Positions 1 to 64,000 of a stretch of DNA of 64,000 nt are shown one piece after another. Both the position numbers and the translations under genes were made by a program. This stretch comes from Streptomyces sp. WM6378 (GTDB taxonomy: Bacteria > Actinomycetota > Actinomycetes > Streptomycetales > Streptomycetaceae). Numbering within the stretch: position 1 is the first letter of the stretch; every line of letters starts with the position of its first letter. The DNA lies in NCBI RefSeq assembly GCF_001279695.1, contig NZ_LGDD01000317.1, positions 62,001-126,000 on the forward strand, in the 5' to 3' direction. The notes under the pieces were generated by a model, which was not told where the DNA came from, did no database searches, and was given only the letters and a program-made list of their open reading frames with translations.

Positions 1-622
1 CGAGCCAGCCGACGAGGTCCGCGGCGGGGCCGCTCACGCCGAGGGGCTCGCCTTCGGCGCCGCCGCCGGTGGTCCAGGTCCGGCCGGCGTCGTCGCTGAG
101 GCCGATCGAGGGGAGGCCCTTGTGGCCGGCGAAGCGCTCGGTGAGGAAGTCGATCTCGCGGCGGACGAAGTCGTCGGAGAGATCCTCCAGCTCATAGCCG
201 ATCCCGAGGTCCACGTGGTGCAGCTCGACCTCGACGAGGCGGCGGAAGGGCACGCGGGCGGCGGCGTCGGTGACGCCGTTGCGCAGTTCGACCGTGCGCG
301 ACCAGTCGGCGGGCAGCTCGCCCTGCGCCTGGAAGCCGGCCGCGCTCTCGCGCACGTCCGTGAGCTGGGCGTCCAGCGGGCGGGGCGCGTCGCGGTCGAT
401 GTCCGCGTCCCGGGCCTCGGCGCTCGGATACATGGGCCGCCCGGCCAGCACGTTGACGAGCGCATCCGCGTTCCGTGCGATATGGGCCAGTACGTGGCCG
501 CGGCTCCAGCCGGGCAGCCGTGACGGCTCGGCGACGGAGGCGTTGTCCAGTGCGGAGGCTGCGGTGAGCAGCCGCTCGGTGGCTTCGCGTACAGAGACCA
601 GGTCGCGCGCGTGATCAATCAT
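1..622 (-). CDS. Mycothiol-dependent maleylpyruvate isomerase-family protein (partial, C-terminus off the window)
   Basis: The frame is open from an ATG at 622 to the window edge, about 207 codons. The N-terminal region has the DinB-like metal-binding look of the mycothiol-dependent maleylpyruvate isomerase family: RLPGWSRGHVLAHIARNADAL near residues 35-54 and a RLVEVELHHVDLGIGYE stretch near 128-144. The usual metal ligands are a His in the first motif and an ExxxH in the second, and both are present (H47, E131, H135). Family members use mycothiol, the actinobacterial thiol, as cofactor or carry out thiol transfer; the substrate cannot be told from sequence. It is divergent from uvrA. The other minus-strand frame over the same bases (34-618) is a shadow with arginine/serine-rich composition. 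Confidence 0.85.
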   Translation of the reverse strand, partial: MIDHARDLVSVREATERLLTAASALDNASVAEPSRLPGWSRGHVLAHIARNADALVNVLAGRPMYPSAEARDADIDRDAPRPLDAQLTDVRESAAGFQAQGELPADWSRTVELRNGVTDAAARVPFRRLVEVELHHVDLGIGYELEDLSDDFVRREIDFLTERFAGHKGLPSIGLSDDAGRTWTTGGGAEGEPLGVSGPAADLVGWL

Positions 623-845
623 GGCGCCGACGATAGCCCCGCCACTCGTCCGGGTGAAGGTGGCTGGACGAGTCCGTAAATCGAATGCGCGTGCTATACG
701 CTCGTAGTCGGTTCCCTTCTCCGGATGCGGTTCGGAACGTGTCCGGATTCATCCAAGAATCAACAACATCACCGAGGCGTCCCCCATACCCTGGGACGGG
801 GGCTCCTGGAGCTCCCTCGCTCTCTCTAGAAAGGTGCGGACCGGC

Positions 846-3800
846 GTGGCCGACCGTCTCATCGTCCGTGGCGCGCGCGAGCACAATCTCAAGAACGTCT
901 CGCTCGACCTGCCGCGCGACTCCCTCATCGTCTTCACCGGGCTCTCGGGGTCGGGCAAGTCCTCCCTCGCGTTCGACACGATCTTCGCCGAGGGGCAGCG
1001 TCGCTACGTCGAGTCGCTCTCCTCGTACGCCCGCCAGTTCCTCGGCCAGATGGACAAGCCGGACGTCGACTTCATCGAAGGTCTCTCGCCCGCGGTCTCC
1101 ATCGACCAGAAGTCGACCTCGCGCAACCCGCGCTCGACGGTCGGCACCATCACCGAGGTCTACGACTACCTGCGCCTGCTCTTCGCGCGCATCGGCAAGC
1201 CGCACTGCCCCGAGTGCGGCCGGCCGATCTCCCGCCAGTCGCCGCAGGCCATCGTCGACAAGGTTCTCGAACTGCCCGAGGGCAGCCGCTTCCAGGTGCT
1301 CTCGCCGCTGGTGCGTGAGCGCAAGGGCGAGTTCGTCGACCTGTTCGCCGACCTCCAGACCAAGGGCTACAGCCGGGCCAGGGTCGACGGCGAGACCATC
1401 CAGCTCGCCGAGCCGCCCAAGCTGAAGAAGCAGGAGAAGCACACCATCGAGGTGGTCATCGACCGCCTCACGGTGAAGGACAGCGCCAAGCGTCGGCTCA
1501 CGGACTCCGTGGAGACCGCGCTCGGCCTGTCCGGCGGCATGGTCGTGCTCGACTTCGTCGACCTGGCGGCCGACGACCCCGAGCGCGAGCGGATGTACTC
1601 GGAGCACCTGTACTGCCCGTACGACGACCTGTCCTTCGAGGAGCTGGAGCCGCGCTCCTTCTCCTTCAACTCGCCGTTCGGCGCCTGCCCCGACTGCACC
1701 GGCATCGGCACCCGCATGGAGGTCGACCCCGAGCTGATCATCCCGGACGAGGACAAGTCCCTCGACGAGGGCGCGGTCTCGCCGTGGTCGCTCGGCCACA
1801 CCAAGGACTACTTCGCCCGCCTGGTGGGCGCGCTCGCCGACGAGCTCGGCTTCCGCACCGACATCCCCTGGGCCGGGCTTCCGCAGCGCGCCAAGAAGGC
1901 GCTGCTGTACGGCCACAAGACCCAGATCGAGGTCCGCTACCGCAACCGGTACGGCCGCGAGCGGGCGTACACCACCTCCTTCGAGGGCGCCGTGCCGTTC
2001 GTCAAGCGGCGCCACTCCGAGGCGGAGAGCGACGGCGCCCGCGAGCGCTTCGAGGGCTACATGCGCGAGGTGCCCTGCCCCACCTGTGAGGGCACGCGCC
2101 TGAAGCCCCTGGTCCTCGCGGTCACCGTGATGGAGCGGTCCATCGCCGAGGTCTCCGCGATGTCGATCAGCGACTGTGCGGACTTCCTGGCCGAGCTGAA
2201 GCTCAACAGCCGCGACAAGAAGATCGCCGAGCGGGTTCTGAAGGAGGTCAACGAGCGGCTGAAGTTCCTGGTCGACGTCGGCCTGGACTACCTCTCGCTC
2301 AATCGCGCGGCCGGCACGCTCTCCGGAGGCGAGGCCCAGCGCATCCGGCTCGCCACCCAGATCGGCTCCGGCCTGGTCGGCGTGCTCTACGTCCTGGACG
2401 AGCCGTCGATCGGGCTGCACCAGCGCGACAACCACCGCCTCATCGAGACGCTCGTACGCCTTCGCGACATGGGCAACACCCTGATCGTCGTCGAGCACGA
2501 CGAGGACACCATCAAGGTGGCCGACTGGGTCGTCGACATCGGCCCCGGCGCCGGTGAGCACGGCGGAAAGGTCGTCCACAGCGGCCCGTTGAAGCAACTG
2601 CTCAGCAACAAGGAGTCGATGACCGGCCAGTACCTGGCGGGCAAGAGGTCGATCCCGCTGCCCGACATCCGGCGGCCCATGGACCCCACGCGCCGGCTCA
2701 CCGTGCACGGCGCGAAGGAGAACAACCTCCAGGACATCGACGTCTCGTTCCCGCTCGGCGTGCTGACCGCCGTCACCGGCGTCTCCGGCTCGGGCAAGTC
2801 GACGCTGGTCAACGACATCCTCTACACGCACCTGGCCCGCGAGCTGAACGGGGCGCGCAGCGTGCCCGGGCGGCACACCCGGGTCGACGGCGACGACCTG
2901 GTCGACAAGGTCGTGCACGTCGACCAGTCGCCCATCGGCCGCACCCCGCGGTCCAACCCGGCGACGTACACGGGCGTCTTCGACCATGTGCGCAAGCTCT
3001 TCGCGGAGACCATGGAGGCCAAGGTCCGGGGCTACCTCCCCGGGCGGTTCTCCTTCAACGTCAAGGGCGGCCGCTGCGAGAACTGCTCGGGCGACGGCAC
3101 CATCAAGATCGAGATGAACTTCCTGCCGGACGTGTACGTCCCGTGCGAGGTCTGCCACGGGGCGCGCTACAACCGGGAGACGCTGGAGGTCCACTACAAG
3201 GGCAAGTCCATCGCCGAGGTCCTCGACATGCCGATCGAGGAGGGCCTGGAGTTCTTCGAGGCCGTCCCGACGATCGCCCGTCATCTGAGGACGCTGAACG
3301 AGGTTGGGCTCGGGTACGTCCGGCTCGGGCAGTCCGCGCCGACCCTGTCGGGTGGTGAGGCCCAGCGCGTGAAGCTCGCCTCCGAGCTCCAGAAGCGGTC
3401 CACGGGGCGGACGGTGTACGTGCTCGACGAGCCCACCACCGGGCTGCACTTCGAGGACATCTCGAAGCTGATCAAGGTGCTTTCGGGCCTGGTCGACAAG
3501 GGGAACTCGGTGATCGTCATCGAGCACAACCTGGACGTCATCAAGACGGCGGACTGGGTCGTCGACATGGGTCCCGAGGGCGGCAACGGGGGTGGCCTCG
3601 TCATCGCCGAGGGCACGCCCGAGCAGGTCGCCTCGGTGCCGGCCAGCCACACGGGCAAGTTCCTGCGGGACATCCTGGGGGCGGACCGGATCAGTGACGC
3701 GTCCGTTCCGGTGCGCAAGCCGGTGAAGAAGGCGGCGGCCAAGAAGGCGGTTTCCGCGGCGAAGGCCGCGCCCGCGAAGAAGACGGCCTCTGCTCGGACG

Positions 3801-3860
3801 GCCTCCGCGGCGAAGAAGGCGGCCCCGGCGAAGAAGGCGACCCGGGCTCGCAAGGCCTGA
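846..3860 (+). CDS. uvrA: UvrABC excision nuclease subunit A
   Basis: DNA-damage recognition ATPase of nucleotide excision repair, about 1004 aa. It has two ABC ATPase modules, with Walker A motifs [10 protein letters not shown] near residues 31-40 and GVSGSGKST in the second half, and two LSGGEAQR signatures. Zinc-binding cysteine pairs are visible ([33 protein letters not shown]). I chose the GTG at 846 because AAAGG at 830-834 lies 11 nt upstream and the protein then begins [10 protein letters not shown] as in other actinomycetes; a GTG at 834 has no room for a ribosome site. The last ~45 residues are a Lys/Ala-rich tail (AAKKA and PAKKA units), which is low complexity and probably DNA-contacting. 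Transcription ends at a strong hairpin just downstream. uvrC lies 4.5 kb away and is not in the same operon. Confidence 0.97.
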
Positions 3861-3868
3861 GTTCCCCA

Positions 3869-3913
3869 CCCCGCCCCTTCCCGAGACCCTCCGGGGGTCG
3901 GGAAGGGGCGGGG
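3869..3913 (+). terminator. Terminator after uvrA
   Basis: A perfect 16-bp inverted repeat, CCCCGCCCCTTCCCGA at 3869-3884 against its complement at 3898-3913, with a 13-nt loop, starting 9 nt after the uvrA stop. There is no T-tract, which is normal for Streptomyces terminators. Confidence 0.85.
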
Positions 3914-3926
3914 GAGGTTCGCCTCC

Positions 3927-3965
3927 TGGGGCTTCGCCCCAGACCCTTCTGGGGGCTTCGCCCCC
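3927..3965. repeat. Tandem GGGGC-TTC-GCCCC palindromes
   Basis: Two short palindromes lie between the convergent uvrA and sugar-kinase genes: TGGGGCTTCGCCCCA (3927-3941) and GGGGGCTTCGCCCCC (3951-3965). The first is almost identical to the palindrome at 54380-54396, including the AGACCC that follows. From memory these are dispersed intergenic elements of Streptomyces genomes. The rest of 3861-4157 shows no gene. Confidence 0.7.
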
Positions 3966-4157
3966 TAGACCCCCACGAGGACCTCCGCCCCTCGAACCTT
4001 GCGAGGGCTCTGCCCGCCGCACCCCCTCTTCGAGGGCTGCCCCCGGCCTCTCCTGCCGGGCCGAGCACCTTCACTTCACGGCGGCTGGACTCGCTGCCGG
4101 GCTGCCCGGCCGTCGCTCCCCGGAATTCCCGGAAGGGGGTGAGCTCCGCCGCGATGC

Positions 4158-5048
4158 TCAGGTCCTTTCCAGCTCCTCCGCGGTGGGCGGCTGCGCGCCC
4201 TCTCTCGTGCAGGTCAGGCCCGCTGCCCTCGCCGCGTGGCGGAGCACCTCCGGCCAGTCCGCCGAAGCGAGAGCGTCCAGGTCCGCGAGCCGGTGCAGCA
4301 GCGCGGCGTTGACCGTGTCGCCCGCGCCGATCGTGTCCGCCACCGTCACCCGCTCGGCGGGGACCGAGTGCTCGGCGCCCTGGGACGTGAAGGCCGTCAG
4401 TCCTGCCGCGCCTCGCGTGACCACCACCGCTTCCGGGCCCGCCGCCAGCCATTCCGCCACCTCGCCGCCCAACCACGCCGCGTCCTCCTCCGAGAGCTTC
4501 AGGAGGGACACGTACGGCAGCCAGCTTCTGAAGCGGGCCCGGTAGGCGTCCGGGTCCGGGATCAGGCCGGGGCGGACGTTCGGGTCGAGGAGGGTGAGGA
4601 CGCCCCGGGCGGATTCTCTGCGGAGCAGCGCCTCGTACGCGGTCGCACCCGGTTCGAGCACCAGGGAGCACGTGCCAAGGGCCAACGCGCTTACCGTGGG
4701 CGGGAGTTGAGGGGGAAGTTCGAAGAGGCGGTCGGCGGTGCCGTCCGCGTAGAAGCCGTAGCGCGCGGAACCGTCCGGCGTGAGGCTCGCCACGGCCAGC
4801 GTCGTCGGTTCCGGGCCGCGCTGCACCAGGGACGTGTCCACCCCGGCCGCGTGCAGGCCGCCCAGGAGGGCCTCGCCGAAGCCGTCCGTGGACACCCGGG
4901 AGCAGAAGGCGGCCCCCGCGCCGAGCCGGCCCAGGGCGACCGCGGTGTTGTACGGGCCGCCACCGGGCCGTGGCGCCAGCGGCCCCAGCGGGTCCTCGGG
5001 GTGCTGCGGCACCAGGTCGATGAGGGACTCTCCGGCGACGACGATCAC
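4158..5048 (-). CDS. PfkB-family carbohydrate kinase (ribokinase/fructokinase-like)
   Basis: ATP-dependent sugar kinase, about 296 aa, full family length. N-terminal glycine-rich substrate motif PGGGPYNTAVALGRLG (residues ~33-48), and near the C-terminus DTIGAGDTVNAALL with the GAGD anion hole and catalytic Asp. The sugar specificity is not readable; fructokinase or ribokinase is most likely. The GTG at 5048 gives MIVVAGESLIDLV, the normal start of the family. The frame stays open upstream, but that stretch reads as the antisense of the Rieske gene and is rejected. It converges on uvrA and diverges from the Rieske gene. Confidence 0.88.
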   Translation of the reverse strand: MIVVAGESLIDLVPQHPEDPLGPLAPRPGGGPYNTAVALGRLGAGAAFCSRVSTDGFGEALLGGLHAAGVDTSLVQRGPEPTTLAVASLTPDGSARYGFYADGTADRLFELPPQLPPTVSALALGTCSLVLEPGATAYEALLRRESARGVLTLLDPNVRPGLIPDPDAYRARFRSWLPYVSLLKLSEEDAAWLGGEVAEWLAAGPEAVVVTRGAAGLTAFTSQGAEHSVPAERVTVADTIGAGDTVNAALLHRLADLDALASADWPEVLRHAARAAGLTCTREGAQPPTAEELERT

Positions 5049-5127
5049 GGCCCAGAACGTAACCCATCCCACCACCGCTCCGGCAGCCCCGGCGAAGGGC
5101 GGGCGATCTGCGCCGGTATCGTCGATG

Positions 5128-5149
5128 GCGCAACCCGGGTCGGTTGCGC
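5128..5149. promoter_or_regulatory. Inverted repeat between the sugar kinase and Rieske genes
   Basis: GCGCAACC at 5128-5135 and GGTTGCGC at 5142-5149 form perfect 8-bp arms around 6 nt. The repeat lies in the divergent promoter region and is a candidate operator; no matching regulator is obvious nearby. Confidence 0.35.
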
Positions 5150-5207
5150 GCGACGACAGCGTCGGCCGCGCAGGCGACCGGCCAGACCAGTGATCAGTGG
5201 AGTACCC

Positions 5208-5636
5208 ATGACCGGCCAGCCCGCCGCCCGTCGCACCGTGCTGAAAGGCGCCGCCCTCGCCGGGGCCGCGGGGGTCGGCGTAGCGGCCTGCTCCACCGAG
5301 TCCAAGCTCGGCCACGCCGAGACCCCGACCCCGACCGCGCCCGAACCGCTCGGCTCGCCCGACGCGGTCCCGGTCGGCGGCGCCAAGCTCTACCGCGAGC
5401 AGCGGGTCATGGTGTCCTGCCCGGCCAAGGGCGAGTACCAGGCGTTCAGCGCCCAGTGCACGCACGCCGGCTGCCTCCTGGAGAAGATCGAGGACGGCCA
5501 CGCGAACTGTCCCTGCCACGGCAGCCGCTTCAACGTGATGACCGGCAAGCCCGTCCAGGGCCCGGCCACCGTGCCGCTGCCCAAGGTGCCGGTGAAGGTC
5601 AAGGACGGCCAGCTGGTCGCCGGGCCGGACGCGTAA
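5208..5636 (+). CDS. Exported Rieske [2Fe-2S] lipoprotein
   Basis: A 142-aa protein with an N-terminal Tat-type motif (RRTVLKGAALAG, residues 8-19) that runs into a lipobox VAAC ending at Cys28, so it should be folded with its cluster inside the cell, exported by Tat and lipid-anchored outside. The Rieske domain has box I CTHAGC (C84, H86, C89) and box II CPCHGS (C101, C103, H104), with both disulfide cysteines as in respiratory-type Rieske proteins. There is no cytochrome b or c gene beside it, so the redox partner is unknown. The ATG at 5208 follows GTGGAG with 5 nt spacing. Its stop is 21 bp from the stop of the convergent HTH gene. Confidence 0.92.
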   Translation: MTGQPAARRTVLKGAALAGAAGVGVAACSTESKLGHAETPTPTAPEPLGSPDAVPVGGAKLYREQRVMVSCPAKGEYQAFSAQCTHAGCLLEKIEDGHANCPCHGSRFNVMTGKPVQGPATVPLPKVPVKVKDGQLVAGPDA

Positions 5637-5657
5637 GACGCCCGGCCCCTCAAGCGC

Positions 5658-6581
5658 TCACTCCCAGTCCCAGTCGATCCCCAGGATCCCCGGCCGCACC
5701 CCCTGCTCCACCAGGTGCACCGAGCGGTGCCGCCCGCTGAGGGTGAGGTCGCTGCGGCCGGAGCGGGTGGCGCCCGTGGAGGTCTGGGCGAAGCGGCGGC
5801 AGCGGGCCGGCAGGGCCCGCTCGTCGAACCGCACCTGAAGCACGTACTGGCCGCCCGCGAAACTGAAGCCGCGCACGTACTCCCGGCTCGGACCGCCCGT
5901 ACCGTCCTCGAAGCCGTATCCGAACAGGTACGTCTCGCCGGCCCGCAGCCGGGTGTCGAAGAGCAGCTCGGCGACCAGGACCCCGGTGGCGCCGTCCCAG
6001 CGGACGCGGCCGGTGCGGCAGTTCTCGCCCGCGCGCACCTCGACCCGGGCCGGATCGCATCCGGCGTCCCCGCGGTGGATGGCCAGATAGCGGTCGACGC
6101 CGTCGCGGTGGGCCCGTACGACGTGCTGCGAGTCGCGGCCGAGCAGTTCCCGGGCCGCGCCGATGCGGATCCGCTCGTGGTGGCCGACGGTGTGCAGCCC
6201 GCCGTCCACCGGGGACTCCAGCTCGCCGATGAGCTGCTCCACCACCCCCGACGCCTCGACGAGGGAGCGGTAGGAGCGTCCGGCGGGGCGCTCGACCTCG
6301 GCGGCGGAGGTGTCGTCGAGGAGGCGCAGCAGGGAGTTCGCGGGCAGGCCGAGCACCTCTTCGAGGCCTCGCACCGCGCGCAGCGACTCGGGCCGCTGGG
6401 GCCGGCGCGCCCCCTGCTGCCAGTAACTCAGGCTGGTCACGCCGACCTTGATGCCGCGCCCGGCGAGATGGTGCTGGACCCGCTGGAGCGGCAGGCCCCG
6501 GACGGACAGCGCGGCGCGCAGTGCCAGGTGGAACGGGCCGGTGTGCAGCACCTGCGCCAGATCGGCCTCGGTGTGGAGCAT
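5658..6581 (-). CDS. Helix-turn-helix (XRE-like) transcriptional regulator
   Basis: A 307-aa protein. Residues ~20-85 form a helix-turn-helix typical of Streptomyces XRE-like regulators (LPLQRVQHHLAGRGIKVGV followed by SLSYWQQGARRPQRPES). The C-terminal ~180 residues are predicted mostly beta and resemble no enzyme I can name; they may sense a ligand. GAGGAG lies just upstream of the ATG. A 12-bp perfect palindrome sits 13 bp upstream of the start, suggesting autoregulation. It is divergent from the secreted protease pair at 6820-8255 and may control it. Confidence 0.8.
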   Translation of the reverse strand: MLHTEADLAQVLHTGPFHLALRAALSVRGLPLQRVQHHLAGRGIKVGVTSLSYWQQGARRPQRPESLRAVRGLEEVLGLPANSLLRLLDDTSAAEVERPAGRSYRSLVEASGVVEQLIGELESPVDGGLHTVGHHERIRIGAARELLGRDSQHVVRAHRDGVDRYLAIHRGDAGCDPARVEVRAGENCRTGRVRWDGATGVLVAELLFDTRLRAGETYLFGYGFEDGTGGPSREYVRGFSFAGGQYVLQVRFDERALPARCRRFAQTSTGATRSGRSDLTLSGRHRSVHLVEQGVRPGILGIDWDWE

Positions 6582-6594
6582 GGGGGACTCCTCA

Positions 6595-6606
6595 GTGAAC
6601 GTTCAC
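6595..6606. promoter_or_regulatory. Palindromic candidate operator, GTGAACGTTCAC
   Basis: A perfect 12-bp palindrome just upstream of the HTH regulator start. The half-site GTTCAC recurs as GTTCACAC at 6668-6675 and 6688-6695, exactly 20 bp apart and in the same orientation, further into the same 238-bp divergent intergenic region. Confidence 0.5.
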
Positions 6607-6819
6607 GGTGGGGGGTGGGCGCGAGGCGGCGTCAGGTCGGGGAAAACCTGGTGGTGGCAGGGGAGTTGTTCACACTCCGGCCACTTCGTTCACACCCGCG
6701 TCCCACCCCGCATTGAAGCGCGTTGACCTGTTCTCGACAACGTCCGATGCTCAACCACAAGCGTCCGGACGCGATCCTCCACCATCCCCAACCCCCCCCC
6801 CCGCCATGGGAGGAACGCG

Positions 6820-7428
6820 ATGCGCAGCAAGAAGAGACGGCTGTCCGCCCTCACCCTCGTGGTGGCGGCCCTGTTTGCCGCCCCCACGGCAACGGCCACC
6901 GCCGCCCCGCACAGCGACAAGCCGGTGCCCGCCGCAGCCGCCGCGGCGAGCTCCAAGAGGCTCAACATCACGATGCAGTCGCAGCAGAAGGACAACTGGT
7001 GCTGGGCCGGCAGCGGCAACACCATCGCCACCTGGTTCGGCCGCAACTACACCCAGAACCAGTTCTGCAACGCGGCCTTCGGCCGGGCGCAGGGCTACGA
7101 CTGCCCCAACTGGCAGGCCGACCTGGGCAATGTGCAGAACGCCCTGGACTGGGCCGGCATCAACTCGGGCTCGTACGTGACCGGTTGGCTGCGCTACTCG
7201 ACCGTACAGACCGAGATCAACAACAACCGTCCGATCGAGACCCGCATCCAGTGGTCCAGCGGTGGCGGTCACATGCACGTCGTGTACGGCTACGACGACG
7301 CCAGCAGCTGGGTGTACTGGGGCGACCCATGGCCATCGAGCACCCGCTACAACTGGGCGTCGCACGACTGGTACGTCGACAACAACTCCTTCTCCTGGAC
7401 CCACTCGCTGTACCGGATCGGGGCGTGA
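6820..7428 (+). CDS. Secreted papain-like (C39-type) cysteine protease
   Basis: A 202-aa precursor with a Sec signal peptide (basic MRSKKRR, hydrophobic core to about residue 28). The mature part has the papain-like fold signature: catalytic Cys61 in DNWCWAG, His153 in GGGHMHVVYGYD, and an Asp at 169 in YWGDPW. Members of this family (papain-like, AvrRpt2/C39_2 group) are secreted proteases; the substrate is unknown. GGGAGG precedes the ATG at good spacing. The next gene starts across its stop codon, so the two are probably translated together. Likely controlled by the divergent HTH regulator. Confidence 0.82.
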   Translation: MRSKKRRLSALTLVVAALFAAPTATATAAPHSDKPVPAAAAAASSKRLNITMQSQQKDNWCWAGSGNTIATWFGRNYTQNQFCNAAFGRAQGYDCPNWQADLGNVQNALDWAGINSGSYVTGWLRYSTVQTEINNNRPIETRIQWSSGGGHMHVVYGYDDASSWVYWGDPWPSSTRYNWASHDWYVDNNSFSWTHSLYRIGA

Positions 7429-7433
7429 CGACG

Positions 7434-8255
7434 ATGAAGTTGACCCGCCTCGCTCCCGCGGCCGTCGCCGCCGCGCTGATCACTCTCGCCGCCCCGCTCG
7501 CCTTCGCCGACCAGGCGCCGCTCGCCTCCGCCGAGTCGAAGGCCGCGGCCCGCCAGGCCGCGTCCGCCCCCGCCACCCTCGACACGCTCTCCCGTTTCTT
7601 CGCACGGGACGGCAAGGTGGCGCTGAAGGCCGCCGCCCCGCACATCGAGGGCGACGCGGTGCCCGTCTACGCGCTCTCCCCGCAGTTCGTGGCGGGGAAG
7701 GCGGGCGCACCCGTCGCACAGCTGGAATACCTGGCCTCGACGGCCGTCTCCTCGGACGGCCAGAAGGCCTCGCTGTGGACGGTTCAGCAGGGCGCCTCCT
7801 GGAAGGTGGTGAACATAGCCACCGGCGACGACGAGTCCCGTTACGCCGCGGCCGGGGCCGCGAAACTCCCCGGCGGCACCGTGTTCCAGGAGCCGCAGAT
7901 CAACGCCTGGTACGTCGAGAAGGGCAGCCAGGTGCTGCCGCTCGACGAGGACGCCGTCAAGGCGATCGGCGCCAGGGGCACCACGCTCGCCGCCTACCAG
8001 AAGCGCGTCGCCAAGGCGTACGGCGACAAGCTGCCGGGCTCGGCCTACGACAGGTCGGGCAAGGCCGGCGGCTACGGCGAGACGGCCGCGGAGACCAAGG
8101 CCCAGGCCGCCCAGGCCGCGGCCGTCGCGGCCGGGCACCACGACGGCCCGTTGCCGGTGGTCTCCACCGTGGTCGGCGCGGGCGCGCTCCTCGCGCTCGG
8201 CCTCACCGGCACGGCGGCGCTGCGCAGGCGCCGCCGCCCGGCCGGGCAGGCGTAG
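7434..8255 (+). CDS. Secreted, C-terminally membrane-anchored protein of unknown function
   Basis: A 273-aa protein with an N-terminal signal peptide (to about ADQAPLA), a central soluble region without a recognised domain, and a C-terminal hydrophobic segment (VVSTVVGAGALLALGLTG) followed by RRRRRP, the layout of a wall- or membrane-anchored surface protein. No clear LPxTG motif is seen. A GTG at 7425 overlaps the protease stop codon and is in frame; I prefer the ATG at 7434, which has GGGG 10 nt upstream, but either is possible. Coupling to the protease suggests a joint role, for instance as substrate, tether or inhibitor; that is inference. Confidence 0.75.
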   Translation: MKLTRLAPAAVAAALITLAAPLAFADQAPLASAESKAAARQAASAPATLDTLSRFFARDGKVALKAAAPHIEGDAVPVYALSPQFVAGKAGAPVAQLEYLASTAVSSDGQKASLWTVQQGASWKVVNIATGDDESRYAAAGAAKLPGGTVFQEPQINAWYVEKGSQVLPLDEDAVKAIGARGTTLAAYQKRVAKAYGDKLPGSAYDRSGKAGGYGETAAETKAQAAQAAAVAAGHHDGPLPVVSTVVGAGALLALGLTGTAALRRRRRPAGQA

Positions 8256-8260
8256 CACCG

Positions 8261-8304
8261 GGACCGGTGCGGGGGGCTGCGACGGCGCCCCCCCGCACCG
8301 GTCC
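8261..8304 (+). terminator. Terminator after the protease pair
   Basis: GGACCGGTGCGGGGGGC at 8261-8277 pairs with the complementary strand segment at 8287-8304, with one bulged C. It lies 5 nt after the stop. Confidence 0.85.
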
Positions 8305-8366
8305 GTTCACCGCCCGACCCCATGGGAGAGGCCGCGTTGTCAGCCCCCGCCAGTAGGGTGGTGGAC

Positions 8367-10424
8367 ATGGCAGACCCCTCCAGCTACCGCCCCAAGCCGG
8401 GACAGATCCCCGACTCGCCGGGGGTCTACAAATTCCGCGACGAGCACCGCCGGGTGATCTACGTCGGGAAGGCGAAGTCCCTGCGCCAGCGCCTCGCCAA
8501 CTACTTCCAGCCGTTGACGAGTCTGCACCCGCGCACGGCCACGATGGTCACCACGGCCGCCTCCGTGGAGTGGACCGTCGTCGCCACCGAAGTGGAGGCG
8601 CTCCAGCTCGAATACTCCTGGATCAAGGAGTTCGACCCGCGCTTCAACGTCAAGTACCGCGACGACAAGAGCTATCCGTACCTCGCGGTGACGATGAACG
8701 AGGAATTCCCGCGCGTCCAGGTCATGCGCGGCGCCAAGAAGAAGGGCGTGCGCTACTTCGGTCCGTACGGGCACGCCTGGGCGATCCGCGAGACCGTCGA
8801 CCTGATGCTCCGCGTCTTCCCGGTACGCACCTGCTCGGCGGGCGTGTTCAAGCGCTCGGCCCAGATCGGCCGGCCCTGTCTGCTCGGCTACATCGGCAAG
8901 TGCGCGGCCCCCTGCGTCGGCCGCGTCGCCCCCGAGGAACACCGCGAACTGGCCGAGGACTTCTGCGACTTCATGGCCGGCCGCACGGGGGCGTACCTGC
9001 GCCGCATCGAGCAGCAGATGATGGCCGCGGCCGAGGACATGGAGTACGAGCGGGCGGCCCGCCTGCGCGACGACATAGAGGCGCTCAAGAAGGCCCTGGA
9101 GAAGAACGCGATCGTCTTCAACGACGCCACCGACGCCGACCTGATCGCGGTCGCCGAGGACGAGCTGGAGGCGGCCGTCCAGATCTTCCACGTGCGCGGC
9201 GGCCGGGTCCGCGGCCAGCGCGGCTGGGTCACCGACAAGGTCGAGGCGGTCGACACCGCGGGCCTGGTCGAGCACGCGCTCCAGCAGCTGTACGGCGAGG
9301 AGACCGGCGACTCCGTGCCGAAGGAGGTCCTCGTCCCGGCGCTCCCCGAGGACGCGGAGGCGGTGAGCGGCTGGCTCGCGAGCCGGCGCGGCTCGGGCGT
9401 CTCGCTGCGCATCCCGCAGCGCGGCGACAAGAAGGACCTGATGGTGACGGTCGCGCGCAACGCCCAGCAGGCCCTCGCACTGCACAAGACCAAGCGCGCC
9501 TCCGACCTGACGACCCGCTCGCGCGCCCTGGAGGAGATCGCCGCGGCCCTGGAGCTCGACAGCGCGCCGCTGCGCATCGAGTGCTTCGACATCTCCCACC
9601 TCCAGGGCGACGACGTCGTGGCGTCCATGGTGGTCTTCGAGGACGGCCTGGCGCGCAAGAGCGAGTACCGGCGCTTCCAGATCAAGGGTCGTGTCGGAGA
9701 CACGCAAATCTGGCACGGCGAGGGCCAGGACGACGTCCGGTCCATGCACGAGGTGATCAGCCGCCGCTTCAGGCGCTACCTGGCCGAGAAGGCGCGCACG
9801 GGGGAGTGGGTCGAGGAGGAGGGCCGGGACGGCGGCGAGGCACCCGGCCAGGAGGCCGGCGTGGTGTCCGGCGAGGTGTCCGCGCTCCAGGAGGAGGACG
9901 GCCGCCCCAAGCGGTTCGCCTACCCGCCGCAGCTCCTGGTCGTCGACGGCGGCCAGCCGCAGGTCGCCGCCGCCAAGCGGGCCCTGGACGAGCTGGGCAT
10001 CGACGACATCGCGGTGTGCGGGCTCGCCAAGCGGCTCGAAGAGGTCTGGGTGCCCGAGGAGGACGACCCGGTGGTCCTGCCGCGCTCCAGCGAGGGGCTC
10101 TACCTCCTCCAGCGGGTGCGTGACGAGGCTCACCGGTTCGCCATCACCTATCAGAGGGCCAAACGGACGAAGCGCTTCAAGGCGGGGCCGCTGGATGCCG
10201 TGCCCGGCCTCGGCGACACCCGCAAGCAGGCTCTGATCAAGCATTTCGGCTCGGTGAAGAAGCTCCGGTCGGCGACAATCGACGAGATCTGCGAGGTTCC
10301 CGGCATAGGCCGCAAGACGGCCGAGACTCTGGCCGCGGCCCTCGCCGAAGCGGTCCCGGCCGCGCCCGCCGTGAACACGGCGACAGGAGAGATCATTGAA
10401 GAGGACGACGGGGGCACGCCATGA
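8367..10424 (+). CDS. uvrC: UvrABC excision nuclease subunit C
   Basis: Dual-incision nuclease of excision repair, 685 aa. Domains in order: GIY-YIG nuclease (SPGVYKF residues 17-23, YVGKAKSLR 32-40), UVR domain around [13 protein letters not shown], RNase H-like 3' endonuclease domain ([12 protein letters not shown] and VVDGGQPQV), and a C-terminal HhH2 pair ([25 protein letters not shown]). The ATG at 8367 follows GGTGGTGG; a TAGGGT at 8354-8359 could be the -10 of a nearly leaderless transcript. First gene of a block with rapZ, yvcK and whiA; it overlaps rapZ by 4 bp (ATGA). Confidence 0.97.
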
Positions 10425-11365
10425 CTGAGCAGCACGAAGAAGACCGAGAAGCGGGAGTACACGTGAGTACGGGCACGACGATCGAGGCCGGCGGGGCCGA
10501 TGCGCCCATCCCCGAGCTGGTGATCATCTCCGGTATGTCGGGCGCCGGGCGCAGCACCGCAGCCAAGTGCCTGGAGGACCTCGGCTGGTTCGTCGTCGAC
10601 AACCTGCCGCCCGCGCTGATCCCCACCATGGTGGAGCTCGGCGCCCGCTCCCAGGGCAACGTGGCGCGCATCGCCGTCGTCGTCGACGTGCGCGGCCGGA
10701 GGTTCTTCGACAACCTCCGCGAGTCGCTCGCCGACCTCGACGCCAAGGAGGTCACCCGGCGGATCGTTTTCCTGGAGTCCTCCGACGACGCCCTGGTGCG
10801 CCGCTTCGAGTCGGTGCGCCGCCCGCACCCGCTGCAGGGCGACGGCCGGATCGTCGACGGCATCGCCGCAGAGCGTGACCTGCTGCGCGAGCTGCGCGGC
10901 GACGCCGACCTGGTGATCGACACCTCCAGCCTCAACGTCCACGAGCTGCGCGCCAAGATGGACGCCCAGTTCGCCGGCGACGAGGAGCCGGAGCTGCGCG
11001 CCACCGTCATGTCGTTCGGCTACAAGTACGGCCTGCCGGTCGACGCCGACCTGGTGGTCGACTGCCGCTTCCTGCCCAACCCGCACTGGGTGCCGGAGCT
11101 GCGTCCGTTCACCGGCCTCAACGAGGAGGTGTCGGGCTACGTCTTCAACCAGCCCGGCGCCAAGGAGTTCCTCGACCAGTACAGCGAGCTGCTCCAGCTG
11201 ATCGCGACGGGCTACCGCCGCGAGGGCAAGCGGTACGTGACGATCGCGGTGGGCTGCACCGGCGGCAAGCACCGCTCGGTCGCCATGTCCGAGAAGCTCG
11301 CCGCCCGCCTGGCCTCCGAGGGGATCGAGACCGTCGTCGTCCACCGGGACATGGGGCGCGAGTGA
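10421..11365 (+). CDS. rapZ: RapZ/YvcJ-family nucleotide-binding protein
   Basis: A P-loop protein of 314 aa. In Escherichia coli the homologue RapZ guides RNase E to a small RNA controlling glucosamine-6-phosphate synthase; in Gram-positives (YvcJ) it is a nucleotide hydrolase of uncertain role. Walker A is GMSGAGRST (residues 38-46), and the conserved C-terminal region contains [10 protein letters not shown]. The ATG at 10421 overlaps the uvrC stop; an in-frame GTG at 10463 with GGGAG 5 nt upstream is an alternative start that would remove 14 unconserved residues. It overlaps yvcK by 4 bp. Confidence 0.93.
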
Positions 11366-12384
11366 AGGTGTACCGCCGGCGCACCGCCGGACCGGTGCTG
11401 CGCACCGGCCGCAAGCGGGGCGCCCAGCCCAAGGTCGTCGCGCTCGGCGGCGGCATGGGCCTGTCCGCCTCGCTCGCCGCGCTGCGCCGGATCACCGGCG
11501 ACCTGACCGCCGTCGTCACCGTGGCCGACGACGGCGGCTCCAGCGGCCGCCTCCGCGACGAGCTGGGCGTGCTGCCGCCGGGCGACCTGCGCAAGGCGCT
11601 GGCCGCCCTGTGCGGCGACGACGACTGGGGCCAGACCTGGTCCCGCGTCATCCAGCACCGCTTCCAGTCCAAGGGCGACCTGCACGAGCACGCGGTGGGC
11701 AACCTGCTGATCGTCGCCCTGTGGGAGCAGCTCGGCGACCATGTGCAGGCGCTCGACCTGGTCGGCAAGCTGCTCGGCGCCCAGGGCCGGGTCCTTCCGA
11801 TGTCGGCGGTCCCGCTGGAGCTGGAGGCCCTCGTACGGGGTCACGACCCGGAGCGTCCCGACGACGTGGACACCGTGCGCGGCCAGGCCACGGTGGCGCT
11901 CACGCCCGGCGAGGTGCTCTCCGTGCAGCTGGTCCCGCACGACCCGCCGGCCGTCCCCGAAGCGGTCGCCGCGGTGCTCGACGCGGACTGGGTGGTGCTC
12001 GGCCCGGGCTCCTGGTTCTCCTCCGTCATTCCGCATCTGATGGTGCCCGAACTGCTCGACGCGCTCACCGAGACCAAGGCCCGCAAGGTCCTCTCGCTGA
12101 ACCTCGCGCCACAACCGGGTGAAACCGATGGCTTCTCTCCGCAGCGTCATTTGGAGGTTTTGGGACGACACGCCCCTAAACTCGCCTTCGACGTGGTGCT
12201 GGCCGACGAGGCCGCCGTGCCCGACCGGGGGAGCCTGACCGATGCCGCGAAACGGCTCGGAGCCGAGGTCGAGCTGGCGCCGGTGGCCAGGCCCGATGGT
12301 TCTCCGAAGCACGATCCGGAGCTGTTGGCCGCCGCGTACGACCGTATTTTCCGGATGCATGGAAGGATCGGCCCATGGCGATGA
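11362..12384 (+). CDS. yvcK: YvcK/CofD-like gluconeogenesis factor
   Basis: A 340-aa member of the YvcK/GlmR family (CofD-like fold), which binds UDP-sugars and links carbon metabolism to cell-wall precursor synthesis in Bacillus and mycobacteria. Visible signatures are [12 protein letters not shown] (residues 28-39) and [16 protein letters not shown] near 54-69. The GTG start overlaps the rapZ stop, and its 3' end overlaps whiA by 10 bp, so translation is coupled along the block. The rapZ-yvcK-whiA order is conserved across Gram-positive bacteria. Confidence 0.93.
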
Positions 12385-13364
12385 CGCCGGCGGTGAAGGA
12401 CGAAATTTCCCGGCTGCCCGTCACCCGGACCTGCTGCAGGAAGGCGGAGGTCTCGGCGATTCTTCGGTTCGCGGGCGGGCTGCACCTGGTGAGCGGCCGC
12501 ATTGTGATCGAGGCGGAGCTGGACACCGCGATGGCGGCACGCCGGCTGAAGCGGGACATTCTGGAGATCTTCGGGCACAGCTCCGAGCTGATCGTGATGG
12601 CTCCGGGCGGCCTGCGCAGAGGCTCTCGCTTCGTCGTGCGGGTCGTGGCGGGCGGCGACCAGCTGGCCCGCCAGACCGGGCTCGTCGACGGCCGGGGCCG
12701 GCCCATCCGCGGCCTGCCGCCCCAGGTGGTCTCGGGGGCCACCTGTGACGCCGAGGCCGCCTGGCGCGGCGCGTTCCTGGCGCACGGATCACTGACCGAG
12801 CCGGGCCGCTCCTCGTCCCTGGAGGTGACCTGCCCGGGCCCGGAGGCGGCCCTCGCCCTGGTCGGTGCCGCCCGTCGGCTCCAGATCGCGGCGAAGGCCC
12901 GCGAGGTGCGCGGTGTGGACCGGGTGGTCGTCCGCGACGGCGACGCGATCGGCGCGCTGCTCACCCGCCTCGGCGCGCACGAGTCGGTGCTGGCCTGGGA
13001 GGAGCGGCGGATGCGCCGCGAGGTCCGCGCCACCGCCAACCGCCTGGCCAACTTCGACGACGCCAACCTGCGCCGCTCGGCCCGCGCGGCGGTGGCCGCC
13101 GGGGCCCGCGTCCAGCGCGCCCTGGAGATCCTCGGCGAGGAGGTTCCCGAGCACCTCGCGGCGGCCGGCCGGCTGCGCATGGAGCACAAGCAGGCCTCCC
13201 TGGAGGAGCTGGGCGCGCTCGCCGATCCGCCGCTGACCAAGGACGCGGTCGCGGGCCGGATCCGCCGCCTGCTCGCGATGGCCGACAAGCGGGCCCAGGA
13301 CCTGGGGATCCCCGGGACCGAGTCCAACCTGAGCGAGGAGATGGCGGACGGCCTGGTCGGCTGA
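12375..13364 (+). CDS. whiA: Sporulation regulator WhiA
   Basis: DNA-binding regulator needed for sporulation septation in Streptomyces, 329 aa. The N-terminal part has the LAGLIDADG-homing-endonuclease-like fold without nuclease residues ([27 protein letters not shown]), and the C-terminal part has the helix-turn-helix ([29 protein letters not shown], shown as key parts). GGAAGG upstream fixes the ATG at 12375. WhiA works with WhiB at its targets and is known to regulate its own gene; no WhiA box was identified here with confidence. The block ends at the hairpin at 13392. Confidence 0.97.
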
Positions 13365-13391
13365 TCCCGCCCGCTCCTCAACTCGGCTTGC

Positions 13392-13416
13392 CCGGCGCCC
13401 ACTTGGTGGGCGCCGG
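13392..13416 (+). terminator. Terminator after whiA
   Basis: CCGGCGCCCA (13392-13401) and TGGGCGCCGG (13407-13416) form a 10-bp perfect stem with a 5-nt loop, followed by the T-rich TTCCGTTTCC. Confidence 0.85.
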
Positions 13417-13454
13417 TTCCGTTTCCGGCCCGTACCGGCGCGGGGCTCGCGGTA

Positions 13455-13476
13455 TTGACATGATCATGAAGTGTCA
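13455..13476 (+). promoter_or_regulatory. Candidate promoter element with dyad upstream of the M14 peptidase
   Basis: TTGACA at 13455-13460 is a good -35 match. It overlaps a dyad TGACA (13456-13460) ... TGTCA (13472-13476) with TGATCA at the centre. The gene starts at 13527. No convincing -10 follows at 17 nt, so the dyad may instead be a regulator site. Confidence 0.4.
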
Positions 13477-13526
13477 TGAGCCTGGCGTCTGTCCACTTTC
13501 GTGGCAGACAACTGCAAGGGGGGCTC

Positions 13527-16475
13527 ATGAGACGCAGAGCGAGAGCGATCCTCGCCGCCGCATCACTACTGACGGCCGGACTGGTGGCGGCACCCGTCGC
13601 CCAGGCCAGTCAGGGCGGAGCGGACGGCGAGGGCATCGTCGTCTGGAACGCCCAGGTCAGCCGCGCACAGCTGCCGCTGCTCCTGGAGGCCGGTGCCGAC
13701 GCCCAGGAGCTGGGCGCCCGGCTGCCCGCCAAGGGCTCGGCCGGAGTCGAGCTGTACCTCACCAAGACCCAGGCCGCGGCGCTGAGCGGCAAGGGCGTGA
13801 AGCTCACCGAGCACAAGGTCTCCGCCCAGGCCCAGAGCCGCCTCAAGGCCGCGGGCGACGGCGTGTTCCGCCCGTACAGCGGCCCGAACGGGCTGAAGCA
13901 GGAGATCCTCGACACCGGCAAGGCCAACCCGTCCCTCACCAAGGTCGAGTCGATCGGCAAGACCGTCAACGGCCAGGACATCCTCGCCGTGAAGCTCACC
14001 AAGGGCGCCAACAAGTCCAAGGACGGCTCCAAGCCCGCCACGCTCTACATGTCCAACCAGCACGCCCGCGAGTGGATCACTCCCGAGATGACCCGGCGGC
14101 TGATGCACTACTACCTCGACAACTACGGCAAGGACCCGCGGATCACCAAGATCGTGGACTCCACCGAGCTGTGGTTCGTGATCTCCGCCAACCCGGACGG
14201 CTACGACTTCACGTTCACGCCCGGCAACCGGCTGTGGCGCAAGAACCTCCGCGACAACAACGGCGACGGCAAGATCACGGTAGGCGACGGCGTCGACCCC
14301 AACCGCAACTTCCCCTACAAGTGGGGCTACGACAACGAGGGTTCGTCCCCCGATCCGGCGAACGAGACCTACCGCGGCCCGAGCGCGGGCAGCGAGCCCG
14401 AGACGAAGGCGCTCGACTCCTTCGAGAAGCGGGTCCACTTCAACTACGCCATCAACTACCACTCCGCGGCCGAACTGCTCCTTTACGGAGTGGGCTGGCA
14501 GGTCGCCACGCCGACCCCCGACGACGTCATCTACAAGTCGCTCGCGGGCACCCCCGACAAGCCGGCCATCCCCGGCTACCTCTCCGAGGTCTCCTCCGCG
14601 CTGTACACCACCAACGGCGAGGCCGACGGCCACGCGGCGAACGTCAACGGCACGATGATGTTCACCCCCGAGATGTCGACCTGCACCACCGCCTCGAACG
14701 TGGACCCCAATGACGAGTGGAACGCGGCGGACTGCCCCTCGGACTTCAACTTCCCCGACAGCGAGAAGCTGATCCAGGGCGAGTTCGAGAAGAACATCCC
14801 CTTCGCGCTCTCGGTCGCCGAGACCACCGCCCACCCCGACCAGCCCTCCTCCTCGGTCGGCATCGACGCCCCCGACTTCACGCCGGACACCTTCGCCACC
14901 TCGTACACCCGCGACGACGACCAGGAAGTCGCCGTCACCGTACGCAAGTCGGTGCGCGACAAGACCCTCAACTACCGCATCAACGGCGGCCGTACGCAGA
15001 CCGAGGACCTGGAGCCCTGGAAGGGCGGCGAGGTCTACGGCGGGCACGACAACCTGCGCTTCGACCAGTACCGCGCCAAGGTCGAGGACGCCGACGCCGG
15101 CGACAAGGTCGAGGTGTGGTTCACCGGGCGGACGGCCGCGGGCAAGAAGACGGCCAGCACGCCGTTCACGTACACCGTGGCCGACCGGCCGAAGGCGGAC
15201 ACCCTGGTGCTCGCCGACGAGGGCGGTACCGTCCCGGCCAAGAACGCCGCGCTCTACACCAAGGCGCTCGCCGACAACGGCAAGAAGGCCGCGGTCTGGG
15301 ACGTCGCCACCCAGGGCGCCCCGAGCGCGCTCGGCGTGCTCAGCCACTTCAAGAACGTCGTCTGGTACACCGGCGCCGCCCAGCCCGCCGCCGCCACGAT
15401 GTTCGCCGTACGCGACTTCGTCAACGAGGGCGGCAAGCTGGTCAACGCGGGTGAACAGGCAGGCGGCAGCGTCGACTTGGGCGGTGGCGCCCTGTCCGAC
15501 GACTTCTCGCAGTACTACCTCGGCGCCTACAACAAGGCCGGCCTCAAGTCCCCGCCCGCCTTCGCCGGCACCGGACAGCTCGCCGGAGCCAAGGCCTCCC
15601 TGGCCGCCGCCCCCGGCAGCCCGCTGACCGCGGCCGGTGCGTACACCGTCACCTCCGACACCCTCAAGCCGCAGCAGTTCCCGCAGTTCAAGAGCGCGGC
15701 GGCCGGTGACTACCCCGGGGTCCGCTCCCCGTTCGAGCCCGCCGAGGGGTCCTGGTTCGCCGCGGCCAAGCACCAGGACAACGCCTATATGCGGCTCGCC
15801 CGCACCGTCGACCTGACGGGCACGGCCGCCACCGCGAAGCCGAGCCTGGACTTCCAGCTCAGCTACGACACCGAGCCCGGCTACGACCAGGTGATCGTCG
15901 AGGCCCACACCGTCGGCCAGGACGACTGGACGACCCTGCCGGACGCCAACGGGGGCAGCACCACCAGCGTGCCCAGCCAGTGCGAACAGGGCTTCCTGCT
16001 CCAGGAGCACCCCTTCCTCGCGCACTACCTCACACTCGGCTCGCCCGCCTGCACGGCGACCGGAAGCAGCGGGAGCTGGAACCGCTTCACCGGCTCCTCC
16101 AACGGCTGGCAGCAGGTCGCCGTCGACCTCAGCAAGTACGCGGGCAAGCAGGTCGAGGTCGCCGTCTCCTACGTCTCCGACCCGGGCACCGGAGGCCTCG
16201 GCGCGTTCGTCGACGACACCCGCCTCGTCATCGGCGGCACCGCGCAGGGGGCCGAGGGCTTCGAGACCTCGCTCGGCCCCTGGAGCGTGCCGGGACCGCC
16301 CGCCGGCAGCCCCGGAACCAGCGGCGACTGGGCCCGTTCCCAGGCGCTCTTCCACTCCTCGGCCGCCGTCACCACCCGTAACACCGTCCTCCTCGGCTTC
16401 GGCCTGGAGAACGTGCCCGCGGCCGCCGACCGCAAGCAGGTCATGGGCAAGGCGCTCAGCGCACTGCACCGCTGA
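13527..16475 (+). CDS. Secreted M14-family zinc carboxypeptidase with C-terminal adhesion-like domains
   Basis: A 982-aa precursor. The signal peptide runs to about residue 28 (VAQA-SQ). The M14 catalytic domain, about 115-430, has zinc ligands H179 and E182 in NQHAREW and H312 in NYHSAAE, with the general-base Glu382 in FTPEMS. The remaining ~550 residues include a region like the C-terminal part of immune-inhibitor-A metalloproteases (ARTVDLTG..., WQQVAVDLSKYAGKQVEVAVSY, FVDDTRL), likely a beta-sandwich for substrate or surface binding. Upstream AAGGGGGG fixes the ATG at 13527. It is a monocistronic gene with a hairpin downstream. Confidence 0.93.
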   Translation: MRRRARAILAAASLLTAGLVAAPVAQASQGGADGEGIVVWNAQVSRAQLPLLLEAGADAQELGARLPAKGSAGVELYLTKTQAAALSGKGVKLTEHKVSAQAQSRLKAAGDGVFRPYSGPNGLKQEILDTGKANPSLTKVESIGKTVNGQDILAVKLTKGANKSKDGSKPATLYMSNQHAREWITPEMTRRLMHYYLDNYGKDPRITKIVDSTELWFVISANPDGYDFTFTPGNRLWRKNLRDNNGDGKITVGDGVDPNRNFPYKWGYDNEGSSPDPANETYRGPSAGSEPETKALDSFEKRVHFNYAINYHSAAELLLYGVGWQVATPTPDDVIYKSLAGTPDKPAIPGYLSEVSSALYTTNGEADGHAANVNGTMMFTPEMSTCTTASNVDPNDEWNAADCPSDFNFPDSEKLIQGEFEKNIPFALSVAETTAHPDQPSSSVGIDAPDFTPDTFATSYTRDDDQEVAVTVRKSVRDKTLNYRINGGRTQTEDLEPWKGGEVYGGHDNLRFDQYRAKVEDADAGDKVEVWFTGRTAAGKKTASTPFTYTVADRPKADTLVLADEGGTVPAKNAALYTKALADNGKKAAVWDVATQGAPSALGVLSHFKNVVWYTGAAQPAAATMFAVRDFVNEGGKLVNAGEQAGGSVDLGGGALSDDFSQYYLGAYNKAGLKSPPAFAGTGQLAGAKASLAAAPGSPLTAAGAYTVTSDTLKPQQFPQFKSAAAGDYPGVRSPFEPAEGSWFAAAKHQDNAYMRLARTVDLTGTAATAKPSLDFQLSYDTEPGYDQVIVEAHTVGQDDWTTLPDANGGSTTSVPSQCEQGFLLQEHPFLAHYLTLGSPACTATGSSGSWNRFTGSSNGWQQVAVDLSKYAGKQVEVAVSYVSDPGTGGLGAFVDDTRLVIGGTAQGAEGFETSLGPWSVPGPPAGSPGTSGDWARSQALFHSSAAVTTRNTVLLGFGLENVPAAADRKQVMGKALSALHR

Positions 16476-16505
16476 CGCCGCGTAGTGGGGCCGAAAGTCC
16501 CTGGT

Positions 16506-16548
16506 GGCCCGTACCCGCAGGTAGGTACGGGCCTCCGGGCTTGCCCGG
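16506..16548 (+). terminator. Terminator after the M14 peptidase
   Basis: GGCCCGTACC (16506-16515) pairs with GGTACGGGCC (16524-16533), a 10-bp perfect stem with an 8-nt loop. A second small hairpin CCGGGC-TT-GCCCGG follows at 16535-16548. Confidence 0.8.
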
Positions 16549-16670
16549 GCGGCATTTCGGAACCATCCGGACGCGCTCGATGTCACCCGGGCGTCCCCGG
16601 GGAGGTAGGGTCGTAACCGGTCGGGGACATCCCATACAACTCGCCGGCGTCGAGAACCCGGCGTACCTAA

Positions 16671-17696
<1,026 letters not shown>

Positions 17697-17726
17697 CCTC
17701 GGTCCGGTAGGCACCTGATGTGAGCT

Positions 17727-17768
17727 ACAGGGCTCGGGCAGCGCAATGACGCGCTGTACGGGCCCTGT
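17727..17768 (+). terminator. Hairpin between gap and pgk
   Basis: A two-part stem: ACAGGGC (17727-17733) with GCCCTGT (17762-17768), and inside it CAGCGC (17739-17744) with GCGCTG (17751-17756). It could partly terminate or be an RNA processing site that sets the gap:pgk ratio. Confidence 0.55.
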
Positions 17769-17815
17769 CGCCTGTCCAGACCGTCCGTCACGTACCTCCC
17801 AAGGAGTCACCCTTT

Positions 17816-19027
17816 ATGAAGACGATCGACGAACTTCTCGCCGAAGGGGTCGCGGGCAAGCGGGTATTCGTCCGCGCCGACCTCAACGTGCCGCTGGCAG
17901 AAGGCCTCATCACCGACGACGGCCGCATCCGCGCCGTGCTGCCGACCGTCAAGGCGCTCGTCGCCGCCGACGCCAAGGTCGTCGTGGCCTCGCACCTGGG
18001 CCGCCCCAAGGGCGCCCCGGACCCGCAGTTCTCGCTCCTTCCCGCGGCCGAGCGGCTCGCCGAACTCCTGGGCGCCCCGGTCGCGTTCGCCCAGGACACC
18101 GTGGGCCCCGCCGCGCACGACGCGGTGAACGGGCTGCAGCCCGGCCAGGTCGCGGTCATCGAGAACCTGCGTTTCAACGCCGGTGAGACGGCCAAGGACG
18201 ACACCGAGCGCGGCGAGTTCGCCGACCAGCTCGCGGCCCTGGCGGATGTGTACGTCGGCGACGGCTTCGGAGCCGTGCACCGTAAGCACGCCTCCGTCTT
18301 CGACCTCCCGGCCCGCCTGCCGCACTACGCCGGCTACCTCATCGCCACCGAGGTCGGCGTCCTCAAGAAGCTCACCGAGGACGTCAAGCGCCCCTACACC
18401 GTCGTCCTCGGCGGCGCCAAGGTCTCCGACAAGCTCGCCGTCATCGACGAGCTCCTCGGCAAGGCCGACCGCCTCCTCATCGGCGGCGGCATGGCGTACA
18501 CCTTCCTGAAGGCCAAGGGGCACGAGGTCGGCATCTCCCTCCTTCAGGAGGACCAGATCCCGGTCGTCCTGGAGTACATGGAGCGCGCCGAGAAGAACGG
18601 CGTCGAGCTCGTGCTGCCCGTCGACATCCTGGTCTCCAAGGACTTCCCCGACCTGAAGACCAAGGCCCCGGCCGACTTCGAGACCGTCGACGCGGACAAG
18701 ATCCCCGCGGACAAGGAGGGCCTGGACATCGGCCCCAAGTCCCGTGAGCTGTTCGCCTCGAAGATCACCGACGCCGAGACCGTCTTCTGGAACGGCCCGG
18801 TCGGCGTCGCCGAGCACCCCGACTACGCCGGCGGCACCACCGCCGTCGCGCAGGCCCTGCTGGACAGCAAGGGCTTCACCGTGGTCGGCGGCGGCGACTC
18901 CGCCGCGGCCGTCCGCAACCTGGGCTTCGACGAGTCGAAGTTCGGCCACATCTCGACCGGTGGCGGCGCGAGCCTCGAATACCTCGAAGGCAAGACGCTT
19001 CCCGGCCTCGCCGCACTGGAGGACTGA
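17816..19027 (+). CDS. pgk: Phosphoglycerate kinase
   Basis: ATP-producing step of glycolysis, 403 aa, normal bacterial length. Recognisable motifs: [12 protein letters not shown] near the N-terminus (conserved signature), ASHLGRPKG, and the nucleotide-binding GGGDSAAAV near the C-terminus. AAGGAG lies 5-7 nt upstream of the ATG. tpiA starts 6 nt after its stop, so the two are one transcription unit. Confidence 0.98.
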
Positions 19028-19033
19028 ACACCC

Positions 19034-19810
19034 GTGAGCACCCGTACCCCGCTGATGGCGGGCAACTGGAAGATGAACCTCAATCACCTTGAGGCCATCG
19101 CGCACGTCCAGAAGCTCGCCTTCGCGCTCGCCGACAAGGACTACGAGGCCGTCGAGGTCGCGGTCCTGCCGCCCTTCGTCGACCTGCGCTCCGTGCAGAC
19201 CCTCGTCGACGGAGACAAGCTCAAGATCAAGTACGGCGCCCAGGACATCTCGGCGCACGACTCCGGTGCCTACACCGGCGAGATCTCGGGCCCGATGCTG
19301 TCCAAGCTGAAGTGCACCTACGTCGCCGTGGGCCACTCCGAGCGCCGGCAGTACCACGCCGAGAGCGACGAGATCTGCAACGCCAAGGTGAAGGCCGCCT
19401 ACAAGCACGGCCTGACCCCGATCCTCTGCATCGGCGAGGGCCTGGACGTCCGCAAGGCCGGCCAGCAGGTCCAGTACACGCTGGCCCAGCTCGACGGCGG
19501 CCTCAAGGACATCCCGGCCGAGCAGGCCGAGTCCATCGTGATCGCGTACGAGCCCGTGTGGGCGATCGGTACCGGCGAGGTCGCCACTCCCGAGGACGCC
19601 CAGGAAGTGTGCGGGGCGATCCGCGGCCGCCTGGCCGAGCTGTACTCGCAGGAGCTCGCCGACAAGGTGCGCATCCAGTACGGCGGCTCGGTGAAGTCCG
19701 GGAACGTCGCCGCGATCATGGCCCAGCCCGACGTGGACGGCGCCCTGGTCGGCGGTGCCGCACTGGACGCCGACGAGTTCGTCAAGATCGTCCGCTTCCG
19801 CGACCAGTAA
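19034..19810 (+). CDS. tpiA: Triosephosphate isomerase
   Basis: Interconverts dihydroxyacetone phosphate and glyceraldehyde-3-phosphate, 258 aa. It has GNWKMN at the start (catalytic Lys), GHSERR (catalytic His) and [11 protein letters not shown] (catalytic Glu, loop 6), then YGGSV and LVGGAAL for phosphate binding. GTG start 6 nt after pgk; a hairpin follows the gene before secG. Confidence 0.98.
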
Positions 19811-19842
19811 GTATGCGGTAGCGCGGATCCGTCGTACCCTTG

Positions 19843-19885
19843 CGGGGGCCGGGACAGGGATTGTGGAATGTCCCCCCGGCCCCCG
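19843..19885 (+). terminator. Terminator between tpiA and secG
   Basis: CGGGGGCCGGG (19843-19853) pairs with CCCGGCCCCCG (19875-19885), 11 bp perfect, and GGGACA/TGTCCC inside can extend it. Confidence 0.75.
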
Positions 19886-19918
19886 TCGCCATATCAGTCC
19901 TAGGAAGTTGGTCCAGCC

Positions 19919-20152
19919 GTGATTGTCGGGTTCTCGATTGCCCTGATCGTCTTCAGCCTGCTGCTGATGCTGCTGGTGCTGATGCACAAGGGAAAGGGTG
20001 GCGGCCTCTCCGACATGTTCGGCGGTGGCATGCAGTCCTCCGTCGGCGGCTCCTCGGTCGCCGAGCGCAACCTCGACCGCATCACCGTCGCGATCGGTCT
20101 GTGCTGGTTCGCGTGCATTGTCGTACTTGGTCTGCTGATGAAGCTCAAGTAA
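19919..20152 (+). CDS. secG: Preprotein translocase subunit SecG
   Basis: Small accessory subunit of the SecYEG channel, 77 aa. Two membrane segments (residues ~1-21 and ~57-75) flank a glycine/serine-rich cytosolic loop with GKGGGLSDMFGGG, the family hallmark. GTG start with AGGAAG upstream. Genetic linkage of secG to tpiA is common in actinobacteria. Confidence 0.95.
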   Translation: MIVGFSIALIVFSLLLMLLVLMHKGKGGGLSDMFGGGMQSSVGGSSVAERNLDRITVAIGLCWFACIVVLGLLMKLK

Positions 20153-20197
20153 GCCGTCGTCGTTCGGCGTTTCGGGGGTGGGGTGTAACTCCAATCA

Positions 20198-20226
20198 CTG
20201 GACGCGCGTTGGGCCTTACGTAGACT
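20198..20226 (+). promoter_or_regulatory. Promoter for rbpA
   Basis: CTGGAC at 20198-20203 and TAGACT at 20221-20226 are separated by 17 nt, a good match to a principal-sigma (HrdB) promoter of Streptomyces. rbpA starts 40 nt downstream. I looked for a sigma-R site (GGAAT ... GTT) and did not find one. Confidence 0.6.
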
Positions 20227-20265
20227 GGGGCATCTTCGAGCACCATCACGCAGGGAGTTACGACC

Positions 20266-20601
20266 GTGGCAAGTGGCAACGCGATCCGGGGAAGCCGGGT
20301 CGGAGCGGGGCCGATGGGGGAGGCAGAGCGCGGCGAGTCCGCGCCACGCCTCCGCATCTCCTTCTGGTGCTCGAACGGGCACGAGACGCAGCCGAGCTTC
20401 GCCAGTGACGCACAGGTTCCGGAGACGTGGGACTGCCCGCGCTGCGGATTCCCCGCAGGACAGGACCGGGACAACCCGCCGGACCCGCCGCGCACCGAGC
20501 CGTACAAGACGCACCTCGCGTACGTGCGCGAACGGCGCAGCGACGCGGACGGCGAGGCGATCCTCGCCGAGGCACTCGCCAAGCTCCGGGGCGAGATCTG
20601 A
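20266..20601 (+). CDS. rbpA: RNA polymerase-binding protein RbpA
   Basis: Actinobacterial transcription factor that binds the principal sigma factor and stabilises open complexes, 111 aa. The zinc-binding core shows CSNGHET and CPRCGFPAG, and the C-terminal sigma-interaction region contains YKTHLAYVRERRSDADGEAILAEA in part. The GTG at 20266 follows GGGAG. Monocistronic between a clear promoter and a clear terminator. Its presence places the organism in Actinobacteria. Confidence 0.97.
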   Translation: MASGNAIRGSRVGAGPMGEAERGESAPRLRISFWCSNGHETQPSFASDAQVPETWDCPRCGFPAGQDRDNPPDPPRTEPYKTHLAYVRERRSDADGEAILAEALAKLRGEI

Positions 20602-20606
20602 CAGTT

Positions 20607-20649
20607 GAAGGGCCCACAGGGTGAACTCGGTTCATCCAGAGGGCCCTTC
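20607..20649 (+). terminator. Terminator after rbpA
   Basis: GAAGGGCCC (20607-20615) and GGGCCCTTC (20641-20649) are perfect 9-bp arms; GGGTGAAC and GTTCATCC inside extend the hairpin with G-T pairs. Confidence 0.85.
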
Positions 20650-20759
20650 GGTGTATCCGGGCTCGCACCGCGTCCGCTCCAACGGGTGAAACCGCAGGTC
20701 AGCCCCGATTGTCAGTGGCGCCCTCTACCTTGTGAAGCAGCCGATCACGAGGGGGAGTT

Positions 20760-21983
20760 GTGGCAGTGGTGGGGGCCGTGGAGGGCGCGCCGCCGACGAA
20801 ACCGGCCTGGCGCGGGGGGTTCGGCAGGCTGTGGACGGCGGCCGTCGTCAGCCGTTTCGGTGATTCGCTGCGCACCGCCGCGCTGCCCCTGCTCGCCACC
20901 ACCCTCACCACCGATCCGTTCCTCATCGCGCTCGTCACGGCCTGCGGCTATCTGCCGTGGCTGCTGTTCGGCCTCCTCGGCGGGGCGATCGCCGACCGGG
21001 TGGACCAACGCCGCGCCATGTGGGCCGTCGACCTGGTCCGGGGCGCCCTCGTCGCCGCCTTCGCGGTGGCCGTCGGCGCGGGCCACGCCTCCATGCCCCT
21101 GCTGATGGCGCTCGCCTTCGCGCTCACCACCCTGGGGACGCTCTTCGACAACGCGGCCACCGCCCTGCTGCCCTCGCTCGTGCCCAGCGGCGCGCTGGGC
21201 AGCGCGAACGCCCGGGTGATGACCGGGCAGCAGATAGCGGGCGGCTTCCTGGCGGCCCCGCTGGTGCCGGTGCTGCTCGCGGTCTCCGTGGCGGCGCCGT
21301 ACGGGGCGGACGCGGCCAGTTACGTACTCGCCGCGGCCCTCGTCGCCTCGCTGCGGCCGGCCGCCCCGCGGCGGGCGGCCAGGAAGCCCGGGTCCACGCT
21401 GCGCGCGGAGACGGCCGAGGGGCTGCGGACGCTCTGGGCCGACCGGGCGCTGCGCGGCCTGTGCGCGGCCACCACCGTGTGCAACATCGGCATGGGAGCC
21501 CTCATCGCGACCCTGGTCCTGCACATCACCGGCTGGCTGGGCGCCGGGCACAGCGGCTATGCCGCGGCCATCACGGCGTACGGGGCCGGGAGCGTGGCCG
21601 GCGGGCTGCTCGCGCAGCGGCTCGCACGACGGCTCGGGCGAATACGGAGCGTGCTGGTCGCCGGGGCCGTCCAGACCGGCTGTCTGGCGGCCATGGGCAC
21701 GGTCCGCGCGCTGTGGGTGACGATCGCCGCCATGGCGCTGTTCGGGCTGATGGGCATGGTGTGGAACGTGAACCTGACGACGCTGATGCAGGAGCGCGCG
21801 CCGGAGGCGATGCTGGGACGGGTGAGCGCGGCGTTCCGCACGCTGGCCGTGGCGGGCGCCCCGCTGGGCGCGCTCGTGGGAGGTGCTGCGGCGGCCTCCT
21901 GGGGCCTCAACACCCCGGCCCTGCTGGCGTCCGGCTTGTTCGTGGTCGCCGTCGCCGCGCTGATTCCTGCCCGCACCGCCTGA
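20760..21983 (+). CDS. MFS transporter
   Basis: A 407-aa protein with about 12 hydrophobic segments in two halves and the major-facilitator loop 2-3 motif GAIADRVDQRRAM near residue 75. It resembles the MFS_3/enterobactin-exporter-like group, but substrate cannot be deduced. The GTG at 20760 follows GGGGGAG. It sits between rbpA and pgi and faces the same way as both. Confidence 0.88.
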   Translation: MAVVGAVEGAPPTKPAWRGGFGRLWTAAVVSRFGDSLRTAALPLLATTLTTDPFLIALVTACGYLPWLLFGLLGGAIADRVDQRRAMWAVDLVRGALVAAFAVAVGAGHASMPLLMALAFALTTLGTLFDNAATALLPSLVPSGALGSANARVMTGQQIAGGFLAAPLVPVLLAVSVAAPYGADAASYVLAAALVASLRPAAPRRAARKPGSTLRAETAEGLRTLWADRALRGLCAATTVCNIGMGALIATLVLHITGWLGAGHSGYAAAITAYGAGSVAGGLLAQRLARRLGRIRSVLVAGAVQTGCLAAMGTVRALWVTIAAMALFGLMGMVWNVNLTTLMQERAPEAMLGRVSAAFRTLAVAGAPLGALVGGAAAASWGLNTPALLASGLFVVAVAALIPARTA

Positions 21984-22040
21984 TCAATTAGGTTGGAGGG
22001 GCAGCGGGGCAGGTACGCAAGTACGAGAAGAAGTGGGCTG

Positions 22041-23702
22041 ATGTCGGAGATGAACGCAGGAAGCCGTACCAGGCTCAACCAGATGCCCGAGTGGATCGCA
22101 CTGGGCAAGCACCGGGAGCAGTTGGGCGACACCCATCTGCGTCAGCTGTTCGCCGCCGAGCCCGGCCGCGGCACCGCATACACCCTGCAGGTCGGCGATC
22201 TCTATCTCGACTACTCCAAGCACCTGGTGACCGACGAGACCCTCGCGCTCCTTCGCGAGCTGGCCGCGGCCGCCGACGTCGCCGGACTGCGGGACGCCAT
22301 GTTCCGCGGAGACAAGATCAACACGACCGAGGACCGCGCCGTGCTGCACACCGCGCTGCGGGCCCCGCGCGACGCGGTGATCGAGGTCGACGGCGAGAAC
22401 GTGGTGCCGGACGTGCACGACGTGCTCGACAAGATGGCCGCGTTCTCCGGGAAGATCCGCTCGGGCGAGTGGACCGGCCACACCGGCAAGCGCATCAAGA
22501 ACGTCGTCAACATCGGCATCGGCGGCTCCGACCTCGGTCCGGCGATGGCGTACGAGGTCCTGCGGTCGTTCACCGACCGGGAGTTGACGGTCCGTTTCGT
22601 GTCCAACGTGGATGGCGCCGACCTCCACGAGGCCGTCCGCGACCTGGACGCCGCCGAGACGCTGTTCATCATCGCGTCCAAGACGTTCACCACCATCGAG
22701 ACCATCACCAACGCCACCTCGGCGCGCGACTGGCTGCTCACCGAGCTGAAGGCCGGTCAGGACGCCGTCGCCAAGCACTTCGTGGCGCTGTCCACCAATG
22801 CAGACAAGGTCGCCGAGTTCGGCATCGACACGGCCAACATGTTCGGCTTCTGGGACTGGGTCGGCGGCCGTTACTCCTTCGACTCGGCCATCGGCCTCTC
22901 CCTCATGATCGCCGTGGGGGCGGACCGGTTCCGCGAGATGCTGGACGGCTTCCACCTGGTCGACGAGCACTTCCGCACGGCCCCCGCCGAGTCCAACGTG
23001 CCTTTGTTGATGGGCCTGTTGGGCGTGTGGTACGGGGCGTTCTTCGACGCCCAGTCGCACGCGGTGCTGCCGTACTCGCACTACCTGTCCAAGTTCACGG
23101 CGTACCTCCAGCAGCTGGACATGGAGTCCAACGGCAAGTCCGTGGACCGCGACGGCAACCCGGTCGAGTGGCAGACCGGGCCGGTCGTGTGGGGCACCCC
23201 GGGCACCAACGGGCAGCACGCGTACTACCAGTTGATCCACCAGGGCACGAAGGTCATCCCGGCCGACTTCATCGGTTTCGCCGAGCCGGTCGCCGACCTG
23301 CTGCCGGGCCTGGTCGCCCAGCACGACCTCCTGATGGCCAACTTCTTCGCCCAGACGCAGGCGCTGGCCTTCGGCAAGACGCCGGACGAGGTGCGCGCCG
23401 AGGGCGTGGCCGAGGAGCTCGTGCCGCACAAGACGTTCCAGGGCAACCACCCCACCACCACGATCCTCGCCAAGGAGCTGACCCCCTCGGTCCTCGGCCA
23501 GCTGATCGCCCTTTACGAGCACAAGGTGTTCGTGCAGGGCGCCATCTGGAACATCGACTCGTTCGACCAGTGGGGCGTCGAGCTCGGCAAGGTGCTCGCC
23601 AAGCGCGTCGAGCCCGCCCTGACCGAGGGTGCGGACGTGCCGGGCCTCGACGGGTCGAGCAAGGCGCTGGTCGCCAAGTACCGCTCGCTGCGCGGCCGTT
23701 GA
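22041..23702 (+). CDS. pgi: Glucose-6-phosphate isomerase
   Basis: Interconverts glucose-6-phosphate and fructose-6-phosphate, 553 aa. Both family signatures are present: [16 protein letters not shown] and, toward the C-terminus, [15 protein letters not shown] followed by [14 protein letters not shown]; catalytic Glu in [15 protein letters not shown] region. I took the ATG at 22041 ([14 protein letters not shown]); a further in-frame ATG at 22050 lacks spacing for a ribosome site. It converges on the pentose-phosphate operon, sharing the hairpin at 23740. Confidence 0.97.
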
Positions 23703-23739
23703 GATCTTCAGCTGTTGAGACCCTGAGGGCATAGAACAC

Positions 23740-23780
23740 TCCGGCCCGGTCCACCCCCGAAAGGGGCGGGCCGGGCCGGA
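23740..23780. terminator. Bidirectional terminator between pgi and pgl
   Basis: TCCGGCCCGG (23740-23749) pairs with CCGGGCCGGA (23771-23780), with CCCC-GAAA-GGGG nested inside. It can serve both converging transcripts. Confidence 0.85.
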
Positions 23781-23791
23781 TGCGTCAGGCG

Positions 23792-24574
23792 TCAGGCGGA
23801 CGCCGGGGGGTACAGCGACCGCGGCAGCTGGGACGCGGCTGCCGAGTCCAGGAGCCACAGGGTGCGGGCCCGGCCGTAGGCGCCGGCCGCCGGGGCCTGC
23901 ACCTCGCCCGCGCCCGACAGGGCTATCGCCGCGGCGTGCGCCTTGTCCTCGCCGGCCGCGAGCAGCCAGACCTCGCGCGCCGCCCGGATCGCCGGGAGGG
24001 TGAGCGAGATCCGGGTGGCCGGCGGCTTCGGCGCGCCGTGCACCCCGACGACCGTCCGCTCGGTCTCCCGCACCGCGGGCAACTCCGGGAAGAGGGACGC
24101 CACATGGGTGTCCGGGCCGACGCCCAGCATCAGCACGTCGAACGTGGGCACCGGACCGTGGTCCTCGGGGCCGGCGGCGGCTGCGAGCTCCGCCGCGTAG
24201 GCGGCGGCCGCGGCGTCCGCGTCCTTGCCGTACGCCCCGCCCGAGGCGGGCATCGGGTGCACCCGCTTCGGGTCGAGCGGCACCGCGTCGAGCAGCGCGG
24301 CTCGCGCCTGCGTGTAGTTCCGCTCCGGGTCGTCCTCGGGCACGAAGCGCTCGTCGCCCCACCACAGGTCCAGGCGCGACCAGTCGATCGCGTCCCGGGC
24401 CGGCGAGGAGGCAAGCGCCGCGAGCAGCCCGTTGCCGTTGCGGCCGCCCGTGAGGACCACGGACGCCGAGCCGCGGGCGGCCTGGGCGTCCACGACCTTA
24501 GTGATCAGCCGGGCCGCGGCGGCCTGCGCCATCAGCTCCTTGTCGCGGTGGACGACGAGCTGAGGCGTGCTCAC
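23792..24574 (-). CDS. pgl: 6-phosphogluconolactonase
   Basis: Hydrolyses 6-phosphogluconolactone in the oxidative pentose phosphate pathway, 260 aa. Motifs: VLTGGRNGNGLL near residues 40-51, WWGDERFVPEDDPERNY, and FDVLMLGVGPDTHVASLFP, all typical of the DevB/Pgl group. The GTG at 24574 overlaps the opcA stop (GTGA). The frame continues open upstream, but that part is antisense/other-frame opcA. Last gene of tkt-tal-zwf-opcA-pgl. Confidence 0.95.
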   Translation of the reverse strand: MSTPQLVVHRDKELMAQAAAARLITKVVDAQAARGSASVVLTGGRNGNGLLAALASSPARDAIDWSRLDLWWGDERFVPEDDPERNYTQARAALLDAVPLDPKRVHPMPASGGAYGKDADAAAAAYAAELAAAAGPEDHGPVPTFDVLMLGVGPDTHVASLFPELPAVRETERTVVGVHGAPKPPATRISLTLPAIRAAREVWLLAAGEDKAHAAAIALSGAGEVQAPAAGAYGRARTLWLLDSAAASQLPRSLYPPASA

Positions 24575-25605
24575 TTGGCCGCCGCCTTCTTGGCCGGAGC
24601 CGCCTTCTTCGCGGGAGCCGGCTTGGCGGCCGAACCCTCCGCGTCCTCCTTGGCGGCCGGTACGACCGTGGCCTCGACGCCCTCGTCGAGCCGGTCCACG
24701 CCGAACTTCAGCGCCGACGCGTAGGTGTCGTCCGGGTCGAGGCGGCGCAGTTCCTCCGCGATGAGCTCGGAGGTCTCGCGGCGCTTCAGCGCCACCGCAC
24801 GGTCCGGCTGGCCCTGCACGGAGAGCGTGGCGAGCGAGCCGTCGGCGCGGTCCAGGACGATCGGGCCGCCGGACGTCTCCAGGCGTACGGCGGTGAGGCC
24901 GGGGCCCGAGGACAGGGAGCGCTTGACCGGCACGTGCAGCCGGTCGGCGAGCCACATGCCGAGCAGTTCGCAGCTCGGGTTGAACTCCTCGCCCTCCACC
25001 TCGACGCTGGTCACCTTGCAGGCGATCTGGTCGAGGGCCGCGGCCAGCATCGAGCGCCACGGCGTGATGCGGGTCCACGACAGGTCGGTGTCGCCGGGGG
25101 TGTACGCCTCGGCGCGGGCGGTCAGCTCCTGGATGGGGTGCTCGGCCGCGTAGGTGTCGGTGACACGGCGCTGGGCGAGCGCGCCCAGCGGGTCCTGCGC
25201 CGGGTCGACCGGCGCGTTCACCGGCCACCAGACGACGACCGGCGCGTCCGGCAGGAGCAGCGGCAGGACCACCGACTGGGCGTGGTTGAGCACCTCGCCG
25301 TACAGCCGGAGGACCACCGTCTCGCCGGTGCCCGCGTCCGCGCCGACCCGTACCTCGGCGTCCAGGCGCGAGGTCGTGCGGTCGCGGGGCGAGCGCGAGA
25401 CCCGCTTGATGACGACGAGGGTGCGCGAGGGGTGCTCGCGCGAGGCGTCGCTGGCGGCGCGCAGGGCGTCGTAGGCGTTCTCCTCGTCGGTGACGATGAC
25501 GAGGGTGAGCACCATGCCGACGGCGGGCGTGCCGATGGCCCGGCGGCCCTGGACCAGCGCCTTGTTGATCTTGCTGGCCGTGGTGTCCGTAAGGTCGATC
25601 TTCAT
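24571..25605 (-). CDS. opcA: Glucose-6-phosphate dehydrogenase assembly protein OpcA
   Basis: Actinobacterial/cyanobacterial factor that activates glucose-6-phosphate dehydrogenase, 344 aa. Recognised by the conserved VVVWWPVNAP segment, the LSWTRITPWRSMLAAALD region and its invariable place after zwf. The last ~20 residues are a Lys/Ala/Pro tail ([16 protein letters not shown]) like that at the end of UvrA. The ATG at 25605 overlaps the zwf stop by 4 bp, and the gene overlaps pgl by 4 bp. Confidence 0.95.
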   Translation of the reverse strand: MKIDLTDTTASKINKALVQGRRAIGTPAVGMVLTLVIVTDEENAYDALRAASDASREHPSRTLVVIKRVSRSPRDRTTSRLDAEVRVGADAGTGETVVLRLYGEVLNHAQSVVLPLLLPDAPVVVWWPVNAPVDPAQDPLGALAQRRVTDTYAAEHPIQELTARAEAYTPGDTDLSWTRITPWRSMLAAALDQIACKVTSVEVEGEEFNPSCELLGMWLADRLHVPVKRSLSSGPGLTAVRLETSGGPIVLDRADGSLATLSVQGQPDRAVALKRRETSELIAEELRRLDPDDTYASALKFGVDRLDEGVEATVVPAAKEDAEGSAAKPAPAKKAAPAKKAAAK

Positions 25606-27125
25606 GGCCGCCGCCAGCTCCGTCCGTCTCGTGCGAGCATTTCGTCCGCCTCGTGAGGACCCCAGGTCCCCGAGGGGTACTGGGCGGGCTTGCCGTGACT
25701 GTCCCAGTACTGCTCGATCGGGTCGAGGATCTTCCAGGACAGCTCGACCTCCTCCACGCGCGGGAAGAGGTTGGAGTCGCCGAGCAGGACGTCCAGGATG
25801 AGGCGTTCGTAGGCCTCGGGGCTCGACTCCGTGAAGGACTCGCCGTACGCGAAGTCCATGGAGACGTCCCGGACCTCCATCGAGGTGCCGGGCACCTTGG
25901 AGCCGAAGCGCACGGTCACGCCCTCGTCCGGCTGCACCCGGATGACCAGGGCGTTCTGGCCCAGCTCCTCCGTGGCGGTGTGGTCGAAGGGGGAGTGCGG
26001 GGCGCGCTGGAAGACCACTGCGATCTCCGTGACGCGCCGGCCGAGCCGCTTGCCGGTGCGCAGGTAGAACGGGACGCCCGCCCAGCGGCGGTTGTCGATC
26101 CCCAGCTTGATCGCGGCATAGGTGTCGGTCTTCGACTTGGGGTCGATGCCGTCTTCCTGGAGGTAGCCGACCGCCTTCTCGCCGCCCTGCCACCCGGCCG
26201 CGTACTGCGCGCGCACCGTGTCCTTGCCGAGGTCCTTGGGCAGCCGCACGGCGCCGAGGACCTTGGTCTTCTCGGCCGCGAGCGCGTCCGCGTCGAAGGA
26301 GGCGGGCTCCTCCATCGCGGTCAGCGCGAGCAGCTGGAGCAGGTGGTTCTGGATGACGTCGCGGGCCGCGCCGATGCCGTCGTAGTAGCCGGCCCGGCCG
26401 CCGATCCCGATGTCCTCGGCCATCGTGATCTGCACGTGGTCGACGTAGGAGCGGTTCCACAGCGGCTCGAACATGGTGTTCGCGAACCGCAGGGCCAGGA
26501 TGTTCTGAACGGTCTCCTTGCCCAGGTAGTGGTCGATCCGGAAGACCTCGTTGGGCGGGAAGACCTCGTGCACGACCTGGTTGAGCTCCTTGGCGGAGAC
26601 CAGGTCGTGCCCGAACGGCTTCTCGATGACCGCGCGGCGCCAGGAGCCGTCCTTCTGGTCGGCGAGCCCGTGCTTCTTGAGCTGCTGGACGACCTTGGGG
26701 AAGAACTTCGGCGGCACCGAGAGGTAGAAGGCGAAGTTGCCGCCCGTGCCCTGCGCCTTGTCGAGCTCCTGGATCGTCGACTTCAGCGTCTCGAACGCGT
26801 CGTCGTCGTCGAAGTCGCCCTGGACGAAGCGCATCCCCTGGATGAGCTGCTGCCAGACCTCCTCGCGGAACGGCGTACGGGCGTGCGCCTTGACCGCGTC
26901 GTGCACCTCCTGCGCGAAGTCCTCGTCCTGCCACTCGCGGCGGGCGAAGCCGATCAGCGAGAAGCCCGGCGGAAGCAGACCCCGGTTGGCGAGGTCATAG
27001 ACGGCGGGCATCAACTTTTTACGGGACAAATCGCCCGTGACGCCGAAGATCACCAGGCCCGACGGCCCCGCGATGCGCGGGAGCCGTCGGTCTGCGGCGT
27101 CACGCAGCGGATTGCTGCTTGACAA
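25602..27125 (-). CDS. zwf: Glucose-6-phosphate dehydrogenase
   Basis: First step of the oxidative pentose phosphate pathway, making NADPH, 507 aa. NADP-binding GVTGDLSRKKL (residues ~28-38) and the active-site RIDHYLGKE. The start is a TTG at 27125: GGAGG at 27134-27138 on this strand lies 8 nt upstream, and the N-terminus (MSSSNPLRDAADRRLPRIAGP) reads like other Streptomyces enzymes. It follows tal with a 3-nt gap and overlaps opcA by 4 bp. Confidence 0.97.
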   Translation of the reverse strand: MSSSNPLRDAADRRLPRIAGPSGLVIFGVTGDLSRKKLMPAVYDLANRGLLPPGFSLIGFARREWQDEDFAQEVHDAVKAHARTPFREEVWQQLIQGMRFVQGDFDDDDAFETLKSTIQELDKAQGTGGNFAFYLSVPPKFFPKVVQQLKKHGLADQKDGSWRRAVIEKPFGHDLVSAKELNQVVHEVFPPNEVFRIDHYLGKETVQNILALRFANTMFEPLWNRSYVDHVQITMAEDIGIGGRAGYYDGIGAARDVIQNHLLQLLALTAMEEPASFDADALAAEKTKVLGAVRLPKDLGKDTVRAQYAAGWQGGEKAVGYLQEDGIDPKSKTDTYAAIKLGIDNRRWAGVPFYLRTGKRLGRRVTEIAVVFQRAPHSPFDHTATEELGQNALVIRVQPDEGVTVRFGSKVPGTSMEVRDVSMDFAYGESFTESSPEAYERLILDVLLGDSNLFPRVEEVELSWKILDPIEQYWDSHGKPAQYPSGTWGPHEADEMLARDGRSWRRP

Positions 27126-27128
27126 GAT

Positions 27129-28247
27129 TTACGCCTCCGAGGGTGCGAGGCGCTTGAGCTCCGCCTCGGTGGACTTGAGCAGGTCGTTCCAGGCGGCCTC
27201 GAACTTCTCGACGCCCTCGTCCTCAAGGAGCTGCACGACCTCGTCGTAGGAGATCCCCAGCTTCTCGACGGCGGCGAGCTCGGCGCGGGACTGCTCGTAG
27301 GTGCCGGTCACCGTGTCGCCGGTGATCTGGCCGTGGTCGGCGGTCGCGTCGAGCGTGGCCTCCGGCATGGTGTTCACCGTGTTGGGCGCGACCAGGTCGT
27401 CCACGTACAGGGTGTCCTTGTACGCCTTGTCCTTGACGCCCGTCGAGGCCCACAGCGGGCGCTGCTTGTTGCCGTGCGCCTTGTCGAGCGCGGCCCAGCG
27501 GTCCGAGGAGAAGACCTCCTCGTACGCCTCGTAGGCGAGCCGCGCGTTGGCCAGACCGGCCTTGCCGCGGGCGGCCTTGGCCTCGTCCGTGCCGAGCGCG
27601 TCGATCCGCTTGTCGATCTCGGTGTCCACGCGGGACACGAAGAAGGACGCCACGGAGTGGATCTTCGAGAGGTCCAGGCCGCGCTCCTTGGCCTTCTCCA
27701 GGCCGGTCAGGTAGGCGTCCATGACCTCGCGGTAGCGCTCAAGGGAGAAGATCAGCGTGACGTTGACGCTGATGCCAAGGCCGATGGTCTCGGCGATCGC
27801 CGGCAGACCCGCCTTGGTGGCCGGGATCTTGATGAGCGTGTTCGGGCGGTCCACCAGCCAGGCCAGCTGCTTGGCCTCGGCCACCGTAGCCCTGGTGTTG
27901 TGCGCCAGGCGCGGGTCGACCTCGATGGAGACCCGGCCGTCCTGGCCCTCGGTCGCGTCGAAGACCGGGCGCAGGATGTCGGCGGCGTCCCTCACGTCAG
28001 CCGTCGTGATCATGCGGATGGCTTCTTCGACGGTGACCTTGCGGGCGGCGAGGTCGGTGAGCTGCTGCTCGTAACCGTCGCCGCTGCTGATCGCCTTCTG
28101 GAAGATCGACGGGTTGGTCGTGACGCCCACCACGTGCGACTGGTCGATCAGCTCGGCCAGGTTGCCGGACGTGATCCGCTTGCGCGACAGGTCGTCGAGC
28201 CAGATCGCGACGCCTTCGTCGGAGAGGCGCTTGAGTGCGTCTGTCAT
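27129..28247 (-). CDS. tal: Transaldolase
   Basis: Transfers dihydroxyacetone units in the non-oxidative pentose phosphate pathway, 372 aa, the longer actinobacterial type. [13 protein letters not shown] is the N-terminal signature and [10 protein letters not shown] carries the Schiff-base lysine. It starts 35 nt after tkt and is followed directly by zwf. Confidence 0.97.
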
Positions 28248-28282
28248 GAGAATTGCATCTCCTACTAGTTCGTATACCGGCG

Positions 28283-30370
28283 TCAGCGCGCGGCGGCTTC
28301 GAGAGATTCCCGGGCCGCGGCGGCCACGTGCTCGGCGGTGAAGCCGAACTCCTGGAAGAGGACCTTGCCGTCGGCCGAAGCGCCGAAGTGCTCCAGCGAG
28401 ACGATGCGGCCCGCGTCACCGACGTAGCGGTGCCAGGTCAGACCGATACCGGCCTCGACCGCGACCCGCGCCTTGACCGAGGGCAGCAGGACGCTGTCCT
28501 TGTACGCCTGGTCCTGCTCCTCGAACCACTCGACGCACGGCATCGAGACCACGCGGGTCGGGATGCCGGCCGCCTGCAGCTGCTCGCGCGCGCCGACGGC
28601 GAGCTGGACCTCGGATCCGGTGCCGATGAGCACGACCTGAGCGTCACCGCCCTCCGCGTCGAACAGGACGTAACCGCCCTTGGCGGCATCCTCGTTGACC
28701 TCGTACGTCGGCACACCCTGGCGGGTCAGCACGAGGCCGTGCGGGGCCCCCTTGCCGAACACCTTGGTGTAGCGCCCCAGGACCTCGCGCCAGGCGATGG
28801 CCGTCTCGTTGGCGTCCGCGGGGCGGACCACGTTGAGGCCCGGGATCGCGCGCAGCGAGGCCAGGTGCTCGACCGGCTGGTGGGTCGGGCCGTCCTCGCC
28901 GAGGCCGACCGAGTCGTGCGTCCACACGTACGTCACCGGCAGGTGCATCAGCGCGGACAGGCGCACGGCGTTGCGCATGTAGTCGGAGAACACCAGGAAG
29001 GTGCCGCCGTAGATGCGGGTGTGGCCGTGCAGCGCGATGCCGTTCATCTCCGCGGCCATGGAGTGCTCGCGGATGCCGAAGTGCACGGTGCGGCCGTACG
29101 GGTCGGCCTCCGGCAGCGGGTTGCCGACGGGCAGGAACGACGACGTCTTGTCGATGGTCGTGTTGTTCGAGCCGGCGAGGTCGGCGGAGCCGCCCCACAG
29201 CTCGGGCATGACCGCGCCGAGCGCCTGGAGGACCTTGCCCGAGGCGGCACGGGTGGCGACACCCTTGCCGGTCTCGAAGACCGGGAGGTGCGACTCCCAG
29301 CCCTCGGGCAGCTCGCCCGCGTTGATGCGGTCGAACTCGGCGGCGCGCTCCGGGTTGGCGGTGCGCCAGGCGGCGAACGACTTCTCCCACTCGGCCTTGG
29401 CCTCACGGCCGCGGTCGAGCGCCTCGCGGGTGTGCGCCAGGACCTCGTCGGCGACCTCGAAGGTCTTCTCCGGGTCGAAGCCGAGGACGCGCTTGGTGGC
29501 GGCCACCTCGTCGTCGCCGAGCGCCGAGCCGTGCGCGGCCTCGGTGTTCTGGGCGTGCGGCGCGGGCCAGGCGATGATCGAGCGCATCGCGATGAACGAC
29601 GGCTTGTCGGTCACCGCCTTCGCGGCCTCGATCGCGTTGTACAGCGCCTCGGGGTCCAGGTCGCCGTCCGGCTTGGGCGCCACGCGCTGGACGTGCCAGC
29701 CGTACGCCTCGTACCGCTTGAGGGTGTCCTCGGAGACGGCCGTCTCGGTGTCACCCTCGATCGAGATGTGGTTGTCGTCCCACAAAAGGACCAGGTTGCC
29801 GAGCTTCTGGTGACCGGCCAGCGAGGACGCCTCGGAGGAGATGCCCTCCTGGAGGCAGCCGTCACCGGCGATCGCGAACACGAAGTGGTCGAACGGGGAG
29901 GTGCCGGGGGCGGCCTCCGGGTCGAACAGGCCGCGCTCGTAGCGGGCGGCCATCGCCATGCCCACCGCGTTGGCGACACCCTGGCCCAGCGGGCCGGTGG
30001 TCGTCTCGACGCCGGTGGTGTGGCCGTACTCCGGGTGGCCGGGGGTCTTGGAACCCCAGGTACGGAACGCCTTGAGGTCGTCCAGCTCCAGGCCGAAACC
30101 GGCCAGGTACAGCTGGACGTAGAGGGTCAAGGACGAGTGGCCGGCGGACAGGACGAACCGGTCGCGGCCGACCCAGGCGGCGTCCGCCGGGTCGTGCCGC
30201 ATCACCTTCTGGAAGAGGGTGTACGCGGCCGGGGACAGGCTCATCGCCGTACCTGGATGGCCGTTGCCGACCTTCTGTACAGCATCCGCGGCCAGTACGC
30301 GGCCGGTGTCTACGGCCCGCTGGTCCAGCTCGGTCCACTCGAGGTCTGTGGTGGTCGGCTTGGTGCTCAC
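28283..30370 (-). CDS. tkt: Transketolase
   Basis: Thiamine-diphosphate enzyme of the pentose phosphate pathway, 695 aa. The TPP-binding motif is [18 protein letters not shown] followed by [25 protein letters not shown] and the C-terminal half [13 protein letters not shown] (catalytic Glu) are present. GTG start with GAGGAG upstream. First gene of the five-gene operon; a TAGGCT at 30435-30440 (minus strand) may be its -10. Confidence 0.97.
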
Positions 30371-30684
30371 CCTGAGTCAGGGCTCCTCTCCACATGTCGA
30401 ATCCCGGTGACTGAGGGCGCACCGGGCGCTGTCGAGCCTACCCCCGCCGGAACGCTCATTTTTTCGACTGACTGCACGTTGAGACAGACACCTCCAGGGT
30501 GCCGGGGAGGGGTGAAATCCGCCTCCCGGCGAACCACCCCCAACACGACCCCACCCCCGGGGATGGCGGCGTATGGGCAACGTCTAGAGTGGCGTGGTAC
30601 GCGCAAGTCTTTACCGGGCCTTCACGTCCGGGAACGTCCCGGATCACCGGGGACTTGCTGGGAATTTCTCTGTCAGGGGTGTGC
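30371..30684. other. Divergent intergenic region tkt/ctaB
   Basis: 314 bp without a gene. On the minus strand TAGGCT at 30435-30440 may serve tkt. On the plus strand TAGAGT at 30585-30590, with a weak -35 GATGGC 17 nt before, may serve ctaB. A run of six T at 30459-30464 is unusual for this GC level. Nothing else stands out. Confidence 0.45.
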
Positions 30685-31632
30685 GTGACGGCCGTCGAGT
30701 CCCGACCCGCAGGGGTCATCTTGACTCCCAGCCCGGGGGGCCATCGGCCATTCGGGGCCCGCGTCAAGGCCTTTGTGATGCTGACCAAGCCGCGGATCAT
30801 CGAACTGCTCCTCATCACCACCATTCCGGTGATGTTCCTGGCGGAGCAGGGCGTTCCTCCGCTGTGGCTGGTGTTCACCACCACCCTTGGCGGTTACCTC
30901 TCCGCGGGTGGCGCAAACGCGCTGAACATGTACATCGACCGCGACATCGACGCGCTGATGGACCGCACCTCCCAGCGTCCGCTGGTGACCGGCATGGTCT
31001 CGCCGCGCGAGTGCCTGGTCTTCGGCCTCTCGCTGGCCGTCGTCTCGACCCTGTGGTTCGGCCTGCTGGTCAACTGGCTCTCGGCGGCCCTGTCGCTGGG
31101 CGCGCTGCTCTTCTACGTCGTCGTGTACACGATGATCCTCAAGCGCCGGACCTCGCAGAACATCGTGTGGGGCGGCATCGCGGGCTGCCTGCCGGTGCTG
31201 ATCGGCTGGTCCTCGGTCACGAACTCGATGTCGTGGGCGCCGATCATCCTGTTCCTCGTCATGTTCTTCTGGACGCCGCCGCACTACTACCCGCTGTCCA
31301 TGAAGGTCAAGGAGGACTACGCGCGGGTCGGCGTGCCGATGCTGCCGGTGGTCGCCTCCAACAAGGTCGTGGCCCGCCACATCGTCCTCTACAGCTGGGT
31401 GATGGTCGCCGTCTCGCTGCTGCTCACCCCGCTCGGCTACACCGGCTGGTTCTACACGGCCGTGGCGCTGGCCTCCGGCGGCTGGTGGCTGTGGGAGGCG
31501 CACGCGCTGCAGAACCGCGCCAAGTCCGAGGCGACCGGCACCAAGCTGAAGGAGATGCGGCTGTTCCACTGGTCGATCACCTATGTGTCGCTGCTGTTCG
31601 TGGCCGTCGCGGTGGACCCGTTCCTGCGCTGA
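30685..31632 (+). CDS. ctaB: Protohaem IX farnesyltransferase (haem O synthase)
   Basis: Membrane prenyltransferase that makes haem O for cytochrome oxidase, 315 aa with about nine membrane segments. The prenyl-diphosphate binding motif is [15 protein letters not shown], with the family signature at [13 protein letters not shown] near the N-terminus. The GTG at 30685 has AGGGG 5 nt upstream; a GTG two codons earlier has no spacing. It ends at a strong hairpin. Its partner ctaA is 1.6 kb away on the other strand. Confidence 0.96.
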
Positions 31633-31652
31633 CCACACCGTTGACGCGGCAA

Positions 31653-31682
31653 AGGGGCCAGTGGCGCAAGCCACTGGCCCCT
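31653..31682 (+). terminator. Terminator after ctaB
   Basis: AGGGGCCAGTGGC (31653-31665) and GCCACTGGCCCCT (31670-31682) form a 13-bp perfect stem with a GCAA tetraloop. Confidence 0.92.
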
Positions 31683-31721
31683 CTTGTCGCTCCCGGGGCT
31701 ACCCGCTAGTAGCATCGCGGC

Positions 31722-32063
31722 ATGGCAGACACCCAGGTTGACGAGAAGCAGGCCGCCAAGGCCGAACGGCGGGCGGACAAGCTGGCCCGGCAGATCGGCT
31801 CCTTCGCCAAGGAGCACGGCGGCGCCGAGGGGCAGATCGCGTACATCGGCCAGCGCGGCGCCCGCATCGTGCTCGTCGGCGAGGACGGCGGCTGGGGCGA
31901 CCTCGTGGCCCCGAGTCACGCCGTCGCGCGGAGCGCGGTCGAGAAGTCCGGGATCACCGTCCACGAGGACTTCGACGGGGAGTTCGCGGCCAAGGTGAAG
32001 ACCGGCCCGTACGAGTGGACCCGCATGGCCGGCATTCAGCTCGGCGGCCCGAAGAACGGCTGA
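31722..32063 (+). CDS. Conserved hypothetical protein, 113 aa
   Basis: A small soluble protein with a charged N-terminus (VDEKQAAKAERRADKLARQIGSFAKEH in part) and a mixed alpha/beta remainder (RIVLVGEDGGWGDLV, WTRMAGIQLGG). I do not recognise a domain. A CTAGTAGCAT sequence about 20 nt upstream may be its -10, giving a short leader. It has the codon use of the neighbouring genes and is likely real. The next gene starts after 77 nt containing a long stem-loop. Confidence 0.75.
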   Translation: MADTQVDEKQAAKAERRADKLARQIGSFAKEHGGAEGQIAYIGQRGARIVLVGEDGGWGDLVAPSHAVARSAVEKSGITVHEDFDGEFAAKVKTGPYEWTRMAGIQLGGPKNG

Positions 32064-32084
32064 GCGGCCCGCCGAGCAACACCG

Positions 32085-32142
32085 ATCCGGGGCTCACCCG
32101 TTAGGAGTGGTGGAATCGCGTCCACCGCTGGGAGCCCCGGAT
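32085..32142 (+). promoter_or_regulatory. Stem-loop enclosing the start of the amidohydrolase gene
   Basis: ATCCGGGGCTC (32085-32095) is perfectly complementary to GAGCCCCGGAT (32132-32142). The right arm covers part of the GGGAG ribosome site (32130-32134) and the AT of the ATG at 32141. Inside, AGTGGTGGA (32106-32114) pairs with TCCACCGCT (32121-32129) with one G-T pair. It may end the upstream transcript or hold back translation of the downstream gene. Confidence 0.6.
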
Positions 32143-33229
32143 GATCGACACCCCGACCCTGGTGGACCAGTACTGCCACGGGGTCCTGCGCACCGAGCTG
32201 GGCCTGGGCACCTTCGAGACGGCGCTCGGCCGCACCGGAACCCTGCCCGCGACCGGCACCACGTTCTTCGACACCCAGACCGGCTTCGCCGTACGCCGCT
32301 GGTGCCCCCCGCTCCTCGGCCTCGAACCGCACTGCCCCCCGGCCCGCTATCTGGCCCGCCGTCGTGAACTCGGCGTACTCGAATCGGGCAGGCGCCTGCT
32401 GCGGGGCTCCGGGATCTCCACGTATCTGGTGGACACCGGGCAGCCCGGGGACCTCACTGCCCCGCACGAGATCGCCGCGGCCGGCGCGGCCGACGCCCAC
32501 GAGATCGTCCGCCTCGAACTCCTCGCCGAGCAGGTCGCCGACACCTCCGGCACCGTCGAGTCCTTCCTCGCCAACCTCGCCGAGGCCGTGCACACCTCGG
32601 CCGCCTCCGCCGTCGCCTTCGCCTCGGTGGCGGGCGTGCGCGAAGGGCTCGACCCGGAGCCGCCAGGGCCGGGAGAGGTGCGCGGGGCCGCCGGGCGGTG
32701 GCTGGCGGGCAGACGCAAACACGGGCGCCTGGAGGACCCGGTGCTCCTGCGCCATCTGCTGTGGAGCGCGGTCGCGGCCGGGCGTCCGCTCCAGCTCCAG
32801 GTGGGCATGGCCGACCCGATGCTGCTCGCCGGATTCGCTTCCGCGACGGCCGGGCTCGGCACCGATCTGGTGCTCCTGCACGGCTATCCGTACCACCGCC
32901 AGACCGCCCATCTGGCCAGCGTCCACCCGCATGTGTACGCGGATGTCGGGCCCGCCCTGGTGCGGACGGGGGCGCGGGCGGCCGCAGTGCTCGCGGAGAT
33001 CCTGGAGCTGGCCCCGTTCGGGAAGCTGCTCTACTCCAGCGGGGCGCGCGGGCTGCCCGAACTGCACGTGGTGGGCGCGCGGCTGTTCTCGGAGGCGCTC
33101 AGCCGGGTGCTTGGCGGCTGGGTCGGCGACGGCGCGTGGTCACGCACGGACGCGCAGCGGGTCGCCGGGATGATCGCGGCGGGCAATGCCCGCCGCGTCT
33201 ACGGACTGTCAGGCGTGGCTGAGCGCTGA
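32141..33229 (+). CDS. Amidohydrolase-family protein
   Basis: A 362-aa cytosolic protein with TIM-barrel character: VDQYCHGVLR near the N-terminus (in place of the metal-binding HxH of the family, only one His is visible there), QLQVGMAD, LVLLHGYPYHRQTAHLASVHPHVYADVG, and FGKLLYSSGARGLPELHVVGARLF near the end, matching the late strands of amidohydrolase-2 proteins. Substrate unknown; members of this type often sit near glutamine-synthetase-like genes, but none is here. Its ribosome site and start lie in a stem-loop. The 3' end overlaps that of ctaA by 21 bp, tail to tail. Confidence 0.8.
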   Translation: MIDTPTLVDQYCHGVLRTELGLGTFETALGRTGTLPATGTTFFDTQTGFAVRRWCPPLLGLEPHCPPARYLARRRELGVLESGRRLLRGSGISTYLVDTGQPGDLTAPHEIAAAGAADAHEIVRLELLAEQVADTSGTVESFLANLAEAVHTSAASAVAFASVAGVREGLDPEPPGPGEVRGAAGRWLAGRRKHGRLEDPVLLRHLLWSAVAAGRPLQLQVGMADPMLLAGFASATAGLGTDLVLLHGYPYHRQTAHLASVHPHVYADVGPALVRTGARAAAVLAEILELAPFGKLLYSSGARGLPELHVVGARLFSEALSRVLGGWVGDGAWSRTDAQRVAGMIAAGNARRVYGLSGVAER

Positions 33230-34204
33230 GTCGGACCGCGCCGGGACCTCGGCCGAGATCACCGGGCGCTCACGCAGCGAGAGCAGGACGCGCAGCACCG
33301 CGATCCACACCAGGCACGAGCCGAACATGTGCAGGCCGACCAGGATCTCGGGCGTCTTCAAGAAGTACTGGACGTAACCGATCACACCCTGGCCCATGAG
33401 CACCAGGAACAGATCGCGGGCCCGGGCGCGCGGCCCGGCCGGGGCGTCGACGGCCTTCAGGACGAACCAGAGCGCGACGGCCAGCGCCACGACGACCCAC
33501 GCGAGGTCCGCGTGCAGCTGCGTGATCATCGTCCAGTCGAGCGGGATGCGCGGCACGTCCTTGGAGTCGCCGGGGTGCCGCCCGGTGCCGGTCACGACCG
33601 TGCCGACCGCGATCAGCGCGGCGGAGGCTGCCACCAGGAGCCAGGTCAGCTGCACAACCGCCTTGCCCACCAAGGGCCTTGGCGCGCCGTCGCCCTCCTG
33701 GGCGCGCTGCCAGGTGACCACCGCGACCGCGATGAGCGCGCTGGAGAGCAGGAAGTGGGCGGCCACCGTGTACGGGTTGAGGCCGACCAGGACGACGATG
33801 CCGCCCAGGACCGCGTTGCCCATGACCACCCAGAACTGCACCCAGCCGAGCCGGGTCAGCGGGCGTCGCCAGGGCTTCGCCGAGCGGGCGGCGATGATCG
33901 CCCAGCCGACCGCGGCGCACAGCACGTACGTCAGCATCCGGTTGGTGAACTCGATCGCGCCGCGGAAGCCCATCTCGCTGGTGGCGGTCAGGCTGTCGCT
34001 GGTGCACTTGGGCCAGGTGGGGCAGCCGAGCCCGGAGCCGGTGAGCCGGACCGCGCCGCCGGTCACCACGATGGCGACGGACATGACGAGGGCGGCAAGG
34101 GCCGCGCGCCGCACGATCGTTGGGGAGGCGGTCCACCGCTCCGCGATGTAGAGGAGCGGATTGCGGGCCGCCGCTGTCACATCGGCACGGGTCACTTTCG
34201 GCAT
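33209..34204 (-). CDS. ctaA: Haem A synthase
   Basis: Membrane oxidase converting haem O to haem A, 331 aa with about eight membrane segments. VVTGGAVRLTGSGLGCPTWPKC is the recognisable first block (cysteine pair in the outer loop), with conserved haem-ligand histidines in AAHFLLS, QLHADLAW and GLHMFGS. I chose the ATG at 34204, preceded by GATAGGG; an ATG ten codons upstream has no ribosome site. Probably cotranscribed with the ABC exporter genes just upstream. Confidence 0.95.
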   Translation of the reverse strand: MPKVTRADVTAAARNPLLYIAERWTASPTIVRRAALAALVMSVAIVVTGGAVRLTGSGLGCPTWPKCTSDSLTATSEMGFRGAIEFTNRMLTYVLCAAVGWAIIAARSAKPWRRPLTRLGWVQFWVVMGNAVLGGIVVLVGLNPYTVAAHFLLSSALIAVAVVTWQRAQEGDGAPRPLVGKAVVQLTWLLVAASAALIAVGTVVTGTGRHPGDSKDVPRIPLDWTMITQLHADLAWVVVALAVALWFVLKAVDAPAGPRARARDLFLVLMGQGVIGYVQYFLKTPEILVGLHMFGSCLVWIAVLRVLLSLRERPVISAEVPARSDSALSHA

Positions 34205-34277
34205 GCGCCCTATCGTAGGCGCCCGTTTGTGCATGTTTTCACGAGGGGGGTCCGCCCGGCCGGGCCGAGCCCCCGGC

Positions 34278-35041
34278 CTACTCCCAGCGGAAGAACTTCG
34301 CCGCCGCGCCGAGGCCGAGGACGGCCCACACCGCGAGGATCCCGAGGTCCCCCCACGGCATCGACGCGCCGTCCCGGAGAACGTCGCGCAGCCCGTCGGA
34401 GAGGGCCGAGATGGGGAGCAGGTTCAGCGCGGACTGCACGCCGCCGGGGAACTTGTCCATCGGCACGATCACCCCGCCGGCCACGAGCAGCAGCAGGAAC
34501 ACCAGGTTGGCGGCGGCCAGCGTCGCCTCGGCCTTCAGCGTGCCGGCCATGAGCAGCCCGAGCCCCGAGAACGCGGCGGTGCCCAGCACCAGGAGGAGCA
34601 GCACCGCGAGCGGGTTGCCGTGCGGGGACCAGCCGAGCGCGAAGGCGATGACCGTGAGCAGGACGACCTGGAGCACCTCGGTGACGAGGACGGCCAGCGT
34701 CTTCGACGTCATCAGCGCCCAGCGCGGCAGCGGCGAGGCGCCGAGCCGCTTGAGCACCCCGTACCGCCGCTCGAAGCCGGTCGCGATGGCCTGGCCCGTG
34801 AACGCGGTCGACATCACGGCGAGCGCGAGAACGCCGGGCGTGAGGAAGTCGACGGACTTGCCCTTCCCGGTGTCGATGATGTCGACGGTCGAGAACAGCA
34901 CGAGCAGCAGACTCGGGATGATCACGGTGAGCAGCAGCTGCTCGCCGTTGCGCAGCAGCATCCGCGTCTCCAGGGCGGTCTGCGCCCCGATCATCCGCCC
35001 CAGCGGAGCCGCCCCCGGCTTCGGCGCGTACGTACCGGCGC

Positions 35042-35045
<4 letters not shown>
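34278..35045 (-). CDS. ABC transporter permease (ABC-2 type)
   Basis: A 255-aa membrane protein with six hydrophobic segments and the ABC-2 look: ALETRMLLRNGEQLLLTVIIP at the start and TGFERRYGVLKRLGASPLPR in the middle loop. The ATG overlaps the stop of the ATPase gene (ATGA at 35042-35045). Exports an unknown substrate; the link to ctaA suggests a role in cytochrome oxidase biogenesis, by inference. Confidence 0.9.
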
Positions 35046-35968
<923 letters not shown>

Positions 35969-36079
35969 GACCGGCAAGTCTAGGCGGGGTACAAGGTCCC
36001 TCCGGCGCGGGGGCCCGGGTCCCCACACCGGTGACCTTTTCGGACGGTCGCGGTCGTTTGCGGACCGTAGCGTCGAAGG

Positions 36080-36870
36080 GTGATAACCCTCGCGGAGAAC
36101 GTCGAAGAGACCACGGGACAGGCCGCCCACAAGGCGCACGACCTGGGGAATCCGCCGCGCTACTTCGTCTCCGCGATGCTGGCGGGCGCCTACATCGGGA
36201 TCGGCGAGGTGCTGCTGCTCGTCGCGATCTCGCCGTTCGTCGCCGCGCACTCGGCGGCGACCAGGCTGCTCGAAGGGGCGGTCTTCCCGATCGCTCTGAC
36301 GATCGTGATGTTCGCCGGGGCGCAGCTCTTCACCTCCAACGTGTTGGTGATGCTGATGGGCGCCCTGTCGGGGCGTACGGGGCCGAAGGACCTGGTGGCG
36401 AGCTGGGGGCTCTCGCTTGCCGGGAACCTCGCCGGGGCGCTGGCCTTCGGCGCGATGGTGCACGCCTCGGGGGTCACCTCGGCCGGCTCGGCCCGCGCGA
36501 TGCTCGCCGAGATGCTGGCCGCGAAGAACGCGCTGGACGGCGGGCAGCTGTTCTGGCGGGCGGTGCTCTGCAACATGCTGGTCTGCCTGGGCATCTGGAT
36601 GTTCTCGCGGGCCAAGGGGGACGGCGCGAAGGTCTTCGTGCTGTGGCTGCCGGTGCTTGTGTTCGTGGCCGTGGGCTTCGAGCACTGCGTGGCCAACATG
36701 GCGCTGTTCGGCCTCGGCGTCTTCGAGGGGAGCGCGAGCTTCGGGGAACTAGCGCGAGCTTCGGGGAACTGCTGCGGAACCTGGCGTTCACCGTGCCGGG
36801 GAACATCGTCGGCGGCGGGGCCCTGGTGGCGGGGACGTACTGGTTCACCAGCGGGTCGCGCCGGGCCTGA
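36080..36870 (+). pseudogene. Formate/nitrite transporter-family channel, frameshifted by a 20-bp tandem duplication
   Basis: Reads as a FocA/NirC-type pentameric channel subunit: NPPRYFVSAMLAGAYIGIGE at residues ~25-44, then repeated membrane segments and GFEHCVANMALFGLG. After residue 223 the frame is lost because AGCGCGAGCTTCGGGGAACT at 36731-36750 is repeated exactly at 36751-36770. With one copy removed the gene runs without interruption to the TGA at 36868-36870 as a 256-aa protein ending in LAFTVPGNIVGGGALVAGTYW plus a short basic tail. As written, translation would leave the last membrane segment and run on to 37783 through sequence antisense to the next gene. Either a true mutation, a reversible slippage, or an assembly error. 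The GTG start at 36080 lacks a clear ribosome site; TAGCGT at 36068-36073 suggests a leaderless message. Confidence 0.85.
36731..36770. repeat. 20-bp perfect tandem duplication
   Basis: Two adjacent identical copies of AGCGCGAGCTTCGGGGAACT. Twenty is not a multiple of three, so one extra copy shifts the channel gene out of frame. Confidence 0.97.
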
Positions 36871-36889
36871 GCGCCTGGGTCCTACTGCC

Positions 36890-37693
36890 TCACTCCTCGC
36901 GCGGGCGGTGGATCGCCAGCCACCGCTCGGCATAGGCGACCGCGTCCCGGACCGGGAACAGGCGAGCGGCGGCGGCGCCCACCGTGCCCCGCACCACCTC
37001 CCGGTCCCGCTCGAAGTCCGCGCCCAGCTCGTCGAAGCGCTCGCTCGTGATGGACGTGTCCCGGACGGTCAGCCACTTCCGGCCCTCGGGAGCCGTCGCC
37101 GCGAAGGAGACCTCCGCCAGCGGCCCCGGTATCCGGTATTCCGCCAGGTGGAAGGACGTACACGAGTCGTACCCCGCGCCGAGCAGCAGCACTCGGGCGC
37201 CCGCGTCCTCCAGGCGGGCCAGTGGGCTGCGCTCGCCGAGGCGGCAGTCGAGGGCGTGGCCCTCGGTGATCCGCGCCGCGCCCGGGCCGACCGCCGCGAA
37301 GGAGGTCTGCGGATGGGCGCTGCGCAGGGCGCCCGGCCAGGTGCGGACGGCCTCCGGGATCACCCCGATGCCCCGGCTCGGCGTGGTCAGCGGGTCGTAG
37401 GCCGGCGTCGTGGCCCGGATCTCCTCCCACCACTCCTCGGGCACCGGAGGGCGCCCCCAGTGCGCGGGGTCGGAGTTGTCGCCGGAGTGCGTGGGGACCA
37501 CGAGCGTGCCCGTTTCGCCCAATGTGTCGAAAAATGCCTGAACGACCGCGACGGCGCCTCCGCAGACCCAGCCGAGCGACTTCAGGGAGGAGTGCACGAG
37601 GAGGGTCTCGCCGGGTCGTACCCCGAGCTCGCGCAGGTCCTCGGCGAGCGAGCCGCGCGTACACAAAGGGCCGGTCACAGGGGGTGTGGGCAT
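36890..37693 (-). CDS. AAC(3)-family aminoglycoside N-acetyltransferase-like protein
   Basis: A 267-aa protein with the AAC(3)/antibiotic N-acetyltransferase fold: LLVHSSLKSLGWVCGG (residues ~31-46), GTLVVPTHSGDNSDP, and SFAAVGPGAARITEGH with the conserved HP / HALDC region. Family enzymes acetylate the 3-amino group of aminoglycosides, but many chromosomal actinomycete members act on other substrates, so resistance should not be assumed. ATG at 37693. Divergent from sufR across a region with an iron-box-like element and an inverted repeat. Confidence 0.85.
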   Translation of the reverse strand: MPTPPVTGPLCTRGSLAEDLRELGVRPGETLLVHSSLKSLGWVCGGAVAVVQAFFDTLGETGTLVVPTHSGDNSDPAHWGRPPVPEEWWEEIRATTPAYDPLTTPSRGIGVIPEAVRTWPGALRSAHPQTSFAAVGPGAARITEGHALDCRLGERSPLARLEDAGARVLLLGAGYDSCTSFHLAEYRIPGPLAEVSFAATAPEGRKWLTVRDTSITSERFDELGADFERDREVVRGTVGAAAARLFPVRDAVAYAERWLAIHRPREE

Positions 37694-37743
37694 AGCAGAG
37701 GAGTCTGCCGGAACCCCGTTCGAGGGGCCACCGAATTCACGGT

Positions 37744-37768
37744 GAAACGATCGATCAAAGATCGTTTC
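37744..37768. promoter_or_regulatory. Inverted repeat upstream of the AAC(3)-like gene
   Basis: GAAACGATC (37744-37752) and GATCGTTTC (37760-37768) are perfect 9-bp arms around 7 nt. It is nearer the AAC(3)-like start (37693) than sufR, and is AT-rich for this genome. Confidence 0.5.
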
Positions 37769-37779
37769 CGCAGGTCAGC

Positions 37780-37798
37780 TTAGGTATGCCTAAGTGAT
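37780..37798. promoter_or_regulatory. Iron-box-like element upstream of sufR
   Basis: TTAGGTATGCCTAAGTGAT matches the DtxR/IdeR/DmdR consensus TWAGGTWAGSCTWACCTWA at 14 of 19 positions, 13 of the first 14. The sequence also contains a tight palindrome CTTAGG-TATG-CCTAAG (37779-37794) whose spacing is shorter than the classical box. Confidence 0.5.
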
Positions 37799-37852
37799 GC
37801 ACCGCACCGGCCGGTGATCGGGACGTGGGTTGTCAGGCTCTGAGGAATTACG

Positions 37853-37866
37853 CAACAATGGCGTTG
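37853..37866. promoter_or_regulatory. SufR operator, CAAC-N6-GTTG
   Basis: CAAC at 37853-37856, AATGGC, GTTG at 37863-37866. From memory this is the 14-bp motif to which Streptomyces SufR binds to repress the suf operon. It overlaps the first base of the sufR start codon. A TTGTCA at 37830-37835 would place the -10 within or next to it, so binding should block the promoter. Confidence 0.75.
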
Positions 37867-38618
37867 TGAAAAACATCGGCGAGGCTCCGCAGGAGGAACT
37901 CGCGACCGGTGAGCGGTCCACCCGCAACCGGGTCGCGCGATCCATCCTGGACCACGGGCCCTCGACCGCCCTGGACCTCGCGAACCGCCTCGGCCTCACC
38001 CAGGCCGCCGTCCGCCGCCACCTCGACGCGCTGGTCGCCGACGAGGTCGTGGCACCGCGCGAACAGCGCGTGTACGGGGCGCGGACCCGCGGCCGACCGG
38101 CCAAGGTCTTCGCGCTCACCGACTGCGGCCGGGACGCCTTCGAGCAGTCCTACGACAAGCTCGCCGTGGACGCCCTGCACTGGATCGAGCAGTCGGCGGG
38201 CGGCGGCGCGGCCGGCGAGGAAGCCGTCGCGGCGTTCGCCCGGGCCCGCATCGAGGCTCAAGCGGGGGCGTACAGGGACGCGATCGAGGCCGTACAGCCT
38301 GAAGAGCGCACCCAAGCCCTGGCCAAGGCCTTGAGCGCCGACGGGTACGCTGCTACGGCGCGCAGCGCGCCCCTTCCGCAGCGGGGTGAGCAGCTGTGCC
38401 AGCACCACTGCCCGGTCGCCCACGCCGCCGAGCGGTACCCGCAGCTGTGCGAGGCGGAGACGGAGTTCTTCTCCCGCCTCTTGGGAACGCACGTGCAGCG
38501 CCTGGCGACCATCGCCCACGGCGACGGCGTCTGCACCACGTTCATCCCGCACGGCGCGCCACCACAGACCACACATCAGCAAGCATCTGCAAGCACGGCC
38601 GGGAGGAACCCCGCATGA
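37866..38618 (+). CDS. sufR: SUF operon repressor SufR
   Basis: Iron-sulfur-sensing repressor of the suf operon, 250 aa. Winged helix-turn-helix at residues ~20-85 ([40 protein letters not shown]) and a C-terminal cysteine motif [22 protein letters not shown] that supplies cluster ligands. I chose the GTG at 37866, giving [11 protein letters not shown]; a TTG at 37830 is in frame but extends past the operator. Its stop overlaps the sufB start (ATGA). Likely represses itself and all genes to sufT when clusters are plentiful. Confidence 0.93.
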
Positions 38619-40036
38619 CTCTCCCCACGGAGACTGCCCACCCTGAGCTCGAAGGCCTGGGCACGTACGAATACGGCTGGGCCGACTCCGACGCGGCCGG
38701 CGCCGCTGCCAAGCGCGGTCTTTCCGAGGCTGTCGTGCGCGACATCTCGCAGAAGAAGAACGAGCCCGAGTGGATGCTGAAGCTGCGCCTCAAGGGACTG
38801 CGGCTCTTCGACAAGAAGCCCATGCCGAACTGGGGCTCCGACCTCTCCGGCATCGACTTCGACAACATCAAGTACTTCGTCCGGTCGACGGAGAAGCAGG
38901 CGGAGTCCTGGGAGGACCTGCCCGAGGACATCAAGAACACGTACGACAAGCTCGGCATCCCCGAGGCGGAGAAGCAGCGCCTCGTCGCGGGCGTCGCGGC
39001 CCAGTACGAGTCCGAGGTCGTCTACCACCAGATCCGTGAGGACCTGGAGGAGCAGGGCGTCATCTTCCTCGACACCGACACCGCGCTGAAGGAGCACCCG
39101 GAGCTCTTCCAGGAGTACTTCGGCACGGTCATCCCGGTCGGCGACAACAAGTTCGCGTCGCTGAACACCGCGGTGTGGTCGGGCGGCTCGTTCATCTACG
39201 TGCCCAAGGGTGTCCACGTCGACATCCCGCTGCAGGCCTACTTCCGCATCAACACGGAGAACATGGGCCAGTTCGAGCGGACGCTGATCATCGTCGACGA
39301 GGACGCCTACGTCCACTACGTCGAGGGCTGCACCGCCCCGATCTACTCCTCGGACTCGCTGCACAGCGCCGTCGTCGAGATCATCGTCAAGAAGGGCGGC
39401 CGCTGCCGCTACACGACGATCCAGAACTGGTCGAACAACGTCTACAACCTGGTCACCAAGCGCGCCGTGGCGTACGAGGGCGCGACCATGGAGTGGATCG
39501 ACGGCAACATCGGTTCCAAGGTCACCATGAAGTACCCGGCCGTCTACCTGATGGGCGAGCACGCCAAGGGCGAGACGCTCTCCATCGCGTTCGCGGGCGA
39601 GGGCCAGCACCAGGACGCCGGCTCCAAGATGGTCCACATGGCGCCGAACACCTCCTCCAACATCGTCTCCAAGTCGGTGGCGCGAGGCGGCGGCCGCACC
39701 TCCTACCGAGGCCTCGTCGAGATCGGCGAGGGCGCCCACGGCTCCAAGTCGAACGTGCTCTGCGACGCGCTCCTGGTCGACACGATCTCGCGCTCGGACA
39801 CGTACCCCTACGTGGACGTCCGCGAGGACGACGTCTCCATGGGCCACGAGGCGACCGTCTCCAAGGTCTCCGAGGACCAGCTCTTCTACCTGATGAGCCG
39901 CGGTCTGACCGAGTTCGAGGCGATGGCGATGATCGTGCGCGGCTTCGTCGAGCCGATCGCCAAGGAGCTCCCCATGGAGTACGCCCTGGAGCTCAACCGG
40001 CTGATCGAGCTGCAGATGGAGGGCTCGGTCGGATAA
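38615..40036 (+). CDS. sufB: Fe-S cluster assembly scaffold SufB
   Basis: Main scaffold of the SufBCD complex, 473 aa. Long conserved blocks [23 protein letters not shown] (in part), [20 protein letters not shown] with the cluster-assembly cysteine, and [35 protein letters not shown] precedes the ATG at 38615; the open frame upstream belongs to sufR in another frame. sufD follows after 62 nt. Confidence 0.98.
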
Positions 40037-40098
40037 CGACCGCCCCCCGTACGGCAGTTGAGCAGATTCTGATCTAGGAAGAGAGCACTACGACAGCC

Positions 40099-41280
40099 AT
40101 GGCTGAGGCTCAGAATATCCCGGTGGGCAGCACCACCGCCGGTTCGATCGCGGTGGCCGCCGAGTCGACCGTCGCCACCCGCATGAGCGCCCCCCCGTCC
40201 TTCGACGTCGCGGACTTCCCGGTCCCGCACGGCCGCGAGGAGGAGTGGCGGTTCACGCCGCTCGATCGGCTGCGCGGGCTGCACGACGGCACCGCCGTCG
40301 CCACCGGTGACGGTGTGAAGATCGTCGTCGAGGCCCCCGAGGGTGTCGTCGTCGAGACCGTCGGGCGCGACGACGCCCGGCTCGGCAAGGCCGGCACGCC
40401 GGTGGACCGCGTCGCGGCCCAGGCGTACTCCTCCTTCGCCAAGGCCTCCGTCGTGACCGTCCCCAAGGAGACGGTGCTCACCGAGCCGATCCGGATCGCC
40501 GTGCACGGCGAGGGCGGCGTGGCCTACGGCCACCAGGTCATCGAGCTCGGCGCGTTCGCCGAGGCCGTCGTGGTCATCGACCACACCGGCGACGCGGTGC
40601 TCGCCGCCAACGTCGACTACCTCCTCGGCGACGGCGCCAAGCTGACCGTGGTCTCCGTACAGGACTGGGACGACAAGGCCGTCCACGTCGCCCAGCACAA
40701 CGCGCTGATCGGCCGCGACGCCACCTTCAAGTCCTTCGTGGTCACCTTCGGCGGCGACCTCGTGCGGCTGCACCCGCGGGTCGCCTACGCGGGCACCGGC
40801 GGCGAGGCCGAGCTCTTCGGCCTGTACTTCACCGACCAGGGCCAGCACCAGGAGCACCGCCTCCTGGTCGACCACAACACCCCGCACTGCAAGTCCAACG
40901 CCGTGTACAAGGGCGCCCTCCAGGGCGACGACGCGCACGCCGTGTGGATCGGTGACGTCCTCATCCAGGCCGCGGCCGAGGGCACGGACACCTACGAGAT
41001 GAACCGCAACCTGGTTCTGACCGACGGCGCCCGCGTCGACTCGGTGCCGAACCTGGAGATCGAGACCGGCGAGATCGCCGGCGCCGGTCACGCGTCCGCC
41101 ACCGGCCGTTTCGACGACGAGCAGCTCTTCTACCTGATGTCCCGCGGCATCCCGCCGATGGAGGCCCGCCGCCTGGTCGTGCGCGGCTTCTTCGCGGAGC
41201 TCGTCCAGCAGATCGGTCTGCCGGACGTCGAGGAGCGCCTGCTCGCCAAGATCGAGACGGAGCTGGAGGCTTCCGTCTGA
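40099..41280 (+). CDS. sufD: Fe-S cluster assembly protein SufD
   Basis: Partner of SufB in the SufBC2D complex, 393 aa. It shares the beta-helix core, with GREEEWRFTPLDRL near the N-terminus and FYLMSRGIPPMEARRLVVRGFFAE at the end, parallel to SufB. The stop TGA overlaps the next start (TGATG at 41278-41282), so the ferredoxin is coupled to it. Confidence 0.97.
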   Translation: MAEAQNIPVGSTTAGSIAVAAESTVATRMSAPPSFDVADFPVPHGREEEWRFTPLDRLRGLHDGTAVATGDGVKIVVEAPEGVVVETVGRDDARLGKAGTPVDRVAAQAYSSFAKASVVTVPKETVLTEPIRIAVHGEGGVAYGHQVIELGAFAEAVVVIDHTGDAVLAANVDYLLGDGAKLTVVSVQDWDDKAVHVAQHNALIGRDATFKSFVVTFGGDLVRLHPRVAYAGTGGEAELFGLYFTDQGQHQEHRLLVDHNTPHCKSNAVYKGALQGDDAHAVWIGDVLIQAAAEGTDTYEMNRNLVLTDGARVDSVPNLEIETGEIAGAGHASATGRFDDEQLFYLMSRGIPPMEARRLVVRGFFAELVQQIGLPDVEERLLAKIETELEASV

Positions 41281-41597
41281 TGGCCTTCGTCAAAGCCTGT
41301 GCGCTGAGCGAGCTGGAGAGCGACACCCCCAAGCGGGTGGAGATCGACGGCACGCCGGTGTCCCTCGTCAAGACCGAGGGCGGGGTGTTCGCGATCAACG
41401 ACATCTGCTCGCACGCGAACGTGTCGCTCTCGGAGGGCGAGGTGGAGGACTGCTCCATCGAGTGCTGGCTGCACGGCTCCAGCTTCGACCTCCGCACCGG
41501 CAAGCCGTCCGGCCTTCCCGCGACGCGCCCCGTCCCCGTGTACCCCGTAAAGATCCAAGGGGACGATGTGCTCGTCTCCGTCACCCAGGAGTCCTGA
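41280..41597 (+). CDS. Rieske-type ferredoxin within the SUF operon
   Basis: A 105-aa soluble protein of the dioxygenase-ferredoxin type: ligands C43 and H45 in ICSHANVSLSEG, and C62 and H65 in ECWLHGSSFD. It lacks the disulfide cysteines of the exported Rieske protein at 5208, as expected for a cytosolic [2Fe-2S] carrier. Its place between sufD and sufC suggests it supplies electrons for cluster assembly, or is a client; that is inference. Start and stop overlap neighbours closely. Confidence 0.93.
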   Translation: MAFVKACALSELESDTPKRVEIDGTPVSLVKTEGGVFAINDICSHANVSLSEGEVEDCSIECWLHGSSFDLRTGKPSGLPATRPVPVYPVKIQGDDVLVSVTQES

Positions 41598-41604
41598 GTT
41601 CCCC

Positions 41605-42365
<761 letters not shown>

Positions 42366-42369
<4 letters not shown>

Positions 42370-43622
42370 CGTTTCTGCCGGGCCTCCTCGACACCGAGGC
42401 GATCCGCAAGGACTTCCCCTTGCTGGACCGTGTGGTCCACGACGGGAAGAAGATCGTCTACCTCGACTCCGCGGCGACGTCGCAGAAGCCGCGCCAGGTG
42501 CTCGACGCGCTCAACGAGTACTACGAGCAGCACAACGCCAACGTCCACCGTGGCGTGTACCTGGTGGCCGAGGAGGCCACGGCGCTGTACGAGGGCGCCC
42601 GTGACAAGGTCGCCACGTTCATCAACGCGCCGAGCCGCGACGAGGTCATCTTCACCAAGAACGCCTCGGAATCGCTCAACCTCGTCGCCAACATGCTGGG
42701 CTGGGCCGATGAGCCCTACCGCGTGGACAGTGACACCGAGATCGTCATCACGGAGATGGAGCACCACTCCAACATCGTGCCGTGGCAGCTGCTGGCGCAG
42801 CGCACGGGCGCGAAGCTGAAGTGGTTCGGCCTGACCGACGACGGCCGGCTCGACCTGTCGAACATAGACGAGATCATCAACGAGAAGACGAAGATCGTCT
42901 CCTTCACGCTGGTCTCCAACCTGCTCGGCACCCACAACCCGGTCGAGGCGATCGTCCGCCGCGCGCAGCAGGTCGGCGCGCTGGTCTGCATCGACGCCTC
43001 GCAGGCCGCCCCGCACATGCCGCTGGACGTGCAGGCGCTGCAGGCCGACTTCGTGGCCTTCACCGGCCACAAGATGTGCGGCCCGACCGGCATCGGCGTC
43101 CTGTGGGGCCGCCAGGAGCTCCTGGAGGACCTGCCGCCCTTCCTGGGTGGCGGCGAGATGATCGAGACGGTCTCGATGCACTCCTCCACCTACGCTCCGG
43201 CGCCGCACAAGTTCGAGGCGGGCACGCCCCCGATCGCGCAGGCCGTGGGCCTCGGCGCGGCCGTGGACTACCTGTCGGCGATCGGCATGGACAAGATCGC
43301 CGCGCACGAGCACGCGATCACCGAGTACGCGGTCAAGCGCCTCCTTGAGGTGCCCGACCTGCGGATCATCGGCCCCACCACGGCCGAGGACCGCGGGGCT
43401 GCGATCTCCTTCGTGCTCGGCGACATCCACCCGCACGACGTGGGCCAGGTCCTCGACGAGGAGGGCATCGCCGTCCGCGTCGGCCACCACTGCGCGCGCC
43501 CGGTCTGCCTCCGCTACGGAATTCCTGCGACCACGCGAGCGTCTTTCTATCTGTACTCCACGCCCGCCGAGGTCGACGCCCTGGTGGACGGCCTGGAGCA
43601 CGTACGAAACTTCTTCGGCTAG
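42366..43622 (+). CDS. sufS: Cysteine desulfurase SufS
   Basis: PLP enzyme that provides sulfur for cluster assembly, 418 aa. The PLP lysine is K236 in TGHKMCGP and the catalytic cysteine C376 in GHHCARP, with the short loop of the SufS (type II) group. GTG start overlaps sufC. sufU follows after 12 nt; in this group SufU transfers the sulfur from SufS. Confidence 0.98.
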
Positions 43623-43634
43623 GGGTTAAGCGAC

Positions 43635-44099
43635 GTGAAGCTTGATTCGATGTACCAGGACGTCATCCTGGACCACTACAAGCACCCGCACGGCCGGGGC
43701 TTGCGGGACGGTGACGCCGAGGTGCACCACGTGAACCCGACGTGCGGCGACGAGATCACTCTCCGGGTGAAGTACGACGGTTCGCGGATCGAGGACGTCT
43801 CGTACGAGGGCCAGGGCTGCTCCATCAGCCAGGCCAGCGCCTCGGTCCTGAACGACCTGCTGGTCGGCAAGGAGCTGGAAGAGGCTCGTCAGATCCAGGA
43901 GACGTTCCTGACCCTGATGCAGTCCAAGGGCCAGCTGGAGCCCGACGACGCGATGGAGGAGGTCCTGGAGGACGCGGTGGCCTTCGCCGGCGTCTCCAAG
44001 TACCCCGCCCGCGTGAAGTGTGCTCTGCTGAGCTGGATGGCCTGGAAGGACGCGACGGCCCAGGCTCTGGGCGAGCTCGCCGAAAGGAAGACGGCATGA
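43635..44099 (+). CDS. sufU: Zinc-dependent sulfurtransferase SufU
   Basis: SufS partner that accepts persulfide sulfur, 154 aa. Conserved zinc/catalytic residues: C37 and D39 in NPTCGDE, C62 in GQGCSISQAS, C129 in PARVKCALL. It is like IscU but with the extra loop of Gram-positive SufU. GTG start; overlaps sufT by 4 bp. Confidence 0.96.
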   Translation: MKLDSMYQDVILDHYKHPHGRGLRDGDAEVHHVNPTCGDEITLRVKYDGSRIEDVSYEGQGCSISQASASVLNDLLVGKELEEARQIQETFLTLMQSKGQLEPDDAMEEVLEDAVAFAGVSKYPARVKCALLSWMAWKDATAQALGELAERKTA

Positions 44100-44434
44100 C
44101 CGAGAACGCACAGGCGGCGATCAAGCCGGCGACCGAAGAAGAGATCCGCGAGGCCCTGTACGACGTCGTCGACCCCGAGCTGGGCATCGACGTCGTCAAC
44201 CTCGGCCTCATTTACGGCATCCACATCGACGACTCCAACGTCGTCACGCTGGACATGACCCTGACGTCGGCGGCCTGCCCGCTGACCGATGTGATCGAGG
44301 ACCAGGCGAAGTCCGCGACCGACGGCATCGCCAACGAGCTGAAGATCAACTGGGTCTGGATGCCGCCGTGGGGCCCGGACAAGATCACGGACGACGGCCG
44401 CGAACAGCTGCGCGCGCTGGGCTTCAACGTCTGA
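44096..44434 (+). CDS. sufT: MIP18/DUF59-family Fe-S maturation protein (SufT-like)
   Basis: A 112-aa protein of the DUF59 family, which takes part in Fe-S protein maturation. DVVDPELGIDVVNLGLIYGI is the family block and the reactive cysteine is in TSAACPLTD. GAAAGGAAG precedes the ATG at 44096. Last gene of the suf operon, followed by a strong terminator. Confidence 0.95.
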   Translation: MTENAQAAIKPATEEEIREALYDVVDPELGIDVVNLGLIYGIHIDDSNVVTLDMTLTSAACPLTDVIEDQAKSATDGIANELKINWVWMPPWGPDKITDDGREQLRALGFNV

Positions 44435-44453
44435 GCCCCGCTTGCCAGTTGAG

Positions 44454-44484
44454 GCCCCCGGCACCGATGGTGCCGGGGGCTTTT
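44454..44484 (+). terminator. Intrinsic terminator of the suf operon
   Basis: GCCCCCGGCACC (44454-44465) pairs with GGTGCCGGGGGC (44469-44480), 12-bp perfect stem, 3-nt loop, followed by TTTT. A classical Rho-independent terminator. Confidence 0.95.
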
Positions 44485-44492
44485 CGTCGTTC

Positions 44493-44651
44493 CTAGCGGC
44501 GCCGTTTGACGGCATCCGCGAAGACGCGGAAGGCGGCAACACGCTGGCTGCCACGCAGGCCTCGCAGCGTTGCGAGGTGGCCGATGAGCAAGGTGATGAT
44601 CACCATCAGTGGCACGCCGGCCAGCAACAAGAGCTCATGAGCGAGGGGCAT
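44493..44651 (-). CDS. Small single-pass membrane protein, 52 aa
   Basis: An open frame from ATG 44651 to TAG 44493. Residues ~7-29 are a membrane segment (LLLLAGVPLMVIITLLIGHL) and the C-terminus is basic, ending AVKRRR. Third codon positions are mostly G or C, which supports coding. GGGAAGG lies 9 nt upstream. It is downstream of the NTPase gene on the same strand, 144 bp away. Function unknown. Confidence 0.5.
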   Translation of the reverse strand: MPLAHELLLLAGVPLMVIITLLIGHLATLRGLRGSQRVAAFRVFADAVKRRR

Positions 44652-44795
44652 GGAACCGAACCTTCCCGTAGGGAGCTGATCGCTTGGGCCCTACGCAACC
44701 GCCTGTCGGGCACACTTGCGACAGTCCGGTCGGCGAGGGTCGGCTGACAGGCAGGTCAGGATCGGTGGGCGGGATTTCCCGGCGGGACGCGAGCC

Positions 44796-47102
44796 CTATC
44801 GGCGAAAGCCTCGTTCCGGGTCGCGCGCTTTGTTCGAGCGGAAGGGTTCAAACCAGTCCTCCGCTTCCAGGTTGGCGATGCCGAGGTGCTGGTTCACGAA
44901 GTTGTCGGAGTCTTCGATTCCCTGTGACCACGGCTCGTACAGGAACAGCACGTCGGTGTCCTCCAGGAGTACGTCCAGGCAGAGGTCCCAGTCCCAGTCG
45001 TCGTGGTGCGCGGGGATGTCCTCCACCCATGGGGCAACGAGTTCGGGCTCGTCGGTCACCATGCTCGAGGCATGTTGGACAGCGATGTGCAGAGCCATCT
45101 CCTCGCCCGTGCACGTGGGGGTGGGCCACTTCCCCGCCCCGATGTCGGAGGCCAGATCGTCGAAGCAGCGTACGAATTGACGACGCCAACGGGCATCCAT
45201 GCGCCAGGTCAGTACCGGCAGATCGCTGAAGATGAAGGCGTACTTCTCCCTCAGGTTGATCCGCCGGTCCCCGATCTCCTCCAGCTGGTCATAAGCCATG
45301 TCTGCCGCGATTTCGAGTGCGGCCTGAAGAACATGGAGAGTGCGGCCGGACGGGCCGTAGTAGCGGTCTCCGTCCCAATCCTCTTCCTCGTCCTCGAAAT
45401 CGCTGACGGGGGCTGCCGGCGGTTGGAGTTCCTCCGGTATCGGGCTGCTGTGCACTCTTGGCTCGTTGTAGTAGGACTGCGAGACTTCGTCCCCGGCCTC
45501 GGCTGCCTTCCAGTACCAGTCGCTCGCCGCCTCCCTGTCTTGACCGCGGAAGTGGAGGTTGCCCATGAGCCGCAGAGCCAGGACATCGCCGGCATCGATC
45601 GCCAGCTGAAGCCACCTGGCAGCCTCTTGCCTGTCACTGCGTTCGCAGAGAAGGCCCAAGGTGCGCAGTGCGTCGACGTCTCTGACCTCCGTAAGTGGCA
45701 GCAGGGCTCGTCGCCCCACGTCCATGCGGTCGTTGGCATGAGCGGCCAGGGCTACGCTGAAGCGTTGGTGCCTCCGGGAGCCGAGTGACAGCGCTCTCTC
45801 CCAGATACGTTCGGGGATCAGCTCGGGCGACGGTCCTCGATCCCGAAGATGAGCGTCGAGAAGATAGTCGAATGCTCGAAGCCCGTCGCCTTCGGGGATC
45901 AGCAGCCTCGTCATGGCGTCACGGGGGCGGCTGGCCCAGGACAGTGCTTCGTCAAAGGGCTCGGGGCCGATCAGCTGCTTGTTGCGGCCCGGGAGGTACT
46001 CCTCGTGCAACTCCTTGAGCAGGTCTAGGGGAAGGGGCTCGATCAGTCCGGCCAAGGACAGGTCGATGGCGGCCCACACCAGGGCGGCTCCCCGCGGGTT
46101 GCCGTTCACGACCGAGGCGCCGCACAACTCCCGCCACAGCTGTGGGCCCGTGGCCAGTGTTTCCGCGACCCCGAAATCTTCGGCCTGGTCGAGGGCCAGG
46201 CGGAGTCGTTGGTCACGGTTGGACCGTAGCTGTTCCCGGGCGCGTTGCAGCTCCTGCGGGGACCACAGCCGAGGGACCTCGAACTCCTCAGCGAGTCGGA
46301 TGAGTTCGTTGGACGGGAGGTCCTGGCGGATCCGGGAGCGCATCGTGCCGAGGATCACGGTTCCTGCCGAGCGCAAGACCCGTATGTCGTGGAGGCTCAG
46401 GCCGCCGAGCCCGAGGAACTGCTCCATGTCGTTGAGCCAGAGAACACATCGGGTGCCGGCCCTGTCGGCACGGACGGCTTCTGTGACAGCGTCCGGGATC
46501 TCCGTCACGTGACGTGGAACGATCAGCAAGTGGTCGGGAAGCACCGAGGTCATAGCCTCGTAGGCGCAGCGGGTCTTGCCCGCCGTTGAGGCTCCCACCA
46601 GCAGTAGCACGCCTCCGCCGTCACTGATTCGGGAGAGCGCTGTCCGAACCGGCGCGTCGATGTCACGGGGGACGTAGTCCGGTACGGCATTCCCGGTCCC
46701 TGTTGTACGCGCCCGGTGCACCTTGAGTTCGAGCGGGTCCGCGTCGCGCACGAACAGTGTTGCGATTCGTGCCGACTGCGTTGGGGGTGGCGTGTCCTTC
46801 GCTTCTTTGTAGAGGCGCTTCCAGTGTTGACGATCGAACTTCCCACGCGGAAGGGCGGCGGCCTCTTCCAGGGCAGTGAGGAACGATTCCAGGACGGACC
46901 ATTCGGCTGGAATCCTGCCGCCCTTCTTCCAAGCACTGATCGTCGAGGTGCTCAACGTCGGAAGTTTTCCCCCTTTGGAGGCCCTGGCGATGCTCGCCAG
47001 CGTGGGCTTCGCCTTGCCCTCACGCGCCGATTCGGCGAGGACGCTCGCCACGGCACGGGCGAATTCCGCCCGAGTGTCGGCGTCGAATGCAGTGTGCTCC
47101 AT
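44796..47102 (-). CDS. HTH-NTPase-Sel1 multidomain protein (STAND-like), function unknown
   Basis: A 768-aa protein. Residues ~1-105 are helical with an XRE-like segment (LSTSTISAWKKGGRIPAEW) as in Streptomyces signalling NTPases. Residues ~140-400 are a P-loop module: YVPRDIDAPVR, Walker A GASTAGKT (170-177), Walker B CVLWLNDME (219-227). Residues ~470-540 look like TPR/Sel1 repeats (AARWLQLAIDAGDVLALRLMG, AASDWYWKAAEAGD). After an acidic linker (FEDEEEDWDGD, 569-579), residues ~585-768 form a separate acidic domain with DWDWDLCLDVLLEDTDVLFLYE in part and a basic end RDPERGFRR; I recall this as a stand-alone hypothetical family in Streptomyces. The architecture (DNA/protein-binding head, STAND-type switch, repeat sensor, C-terminal domain) resembles regulatory or immune NTPases. 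It is visibly less GC-biased than the suf genes and may be acquired. Confidence 0.75.
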   Translation of the reverse strand: MEHTAFDADTRAEFARAVASVLAESAREGKAKPTLASIARASKGGKLPTLSTSTISAWKKGGRIPAEWSVLESFLTALEEAAALPRGKFDRQHWKRLYKEAKDTPPPTQSARIATLFVRDADPLELKVHRARTTGTGNAVPDYVPRDIDAPVRTALSRISDGGGVLLLVGASTAGKTRCAYEAMTSVLPDHLLIVPRHVTEIPDAVTEAVRADRAGTRCVLWLNDMEQFLGLGGLSLHDIRVLRSAGTVILGTMRSRIRQDLPSNELIRLAEEFEVPRLWSPQELQRAREQLRSNRDQRLRLALDQAEDFGVAETLATGPQLWRELCGASVVNGNPRGAALVWAAIDLSLAGLIEPLPLDLLKELHEEYLPGRNKQLIGPEPFDEALSWASRPRDAMTRLLIPEGDGLRAFDYLLDAHLRDRGPSPELIPERIWERALSLGSRRHQRFSVALAAHANDRMDVGRRALLPLTEVRDVDALRTLGLLCERSDRQEAARWLQLAIDAGDVLALRLMGNLHFRGQDREAASDWYWKAAEAGDEVSQSYYNEPRVHSSPIPEELQPPAAPVSDFEDEEEDWDGDRYYGPSGRTLHVLQAALEIAADMAYDQLEEIGDRRINLREKYAFIFSDLPVLTWRMDARWRRQFVRCFDDLASDIGAGKWPTPTCTGEEMALHIAVQHASSMVTDEPELVAPWVEDIPAHHDDWDWDLCLDVLLEDTDVLFLYEPWSQGIEDSDNFVNQHLGIANLEAEDWFEPFRSNKARDPERGFRR

Positions 47103-47177
47103 GCTGCGATGGTGCCTGACAGCACTGACAATCAGCCTGAACCGCTTGTCACTCGTGGGTCAGGGCGCACTGGGCGC

Positions 47178-47335
47178 ATGCCCATTTTCATGGATCACCT
47201 CGTGGTGGACGCCCACGACCTCCCCGCCTTTGCCCGCTTCTGGTGCCGACTCCTCGACTGGAAGGTCTTGTTCGAGGACCCGGGGGGGGCGTCATCGGAG
47301 CGGGCGGGACGGCGTATCCGGGGATGTGCCTCTGA
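47178..47335 (+). pseudogene. Remnant of a glyoxalase/VOC-family gene
   Basis: ATG at 47178 opens MPIFMDHLVVDAHDLPAFARFW, the typical N-terminus of Streptomyces VOC (glyoxalase/bleomycin-resistance-like) proteins. After a run of eight G at 47282-47289 the family sequence continues only in another frame, as GVIGAGGTAYPGMCL, and meets a stop at 47333-47335. In the original frame the reading continues to 47390 as unrelated sequence. Only about the first third of a normal VOC gene remains, so this is a decayed fragment. Confidence 0.6.
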
Positions 47336-47433
47336 TCGGCTGACGTTCGCCTGTCGTACGGATTTCGTACGCCTCCCATTGGCGGGGTGACCGGAACCTA
47401 CTCGACGACACCCGCCGACGAGAGGCCAGCCCC

Positions 47434-48828
47434 GTGCCGCATCACCCATCGCTCCGCCGTGCCAGGACCCTTGCCGCCGCGTCCGGAGTGCTCACGCTGG
47501 CCGTCATGGGACTCAACTGCCCGGCGCAGGCGGCGAGTTACGGGACGCCGACCATCGGGCTCTCGGCCTCCTACCTGTCGGGGGCCGTCGGCGCCACGGG
47601 GGATCCGGTGGTCACGGTCACCGTCGGGCAGAGCGGGGCCGGCGCCTCGGCGCTCACCGTGGCCGCCTCCGCCAGCACGAAGTCGTCCGTCGCCGGGACC
47701 GGGGACGTTGTCGTGAGCGGGAGCGGGGCCAGTCGGCAGCTGAGCGTCGCCGCGCACGCTCGTGGCTACACCGACCTCACCATCAAGGTCACCGGGCTCG
47801 GTGGGAAGACCGCCACCAAGACGCTGCACTACGCCGCCTCGGCCGCCGTGCACAACGCCGCCGACACCCGCTACTTCACCGGCTCCAGCGACGCCTCGGC
47901 GGCCGTGGACGTGGGCGGCGGGTACGTGGTCGTCGCCGACGACGAGTCCAACACGCTGCGGATGTACGACCGTTCGGCCTCCGGCGCGCCCGTGAAGACC
48001 TGGGACTTCAGCTCCCAGCTCGGGGTGTCCAAGGAGATCGACATCGAGGGCGCGGCCCGCGTCGGCAACACGATCTACTGGACCGGCTCGCTCGGCAACA
48101 ACAAGGACGGCGAGTACAAGGCCGACCGGAACACCGTCTTCACGACCACCGTGAGCGGGTCGGGAGCGAGTACTCAGCTCGCGCTCGGCGGCTCGTACAA
48201 GAAGCTGCGGGACGACCTCGTCGCCTGGGACCACGCCAACGGCGACCGGTACGGGTTCACCGCCGCCACCGCCTCGGGCCAGGTGCCCAAGCAGATCGAC
48301 GGGTTCAACGTGGAGGGCCTGGAGTTCGCGCCCGGCTCCACCAGCACCGCCTACGTCGGGTTCCGGGCGCCGCTCGTGCCGCCGAAGACCGGCGGCAAGG
48401 CGCTGATCGTGCCCGTCACCAACTTCGACAAGGTGGTGGGCAGCGGGGCGAAGGCCGTCATGGGCACGCCCATCGAGCTCGACCTCGGCGGGCTCAGCAT
48501 CCGCGACATCCGCAAGAACGCGGCCGACCAGTACCTGATCGTCGCCGGATCCTGGGCCGCGGACGACAACTCCGACCCGTACGCGGTCTACTCGTGGGAC
48601 GGCGTCGCCGGGCACGCCCCCGTCAAGCGGGCCGACCTGCCGACCAGCGACCCGGGCGGCTGGGAGGCAGTCGTCGATGTGCCCGACCTGAACCAGGCGG
48701 GCGCCCGGGCCCAGTTCATCACCGACGACGGGTCCGCCGACCTCTACGGCGACGGCACCGAGGCCAAGGACCTCACCCACCCCGAGTGGAAGAAGTCCCG
48801 GGCCACGTGGTTCACCGTCACCAACTGA
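47434..48828 (+). CDS. Secreted DUF3616-type protein
   Basis: A 464-aa precursor with a signal peptide to about AQAAS (residue 34). The first ~100 mature residues are a Ser/Ala/Gly/Val-rich beta domain; the remainder reads as a beta-propeller with ADTRYFTGSSDASAAVDVGGGYVVVADDE (in part), EIDIEGAARVG, NVEGLEFAPG and GGLSIRDIRKN, which fits the DUF3616 family of unknown function. GTG start. Its stop is 7 bp from the stop of the convergent membrane-protein gene. Confidence 0.82.
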   Translation: MPHHPSLRRARTLAAASGVLTLAVMGLNCPAQAASYGTPTIGLSASYLSGAVGATGDPVVTVTVGQSGAGASALTVAASASTKSSVAGTGDVVVSGSGASRQLSVAAHARGYTDLTIKVTGLGGKTATKTLHYAASAAVHNAADTRYFTGSSDASAAVDVGGGYVVVADDESNTLRMYDRSASGAPVKTWDFSSQLGVSKEIDIEGAARVGNTIYWTGSLGNNKDGEYKADRNTVFTTTVSGSGASTQLALGGSYKKLRDDLVAWDHANGDRYGFTAATASGQVPKQIDGFNVEGLEFAPGSTSTAYVGFRAPLVPPKTGGKALIVPVTNFDKVVGSGAKAVMGTPIELDLGGLSIRDIRKNAADQYLIVAGSWAADDNSDPYAVYSWDGVAGHAPVKRADLPTSDPGGWEAVVDVPDLNQAGARAQFITDDGSADLYGDGTEAKDLTHPEWKKSRATWFTVTN

Positions 48829-48835
48829 TCCGGCG

Positions 48836-49951
48836 CTACCAGGTGCCCACCGGCGGGGCACCCACCGGTGGGACACCGGCCGCGTCGGCCAGCGCCGGGG
48901 CGAGGTTCTCGCGGCGGATGCGCTGGTCGACGTAGAGCAGGCCGGTGGCGAGCTGGGGCAGGGTGGTCGACAGGAACTGGCTGATCACCGTGCCGATCAG
49001 GTAGAGCACCGCCATGATGACGATGGCCGTGATCTTGGGGGCGACCGCGTCGTCGCTGGACAGGGCCAGCGGCATGGCCGCGAAGAGCCCGCCGTAGGTG
49101 AACGGTATCTGGACGAAGTAGCCGATCACCCCGCTGATCATGCCGACGAGGAGCAGGCTGCCGAAGGTCCGCCACCAGGCGTCCTTCACCAGGCGGGCCG
49201 AGCGGCGCAGCGCCTCGACGGGCCGCTGGTTCTCCAGGACCGCGGCCGCCGGCGCGAAGCCGAAGCGGATCCACAGCCAGATGCTGACCGGGACAAGGGC
49301 GAGGAAGACGACCACGAAGACCGCGATCAGCGCGGGCGGCGGCTCGTGGTGCGAGCTCGACAGGATCGTCACCAGCATCAGCGTCACGAACAGGAGCAGC
49401 GCGCCGATCATGGCCGCCCACTGGATCGCCAGCGCGCCGAGCACGGCAGGGAACCGGGACCAGGCCTTGCGCCACACCGGGCCGAACGTGGTGCGCCGGC
49501 CGAGGACCGCGTCCTGGAGCACGGCCGGGACGGCCGCGTACACCATCGCCATCGCGACGAGCCACATGGTGATCGCGACGACGAACACGACGAAGCCGGC
49601 GATCACCACCGGCTGCACGTCGGCGCGGACCGGGTCCACTCCGTGGGGCTGGTCGAAGACGGGGTCGAGGTGGTCGTGCACGGCGGCCAACGCGATCGCG
49701 ACGGTGCCGCCGACGGCCAGCGCGGCGATCCCGTACGCGACGAGGGCCACGCCGAAGAGCTGCTTCCAGTGGCGGCCCAGGGCCGAGAAGGCCCCGCCGA
49801 GTATGTCGCCGAGCGTCAGCGGCCCGAGCGGAATCACGCCCGGCTTGGGCGGCGGCGGCATCCAGCCACCGCCCCAGCCGGGCCCCCACCCCGGCGGCGG
49901 TCCGGGAGGCCCGCCCTGGGCACCCGGGCCCCACCCCATGTCCTGCGTCAC
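48836..49951 (-). CDS. Multi-pass membrane protein with proline/glycine-rich N-terminus
   Basis: A 371-aa protein. Residues ~5-40 are a Gly/Pro/Trp-rich cytosolic leader, followed by GPLTLGDILGGAFSALGRHWKQLF, which is typical of actinomycete proteins resembling the membrane domain of glycerophosphodiesterases, then about six membrane segments. The GTG at 49951 has GCGAGG at good spacing. Function unknown. Divergent from the TetR gene. Confidence 0.75.
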   Translation of the reverse strand: MTQDMGWGPGAQGGPPGPPPGWGPGWGGGWMPPPPKPGVIPLGPLTLGDILGGAFSALGRHWKQLFGVALVAYGIAALAVGGTVAIALAAVHDHLDPVFDQPHGVDPVRADVQPVVIAGFVVFVVAITMWLVAMAMVYAAVPAVLQDAVLGRRTTFGPVWRKAWSRFPAVLGALAIQWAAMIGALLLFVTLMLVTILSSSHHEPPPALIAVFVVVFLALVPVSIWLWIRFGFAPAAAVLENQRPVEALRRSARLVKDAWWRTFGSLLLVGMISGVIGYFVQIPFTYGGLFAAMPLALSSDDAVAPKITAIVIMAVLYLIGTVISQFLSTTLPQLATGLLYVDQRIRRENLAPALADAAGVPPVGAPPVGTW

Positions 49952-50084
49952 GGCAACCTCGCACTTCCCGTACGTTTCCGCACGTCCCGTCCCCTGATCG
50001 ATCAGCTTTACCGTAGCCCGCACGGCCCACGGGTACGGTCGGGGGCATGCTCTGTGACCAGGCCGGAACAACCGGAAGCCGCTG

Positions 50085-50621
50085 ATGGCCCGCCGTTACG
50101 ACCCCGACCGGCGCCGGCGCATCATCGACGCGGCGATCCGGGTCGTCGCCGAGCGCGGCATCGCGGGGCTCAGCCACCGCACGGTCGCCGCCGAGGCCGA
50201 TGTGCCGCTGGGCTCGACCACCTACCACTTCAAGACACTCGACGAGCTGCTCGTCGCGGCCCTGCGCCAGGCCAACGAGGGCTTCGCCACGGCGGTGCGC
50301 GACTGTGTGCGGCTGGAGGACCCCGACGCGGATCTGGCCGTCGAACTGGCTCGGCTGATGGGCGAGTGGCTGACCGGGGACCGGGCCCGCGCCGAGCTGG
50401 AGTACGAGCTCTACCTCGCGGCCCTGCGCCGCCCGGCCCTTCGCCCGGTCGCCGCCGAGTGGACCGACTCGGTCGCCGAACTGCTCGCCCGGCACACCGA
50501 CCCGGTCACCGCGCGCGGACTCGTCGCCGCGATGGACGGCATCTGCCTCCAGGCCCTGCTCACCGGCGGCGCGTACGACGAGCGGTACGCGCGGGACCTG
50601 CTGGGCAGGCTGCTGCGGTAA
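50085..50621 (+). CDS. TetR-family transcriptional regulator
   Basis: A 178-aa regulator. The N-terminal TetR helix-turn-helix is RRIIDAAIRVVAERGIAGLSHRTVAAEADVPLGSTTYHF (in part), and the C-terminal ligand domain carries MDGICLQALLTGG. Followed after 67 bp by an SMR efflux gene that it probably represses; a candidate operator lies in that gap. Confidence 0.92.
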   Translation: MARRYDPDRRRRIIDAAIRVVAERGIAGLSHRTVAAEADVPLGSTTYHFKTLDELLVAALRQANEGFATAVRDCVRLEDPDADLAVELARLMGEWLTGDRARAELEYELYLAALRRPALRPVAAEWTDSVAELLARHTDPVTARGLVAAMDGICLQALLTGGAYDERYARDLLGRLLR

Positions 50622-50652
50622 GGGCTGGGGCAGATCGCGGCCACCGCGTTAT

Positions 50653-50664
50653 GTACGGGCGTAC
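50653..50664. promoter_or_regulatory. Candidate TetR operator
   Basis: GTACG-GG-CGTAC, a perfect 12-bp dyad, lies between the TetR and SMR genes, 25 nt before the SMR start. Short, so weakly supported. Confidence 0.35.
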
Positions 50665-50688
50665 GCATCCCCGGATATCCTGGTCCGC

Positions 50689-51012
50689 ATGCCCTACGTC
50701 CTGCTCGCCTGTGCCATCGGCTCGGAGATCGCCGCCACTTCCGCGCTGAAGTACAGCGAGGGCTTCACCAGGCTCTGGCCCTCGCTGATCACCGGCGTCG
50801 GCTACCTGCTCGCCTTCTTCCTGCTGTCGCTGACGCTGAGGTCCATGTCGGTGGGCACCGCGTACGCGATCTGGTCCGGCGTGGGCACGGCCGTCATCGC
50901 CGCCGTCGGCATGCTGTTCATGGGGGAGGCGATGACCGCCGCCAAGATCGCCGGGATCGCCCTCGTCATCGGCGGAGTGGTGCTGCTCAACCTCGGCGGC
51001 ACGGCGCACTGA
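50689..51012 (+). CDS. SMR-family multidrug/cation efflux protein
   Basis: A 107-aa four-helix membrane protein of the small multidrug resistance family. Glu13 in CAIGSEIAATSALK corresponds to the essential proton/drug-coupling Glu14 of EmrE, and AYAIWSGVGTA in helix 3 is conserved. It forms a pair with the TetR gene upstream. Confidence 0.93.
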   Translation: MPYVLLACAIGSEIAATSALKYSEGFTRLWPSLITGVGYLLAFFLLSLTLRSMSVGTAYAIWSGVGTAVIAAVGMLFMGEAMTAAKIAGIALVIGGVVLLNLGGTAH

Positions 51013-51046
51013 ACGCGGGTTCAGGCACCGGCTCGTGAGCGCGGGT

Positions 51047-51928
51047 TCAGGCGCCCGCCCGGAGCACCGCCGCGAGCGCGGCTCGCACGCTCGCCTCGAT
51101 GTCGGTGATCGGATAGAGCGCCTCGATCACCGTACGGTCCCGGTCGACCACCAGGGTCAGCCGCTTGAGCCGGCTCACCCCCGCCGTGCGGAAGGTCGGC
51201 AGGCGCAGCGCCGCCGTCAGGTCGAGCCCGGCGTCCGAGAGCAGCGAGAAGCGCAGCGCCTCCTTGTCGGCGAACGCCCGCTGCTCGTCCGGGCGTTGGG
51301 TGGAGACGCCGTGCACGGTGGCTCCCGCGTCCGTGAAGTCGGCCAGCTGGTCGCGGAAGGTGCAGGACTCCAGGGTGCAGCCGCGCGCGCCGGGAATCCC
51401 GGCCCAGCCGGGCGGGTACGACTCGGCGCGGGCGTAGGCGCCGGGGAAGCAGTACAGGACCGTGTACGGCGTGGACGCGGCGACCGGGTCCCTCAACTCG
51501 CCGTCGAAATCGGTCAGTTGAAGATCCGGGACGCGGGTCCCGATCAGCTCGCGGACCCGCTCGGTCTCGCCTGACGTCTCAGTCGAGGTGGCCATGGTCT
51601 CTCCTTCCCCCAGCACCCAGGTGTCTCCCCAGTCCTGGAGTGCGATCAGTACGGGCAGCAGGGCGCGGCCGCGCGGGGTGAGCCGGTACTCGTGGCGCAC
51701 CGGGCGCTCCTGGTACGGCTCGCGCACCAGGACCCCGCACTCCACGAGCAGCTTCAGGCGTTCGGCGAGGACCTTGCGGGACATGCCGAGCTCCCGCTGG
51801 AGCGCGTCGAACCGGTGCACGCCGCGGGCCGCGTCGCGCACGATCAGGAGGGTCCACCAGTCGCCCACCACGTCCAGGGCCTGGGCGATGGCGCAGTGTT
51901 CGTCGTCCAGTCGGGTGCGTTGGGGCAT
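51047..51928 (-). CDS. HxlR-type redox regulator fused to a peroxiredoxin domain
   Basis: A 293-aa protein. Residues 1-110 are an HxlR/DUF24 winged helix with CAIAQALDVVGDWWTLLIV; Cys12 stands where HypR, QorR and related regulators have their redox-sensing cysteine. From ~128 on it is a peroxiredoxin/AhpC-TSA domain: RVPDLQLTDFDGELR, YTVLYCFPGAY, and GARGCTLESCTF with C184 and C189. An in-frame ATG at codon 112 (51595) has AAGGAG (51601-51606) 5 nt upstream, so a separate 182-aa peroxiredoxin is probably also made. The inverted repeat at 51951-51985 lies just upstream and the MFS gene diverges from it. Confidence 0.88.
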   Translation of the reverse strand: MPQRTRLDDEHCAIAQALDVVGDWWTLLIVRDAARGVHRFDALQRELGMSRKVLAERLKLLVECGVLVREPYQERPVRHEYRLTPRGRALLPVLIALQDWGDTWVLGEGETMATSTETSGETERVRELIGTRVPDLQLTDFDGELRDPVAASTPYTVLYCFPGAYARAESYPPGWAGIPGARGCTLESCTFRDQLADFTDAGATVHGVSTQRPDEQRAFADKEALRFSLLSDAGLDLTAALRLPTFRTAGVSRLKRLTLVVDRDRTVIEALYPITDIEASVRAALAAVLRAGA

Positions 51929-51950
51929 GGGCCCATCCTCTCGCGATGCA

Positions 51951-51985
51951 GGCAGGTCAACCGACCCCCGTCCGGTTGACCTGCC
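51951..51985. promoter_or_regulatory. 13-bp-arm inverted repeat between the HxlR-peroxiredoxin and MFS genes
   Basis: GGCAGGTCAACCG (51951-51963) and CGGTTGACCTGCC (51973-51985) are perfect arms with a 9-nt spacer, centres 22 bp apart, fit for a dimer pair on one DNA face. The right arm contains the -35 of the MFS promoter. Likely operator of the HxlR protein. Confidence 0.75.
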
Positions 51986-52004
51986 GGGACCATGCTGCCA
52001 TAGT
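51976..52004 (+). promoter_or_regulatory. Promoter of the MFS gene
   Basis: TTGACC at 51976-51981 and CATAGT at 51999-52004, 17-nt spacer, a good principal-sigma promoter whose -35 is inside the inverted repeat. Confidence 0.65.
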
Positions 52005-52043
52005 CCGTTCCCATAAGGAACTCACTTGATTTCGGGGGGCCGA

Positions 52044-53276
52044 GTGAAGACACTGCGCGAGGTGCCGAGGACGGTTCGACTGCTGTGCTGCGGCATCTTC
52101 TTCAACGCGGTCGTCAGCTTCACCTTCATCTATCTCTTCGTATGGCTGACCGGACCGCGTGGGCTCACCGTCGCCCAGGCCGGGGTGATCAGCGGCATCG
52201 GCGGCGTCGGCCTGGTGGCCGGGAACTTCACGGGTGGCTGGTTCGGTGACCGCCACGGCCACCGCCGGGCTCTGCTCGCCGGCGCCGCCGTCAGCGGCAG
52301 CGTGCTGTGCGTCATCGCGCTGCTCCCGGTCGCCGCGCTGTACGCGGCGCTGCCGCTCGCGCAGTACGCCTCCGGAGTGGTCAGGTCCGCGAACTCCGCG
52401 CTCGTCGCGGTCAGCGTCCCCGAAGGCAGCCGCCGCCAGGGCTTCGCCGTCATGCGCTTCGCGAGCAACGCGGGATTCACCGTCGGGCCGCCGCTGGGCG
52501 CGTTGGTCGCGGCCCGGTTCTCGTACGGCTGGCTCTTCGTCGCCGACGGCATCGGCACTCTGCTCTTCGCGGCGTACGCCTCGCGGGTGCTGCCCGCCCA
52601 CGGCGCCGTCCAGTCGCCCCGGCCGCGCGCCGCCGACGCGCCCAGCCTCCGCCGCGAACTGCGGGCCCGGCCGGCCGTGCTCGTGCTGCTCGCCGCGATC
52701 GTCTGTGTCGACCTCGTCTACCGTCAGCAGTACTCCACCCTGCCCGTCTTCCTCGGCGACCACGGCCTCGATGCCCGGGTGTACGGCTGGCTCATCGCCA
52801 TCAACGGCGGCGTCATCCTCTGCCTCGAACTCCCGGCCGCGCACGCGCTGCGCCGACGGGCCCCGCTCTGTGTGGTCGGCTCGGGGCTGCTTCTGGTCGG
52901 CCTCGGGTACGCGGCACTCGTGCCCAGCGCCTCGCTCGGCGCGGCCGTCGCCCTGATGGTGTTCCTCACCCTCGGCGAGATCCTCTACAAGACCACGGCC
53001 ACCGCGTACGTCGCCGACCAGGCGCCCGCCCATGCCCAGGGGCGATTCCAGAGCCTGTACGCGGGCGCCTCCATCAGCGGACAGGTGCTGGCCCCGCCGC
53101 TCGGCGGCGCCCTCTACGCCTTGGCCCCCGGGCTGCTCTGGCCGCTGTGCGCGGCGCTCGCCGCACTGGCCGGTCTCGCGGTGCTGTGGGCGCGGCGGCT
53201 GCCGGGTGCGCCGGCCGGGGCGGACACGGGACCGTCACTTGAGACCGGTTCGCCGCGGCGGGCCGCGGCCGGTTAG
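52044..53276 (+). CDS. MFS transporter (exporter-like)
   Basis: A 410-aa protein with about 12 membrane segments and the loop motif [15 protein letters not shown] near residue 60, typical of drug-exporter MFS proteins. The GTG at 52044 has GGGGGG 4 nt before it; a TTG at 52026 is in frame but less suited. Divergent from the HxlR-peroxiredoxin gene and probably under its control, so an oxidant- or electrophile-induced exporter is plausible. Confidence 0.88.
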
Positions 53277-53286
53277 GTTTTGGGGC

Positions 53287-54279
53287 ATGACCGACACGAC
53301 TACTGCTACGACCGGCGCCGCGGCCGCCGGCCTCGCCACCATCGCCGCCGACGGCACCATCCTGGACACCTGGTTCCCCGCCCCCGAGCTCGTGACCGTC
53401 GCCGAGCCCGGCCCCGCCGGCACCGAGCGCCTCTCCGCCGAGCGCGCCGCCGAACTCCTCGGCGCGGGTGCCCTCAAGGCCGTCGGCGCCGACGAGCGCC
53501 GCGGGGTCGAGGTCGTCGCCGTCCGTACGGTCATCGCCTCCCTCGACGACAAGCCCCTGGACGCGCACGACGCCTACCTGCGCCTGCACCTCCTCTCGCA
53601 CCGGCTCGTCAAGCCGCACGGCCAGAACCTGGACGGCCTCTTCGGGCTGCTCTCCAACGTGGCGTGGACATCGCTGGGCCCGGTCGCGGTGGACGACGTC
53701 GAGAGGGTGCGCCTGAACGCCCGCGCCGAGGGGCTGCACCTCCAGGTGACGTCCATCGACAAGTTCCCGCGCATGACGGACTACGTCGCGCCCAAGGGCG
53801 TACGCATCGCCGACGCCGACCGGGTGCGCCTGGGCGCCCACCTCGCCGAGGGCACCACGGTCATGCACGAGGGCTTCGTGAACTTCAACGCGGGCACGCT
53901 CGGCACGTCCATGGTCGAGGGCCGCATCTCTGCCGGCGTCGTCGTCGGCGACGGCTCCGACATCGGCGGCGGCGCGTCCACCATGGGCACGCTGTCCGGC
54001 GGCGGCAACGTCCGCATCGTCATCGGCGAGCGGTGCCTGGTCGGCGCCGAGGCGGGCGTGGGGATCGCGCTGGGCGACGAGTGCGTCGTCGAGGCGGGTC
54101 TTTACGTCACGGCCGGCACGCGGGTGACGATGCCGGACGGGCAGATCGTCAAGGCCCGGGAGCTGTCGGGGGCGTCCAACATCCTGTTCCGGCGGAACTC
54201 GGTGACCGGCGCGGTCGAGGCTCGGCCGAACAATGCGGTGTGGGGCGGGCTGAACGAGGTCCTGCACGCGCACAACTAG
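53287..54279 (+). CDS. dapD: Tetrahydrodipicolinate N-succinyltransferase
   Basis: Lysine/diaminopimelate biosynthesis enzyme, 330 aa, of the actinobacterial long type. The C-terminal left-handed beta-helix shows hexapeptide repeats ([21 protein letters not shown] in part, [20 protein letters not shown]) and [15 protein letters not shown] at 53287, 11 bp after the MFS stop. It faces dapA, the first committed enzyme of the same pathway. Confidence 0.96.
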
Positions 54280-54299
54280 CCGGGGTCGCCCGGCAGCCC

Positions 54300-54328
54300 G
54301 GGGTCCGGGGGCGCCGCCCCCGGACCCC
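54300..54328 (+). terminator. Terminator after dapD
   Basis: GGGGTCCGGGGGC (54300-54312) pairs with GCCCCCGGACCCC (54316-54328), a 13-bp perfect stem with a 3-nt loop. Confidence 0.88.
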
Positions 54329-54379
54329 CGGCGGTTTGCCCACCCTCCCGCCCGTGCAAGGGGTTGGATGAGCTGAGCC

Positions 54380-54396
54380 CTGGGGCTGCGCCCCAG
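54380..54396. repeat. Dispersed palindrome CTGGGGC-TGC-GCCCCAG
   Basis: A 7-bp-arm palindrome between dapD and dapA followed by ACCCC. It differs by one base from the copy after uvrA (3926-3942). Confidence 0.7.
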
Positions 54397-54426
54397 ACCC
54401 CATTCGCGCCTTGAGGGCGCTCGTCC

Positions 54427-55344
54427 TCAAACGCCGGACGGGCCAAAGATGCCCATGTGGGCCAGCGCATCCCGCGCCGCCCGCAAGCGGGACACCTCGT
54501 CCGGGCCCGCCGGCTGCAAGGGCGCCCGCACCGGGTAGCCCAGCAGGGCCTTCGCCGTCACCGTGCCCGGCAGGCCCGACGTCATCATCAACTCCGTCAG
54601 GGGGGTGGCGAGTTGGTTGAGGCGGGCCGCCTCGGTGACGGCCCCCGCGTCGTGCGCGTCGAGGACCGCCCTCAGCTCGCGCGGCGCCACGTTCGCCACC
54701 GTGCTCACATAGCCCGCCCCGCCCACCGCGTACAGCGGAAGGTTCAGCTCCTCCGCGCCCGAGTAGTACGCCAGCGACGTACCGCCGATGACCTTGGTCG
54801 AGCCGAGCAGGTCGTACGCGCAGTCCTTCACCGCCACGATCCGCTCGTGCTCCGCGAGCCGCAGCATCGTCGCGACCTCGATGCGCGTGCCCGTGCGGAC
54901 CGGGATGTCGTACAGCATCACCGGCAGCGCGGTCGCATCGGCCACCGTGCGGAAGTGGGCCTCGACGGCGGACTGCGGGGGCCGGCTGTAGTACGGGGTC
55001 ACCACCAACAGGCCGTCCGCGCCCGCCCGTTCGGCCTCCCGGGCCAGTGCGACGGTGTGCGCGGTGGAGGCGCTGCCCACCCCCGCCACGACCGCCGCCC
55101 GGTCGCCGACCGCCTCCACCACCGCCCGTACGAGCGCGGTCTTCTCCTCGTCGGAGGTCGTCGGCGACTCCCCGGTCGTGCCGTTCAGGACCAGGCCGTC
55201 GCACCCGTTGTCGACCAGGTGCGCGGCCAGCTTCTGCGCGGCCGGGAGGTCCAGCTCGTACGACTGAGTGAACGGCGTGACCATGGCGCACAGGGCGCGT
55301 CCGAAGGGGCGGAAGGGAGAGTGGAGTGGGCTTGATGTCGTCAT
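54427..55344 (-). CDS. dapA: 4-hydroxy-tetrahydrodipicolinate synthase
   Basis: Condenses pyruvate with aspartate semialdehyde in the DAP/lysine pathway, 305 aa. LNGTTGES (residues 53-60), YDIPVRTG with Tyr145, and Schiff-base Lys173 in IVAVKDCAYD. YDIPVRTG differs slightly from the usual YNIPGRTG form, so a related pyruvate aldolase role is not fully excluded. Convergent with dapD. Confidence 0.9.
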   Translation of the reverse strand: MTTSSPLHSPFRPFGRALCAMVTPFTQSYELDLPAAQKLAAHLVDNGCDGLVLNGTTGESPTTSDEEKTALVRAVVEAVGDRAAVVAGVGSASTAHTVALAREAERAGADGLLVVTPYYSRPPQSAVEAHFRTVADATALPVMLYDIPVRTGTRIEVATMLRLAEHERIVAVKDCAYDLLGSTKVIGGTSLAYYSGAEELNLPLYAVGGAGYVSTVANVAPRELRAVLDAHDAGAVTEAARLNQLATPLTELMMTSGLPGTVTAKALLGYPVRAPLQPAGPDEVSRLRAARDALAHMGIFGPSGV

Positions 55345-55432
55345 GCGACAGTTTTGCCCGGGCCGAGAGTTAACGTCTACTTAGAGTTTGTGGCGACTCG
55401 CCGTAGTGCTGCTGAATCAATAAGTCGGCCCG

Positions 55433-55876
55433 TCACTGCGAAGTGGTGTGCTCCGGGCGTACGACCAGGACGACCCGGTGCTCGGCGTCGCCCACCGGGG
55501 CCTCGTACTCAAGCCCGTACCGCTTGGCCAGGACGTCGAAGAACGCGCCCGTCGGGTCCGGCTCGATGCGCTCGACCGTGCCCCGGACCTCCAGGTAGCG
55601 GTAGGGCTGGTCGGGGTCGTTGACCGAGACGGAGACCCTGGGGTCCGCGGTGACGTTCTTGCACTTGCGGCGGGTGGTGGTCGTGGTGAAGCGCAGGAAC
55701 TCGCCGTCCCATTCCTGCCAGACGGGGTTGACGTGAGGGGTGCCGTCCGGGCCCTTGGTGGCGAGGTGCACGAAGAGGGGGCGGGTCAGCAGATCGGCGT
55801 GGCCGGCCGGGACAACGGGTTCGTTGATCGCGGTGGCGGCGGCGCCGTTCGGGCTCGTCTTCTTCGATGTCGTCAT
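55433..55876 (-). CDS. PPOX-class (pyridoxamine phosphate oxidase-like) flavin/F420 protein
   Basis: A 147-aa split-barrel protein: LLTRPLFVHLATKGPDGTPHVNPVWQEWDGEFLRFTT (in part), RKCKNVTADPRVSVSV, YLEVRGTVERIEPD, and VLVVRPEHTT. This is the general pattern of F420- or FMN-dependent oxidoreductases of actinomycetes. ATG at 55876. Divergent from a MarR gene, with an AT-rich inverted repeat between. Confidence 0.88.
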   Translation of the reverse strand: MTTSKKTSPNGAAATAINEPVVPAGHADLLTRPLFVHLATKGPDGTPHVNPVWQEWDGEFLRFTTTTTRRKCKNVTADPRVSVSVNDPDQPYRYLEVRGTVERIEPDPTGAFFDVLAKRYGLEYEAPVGDAEHRVVLVVRPEHTTSQ

Positions 55877-55889
55877 GGCGCTGAACGTT

Positions 55890-55903
55890 ATCAATGTATT
55901 GAT
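55890..55903. promoter_or_regulatory. Inverted repeat ATCAAT-GT-ATTGAT
   Basis: A perfect 6-bp-arm palindrome in the 67-bp gap between the PPOX and MarR genes. Its AT richness and form fit a MarR-family operator. Confidence 0.55.
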
Positions 55904-55943
55904 GATGCGCAAGCTTTTTATGGGTGCGTCGTATTCTCGAAGC

Positions 55944-56384
55944 ATGACCATGCCGCCCGAGGAGCGCCTCGGCTTCGACATCAAGCGCGCCGAGCAGGAG
56001 CTGATCGCCGCGAAGAGCGCGGCGGTGAAGGTGGCCGGGCTCACCGTGCCGCAGTACGCGGCGCTGTTCGGGCTCTCCGGCGCGCCCGGCATCTCGGCCG
56101 CCGCGCTGGCCCGGGCCTGCCTGGTCACCCCGCAGGCCATGAACGTCGTACTGAAGAACCTCGAAGAGCGCGGCCTGGTTGAACGCACCCCGCACCCCTG
56201 GCACCGCAACGTCCTGGAGACCCGGCTCACCGACGAGGGGGCTGCGGCACTGGCCGCCGCCGACGAACGGGCGGTGGCCATCGAGCGCCGCATCGAGCGT
56301 GAATTCACCGCAGAGGAGCGGGAGTTGCTCCGTTCGCTGCTCGGCCGGGCCGTCGCCGCGATCCGGAGCGACGGTACCGAGTGA
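55944..56384 (+). CDS. MarR-family transcriptional regulator
   Basis: A 146-aa winged-helix regulator: LTVPQYAALFGLSGAPGISAAALARACLVTPQAM (in part) is the recognition region, followed by the wing NLEERGLVERTPHPWHRNVLETRLT. ATG at 55944. It probably controls the divergent PPOX gene and itself through the palindrome at 55890. Confidence 0.9.
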   Translation: MTMPPEERLGFDIKRAEQELIAAKSAAVKVAGLTVPQYAALFGLSGAPGISAAALARACLVTPQAMNVVLKNLEERGLVERTPHPWHRNVLETRLTDEGAAALAAADERAVAIERRIEREFTAEERELLRSLLGRAVAAIRSDGTE

Positions 56385-56418
56385 GCCGGCCGGGGTGAGG
56401 TCCGCCTCCCCGGCCGGC
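56385..56418. terminator. Bidirectional terminator between MarR and nuclease genes
   Basis: GCCGGCCGGGG (56385-56395) pairs with CCCCGGCCGGC (56408-56418), perfect 11-bp arms, with GAGG/CCTC inside. Confidence 0.85.
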
Positions 56419-56428
56419 CCGGCGGCCG

Positions 56429-58264
56429 CTACGGGTGGAAGCGGATGATCTGCGGGTCGTGGTCGCTGGTCTGGTTCGCGAACTCCGCGTTGATGTGCAC
56501 GCTGTCGTAGTCGAAGTCCCGGATGGCGGGGCTGGTCAGGACCTGGTCGAGGACCTGGGTGTTGCCCTGGTAGACGTAGGAGTAGCGCTCCTTCTTCGGC
56601 AGGGTGCGGTAGGCAGAGCGCAGCGCGCCGCCGTCCTCCAGGGCCTTGGTCGTGCCCGAGAAGTCGAAGTCGTTGATGTCGCCGACGGCCAGCACGTCCG
56701 CGTGCTTGTCGGCCGCGAGCAGCTGCTTCACGAAGGCGTTGACGGCCTGCGCCTGCTGGAGCCGCTTGGCCTCCGAGGAGCGCGGCACCGGCTGGTGCTG
56801 CGAGACCAGGCTCTCGTCGCCGCCCTTCGACGCGAAGTGGTTCGCGATCACGAACACGGTCTTGCCCTTGAAGACGAACTCGCCGGCCAGCGGCTTGCGG
56901 CTGTCCGTCCACGCCGCGTTCGCCGGGTCGATCCGGCCGGGCGAGAGGGTGAGCGCCGGGTGGCCCTTGGTGCCGGTGACGCCGACGGCGGTCTTGTAGT
57001 CGCCGCCGGGACGGTCGGTGAAGGAGACGCGGGCCGGGTTGAAGAGGAAGCCCTGGCGGATGTTGCCGCCGGGCTCGCCGCCGTCCTTGTTGTTCTCCGG
57101 GTCGATCGAGCGCCACTGGTAAGCAGGGCCGCCCGCCAGGGCGATCGCGTCCGTGAACTTCTTCACGGTCGCCGAGGCGTCCACCGTGCCGTCGTTCTTC
57201 GCGCCGTTGTTGTCCTGGATCTCCTCCAGGGCCACGATGTCCGGCGAGGCGAGGTTGGTCACCACGCCCTGAGCCAGCGCGTCGAACTTCGACTGCGGGT
57301 CGCTCGGGTCCAGGTTCTCGACGTTGTACGTGGCGACCGCCAGCTCGCCCGTGCGCTGCTTGCGGGTGACCTCGCGCTTGAGACCGTTGTCCTTGACCGT
57401 GCCGAGCGTGCGCGCGGTGATCGTATAGCCGCCGAACTGGTTGAAGTCCAGCGGGCCTTCGGTGGTCCCGGTCAGGGTGTCGCCCACGTTCGCGGTGGGG
57501 AAGGCCTGCTGCGCGGTCGGGATCAGGCTCTGGATCTGGAGGCGGCCGGTGTTCTGGTCGTTGTACGAGGAGTAGAGCGAGCCGCCGCGCGGGGTCCGGT
57601 TCTCCTGCGGCTTCACCGTGACCCACAGCTCGGAATACGGGTCCGTGGCGCCGACCACCCGCGAGGTGCCGATGCGGACGTTCATGCCCTCCAGGGACTC
57701 GTAGTAGTCCGTGGCGTACTTCTTCGGCTGGAGGGTCAGGCCGTTGACGCTGCCCGCGGCCGCCGGGTCGCCGTTCGGCGTGTAGCGGTCGGGCACCGAG
57801 CGGGCCGTGATGACGACCGGCGCGGGCACCGCGTTGCCCGAGGAGACGACCGTGACGGTCGGCTTCGAGAGCTCGGTCACCGACTGGTTGCCGGAGGCCG
57901 GGCCGCCGGGCACGTACTCGGTCACGGTGGCGGAGACGCTCACCGCGTCGCCCACCGCGACGGTCGGGTTCGAGCCGGTGAAGACGAAGACGCCCTCGCT
58001 GGTGGCGGGGTTCTTGTCGGGCGCCGTGTCCTGGAACCAGAAGCCCTTGGAGGAGCCGTAGGCGCGCACGCCGGTGACGACGCCGGTCACGCCCGTGACC
58101 TGCTGGCCGGCCAGCGGGGATATCCGGGTGGTGCCCTGGATGTCATGGATCTTCGCCTGCACGGGGGCGGCGGGGGCCGCCTGCGAGGAAGCGGCGCAGA
58201 CCAGGCCGGCGGCGAGTGCGGTGGCGACCACGGCGGACACGGCGGCGGTTCTGGGAACGGGCAT
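56429..58264 (-). CDS. Secreted endonuclease/exonuclease/phosphatase-family protein (ExeM/NucH-like)
   Basis: A 611-aa precursor with signal peptide to about ASSQAA (residue 30). Residues ~35-300 hold OB-fold-like beta domains (ITVRGVVTGVRAYGSSKGFWFQD type), and ~305-611 the DNase I-like domain: ATYNVENLDPSD, DIVALEEIQDN, ANHFASKGGD, DINDFDFS and QTSDHDPQI with the catalytic His/Asp. Such proteins are extracellular nucleases, often used to scavenge phosphate. GGAG precedes the ATG. No clear PHO box was found upstream. Confidence 0.92.
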   Translation of the reverse strand: MPVPRTAAVSAVVATALAAGLVCAASSQAAPAAPVQAKIHDIQGTTRISPLAGQQVTGVTGVVTGVRAYGSSKGFWFQDTAPDKNPATSEGVFVFTGSNPTVAVGDAVSVSATVTEYVPGGPASGNQSVTELSKPTVTVVSSGNAVPAPVVITARSVPDRYTPNGDPAAAGSVNGLTLQPKKYATDYYESLEGMNVRIGTSRVVGATDPYSELWVTVKPQENRTPRGGSLYSSYNDQNTGRLQIQSLIPTAQQAFPTANVGDTLTGTTEGPLDFNQFGGYTITARTLGTVKDNGLKREVTRKQRTGELAVATYNVENLDPSDPQSKFDALAQGVVTNLASPDIVALEEIQDNNGAKNDGTVDASATVKKFTDAIALAGGPAYQWRSIDPENNKDGGEPGGNIRQGFLFNPARVSFTDRPGGDYKTAVGVTGTKGHPALTLSPGRIDPANAAWTDSRKPLAGEFVFKGKTVFVIANHFASKGGDESLVSQHQPVPRSSEAKRLQQAQAVNAFVKQLLAADKHADVLAVGDINDFDFSGTTKALEDGGALRSAYRTLPKKERYSYVYQGNTQVLDQVLTSPAIRDFDYDSVHINAEFANQTSDHDPQIIRFHP

Positions 58265-58597
58265 TCAGGTACTCCGGAGGTGATGAGGGACGGAGATGAG
58301 AGAAACGTGCGTGCGGCGGTGCGGTTCTACGCGCGTCAATCTCTTGTCTGGGGTGGGGAGTTGTCAAGACTTCCCGGGTGGACGAAAACTGACGGGTACA
58401 TGAACCCCCGGGGATGGGGCGCGGCCGACGCCGGGGGCGCGCCGCGGTGGAGCCGGGGGAAGCGGGGGCGGGCGCCGGGTGCGCACGACCGGCGCAGCGA
58501 AACCCGGTGAAATGCGTCTACGCTGGGTGCCGCTCAACCATCGCTGACCCAGCGCGACCCAGAGCGCCCAGACCGTACGGCCGAGGAGTACCCCCAG
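58265..58597. other. Divergent intergenic region nuclease/hypothetical
   Basis: 333 bp without a gene. On the minus strand TTGACA (58362-58367) could be a -35 for the nuclease, though no good -10 follows. On the plus strand TACGCT at 58519-58524 may be a -10 for the 58598 gene. No repeat or operator stands out. Confidence 0.4.
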
Positions 58598-60064
58598 ATG
58601 TCCGGAGACCGCCCCACCCTGCCGCCGGTACGGCTGAACTCCGAGGCGGAGCTGGCCCGGGACGCGCTGTCCGCCCCGCTGCTCGCCCGCGCGGTGCGGC
58701 TGGCCCGCTGGGCCGGGCCCGACACGCGGGTCGGCGCGGGCGGCGAACTCGTCGAGGAGCAGCTGCCCGCGGCCGCCGCCGAACTCGGCCTGGGCGACGA
58801 CCAGGACGGCCCGGCGTACGCGAGCGAGGCCTGGCGGGTCGCGGTCGACACCGGCCTCGTCGACATCGAGGACGCCCCCGAGACGCCGAACTCCGCGGGT
58901 GAGGACGACGAGGACGCCGAGGGCACCGCCTCGCCCGGCGACAACCTCTCCGTGCTCACCTCCGGCTCGCCGCACGACGTGCTGGCCCTCTGGCTCGACG
59001 CCTTCGACGTCGTCTTCGCGGACGCCACCGCCCCGATGATCGACGACTTCGCCGACCTGGTCGGCGAGGACGGCGAGATCGACTTCGACCGCCTCGAATG
59101 GGACCCCGAGGAGGAGGCCGACTTCCTGGAGGGCGTCCTCGGCAACCTGTACCTGCTCACCGTCAGCGAGGGCGGCACCCCGGAGGGGCCGGTGCCGCTG
59201 CCCGCGCTCGCCGCCTCGATGATCGTCCCCGACGACATGGGCGAGCCCACCGACGACATCCTGGAGCAGGTCTCCGACGCGATGATGCGCCTCGACGACC
59301 AGTTCCGGCTCCTGGAGCCGATCGGCCTGGTCGAGTACGAGCCCGTCGACGAGGCCCTGATGGCCGAGGTCGGGGACGAGCCCGCCCCGCCGGTCGACGA
59401 CGAGGACGTCTCCCGCTACGGCATGGTCCGCCTCACCCCGCTCGGCCTCTACGGCGTGCGTGCCCGGATGCTGGAGGCCGGCGTGGACGCCCCGGCCGTC
59501 GGCGACCTGGCCGACAAGGGCGCCGACGCGCTGCTCGACGGCATCGCCTTCTTCCCCGAGCTCTCGGCCCGCGCCGAGACCGAGCAGTGGCTCGCGCGGC
59601 GCGAACCGGCGGAGGCGGCAAGGGAGTTGCTCACCGCGGCCCGGGGCGGCGACGAGGGCGGCCCGCTGCGCCGGCTGCACTGCCAGCAGGCCCTCGCCCT
59701 GACCGGCGCCTTGGCCGAACCCGCCGTGCGCGAGGTGCTGCCCGACCCGGAACTGGGCGGTCTCGCCCGGGTCTGGCTCGCCGAGCGCGGCGCCCCCGAC
59801 GTGCCGCCGCCGTCCGAAGCGATGATCTTCTGGCTGGCCATCGACACCATCGCCGCGCAGCTGGCGGTGGAGGGCGATCTGGAGGAGCTCCAGGAGCTCG
59901 TCGAGGGCCTGGTCGGCCAGCACAGCGGGTTCTTCGACGCGGCCTGGCGGGTGGAGCACCCCGCGACCGCCGACGTCCTGGAGGCGATGGGCCGCCTCCA
60001 CCCGGACAAGTCCACGGCGAAGGAGGCCCGCAAGGCCGCCTTCAAGGCCCGCTCCCGCGCCTGA
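58598..60064 (+). CDS. Acidic conserved hypothetical protein, 488 aa
   Basis: A soluble, strongly acidic protein with a Glu/Asp-rich stretch (AGEDDEDAEGTAS, residues ~100-112) and a mostly helical body with no recognised catalytic motif. A region SRYGMVRLTPLGLYGVRARM reads like a winged-helix piece. Codon use is that of the core genes. It ends at a strong hairpin and is upstream of the Ro60 gene, but 322 bp separate them. Confidence 0.75.
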   Translation: MSGDRPTLPPVRLNSEAELARDALSAPLLARAVRLARWAGPDTRVGAGGELVEEQLPAAAAELGLGDDQDGPAYASEAWRVAVDTGLVDIEDAPETPNSAGEDDEDAEGTASPGDNLSVLTSGSPHDVLALWLDAFDVVFADATAPMIDDFADLVGEDGEIDFDRLEWDPEEEADFLEGVLGNLYLLTVSEGGTPEGPVPLPALAASMIVPDDMGEPTDDILEQVSDAMMRLDDQFRLLEPIGLVEYEPVDEALMAEVGDEPAPPVDDEDVSRYGMVRLTPLGLYGVRARMLEAGVDAPAVGDLADKGADALLDGIAFFPELSARAETEQWLARREPAEAARELLTAARGGDEGGPLRRLHCQQALALTGALAEPAVREVLPDPELGGLARVWLAERGAPDVPPPSEAMIFWLAIDTIAAQLAVEGDLEELQELVEGLVGQHSGFFDAAWRVEHPATADVLEAMGRLHPDKSTAKEARKAAFKARSRA

Positions 60065-60386
60065 TCCCTCACCGCACTCCATCCGCCCGGGGGCCGCACG
60101 GCCCCCGGGCGGCGGCATGTCCGACACTCCGTCACTTCTCCAACTGCGGCTGAAGGGCGGCCAGTCGAAGCCATGACCTCCTGCCGGGCCACGTAGCCCC
60201 CCGCGAAAATGCTTGGCGTGCCGTCCGGGCCGCCGCCTAAGGTCGAACTCGTCCGGACGCGCAGGCAGGACCTGCTTCCGCGGCACCCACACCTCATCAG
60301 TTCGTGCACCTCCCGGTGCGCAGGCAACGGCTCCTTCTTCCACGACAGCGCCGTCGCCGACATTCGATCTCGGGAGGCCATTCACC
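60065..60386. other. Intergenic region upstream of the Ro60 gene
   Basis: 322 bp without a gene apart from the hairpin at 60083-60112. Bacterial Ro60 genes often have a Y RNA gene nearby, so I looked for a tRNA-like T-arm and Y-stem here. A TTCGAT at 60364-60369 does not sit in a proper 5-bp stem. Nothing convincing is seen, but structure cannot be computed by eye. Confidence 0.4.
60083..60112 (+). terminator. Terminator after the acidic hypothetical gene
   Basis: CCGCCCGGGGGCC (60083-60095) pairs with GGCCCCCGGGCGG (60100-60112), a 13-bp perfect stem with a GCAC loop. Confidence 0.88.
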
Positions 60387-61964
60387 ATGGCTCGGTTCAA
60401 CCTGCGCGCCACCAAGGCGCGTACCACCTCGCCCGTGGCGTCCACCGGCGCCACCGCCCACACCCACGAGAGCGGCCCCGGCCACCTGCGGGACGCCCGG
60501 TCCGAGCTCTTCCTGCTCGCGGTCGCCAACTTCGTTTCCCAGCAGACCTTCTACGAGACCGGCGAGGCCCGCGACGACCGGTTCGCGGCGCTCGTGCGGA
60601 AGCTCGCCGTCGAGGACGCCGAGTGGACCGCGGGCCTGCTCGGCTGGCTGCGCGGCGAGGGCGGGATGCGTACCGCCTCGATCGTCGGCGCCGCCGAGTA
60701 CGTCAAGGCGCGCCTCGACGCGGGCGCCGCGACCGGCCCGTCGAACCGGCAGGTCGTCGCCTCGGTGCTGCTCCGCCCGGACGAGCCCGGCGAACTCCTC
60801 GGGTACTGGACCTCGATGTACGGGCGGAACGTGCCCAAGCCCGTGAAGCGCGGGATCGCCGATGCCGTACGCCGCCTCTACAGCGGGAAGTCGCTGCTCA
60901 AGTACGACACCGCCTCGAAGGGGTACCGCTTCGGCGACATCCTCAACCTGGTGCACGCGGCGCCCGACCCGGCCAAGCCGTGGCAGGGCGAGCTCTTCCG
61001 GTACGCGCTGGACCGCCGGCACAACCCCGACACCGCGGTGCCGCCGGCCGGCGACCGGGTGCTGGCCGCGCACCGCGAGCTGATGGCGCTGCCGGTCGAG
61101 GAGCGGCGCGCGGTCGTGCTCGCTCCGGACGGGGCGGAGCGGCTGGCAGCCGCGGGCCTGACCTGGGAGGCGCTCGCGGGCTGGCTGCAGGGGCCGATGG
61201 ACAAGGAGGCCTGGGAGGCGGTCATCCCGTCGATGGGCCCGATGGCCCTGGTGCGCAACCTGCGCAACTTCGACGAGGCGGGCGTCTCGGACGAGGTGGC
61301 GGCCGAGGTCGGCGCGAAGATATCGGACCCCGAAGTCGTCGCGAAGTCCCGGCAGTTCCCGTTCCGCTACCTGGCCGCGTACCAGCACGCGCCGTCGCTG
61401 CGCTGGTCGTACCCGCTGGAGAAGGCGCTCGGCCACTCGCTGGCCAATGTGCCCGCGCTCGGCGGCCGCACCCTGATCCTGGTCGACCGCTCGGGCTCGA
61501 TGTGGTCGCCGCTCTCGGACCGCTCGAAGCTCAACCGGGCGGACGCGGCCGCGATCTTCGGTACGGCGCTCGCGCTGCGGGCCGCGGACGCGGACCTCGT
61601 GGAGTTCGGTACCGACAGCGCTCGGGTGAAGTACAGGGCGGGGGAGTCCGTCCTGAAGATCCTGGAGCGCTTCGGCGACCTGGGCGGCACCAACACCGCG
61701 GAGGCGGTCCGTAAGCACTACCGCCGCCACGACCGGGTGCTGATCGTGACGGACGAGCAGGCCTCGTACCACTACGGCGGCGACCCGACGGCGCTGGTTC
61801 CGGCGGACGTGCCGGTCTACACCTGGAACCTCGCGGGGTACCGGGTGGGGCACGGCCCGTCGGGCACGGACAACCGCCACGTGTTCGCGGGCCTGACGGA
61901 CGCGGCGTTCCGCATGGTGCCGCTGCTTGAGGCGGGCCGCTCGGTCAACTGGCCGTGGCTGTAG
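60387..61964 (+). CDS. Ro60/TROVE-domain RNA-binding protein
   Basis: A 525-aa protein. Residues ~30-350 are the helical-repeat TROVE ring (RDARSELFLLAVANFVSQQTFYE in part, GNVP-like GRNVPKPVKRGIADAV, SMGPMALVRNLRNFDEAGV). Residues ~362-520 are a von Willebrand A domain with an intact MIDAS: DRSGS (D367, S369, S371) and GGTNTAEAV, and VLIVTDEQA. Ro60 binds Y RNAs and misfolded or degraded RNAs and works with PNPase in bacteria such as Deinococcus. GGGAGG fixes the ATG at 60387; the open frame upstream is not conserved-looking. No RtcB/RNA-repair gene is adjacent. Confidence 0.93.
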   Translation: MARFNLRATKARTTSPVASTGATAHTHESGPGHLRDARSELFLLAVANFVSQQTFYETGEARDDRFAALVRKLAVEDAEWTAGLLGWLRGEGGMRTASIVGAAEYVKARLDAGAATGPSNRQVVASVLLRPDEPGELLGYWTSMYGRNVPKPVKRGIADAVRRLYSGKSLLKYDTASKGYRFGDILNLVHAAPDPAKPWQGELFRYALDRRHNPDTAVPPAGDRVLAAHRELMALPVEERRAVVLAPDGAERLAAAGLTWEALAGWLQGPMDKEAWEAVIPSMGPMALVRNLRNFDEAGVSDEVAAEVGAKISDPEVVAKSRQFPFRYLAAYQHAPSLRWSYPLEKALGHSLANVPALGGRTLILVDRSGSMWSPLSDRSKLNRADAAAIFGTALALRAADADLVEFGTDSARVKYRAGESVLKILERFGDLGGTNTAEAVRKHYRRHDRVLIVTDEQASYHYGGDPTALVPADVPVYTWNLAGYRVGHGPSGTDNRHVFAGLTDAAFRMVPLLEAGRSVNWPWL

Positions 61965-61986
61965 GACTGAGAGCCCGGGTCCCATT

Positions 61987-62024
61987 CCGGTGGCCCCCTG
62001 ATCGCTTGATCGGGGGGCCACCGG
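61987..62024. terminator. Terminator between Ro60 and SDR genes
   Basis: CCGGTGGCCCCC (61987-61998) pairs with GGGGGCCACCGG (62013-62024), extended by GATC/GATC inside, loop GCTT. It can serve both converging genes. Confidence 0.88.
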
Positions 62025-62042
62025 GCTGTGTGCGGCGCCGCC

Positions 62043-62810
62043 TCAAGTCCGCAGGTGGGACGCCCCGTTGAGGTCGAGCACCGCGCCCGACGACCACTGG
62101 GCGAGCGGCGAGGCGAGCCAGCGCACCGCCTCCGCGATCTCCTCGGCGGAGGCGACCCGCCCGAACGGCGACTGCGCCCGGATCGCCTCGCCCTCCGCTC
62201 CGCCGAGCCGCCCCGCGACGCGCTCCGTCTCGAAGAACCCGGGCGCGACCGAGGCGACACCGATCCCGTACGGGGCCAGCGACACCGCGAGCGACTGGCC
62301 GAGCGCGTGCACCGCCGCCTTGGTCGCCCCGTAGGCGGGGTGGTCGGGCTCCCCGCGGAAGGCGCCGCGCGAGCCGATGTTCACGATCCGCCCGCCGGTG
62401 CCCTGCGCGATCATCCGGGACGCCGCGAGATGGCTGAGGTTGGCGGTGGCGAGGAGGTTCACGCTCACGTGCCGCTGCCACAGCTCGGCCCACTGCTCGT
62501 ACGGGGTGTCGGCGAGGGGATGGGGGAGGTTCACGGCCGCGTTGTTCACCAGGACGTCGATGCCGCCGAGCGCGCCGGCGGCGGCATCGGCGACGCGACG
62601 GGCCCCGGCGGGGTCGGTGAGATCGCCGCCGACCAGCGCGTGGCCCGACCCCTTCAGCGAGTCGAGAGTCTCGCGGGCCTCCTCCTCCCGGGACCCGAAG
62701 TGCACGGCCACGCGGTCCCCCTGGGCCGCGAACGCCTGGGCGACGGCGCGGCCGAGCCCCCGGGAGGCTCCGCTGACGAGGACACGGCGATCGGTGGCCG
62801 ACAGATTCAT
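62043..62810 (-). CDS. Short-chain dehydrogenase/reductase
   Basis: A 255-aa NAD(P)-dependent oxidoreductase of the FabG-like classical SDR group: cofactor motif SGASRGLGRA (residues 13-22), NNAAVN, catalytic Ser in IVNIGSRGAF and YGATK with the Tyr and Lys. The substrate is unknown. It lies next to a ketoacyl synthase gene, so a ketoacyl-reductase role is possible. ATG at 62810. Confidence 0.9.
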   Translation of the reverse strand: MNLSATDRRVLVSGASRGLGRAVAQAFAAQGDRVAVHFGSREEEARETLDSLKGSGHALVGGDLTDPAGARRVADAAAGALGGIDVLVNNAAVNLPHPLADTPYEQWAELWQRHVSVNLLATANLSHLAASRMIAQGTGGRIVNIGSRGAFRGEPDHPAYGATKAAVHALGQSLAVSLAPYGIGVASVAPGFFETERVAGRLGGAEGEAIRAQSPFGRVASAEEIAEAVRWLASPLAQWSSGAVLDLNGASHLRT

Positions 62811-62920
62811 GAACTCTCCCCGGGGTCACGGCGGTTGCACTGCCGTTTGGCTGCACTGCTGTTTATACGTGGTCACCCGTGGCGGGCGCTCGGCGGTGTC
62901 CCCGGGGTTCTCACAGGCTC

Positions 62921-64000
<1,080 letters not shown>

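Follow-up and report, generated by a model that had tools for sequence, protein, structure and literature searches.

A 20-bp tandem duplication in the FNT channel gene of Streptomyces sp. WM6378, probably a recent loss-of-function event

Introduction

Channels of the formate/nitrite transporter (FNT) family are pentamers built of subunits with six helices. Short tandem duplications inside genes, which can put such a gene out of frame, are an already known kind of event. In Xenorhabdus nematophila, loss-of-function tandem duplications of 26-116 bp have been described in lrp (PMC6786866), and phase variation of the pneumococcal capsule by tandem duplication is mentioned in a later paper's account of the original work (Waite et al. 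2001, 2003, cited in PMC4022640).

Here we analyse a 64-kb stretch of the genome of Streptomyces sp. WM6378 (bases 62001-126000 of its contig), referred to below as the window, in which a recent 20-bp tandem duplication appears to have shifted the reading frame of the sole FNT gene found in the genome.

Results

The duplication and the affected reading frame

An earlier note on this DNA had claimed a perfect 20-bp direct duplication at 36731..36770, and two exact adjoining copies were indeed found there: AGCGCGAGCTTCGGGGAACT is present twice, head to tail, at 36731-36770, with no mismatch. Tandem Repeats Finder assigned to it a period of 20, 2.0 copies, 100% matches and a score of 80, the highest of 62 rows. 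Besides both copies, the 64 kb contained no further match to the unit with up to two mismatches allowed, and no match was obtained in 100 shuffles. The features of the region are as follows.

36080-36750, plus strand: FNT (FocA/NirC-type) gene, portion in the start-codon frame; PF01226 positions 3-207, 191.6 bits
36731-36750, plus strand: first 20-bp unit, exact copy
36751-36770, plus strand: second 20-bp unit, which is the frame shift; exact copy, with a single unit in 16/16 aligned relatives
36751-36870, plus strand: C-terminal FNT piece (last helix), out of the start frame; PF01226 positions 215-240, 20.3 bits
36080-37783, plus strand: 567-aa open frame with a GTG start
36890-37693, minus strand: Antibiotic_NAT (PF02522) gene, full-length profile match
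37830: HTH regulator gene

As the unit of 20 bp is not a multiple of 3, its duplication shifts the frame. Positions 3-207 of the Form_Nir_trans profile precede the duplication (window 36080-36751), and their score far exceeds the curated cut-off of 34.6, which places the gene in the FNT family; positions 215-240 follow in a different frame, so the domain with its last helix is no longer whole in any single frame. The score of this C-terminal piece lies below the same cut-off, as is expected with a short piece. GC content at the three codon positions is 0.67/0.46/0.96 upstream of the duplication; downstream of it, the values are 0.64/0.97/0.59 in the start-codon frame and 0.62/0.62/0.95 in the alternative one. 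Thus, the profile match and the third-position GC switch frames together at the duplication, which indicates that the coding frame changes there.

The frame is lost about 40 codons ahead of the end of the FNT gene. The final 38 residues of the out-of-frame piece are those of the nearest protein, P0001, an intact protein of 255 aa from another assembly. P0001 matched the solved FNT channels 3tdp_A (2.1e-38, over residues 5-246) and NirC 4fc4_A (2e-29), and since this alignment extends over residues 5-246, the out-of-frame part would be the last of the six helices. It had been proposed that removal of one copy restores an intact 256-aa protein, and this agrees with the lengths of the two closest relatives, both intact (255 and 256 aa), and with the end of the C-terminal piece at 36870. 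The loss of the last helix and the reading through to 37783 over antisense sequence, also put forward earlier, were likewise recovered: past 36890 the 567-aa frame is the antisense of the Antibiotic_NAT gene. Its residues 190-420 had no match among 7994 candidates listed and scored, a search in which broken genes may lack annotation altogether, and we do not regard the 567-aa open frame as encoding a working protein.

The Antibiotic_NAT gene separates the FNT gene from the HTH regulator gene; in two related loci (L144 and L015) only about 100 bases are found in this place.

Relatives carry a single unit

In all 16 aligned relative loci a 20-bp gap is located at the duplication, that is, they have a single unit. 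These loci, 14 of them distinct (over 836 columns L009 does not differ from L039, nor L012 from L034), belong to species other than the source, and where they match the window their DNA identity is 73-81%; a locus with a damaged gene (L015) was left out of the alignment, and in L036 and L038, where the pairwise match ends ahead of the duplication, the gap comes from the multiple alignment. Of 14 loci checked for frame, 13 keep the FNT parts before and after the site in a single frame (10 of them come from genomes also present in the 16-locus alignment), and the sole exception (L015, in genome G173) is damaged differently. A crude longest-frame call chose another frame in L005, L008 and L038, of which the former two were confirmed (as L140 and L145) and the last was not. 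No genome with the second unit was detected among the 16 aligned or the 14 frame-checked loci (10 genomes common to both). Matches were obtained in 205 of 295 genomes, most of them short and unrelated. No same-species genome was found among 61 relatives, the closest of which showed 95% identity over a 1347-base stretch and gave no FNT match.

The nearest named protein relatives of the gene are from Streptomyces. Start aside, P0001 differs from the window gene in one residue, upstream of the duplication, and P0002 (Streptomyces sp. NPDC057910), at 94%, is an intact protein of 256 aa. When private residues were inspected for signs of older decay, only one was found at columns conserved to at least 95%; the rest of the gene is thus hardly changed, with no sign of a longer decay. 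The duplication had been described as recent-looking, and the single unit in the relatives, together with the intactness of the nearly identical P0001, indicates that it is derived and recent. These comparisons show that a single unit is the ancestral condition and that the FNT gene was intact until recently; an intact ancestor and a derived state out of frame are what a young pseudogene presents.

Few sampled genomes of the genus have the FNT gene, and damaged copies exist elsewhere

The first part of the FNT gene is matched in 18 of 392 genomes of the genus at E <= 1e-30, and in 13 of them (the source included) at an identity of at least 75%. PF01226 has a single match in the source genome. 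Rescue by a paralogue was rejected on this ground, and a plasmid origin was rejected as well, since matches were found in five plasmid records but in no case covered more than 80% of the query. Two matches to NirB-type nitrite reductase scored above the cut-off, which suggests that nitrite might be handled independently of the FNT gene. No FNT gene of Streptomyces was named in the titles of the 10 papers listed by a literature search.

Damaged homologues were found in several other lineages. In genome G173 the gene stands at the same place (L015, about 1465-1943) without two inner parts; the frame of P0060 is gone after approximately residue 180, P0063 has an internal deletion and P0077 is short. 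P0061, from Streptacidiphilus jiangxiensis, goes out of frame within its last helix, a short way past the position struck in the window. The tail motif is absent from 6 of 120 proteins, among which P0060 and P0077 are damaged and P0061 has lost its frame, while P0059, P0102 and P0109 are motif variants only. Some of the damaged homologues may be sequencing or annotation errors.

Discussion

Our results are probably best explained by an ordinary recent loss-of-function event, which has left in this strain a young pseudogene of a dispensable gene. Since each of the five subunits of an FNT channel has six helices, the shifted protein would form no working channel, and such a loss might well be tolerated, as few genomes of the genus have the gene and some other lineages carry damaged versions of it, which points to its being dispensable. 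The ends of the 20-bp unit share no microhomology, which fits a staggered break, filled in and end-joined, better than replication slippage. Ku is encoded in the source genome, so that end-joining of such a break could have been the origin of the duplication. Neither did we find a fold that would favour slippage, the duplication stretch having a z of 0.04, with 102 of 200 shuffles folding equally well; the part-repeats noticed nearby by eye, CTTCG spaced 18 and GGGGA spaced 16, do not have the spacing of 20. An ordinary loss is the most likely reading, followed by a local assembly error, and a switch or recoding is unlikely. The duplication appears in one draft assembly only (361 contigs, 9.49 Mb), with no second isolate bearing two units, and the intactness of the closest relative fits an assembly error equally well.

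A local error of assembly or sequencing, in which case the strain itself would have a single unit and an undamaged channel gene, is possible, though distinctly less probable than a genuine loss. It could have arisen if a 20-bp overlap was written twice, this being the size expected when pieces of word length 21 are joined end to end; the number of contigs in the draft, the intact P0001, the unit ends devoid of microhomology and the nearly unchanged remainder of the gene are all consistent with it. However, in 1,131,936 bases of the source genome there is just one perfect duplication with a unit length of 20, that of the window itself, neither end of its 157,975-base contig comes closer to the site than about 59 kb, and the contig parts examined (all but 2 kb) contain no N. 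Perfect tandem duplications with units of at least 10 numbered 32 in these 1,131,936 bases versus 48 in 400,000 bases of a relative assembled in one contig (G012), and those with units of at least 13 that are not multiples of 3 numbered 4 and 3, respectively. This survey covered about 12% of the 9.49-Mb genome and one control genome, with 6,055 bases of N that make up four short all-N contigs, and within it no excess of perfect tandem duplications of the same length, as a systematic artefact would leave, was seen. Elsewhere in the same genome, a 22-bp tandem unit (matching run 37) was noticed in L162 from 1939, with no long frame across it.

The earlier note had offered a fixed loss, a phase switch and an assembly error as options. 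Loss and error both fit the ancestral one-unit state, whereas the switch obtained no positive support. That the FNT gene toggles on and off through loss and gain of the second unit is very unlikely. A perfect tandem repeat is able to collapse, and duplications of this kind within the capsule genes of pneumococci have been interpreted as phase variation (PMC4022640). A switch would predict a variable copy number, but each of the 16 aligned loci has a single unit and two units are present in the window only; of the 61 closest proteins, 55 allowed the spacing of two motifs across the site to be measured (6 did not), and it came to 25 residues in 54 of them and to 26 in one (P0044). The unit ends and the fold, described above, speak against it too, and the 26-116 bp duplications in Xenorhabdus lrp are counted among mutations that the authors distinguished from phase variation (PMC6786866). 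A reversible anion-channel switch of Streptomyces that works through a 20-bp unit, in a gene that has gone out of frame within the last helix in a related genus as well (P0061), is hardly to be expected; only if both forms occurred in one culture would the switch be worth study. Finally, it is extremely improbable that the ribosome bypasses the shift or that the 567-aa frame yields a useful fusion protein, for although this frame is open to 37783 and each copy holds a run of four G (by eye), the GC pattern of the shifted FNT part is unlike that of a coding frame, residues 190-420 are without a match among the candidates scored, long antisense open frames are common across the 64-kb window, and by eye there is no classical slippery heptamer.

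For annotation, the favoured reading of a recent loss means that one should neither enter the 567-aa frame as a protein nor list an FNT channel for the strain; the locus adds one further damaged copy of a gene uncommon in Streptomyces.

Compared with the FNT channels (NirC, FocA, 3tdp/3tdo 'formate/nitrite transporter', PF01226), the window gene before the break, like P0001, is a clear member of the family, and it differs from them in that its last segment is out of frame and the domain no longer whole. With the pneumococcal capsule genes (cited in PMC4022640) it shares a short duplication in an open frame that switches a gene off; reversion is central to that system, whereas no indication that the two states coexist was found for the window. 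The lrp duplications of X. nematophila (PMC6786866) arose in cultures that were followed, while the 20-bp unit of the window comes from one draft assembly; both are nevertheless short tandem duplications within a gene, and the FNT family to which the window gene belongs has also been damaged by other routes in other lineages.
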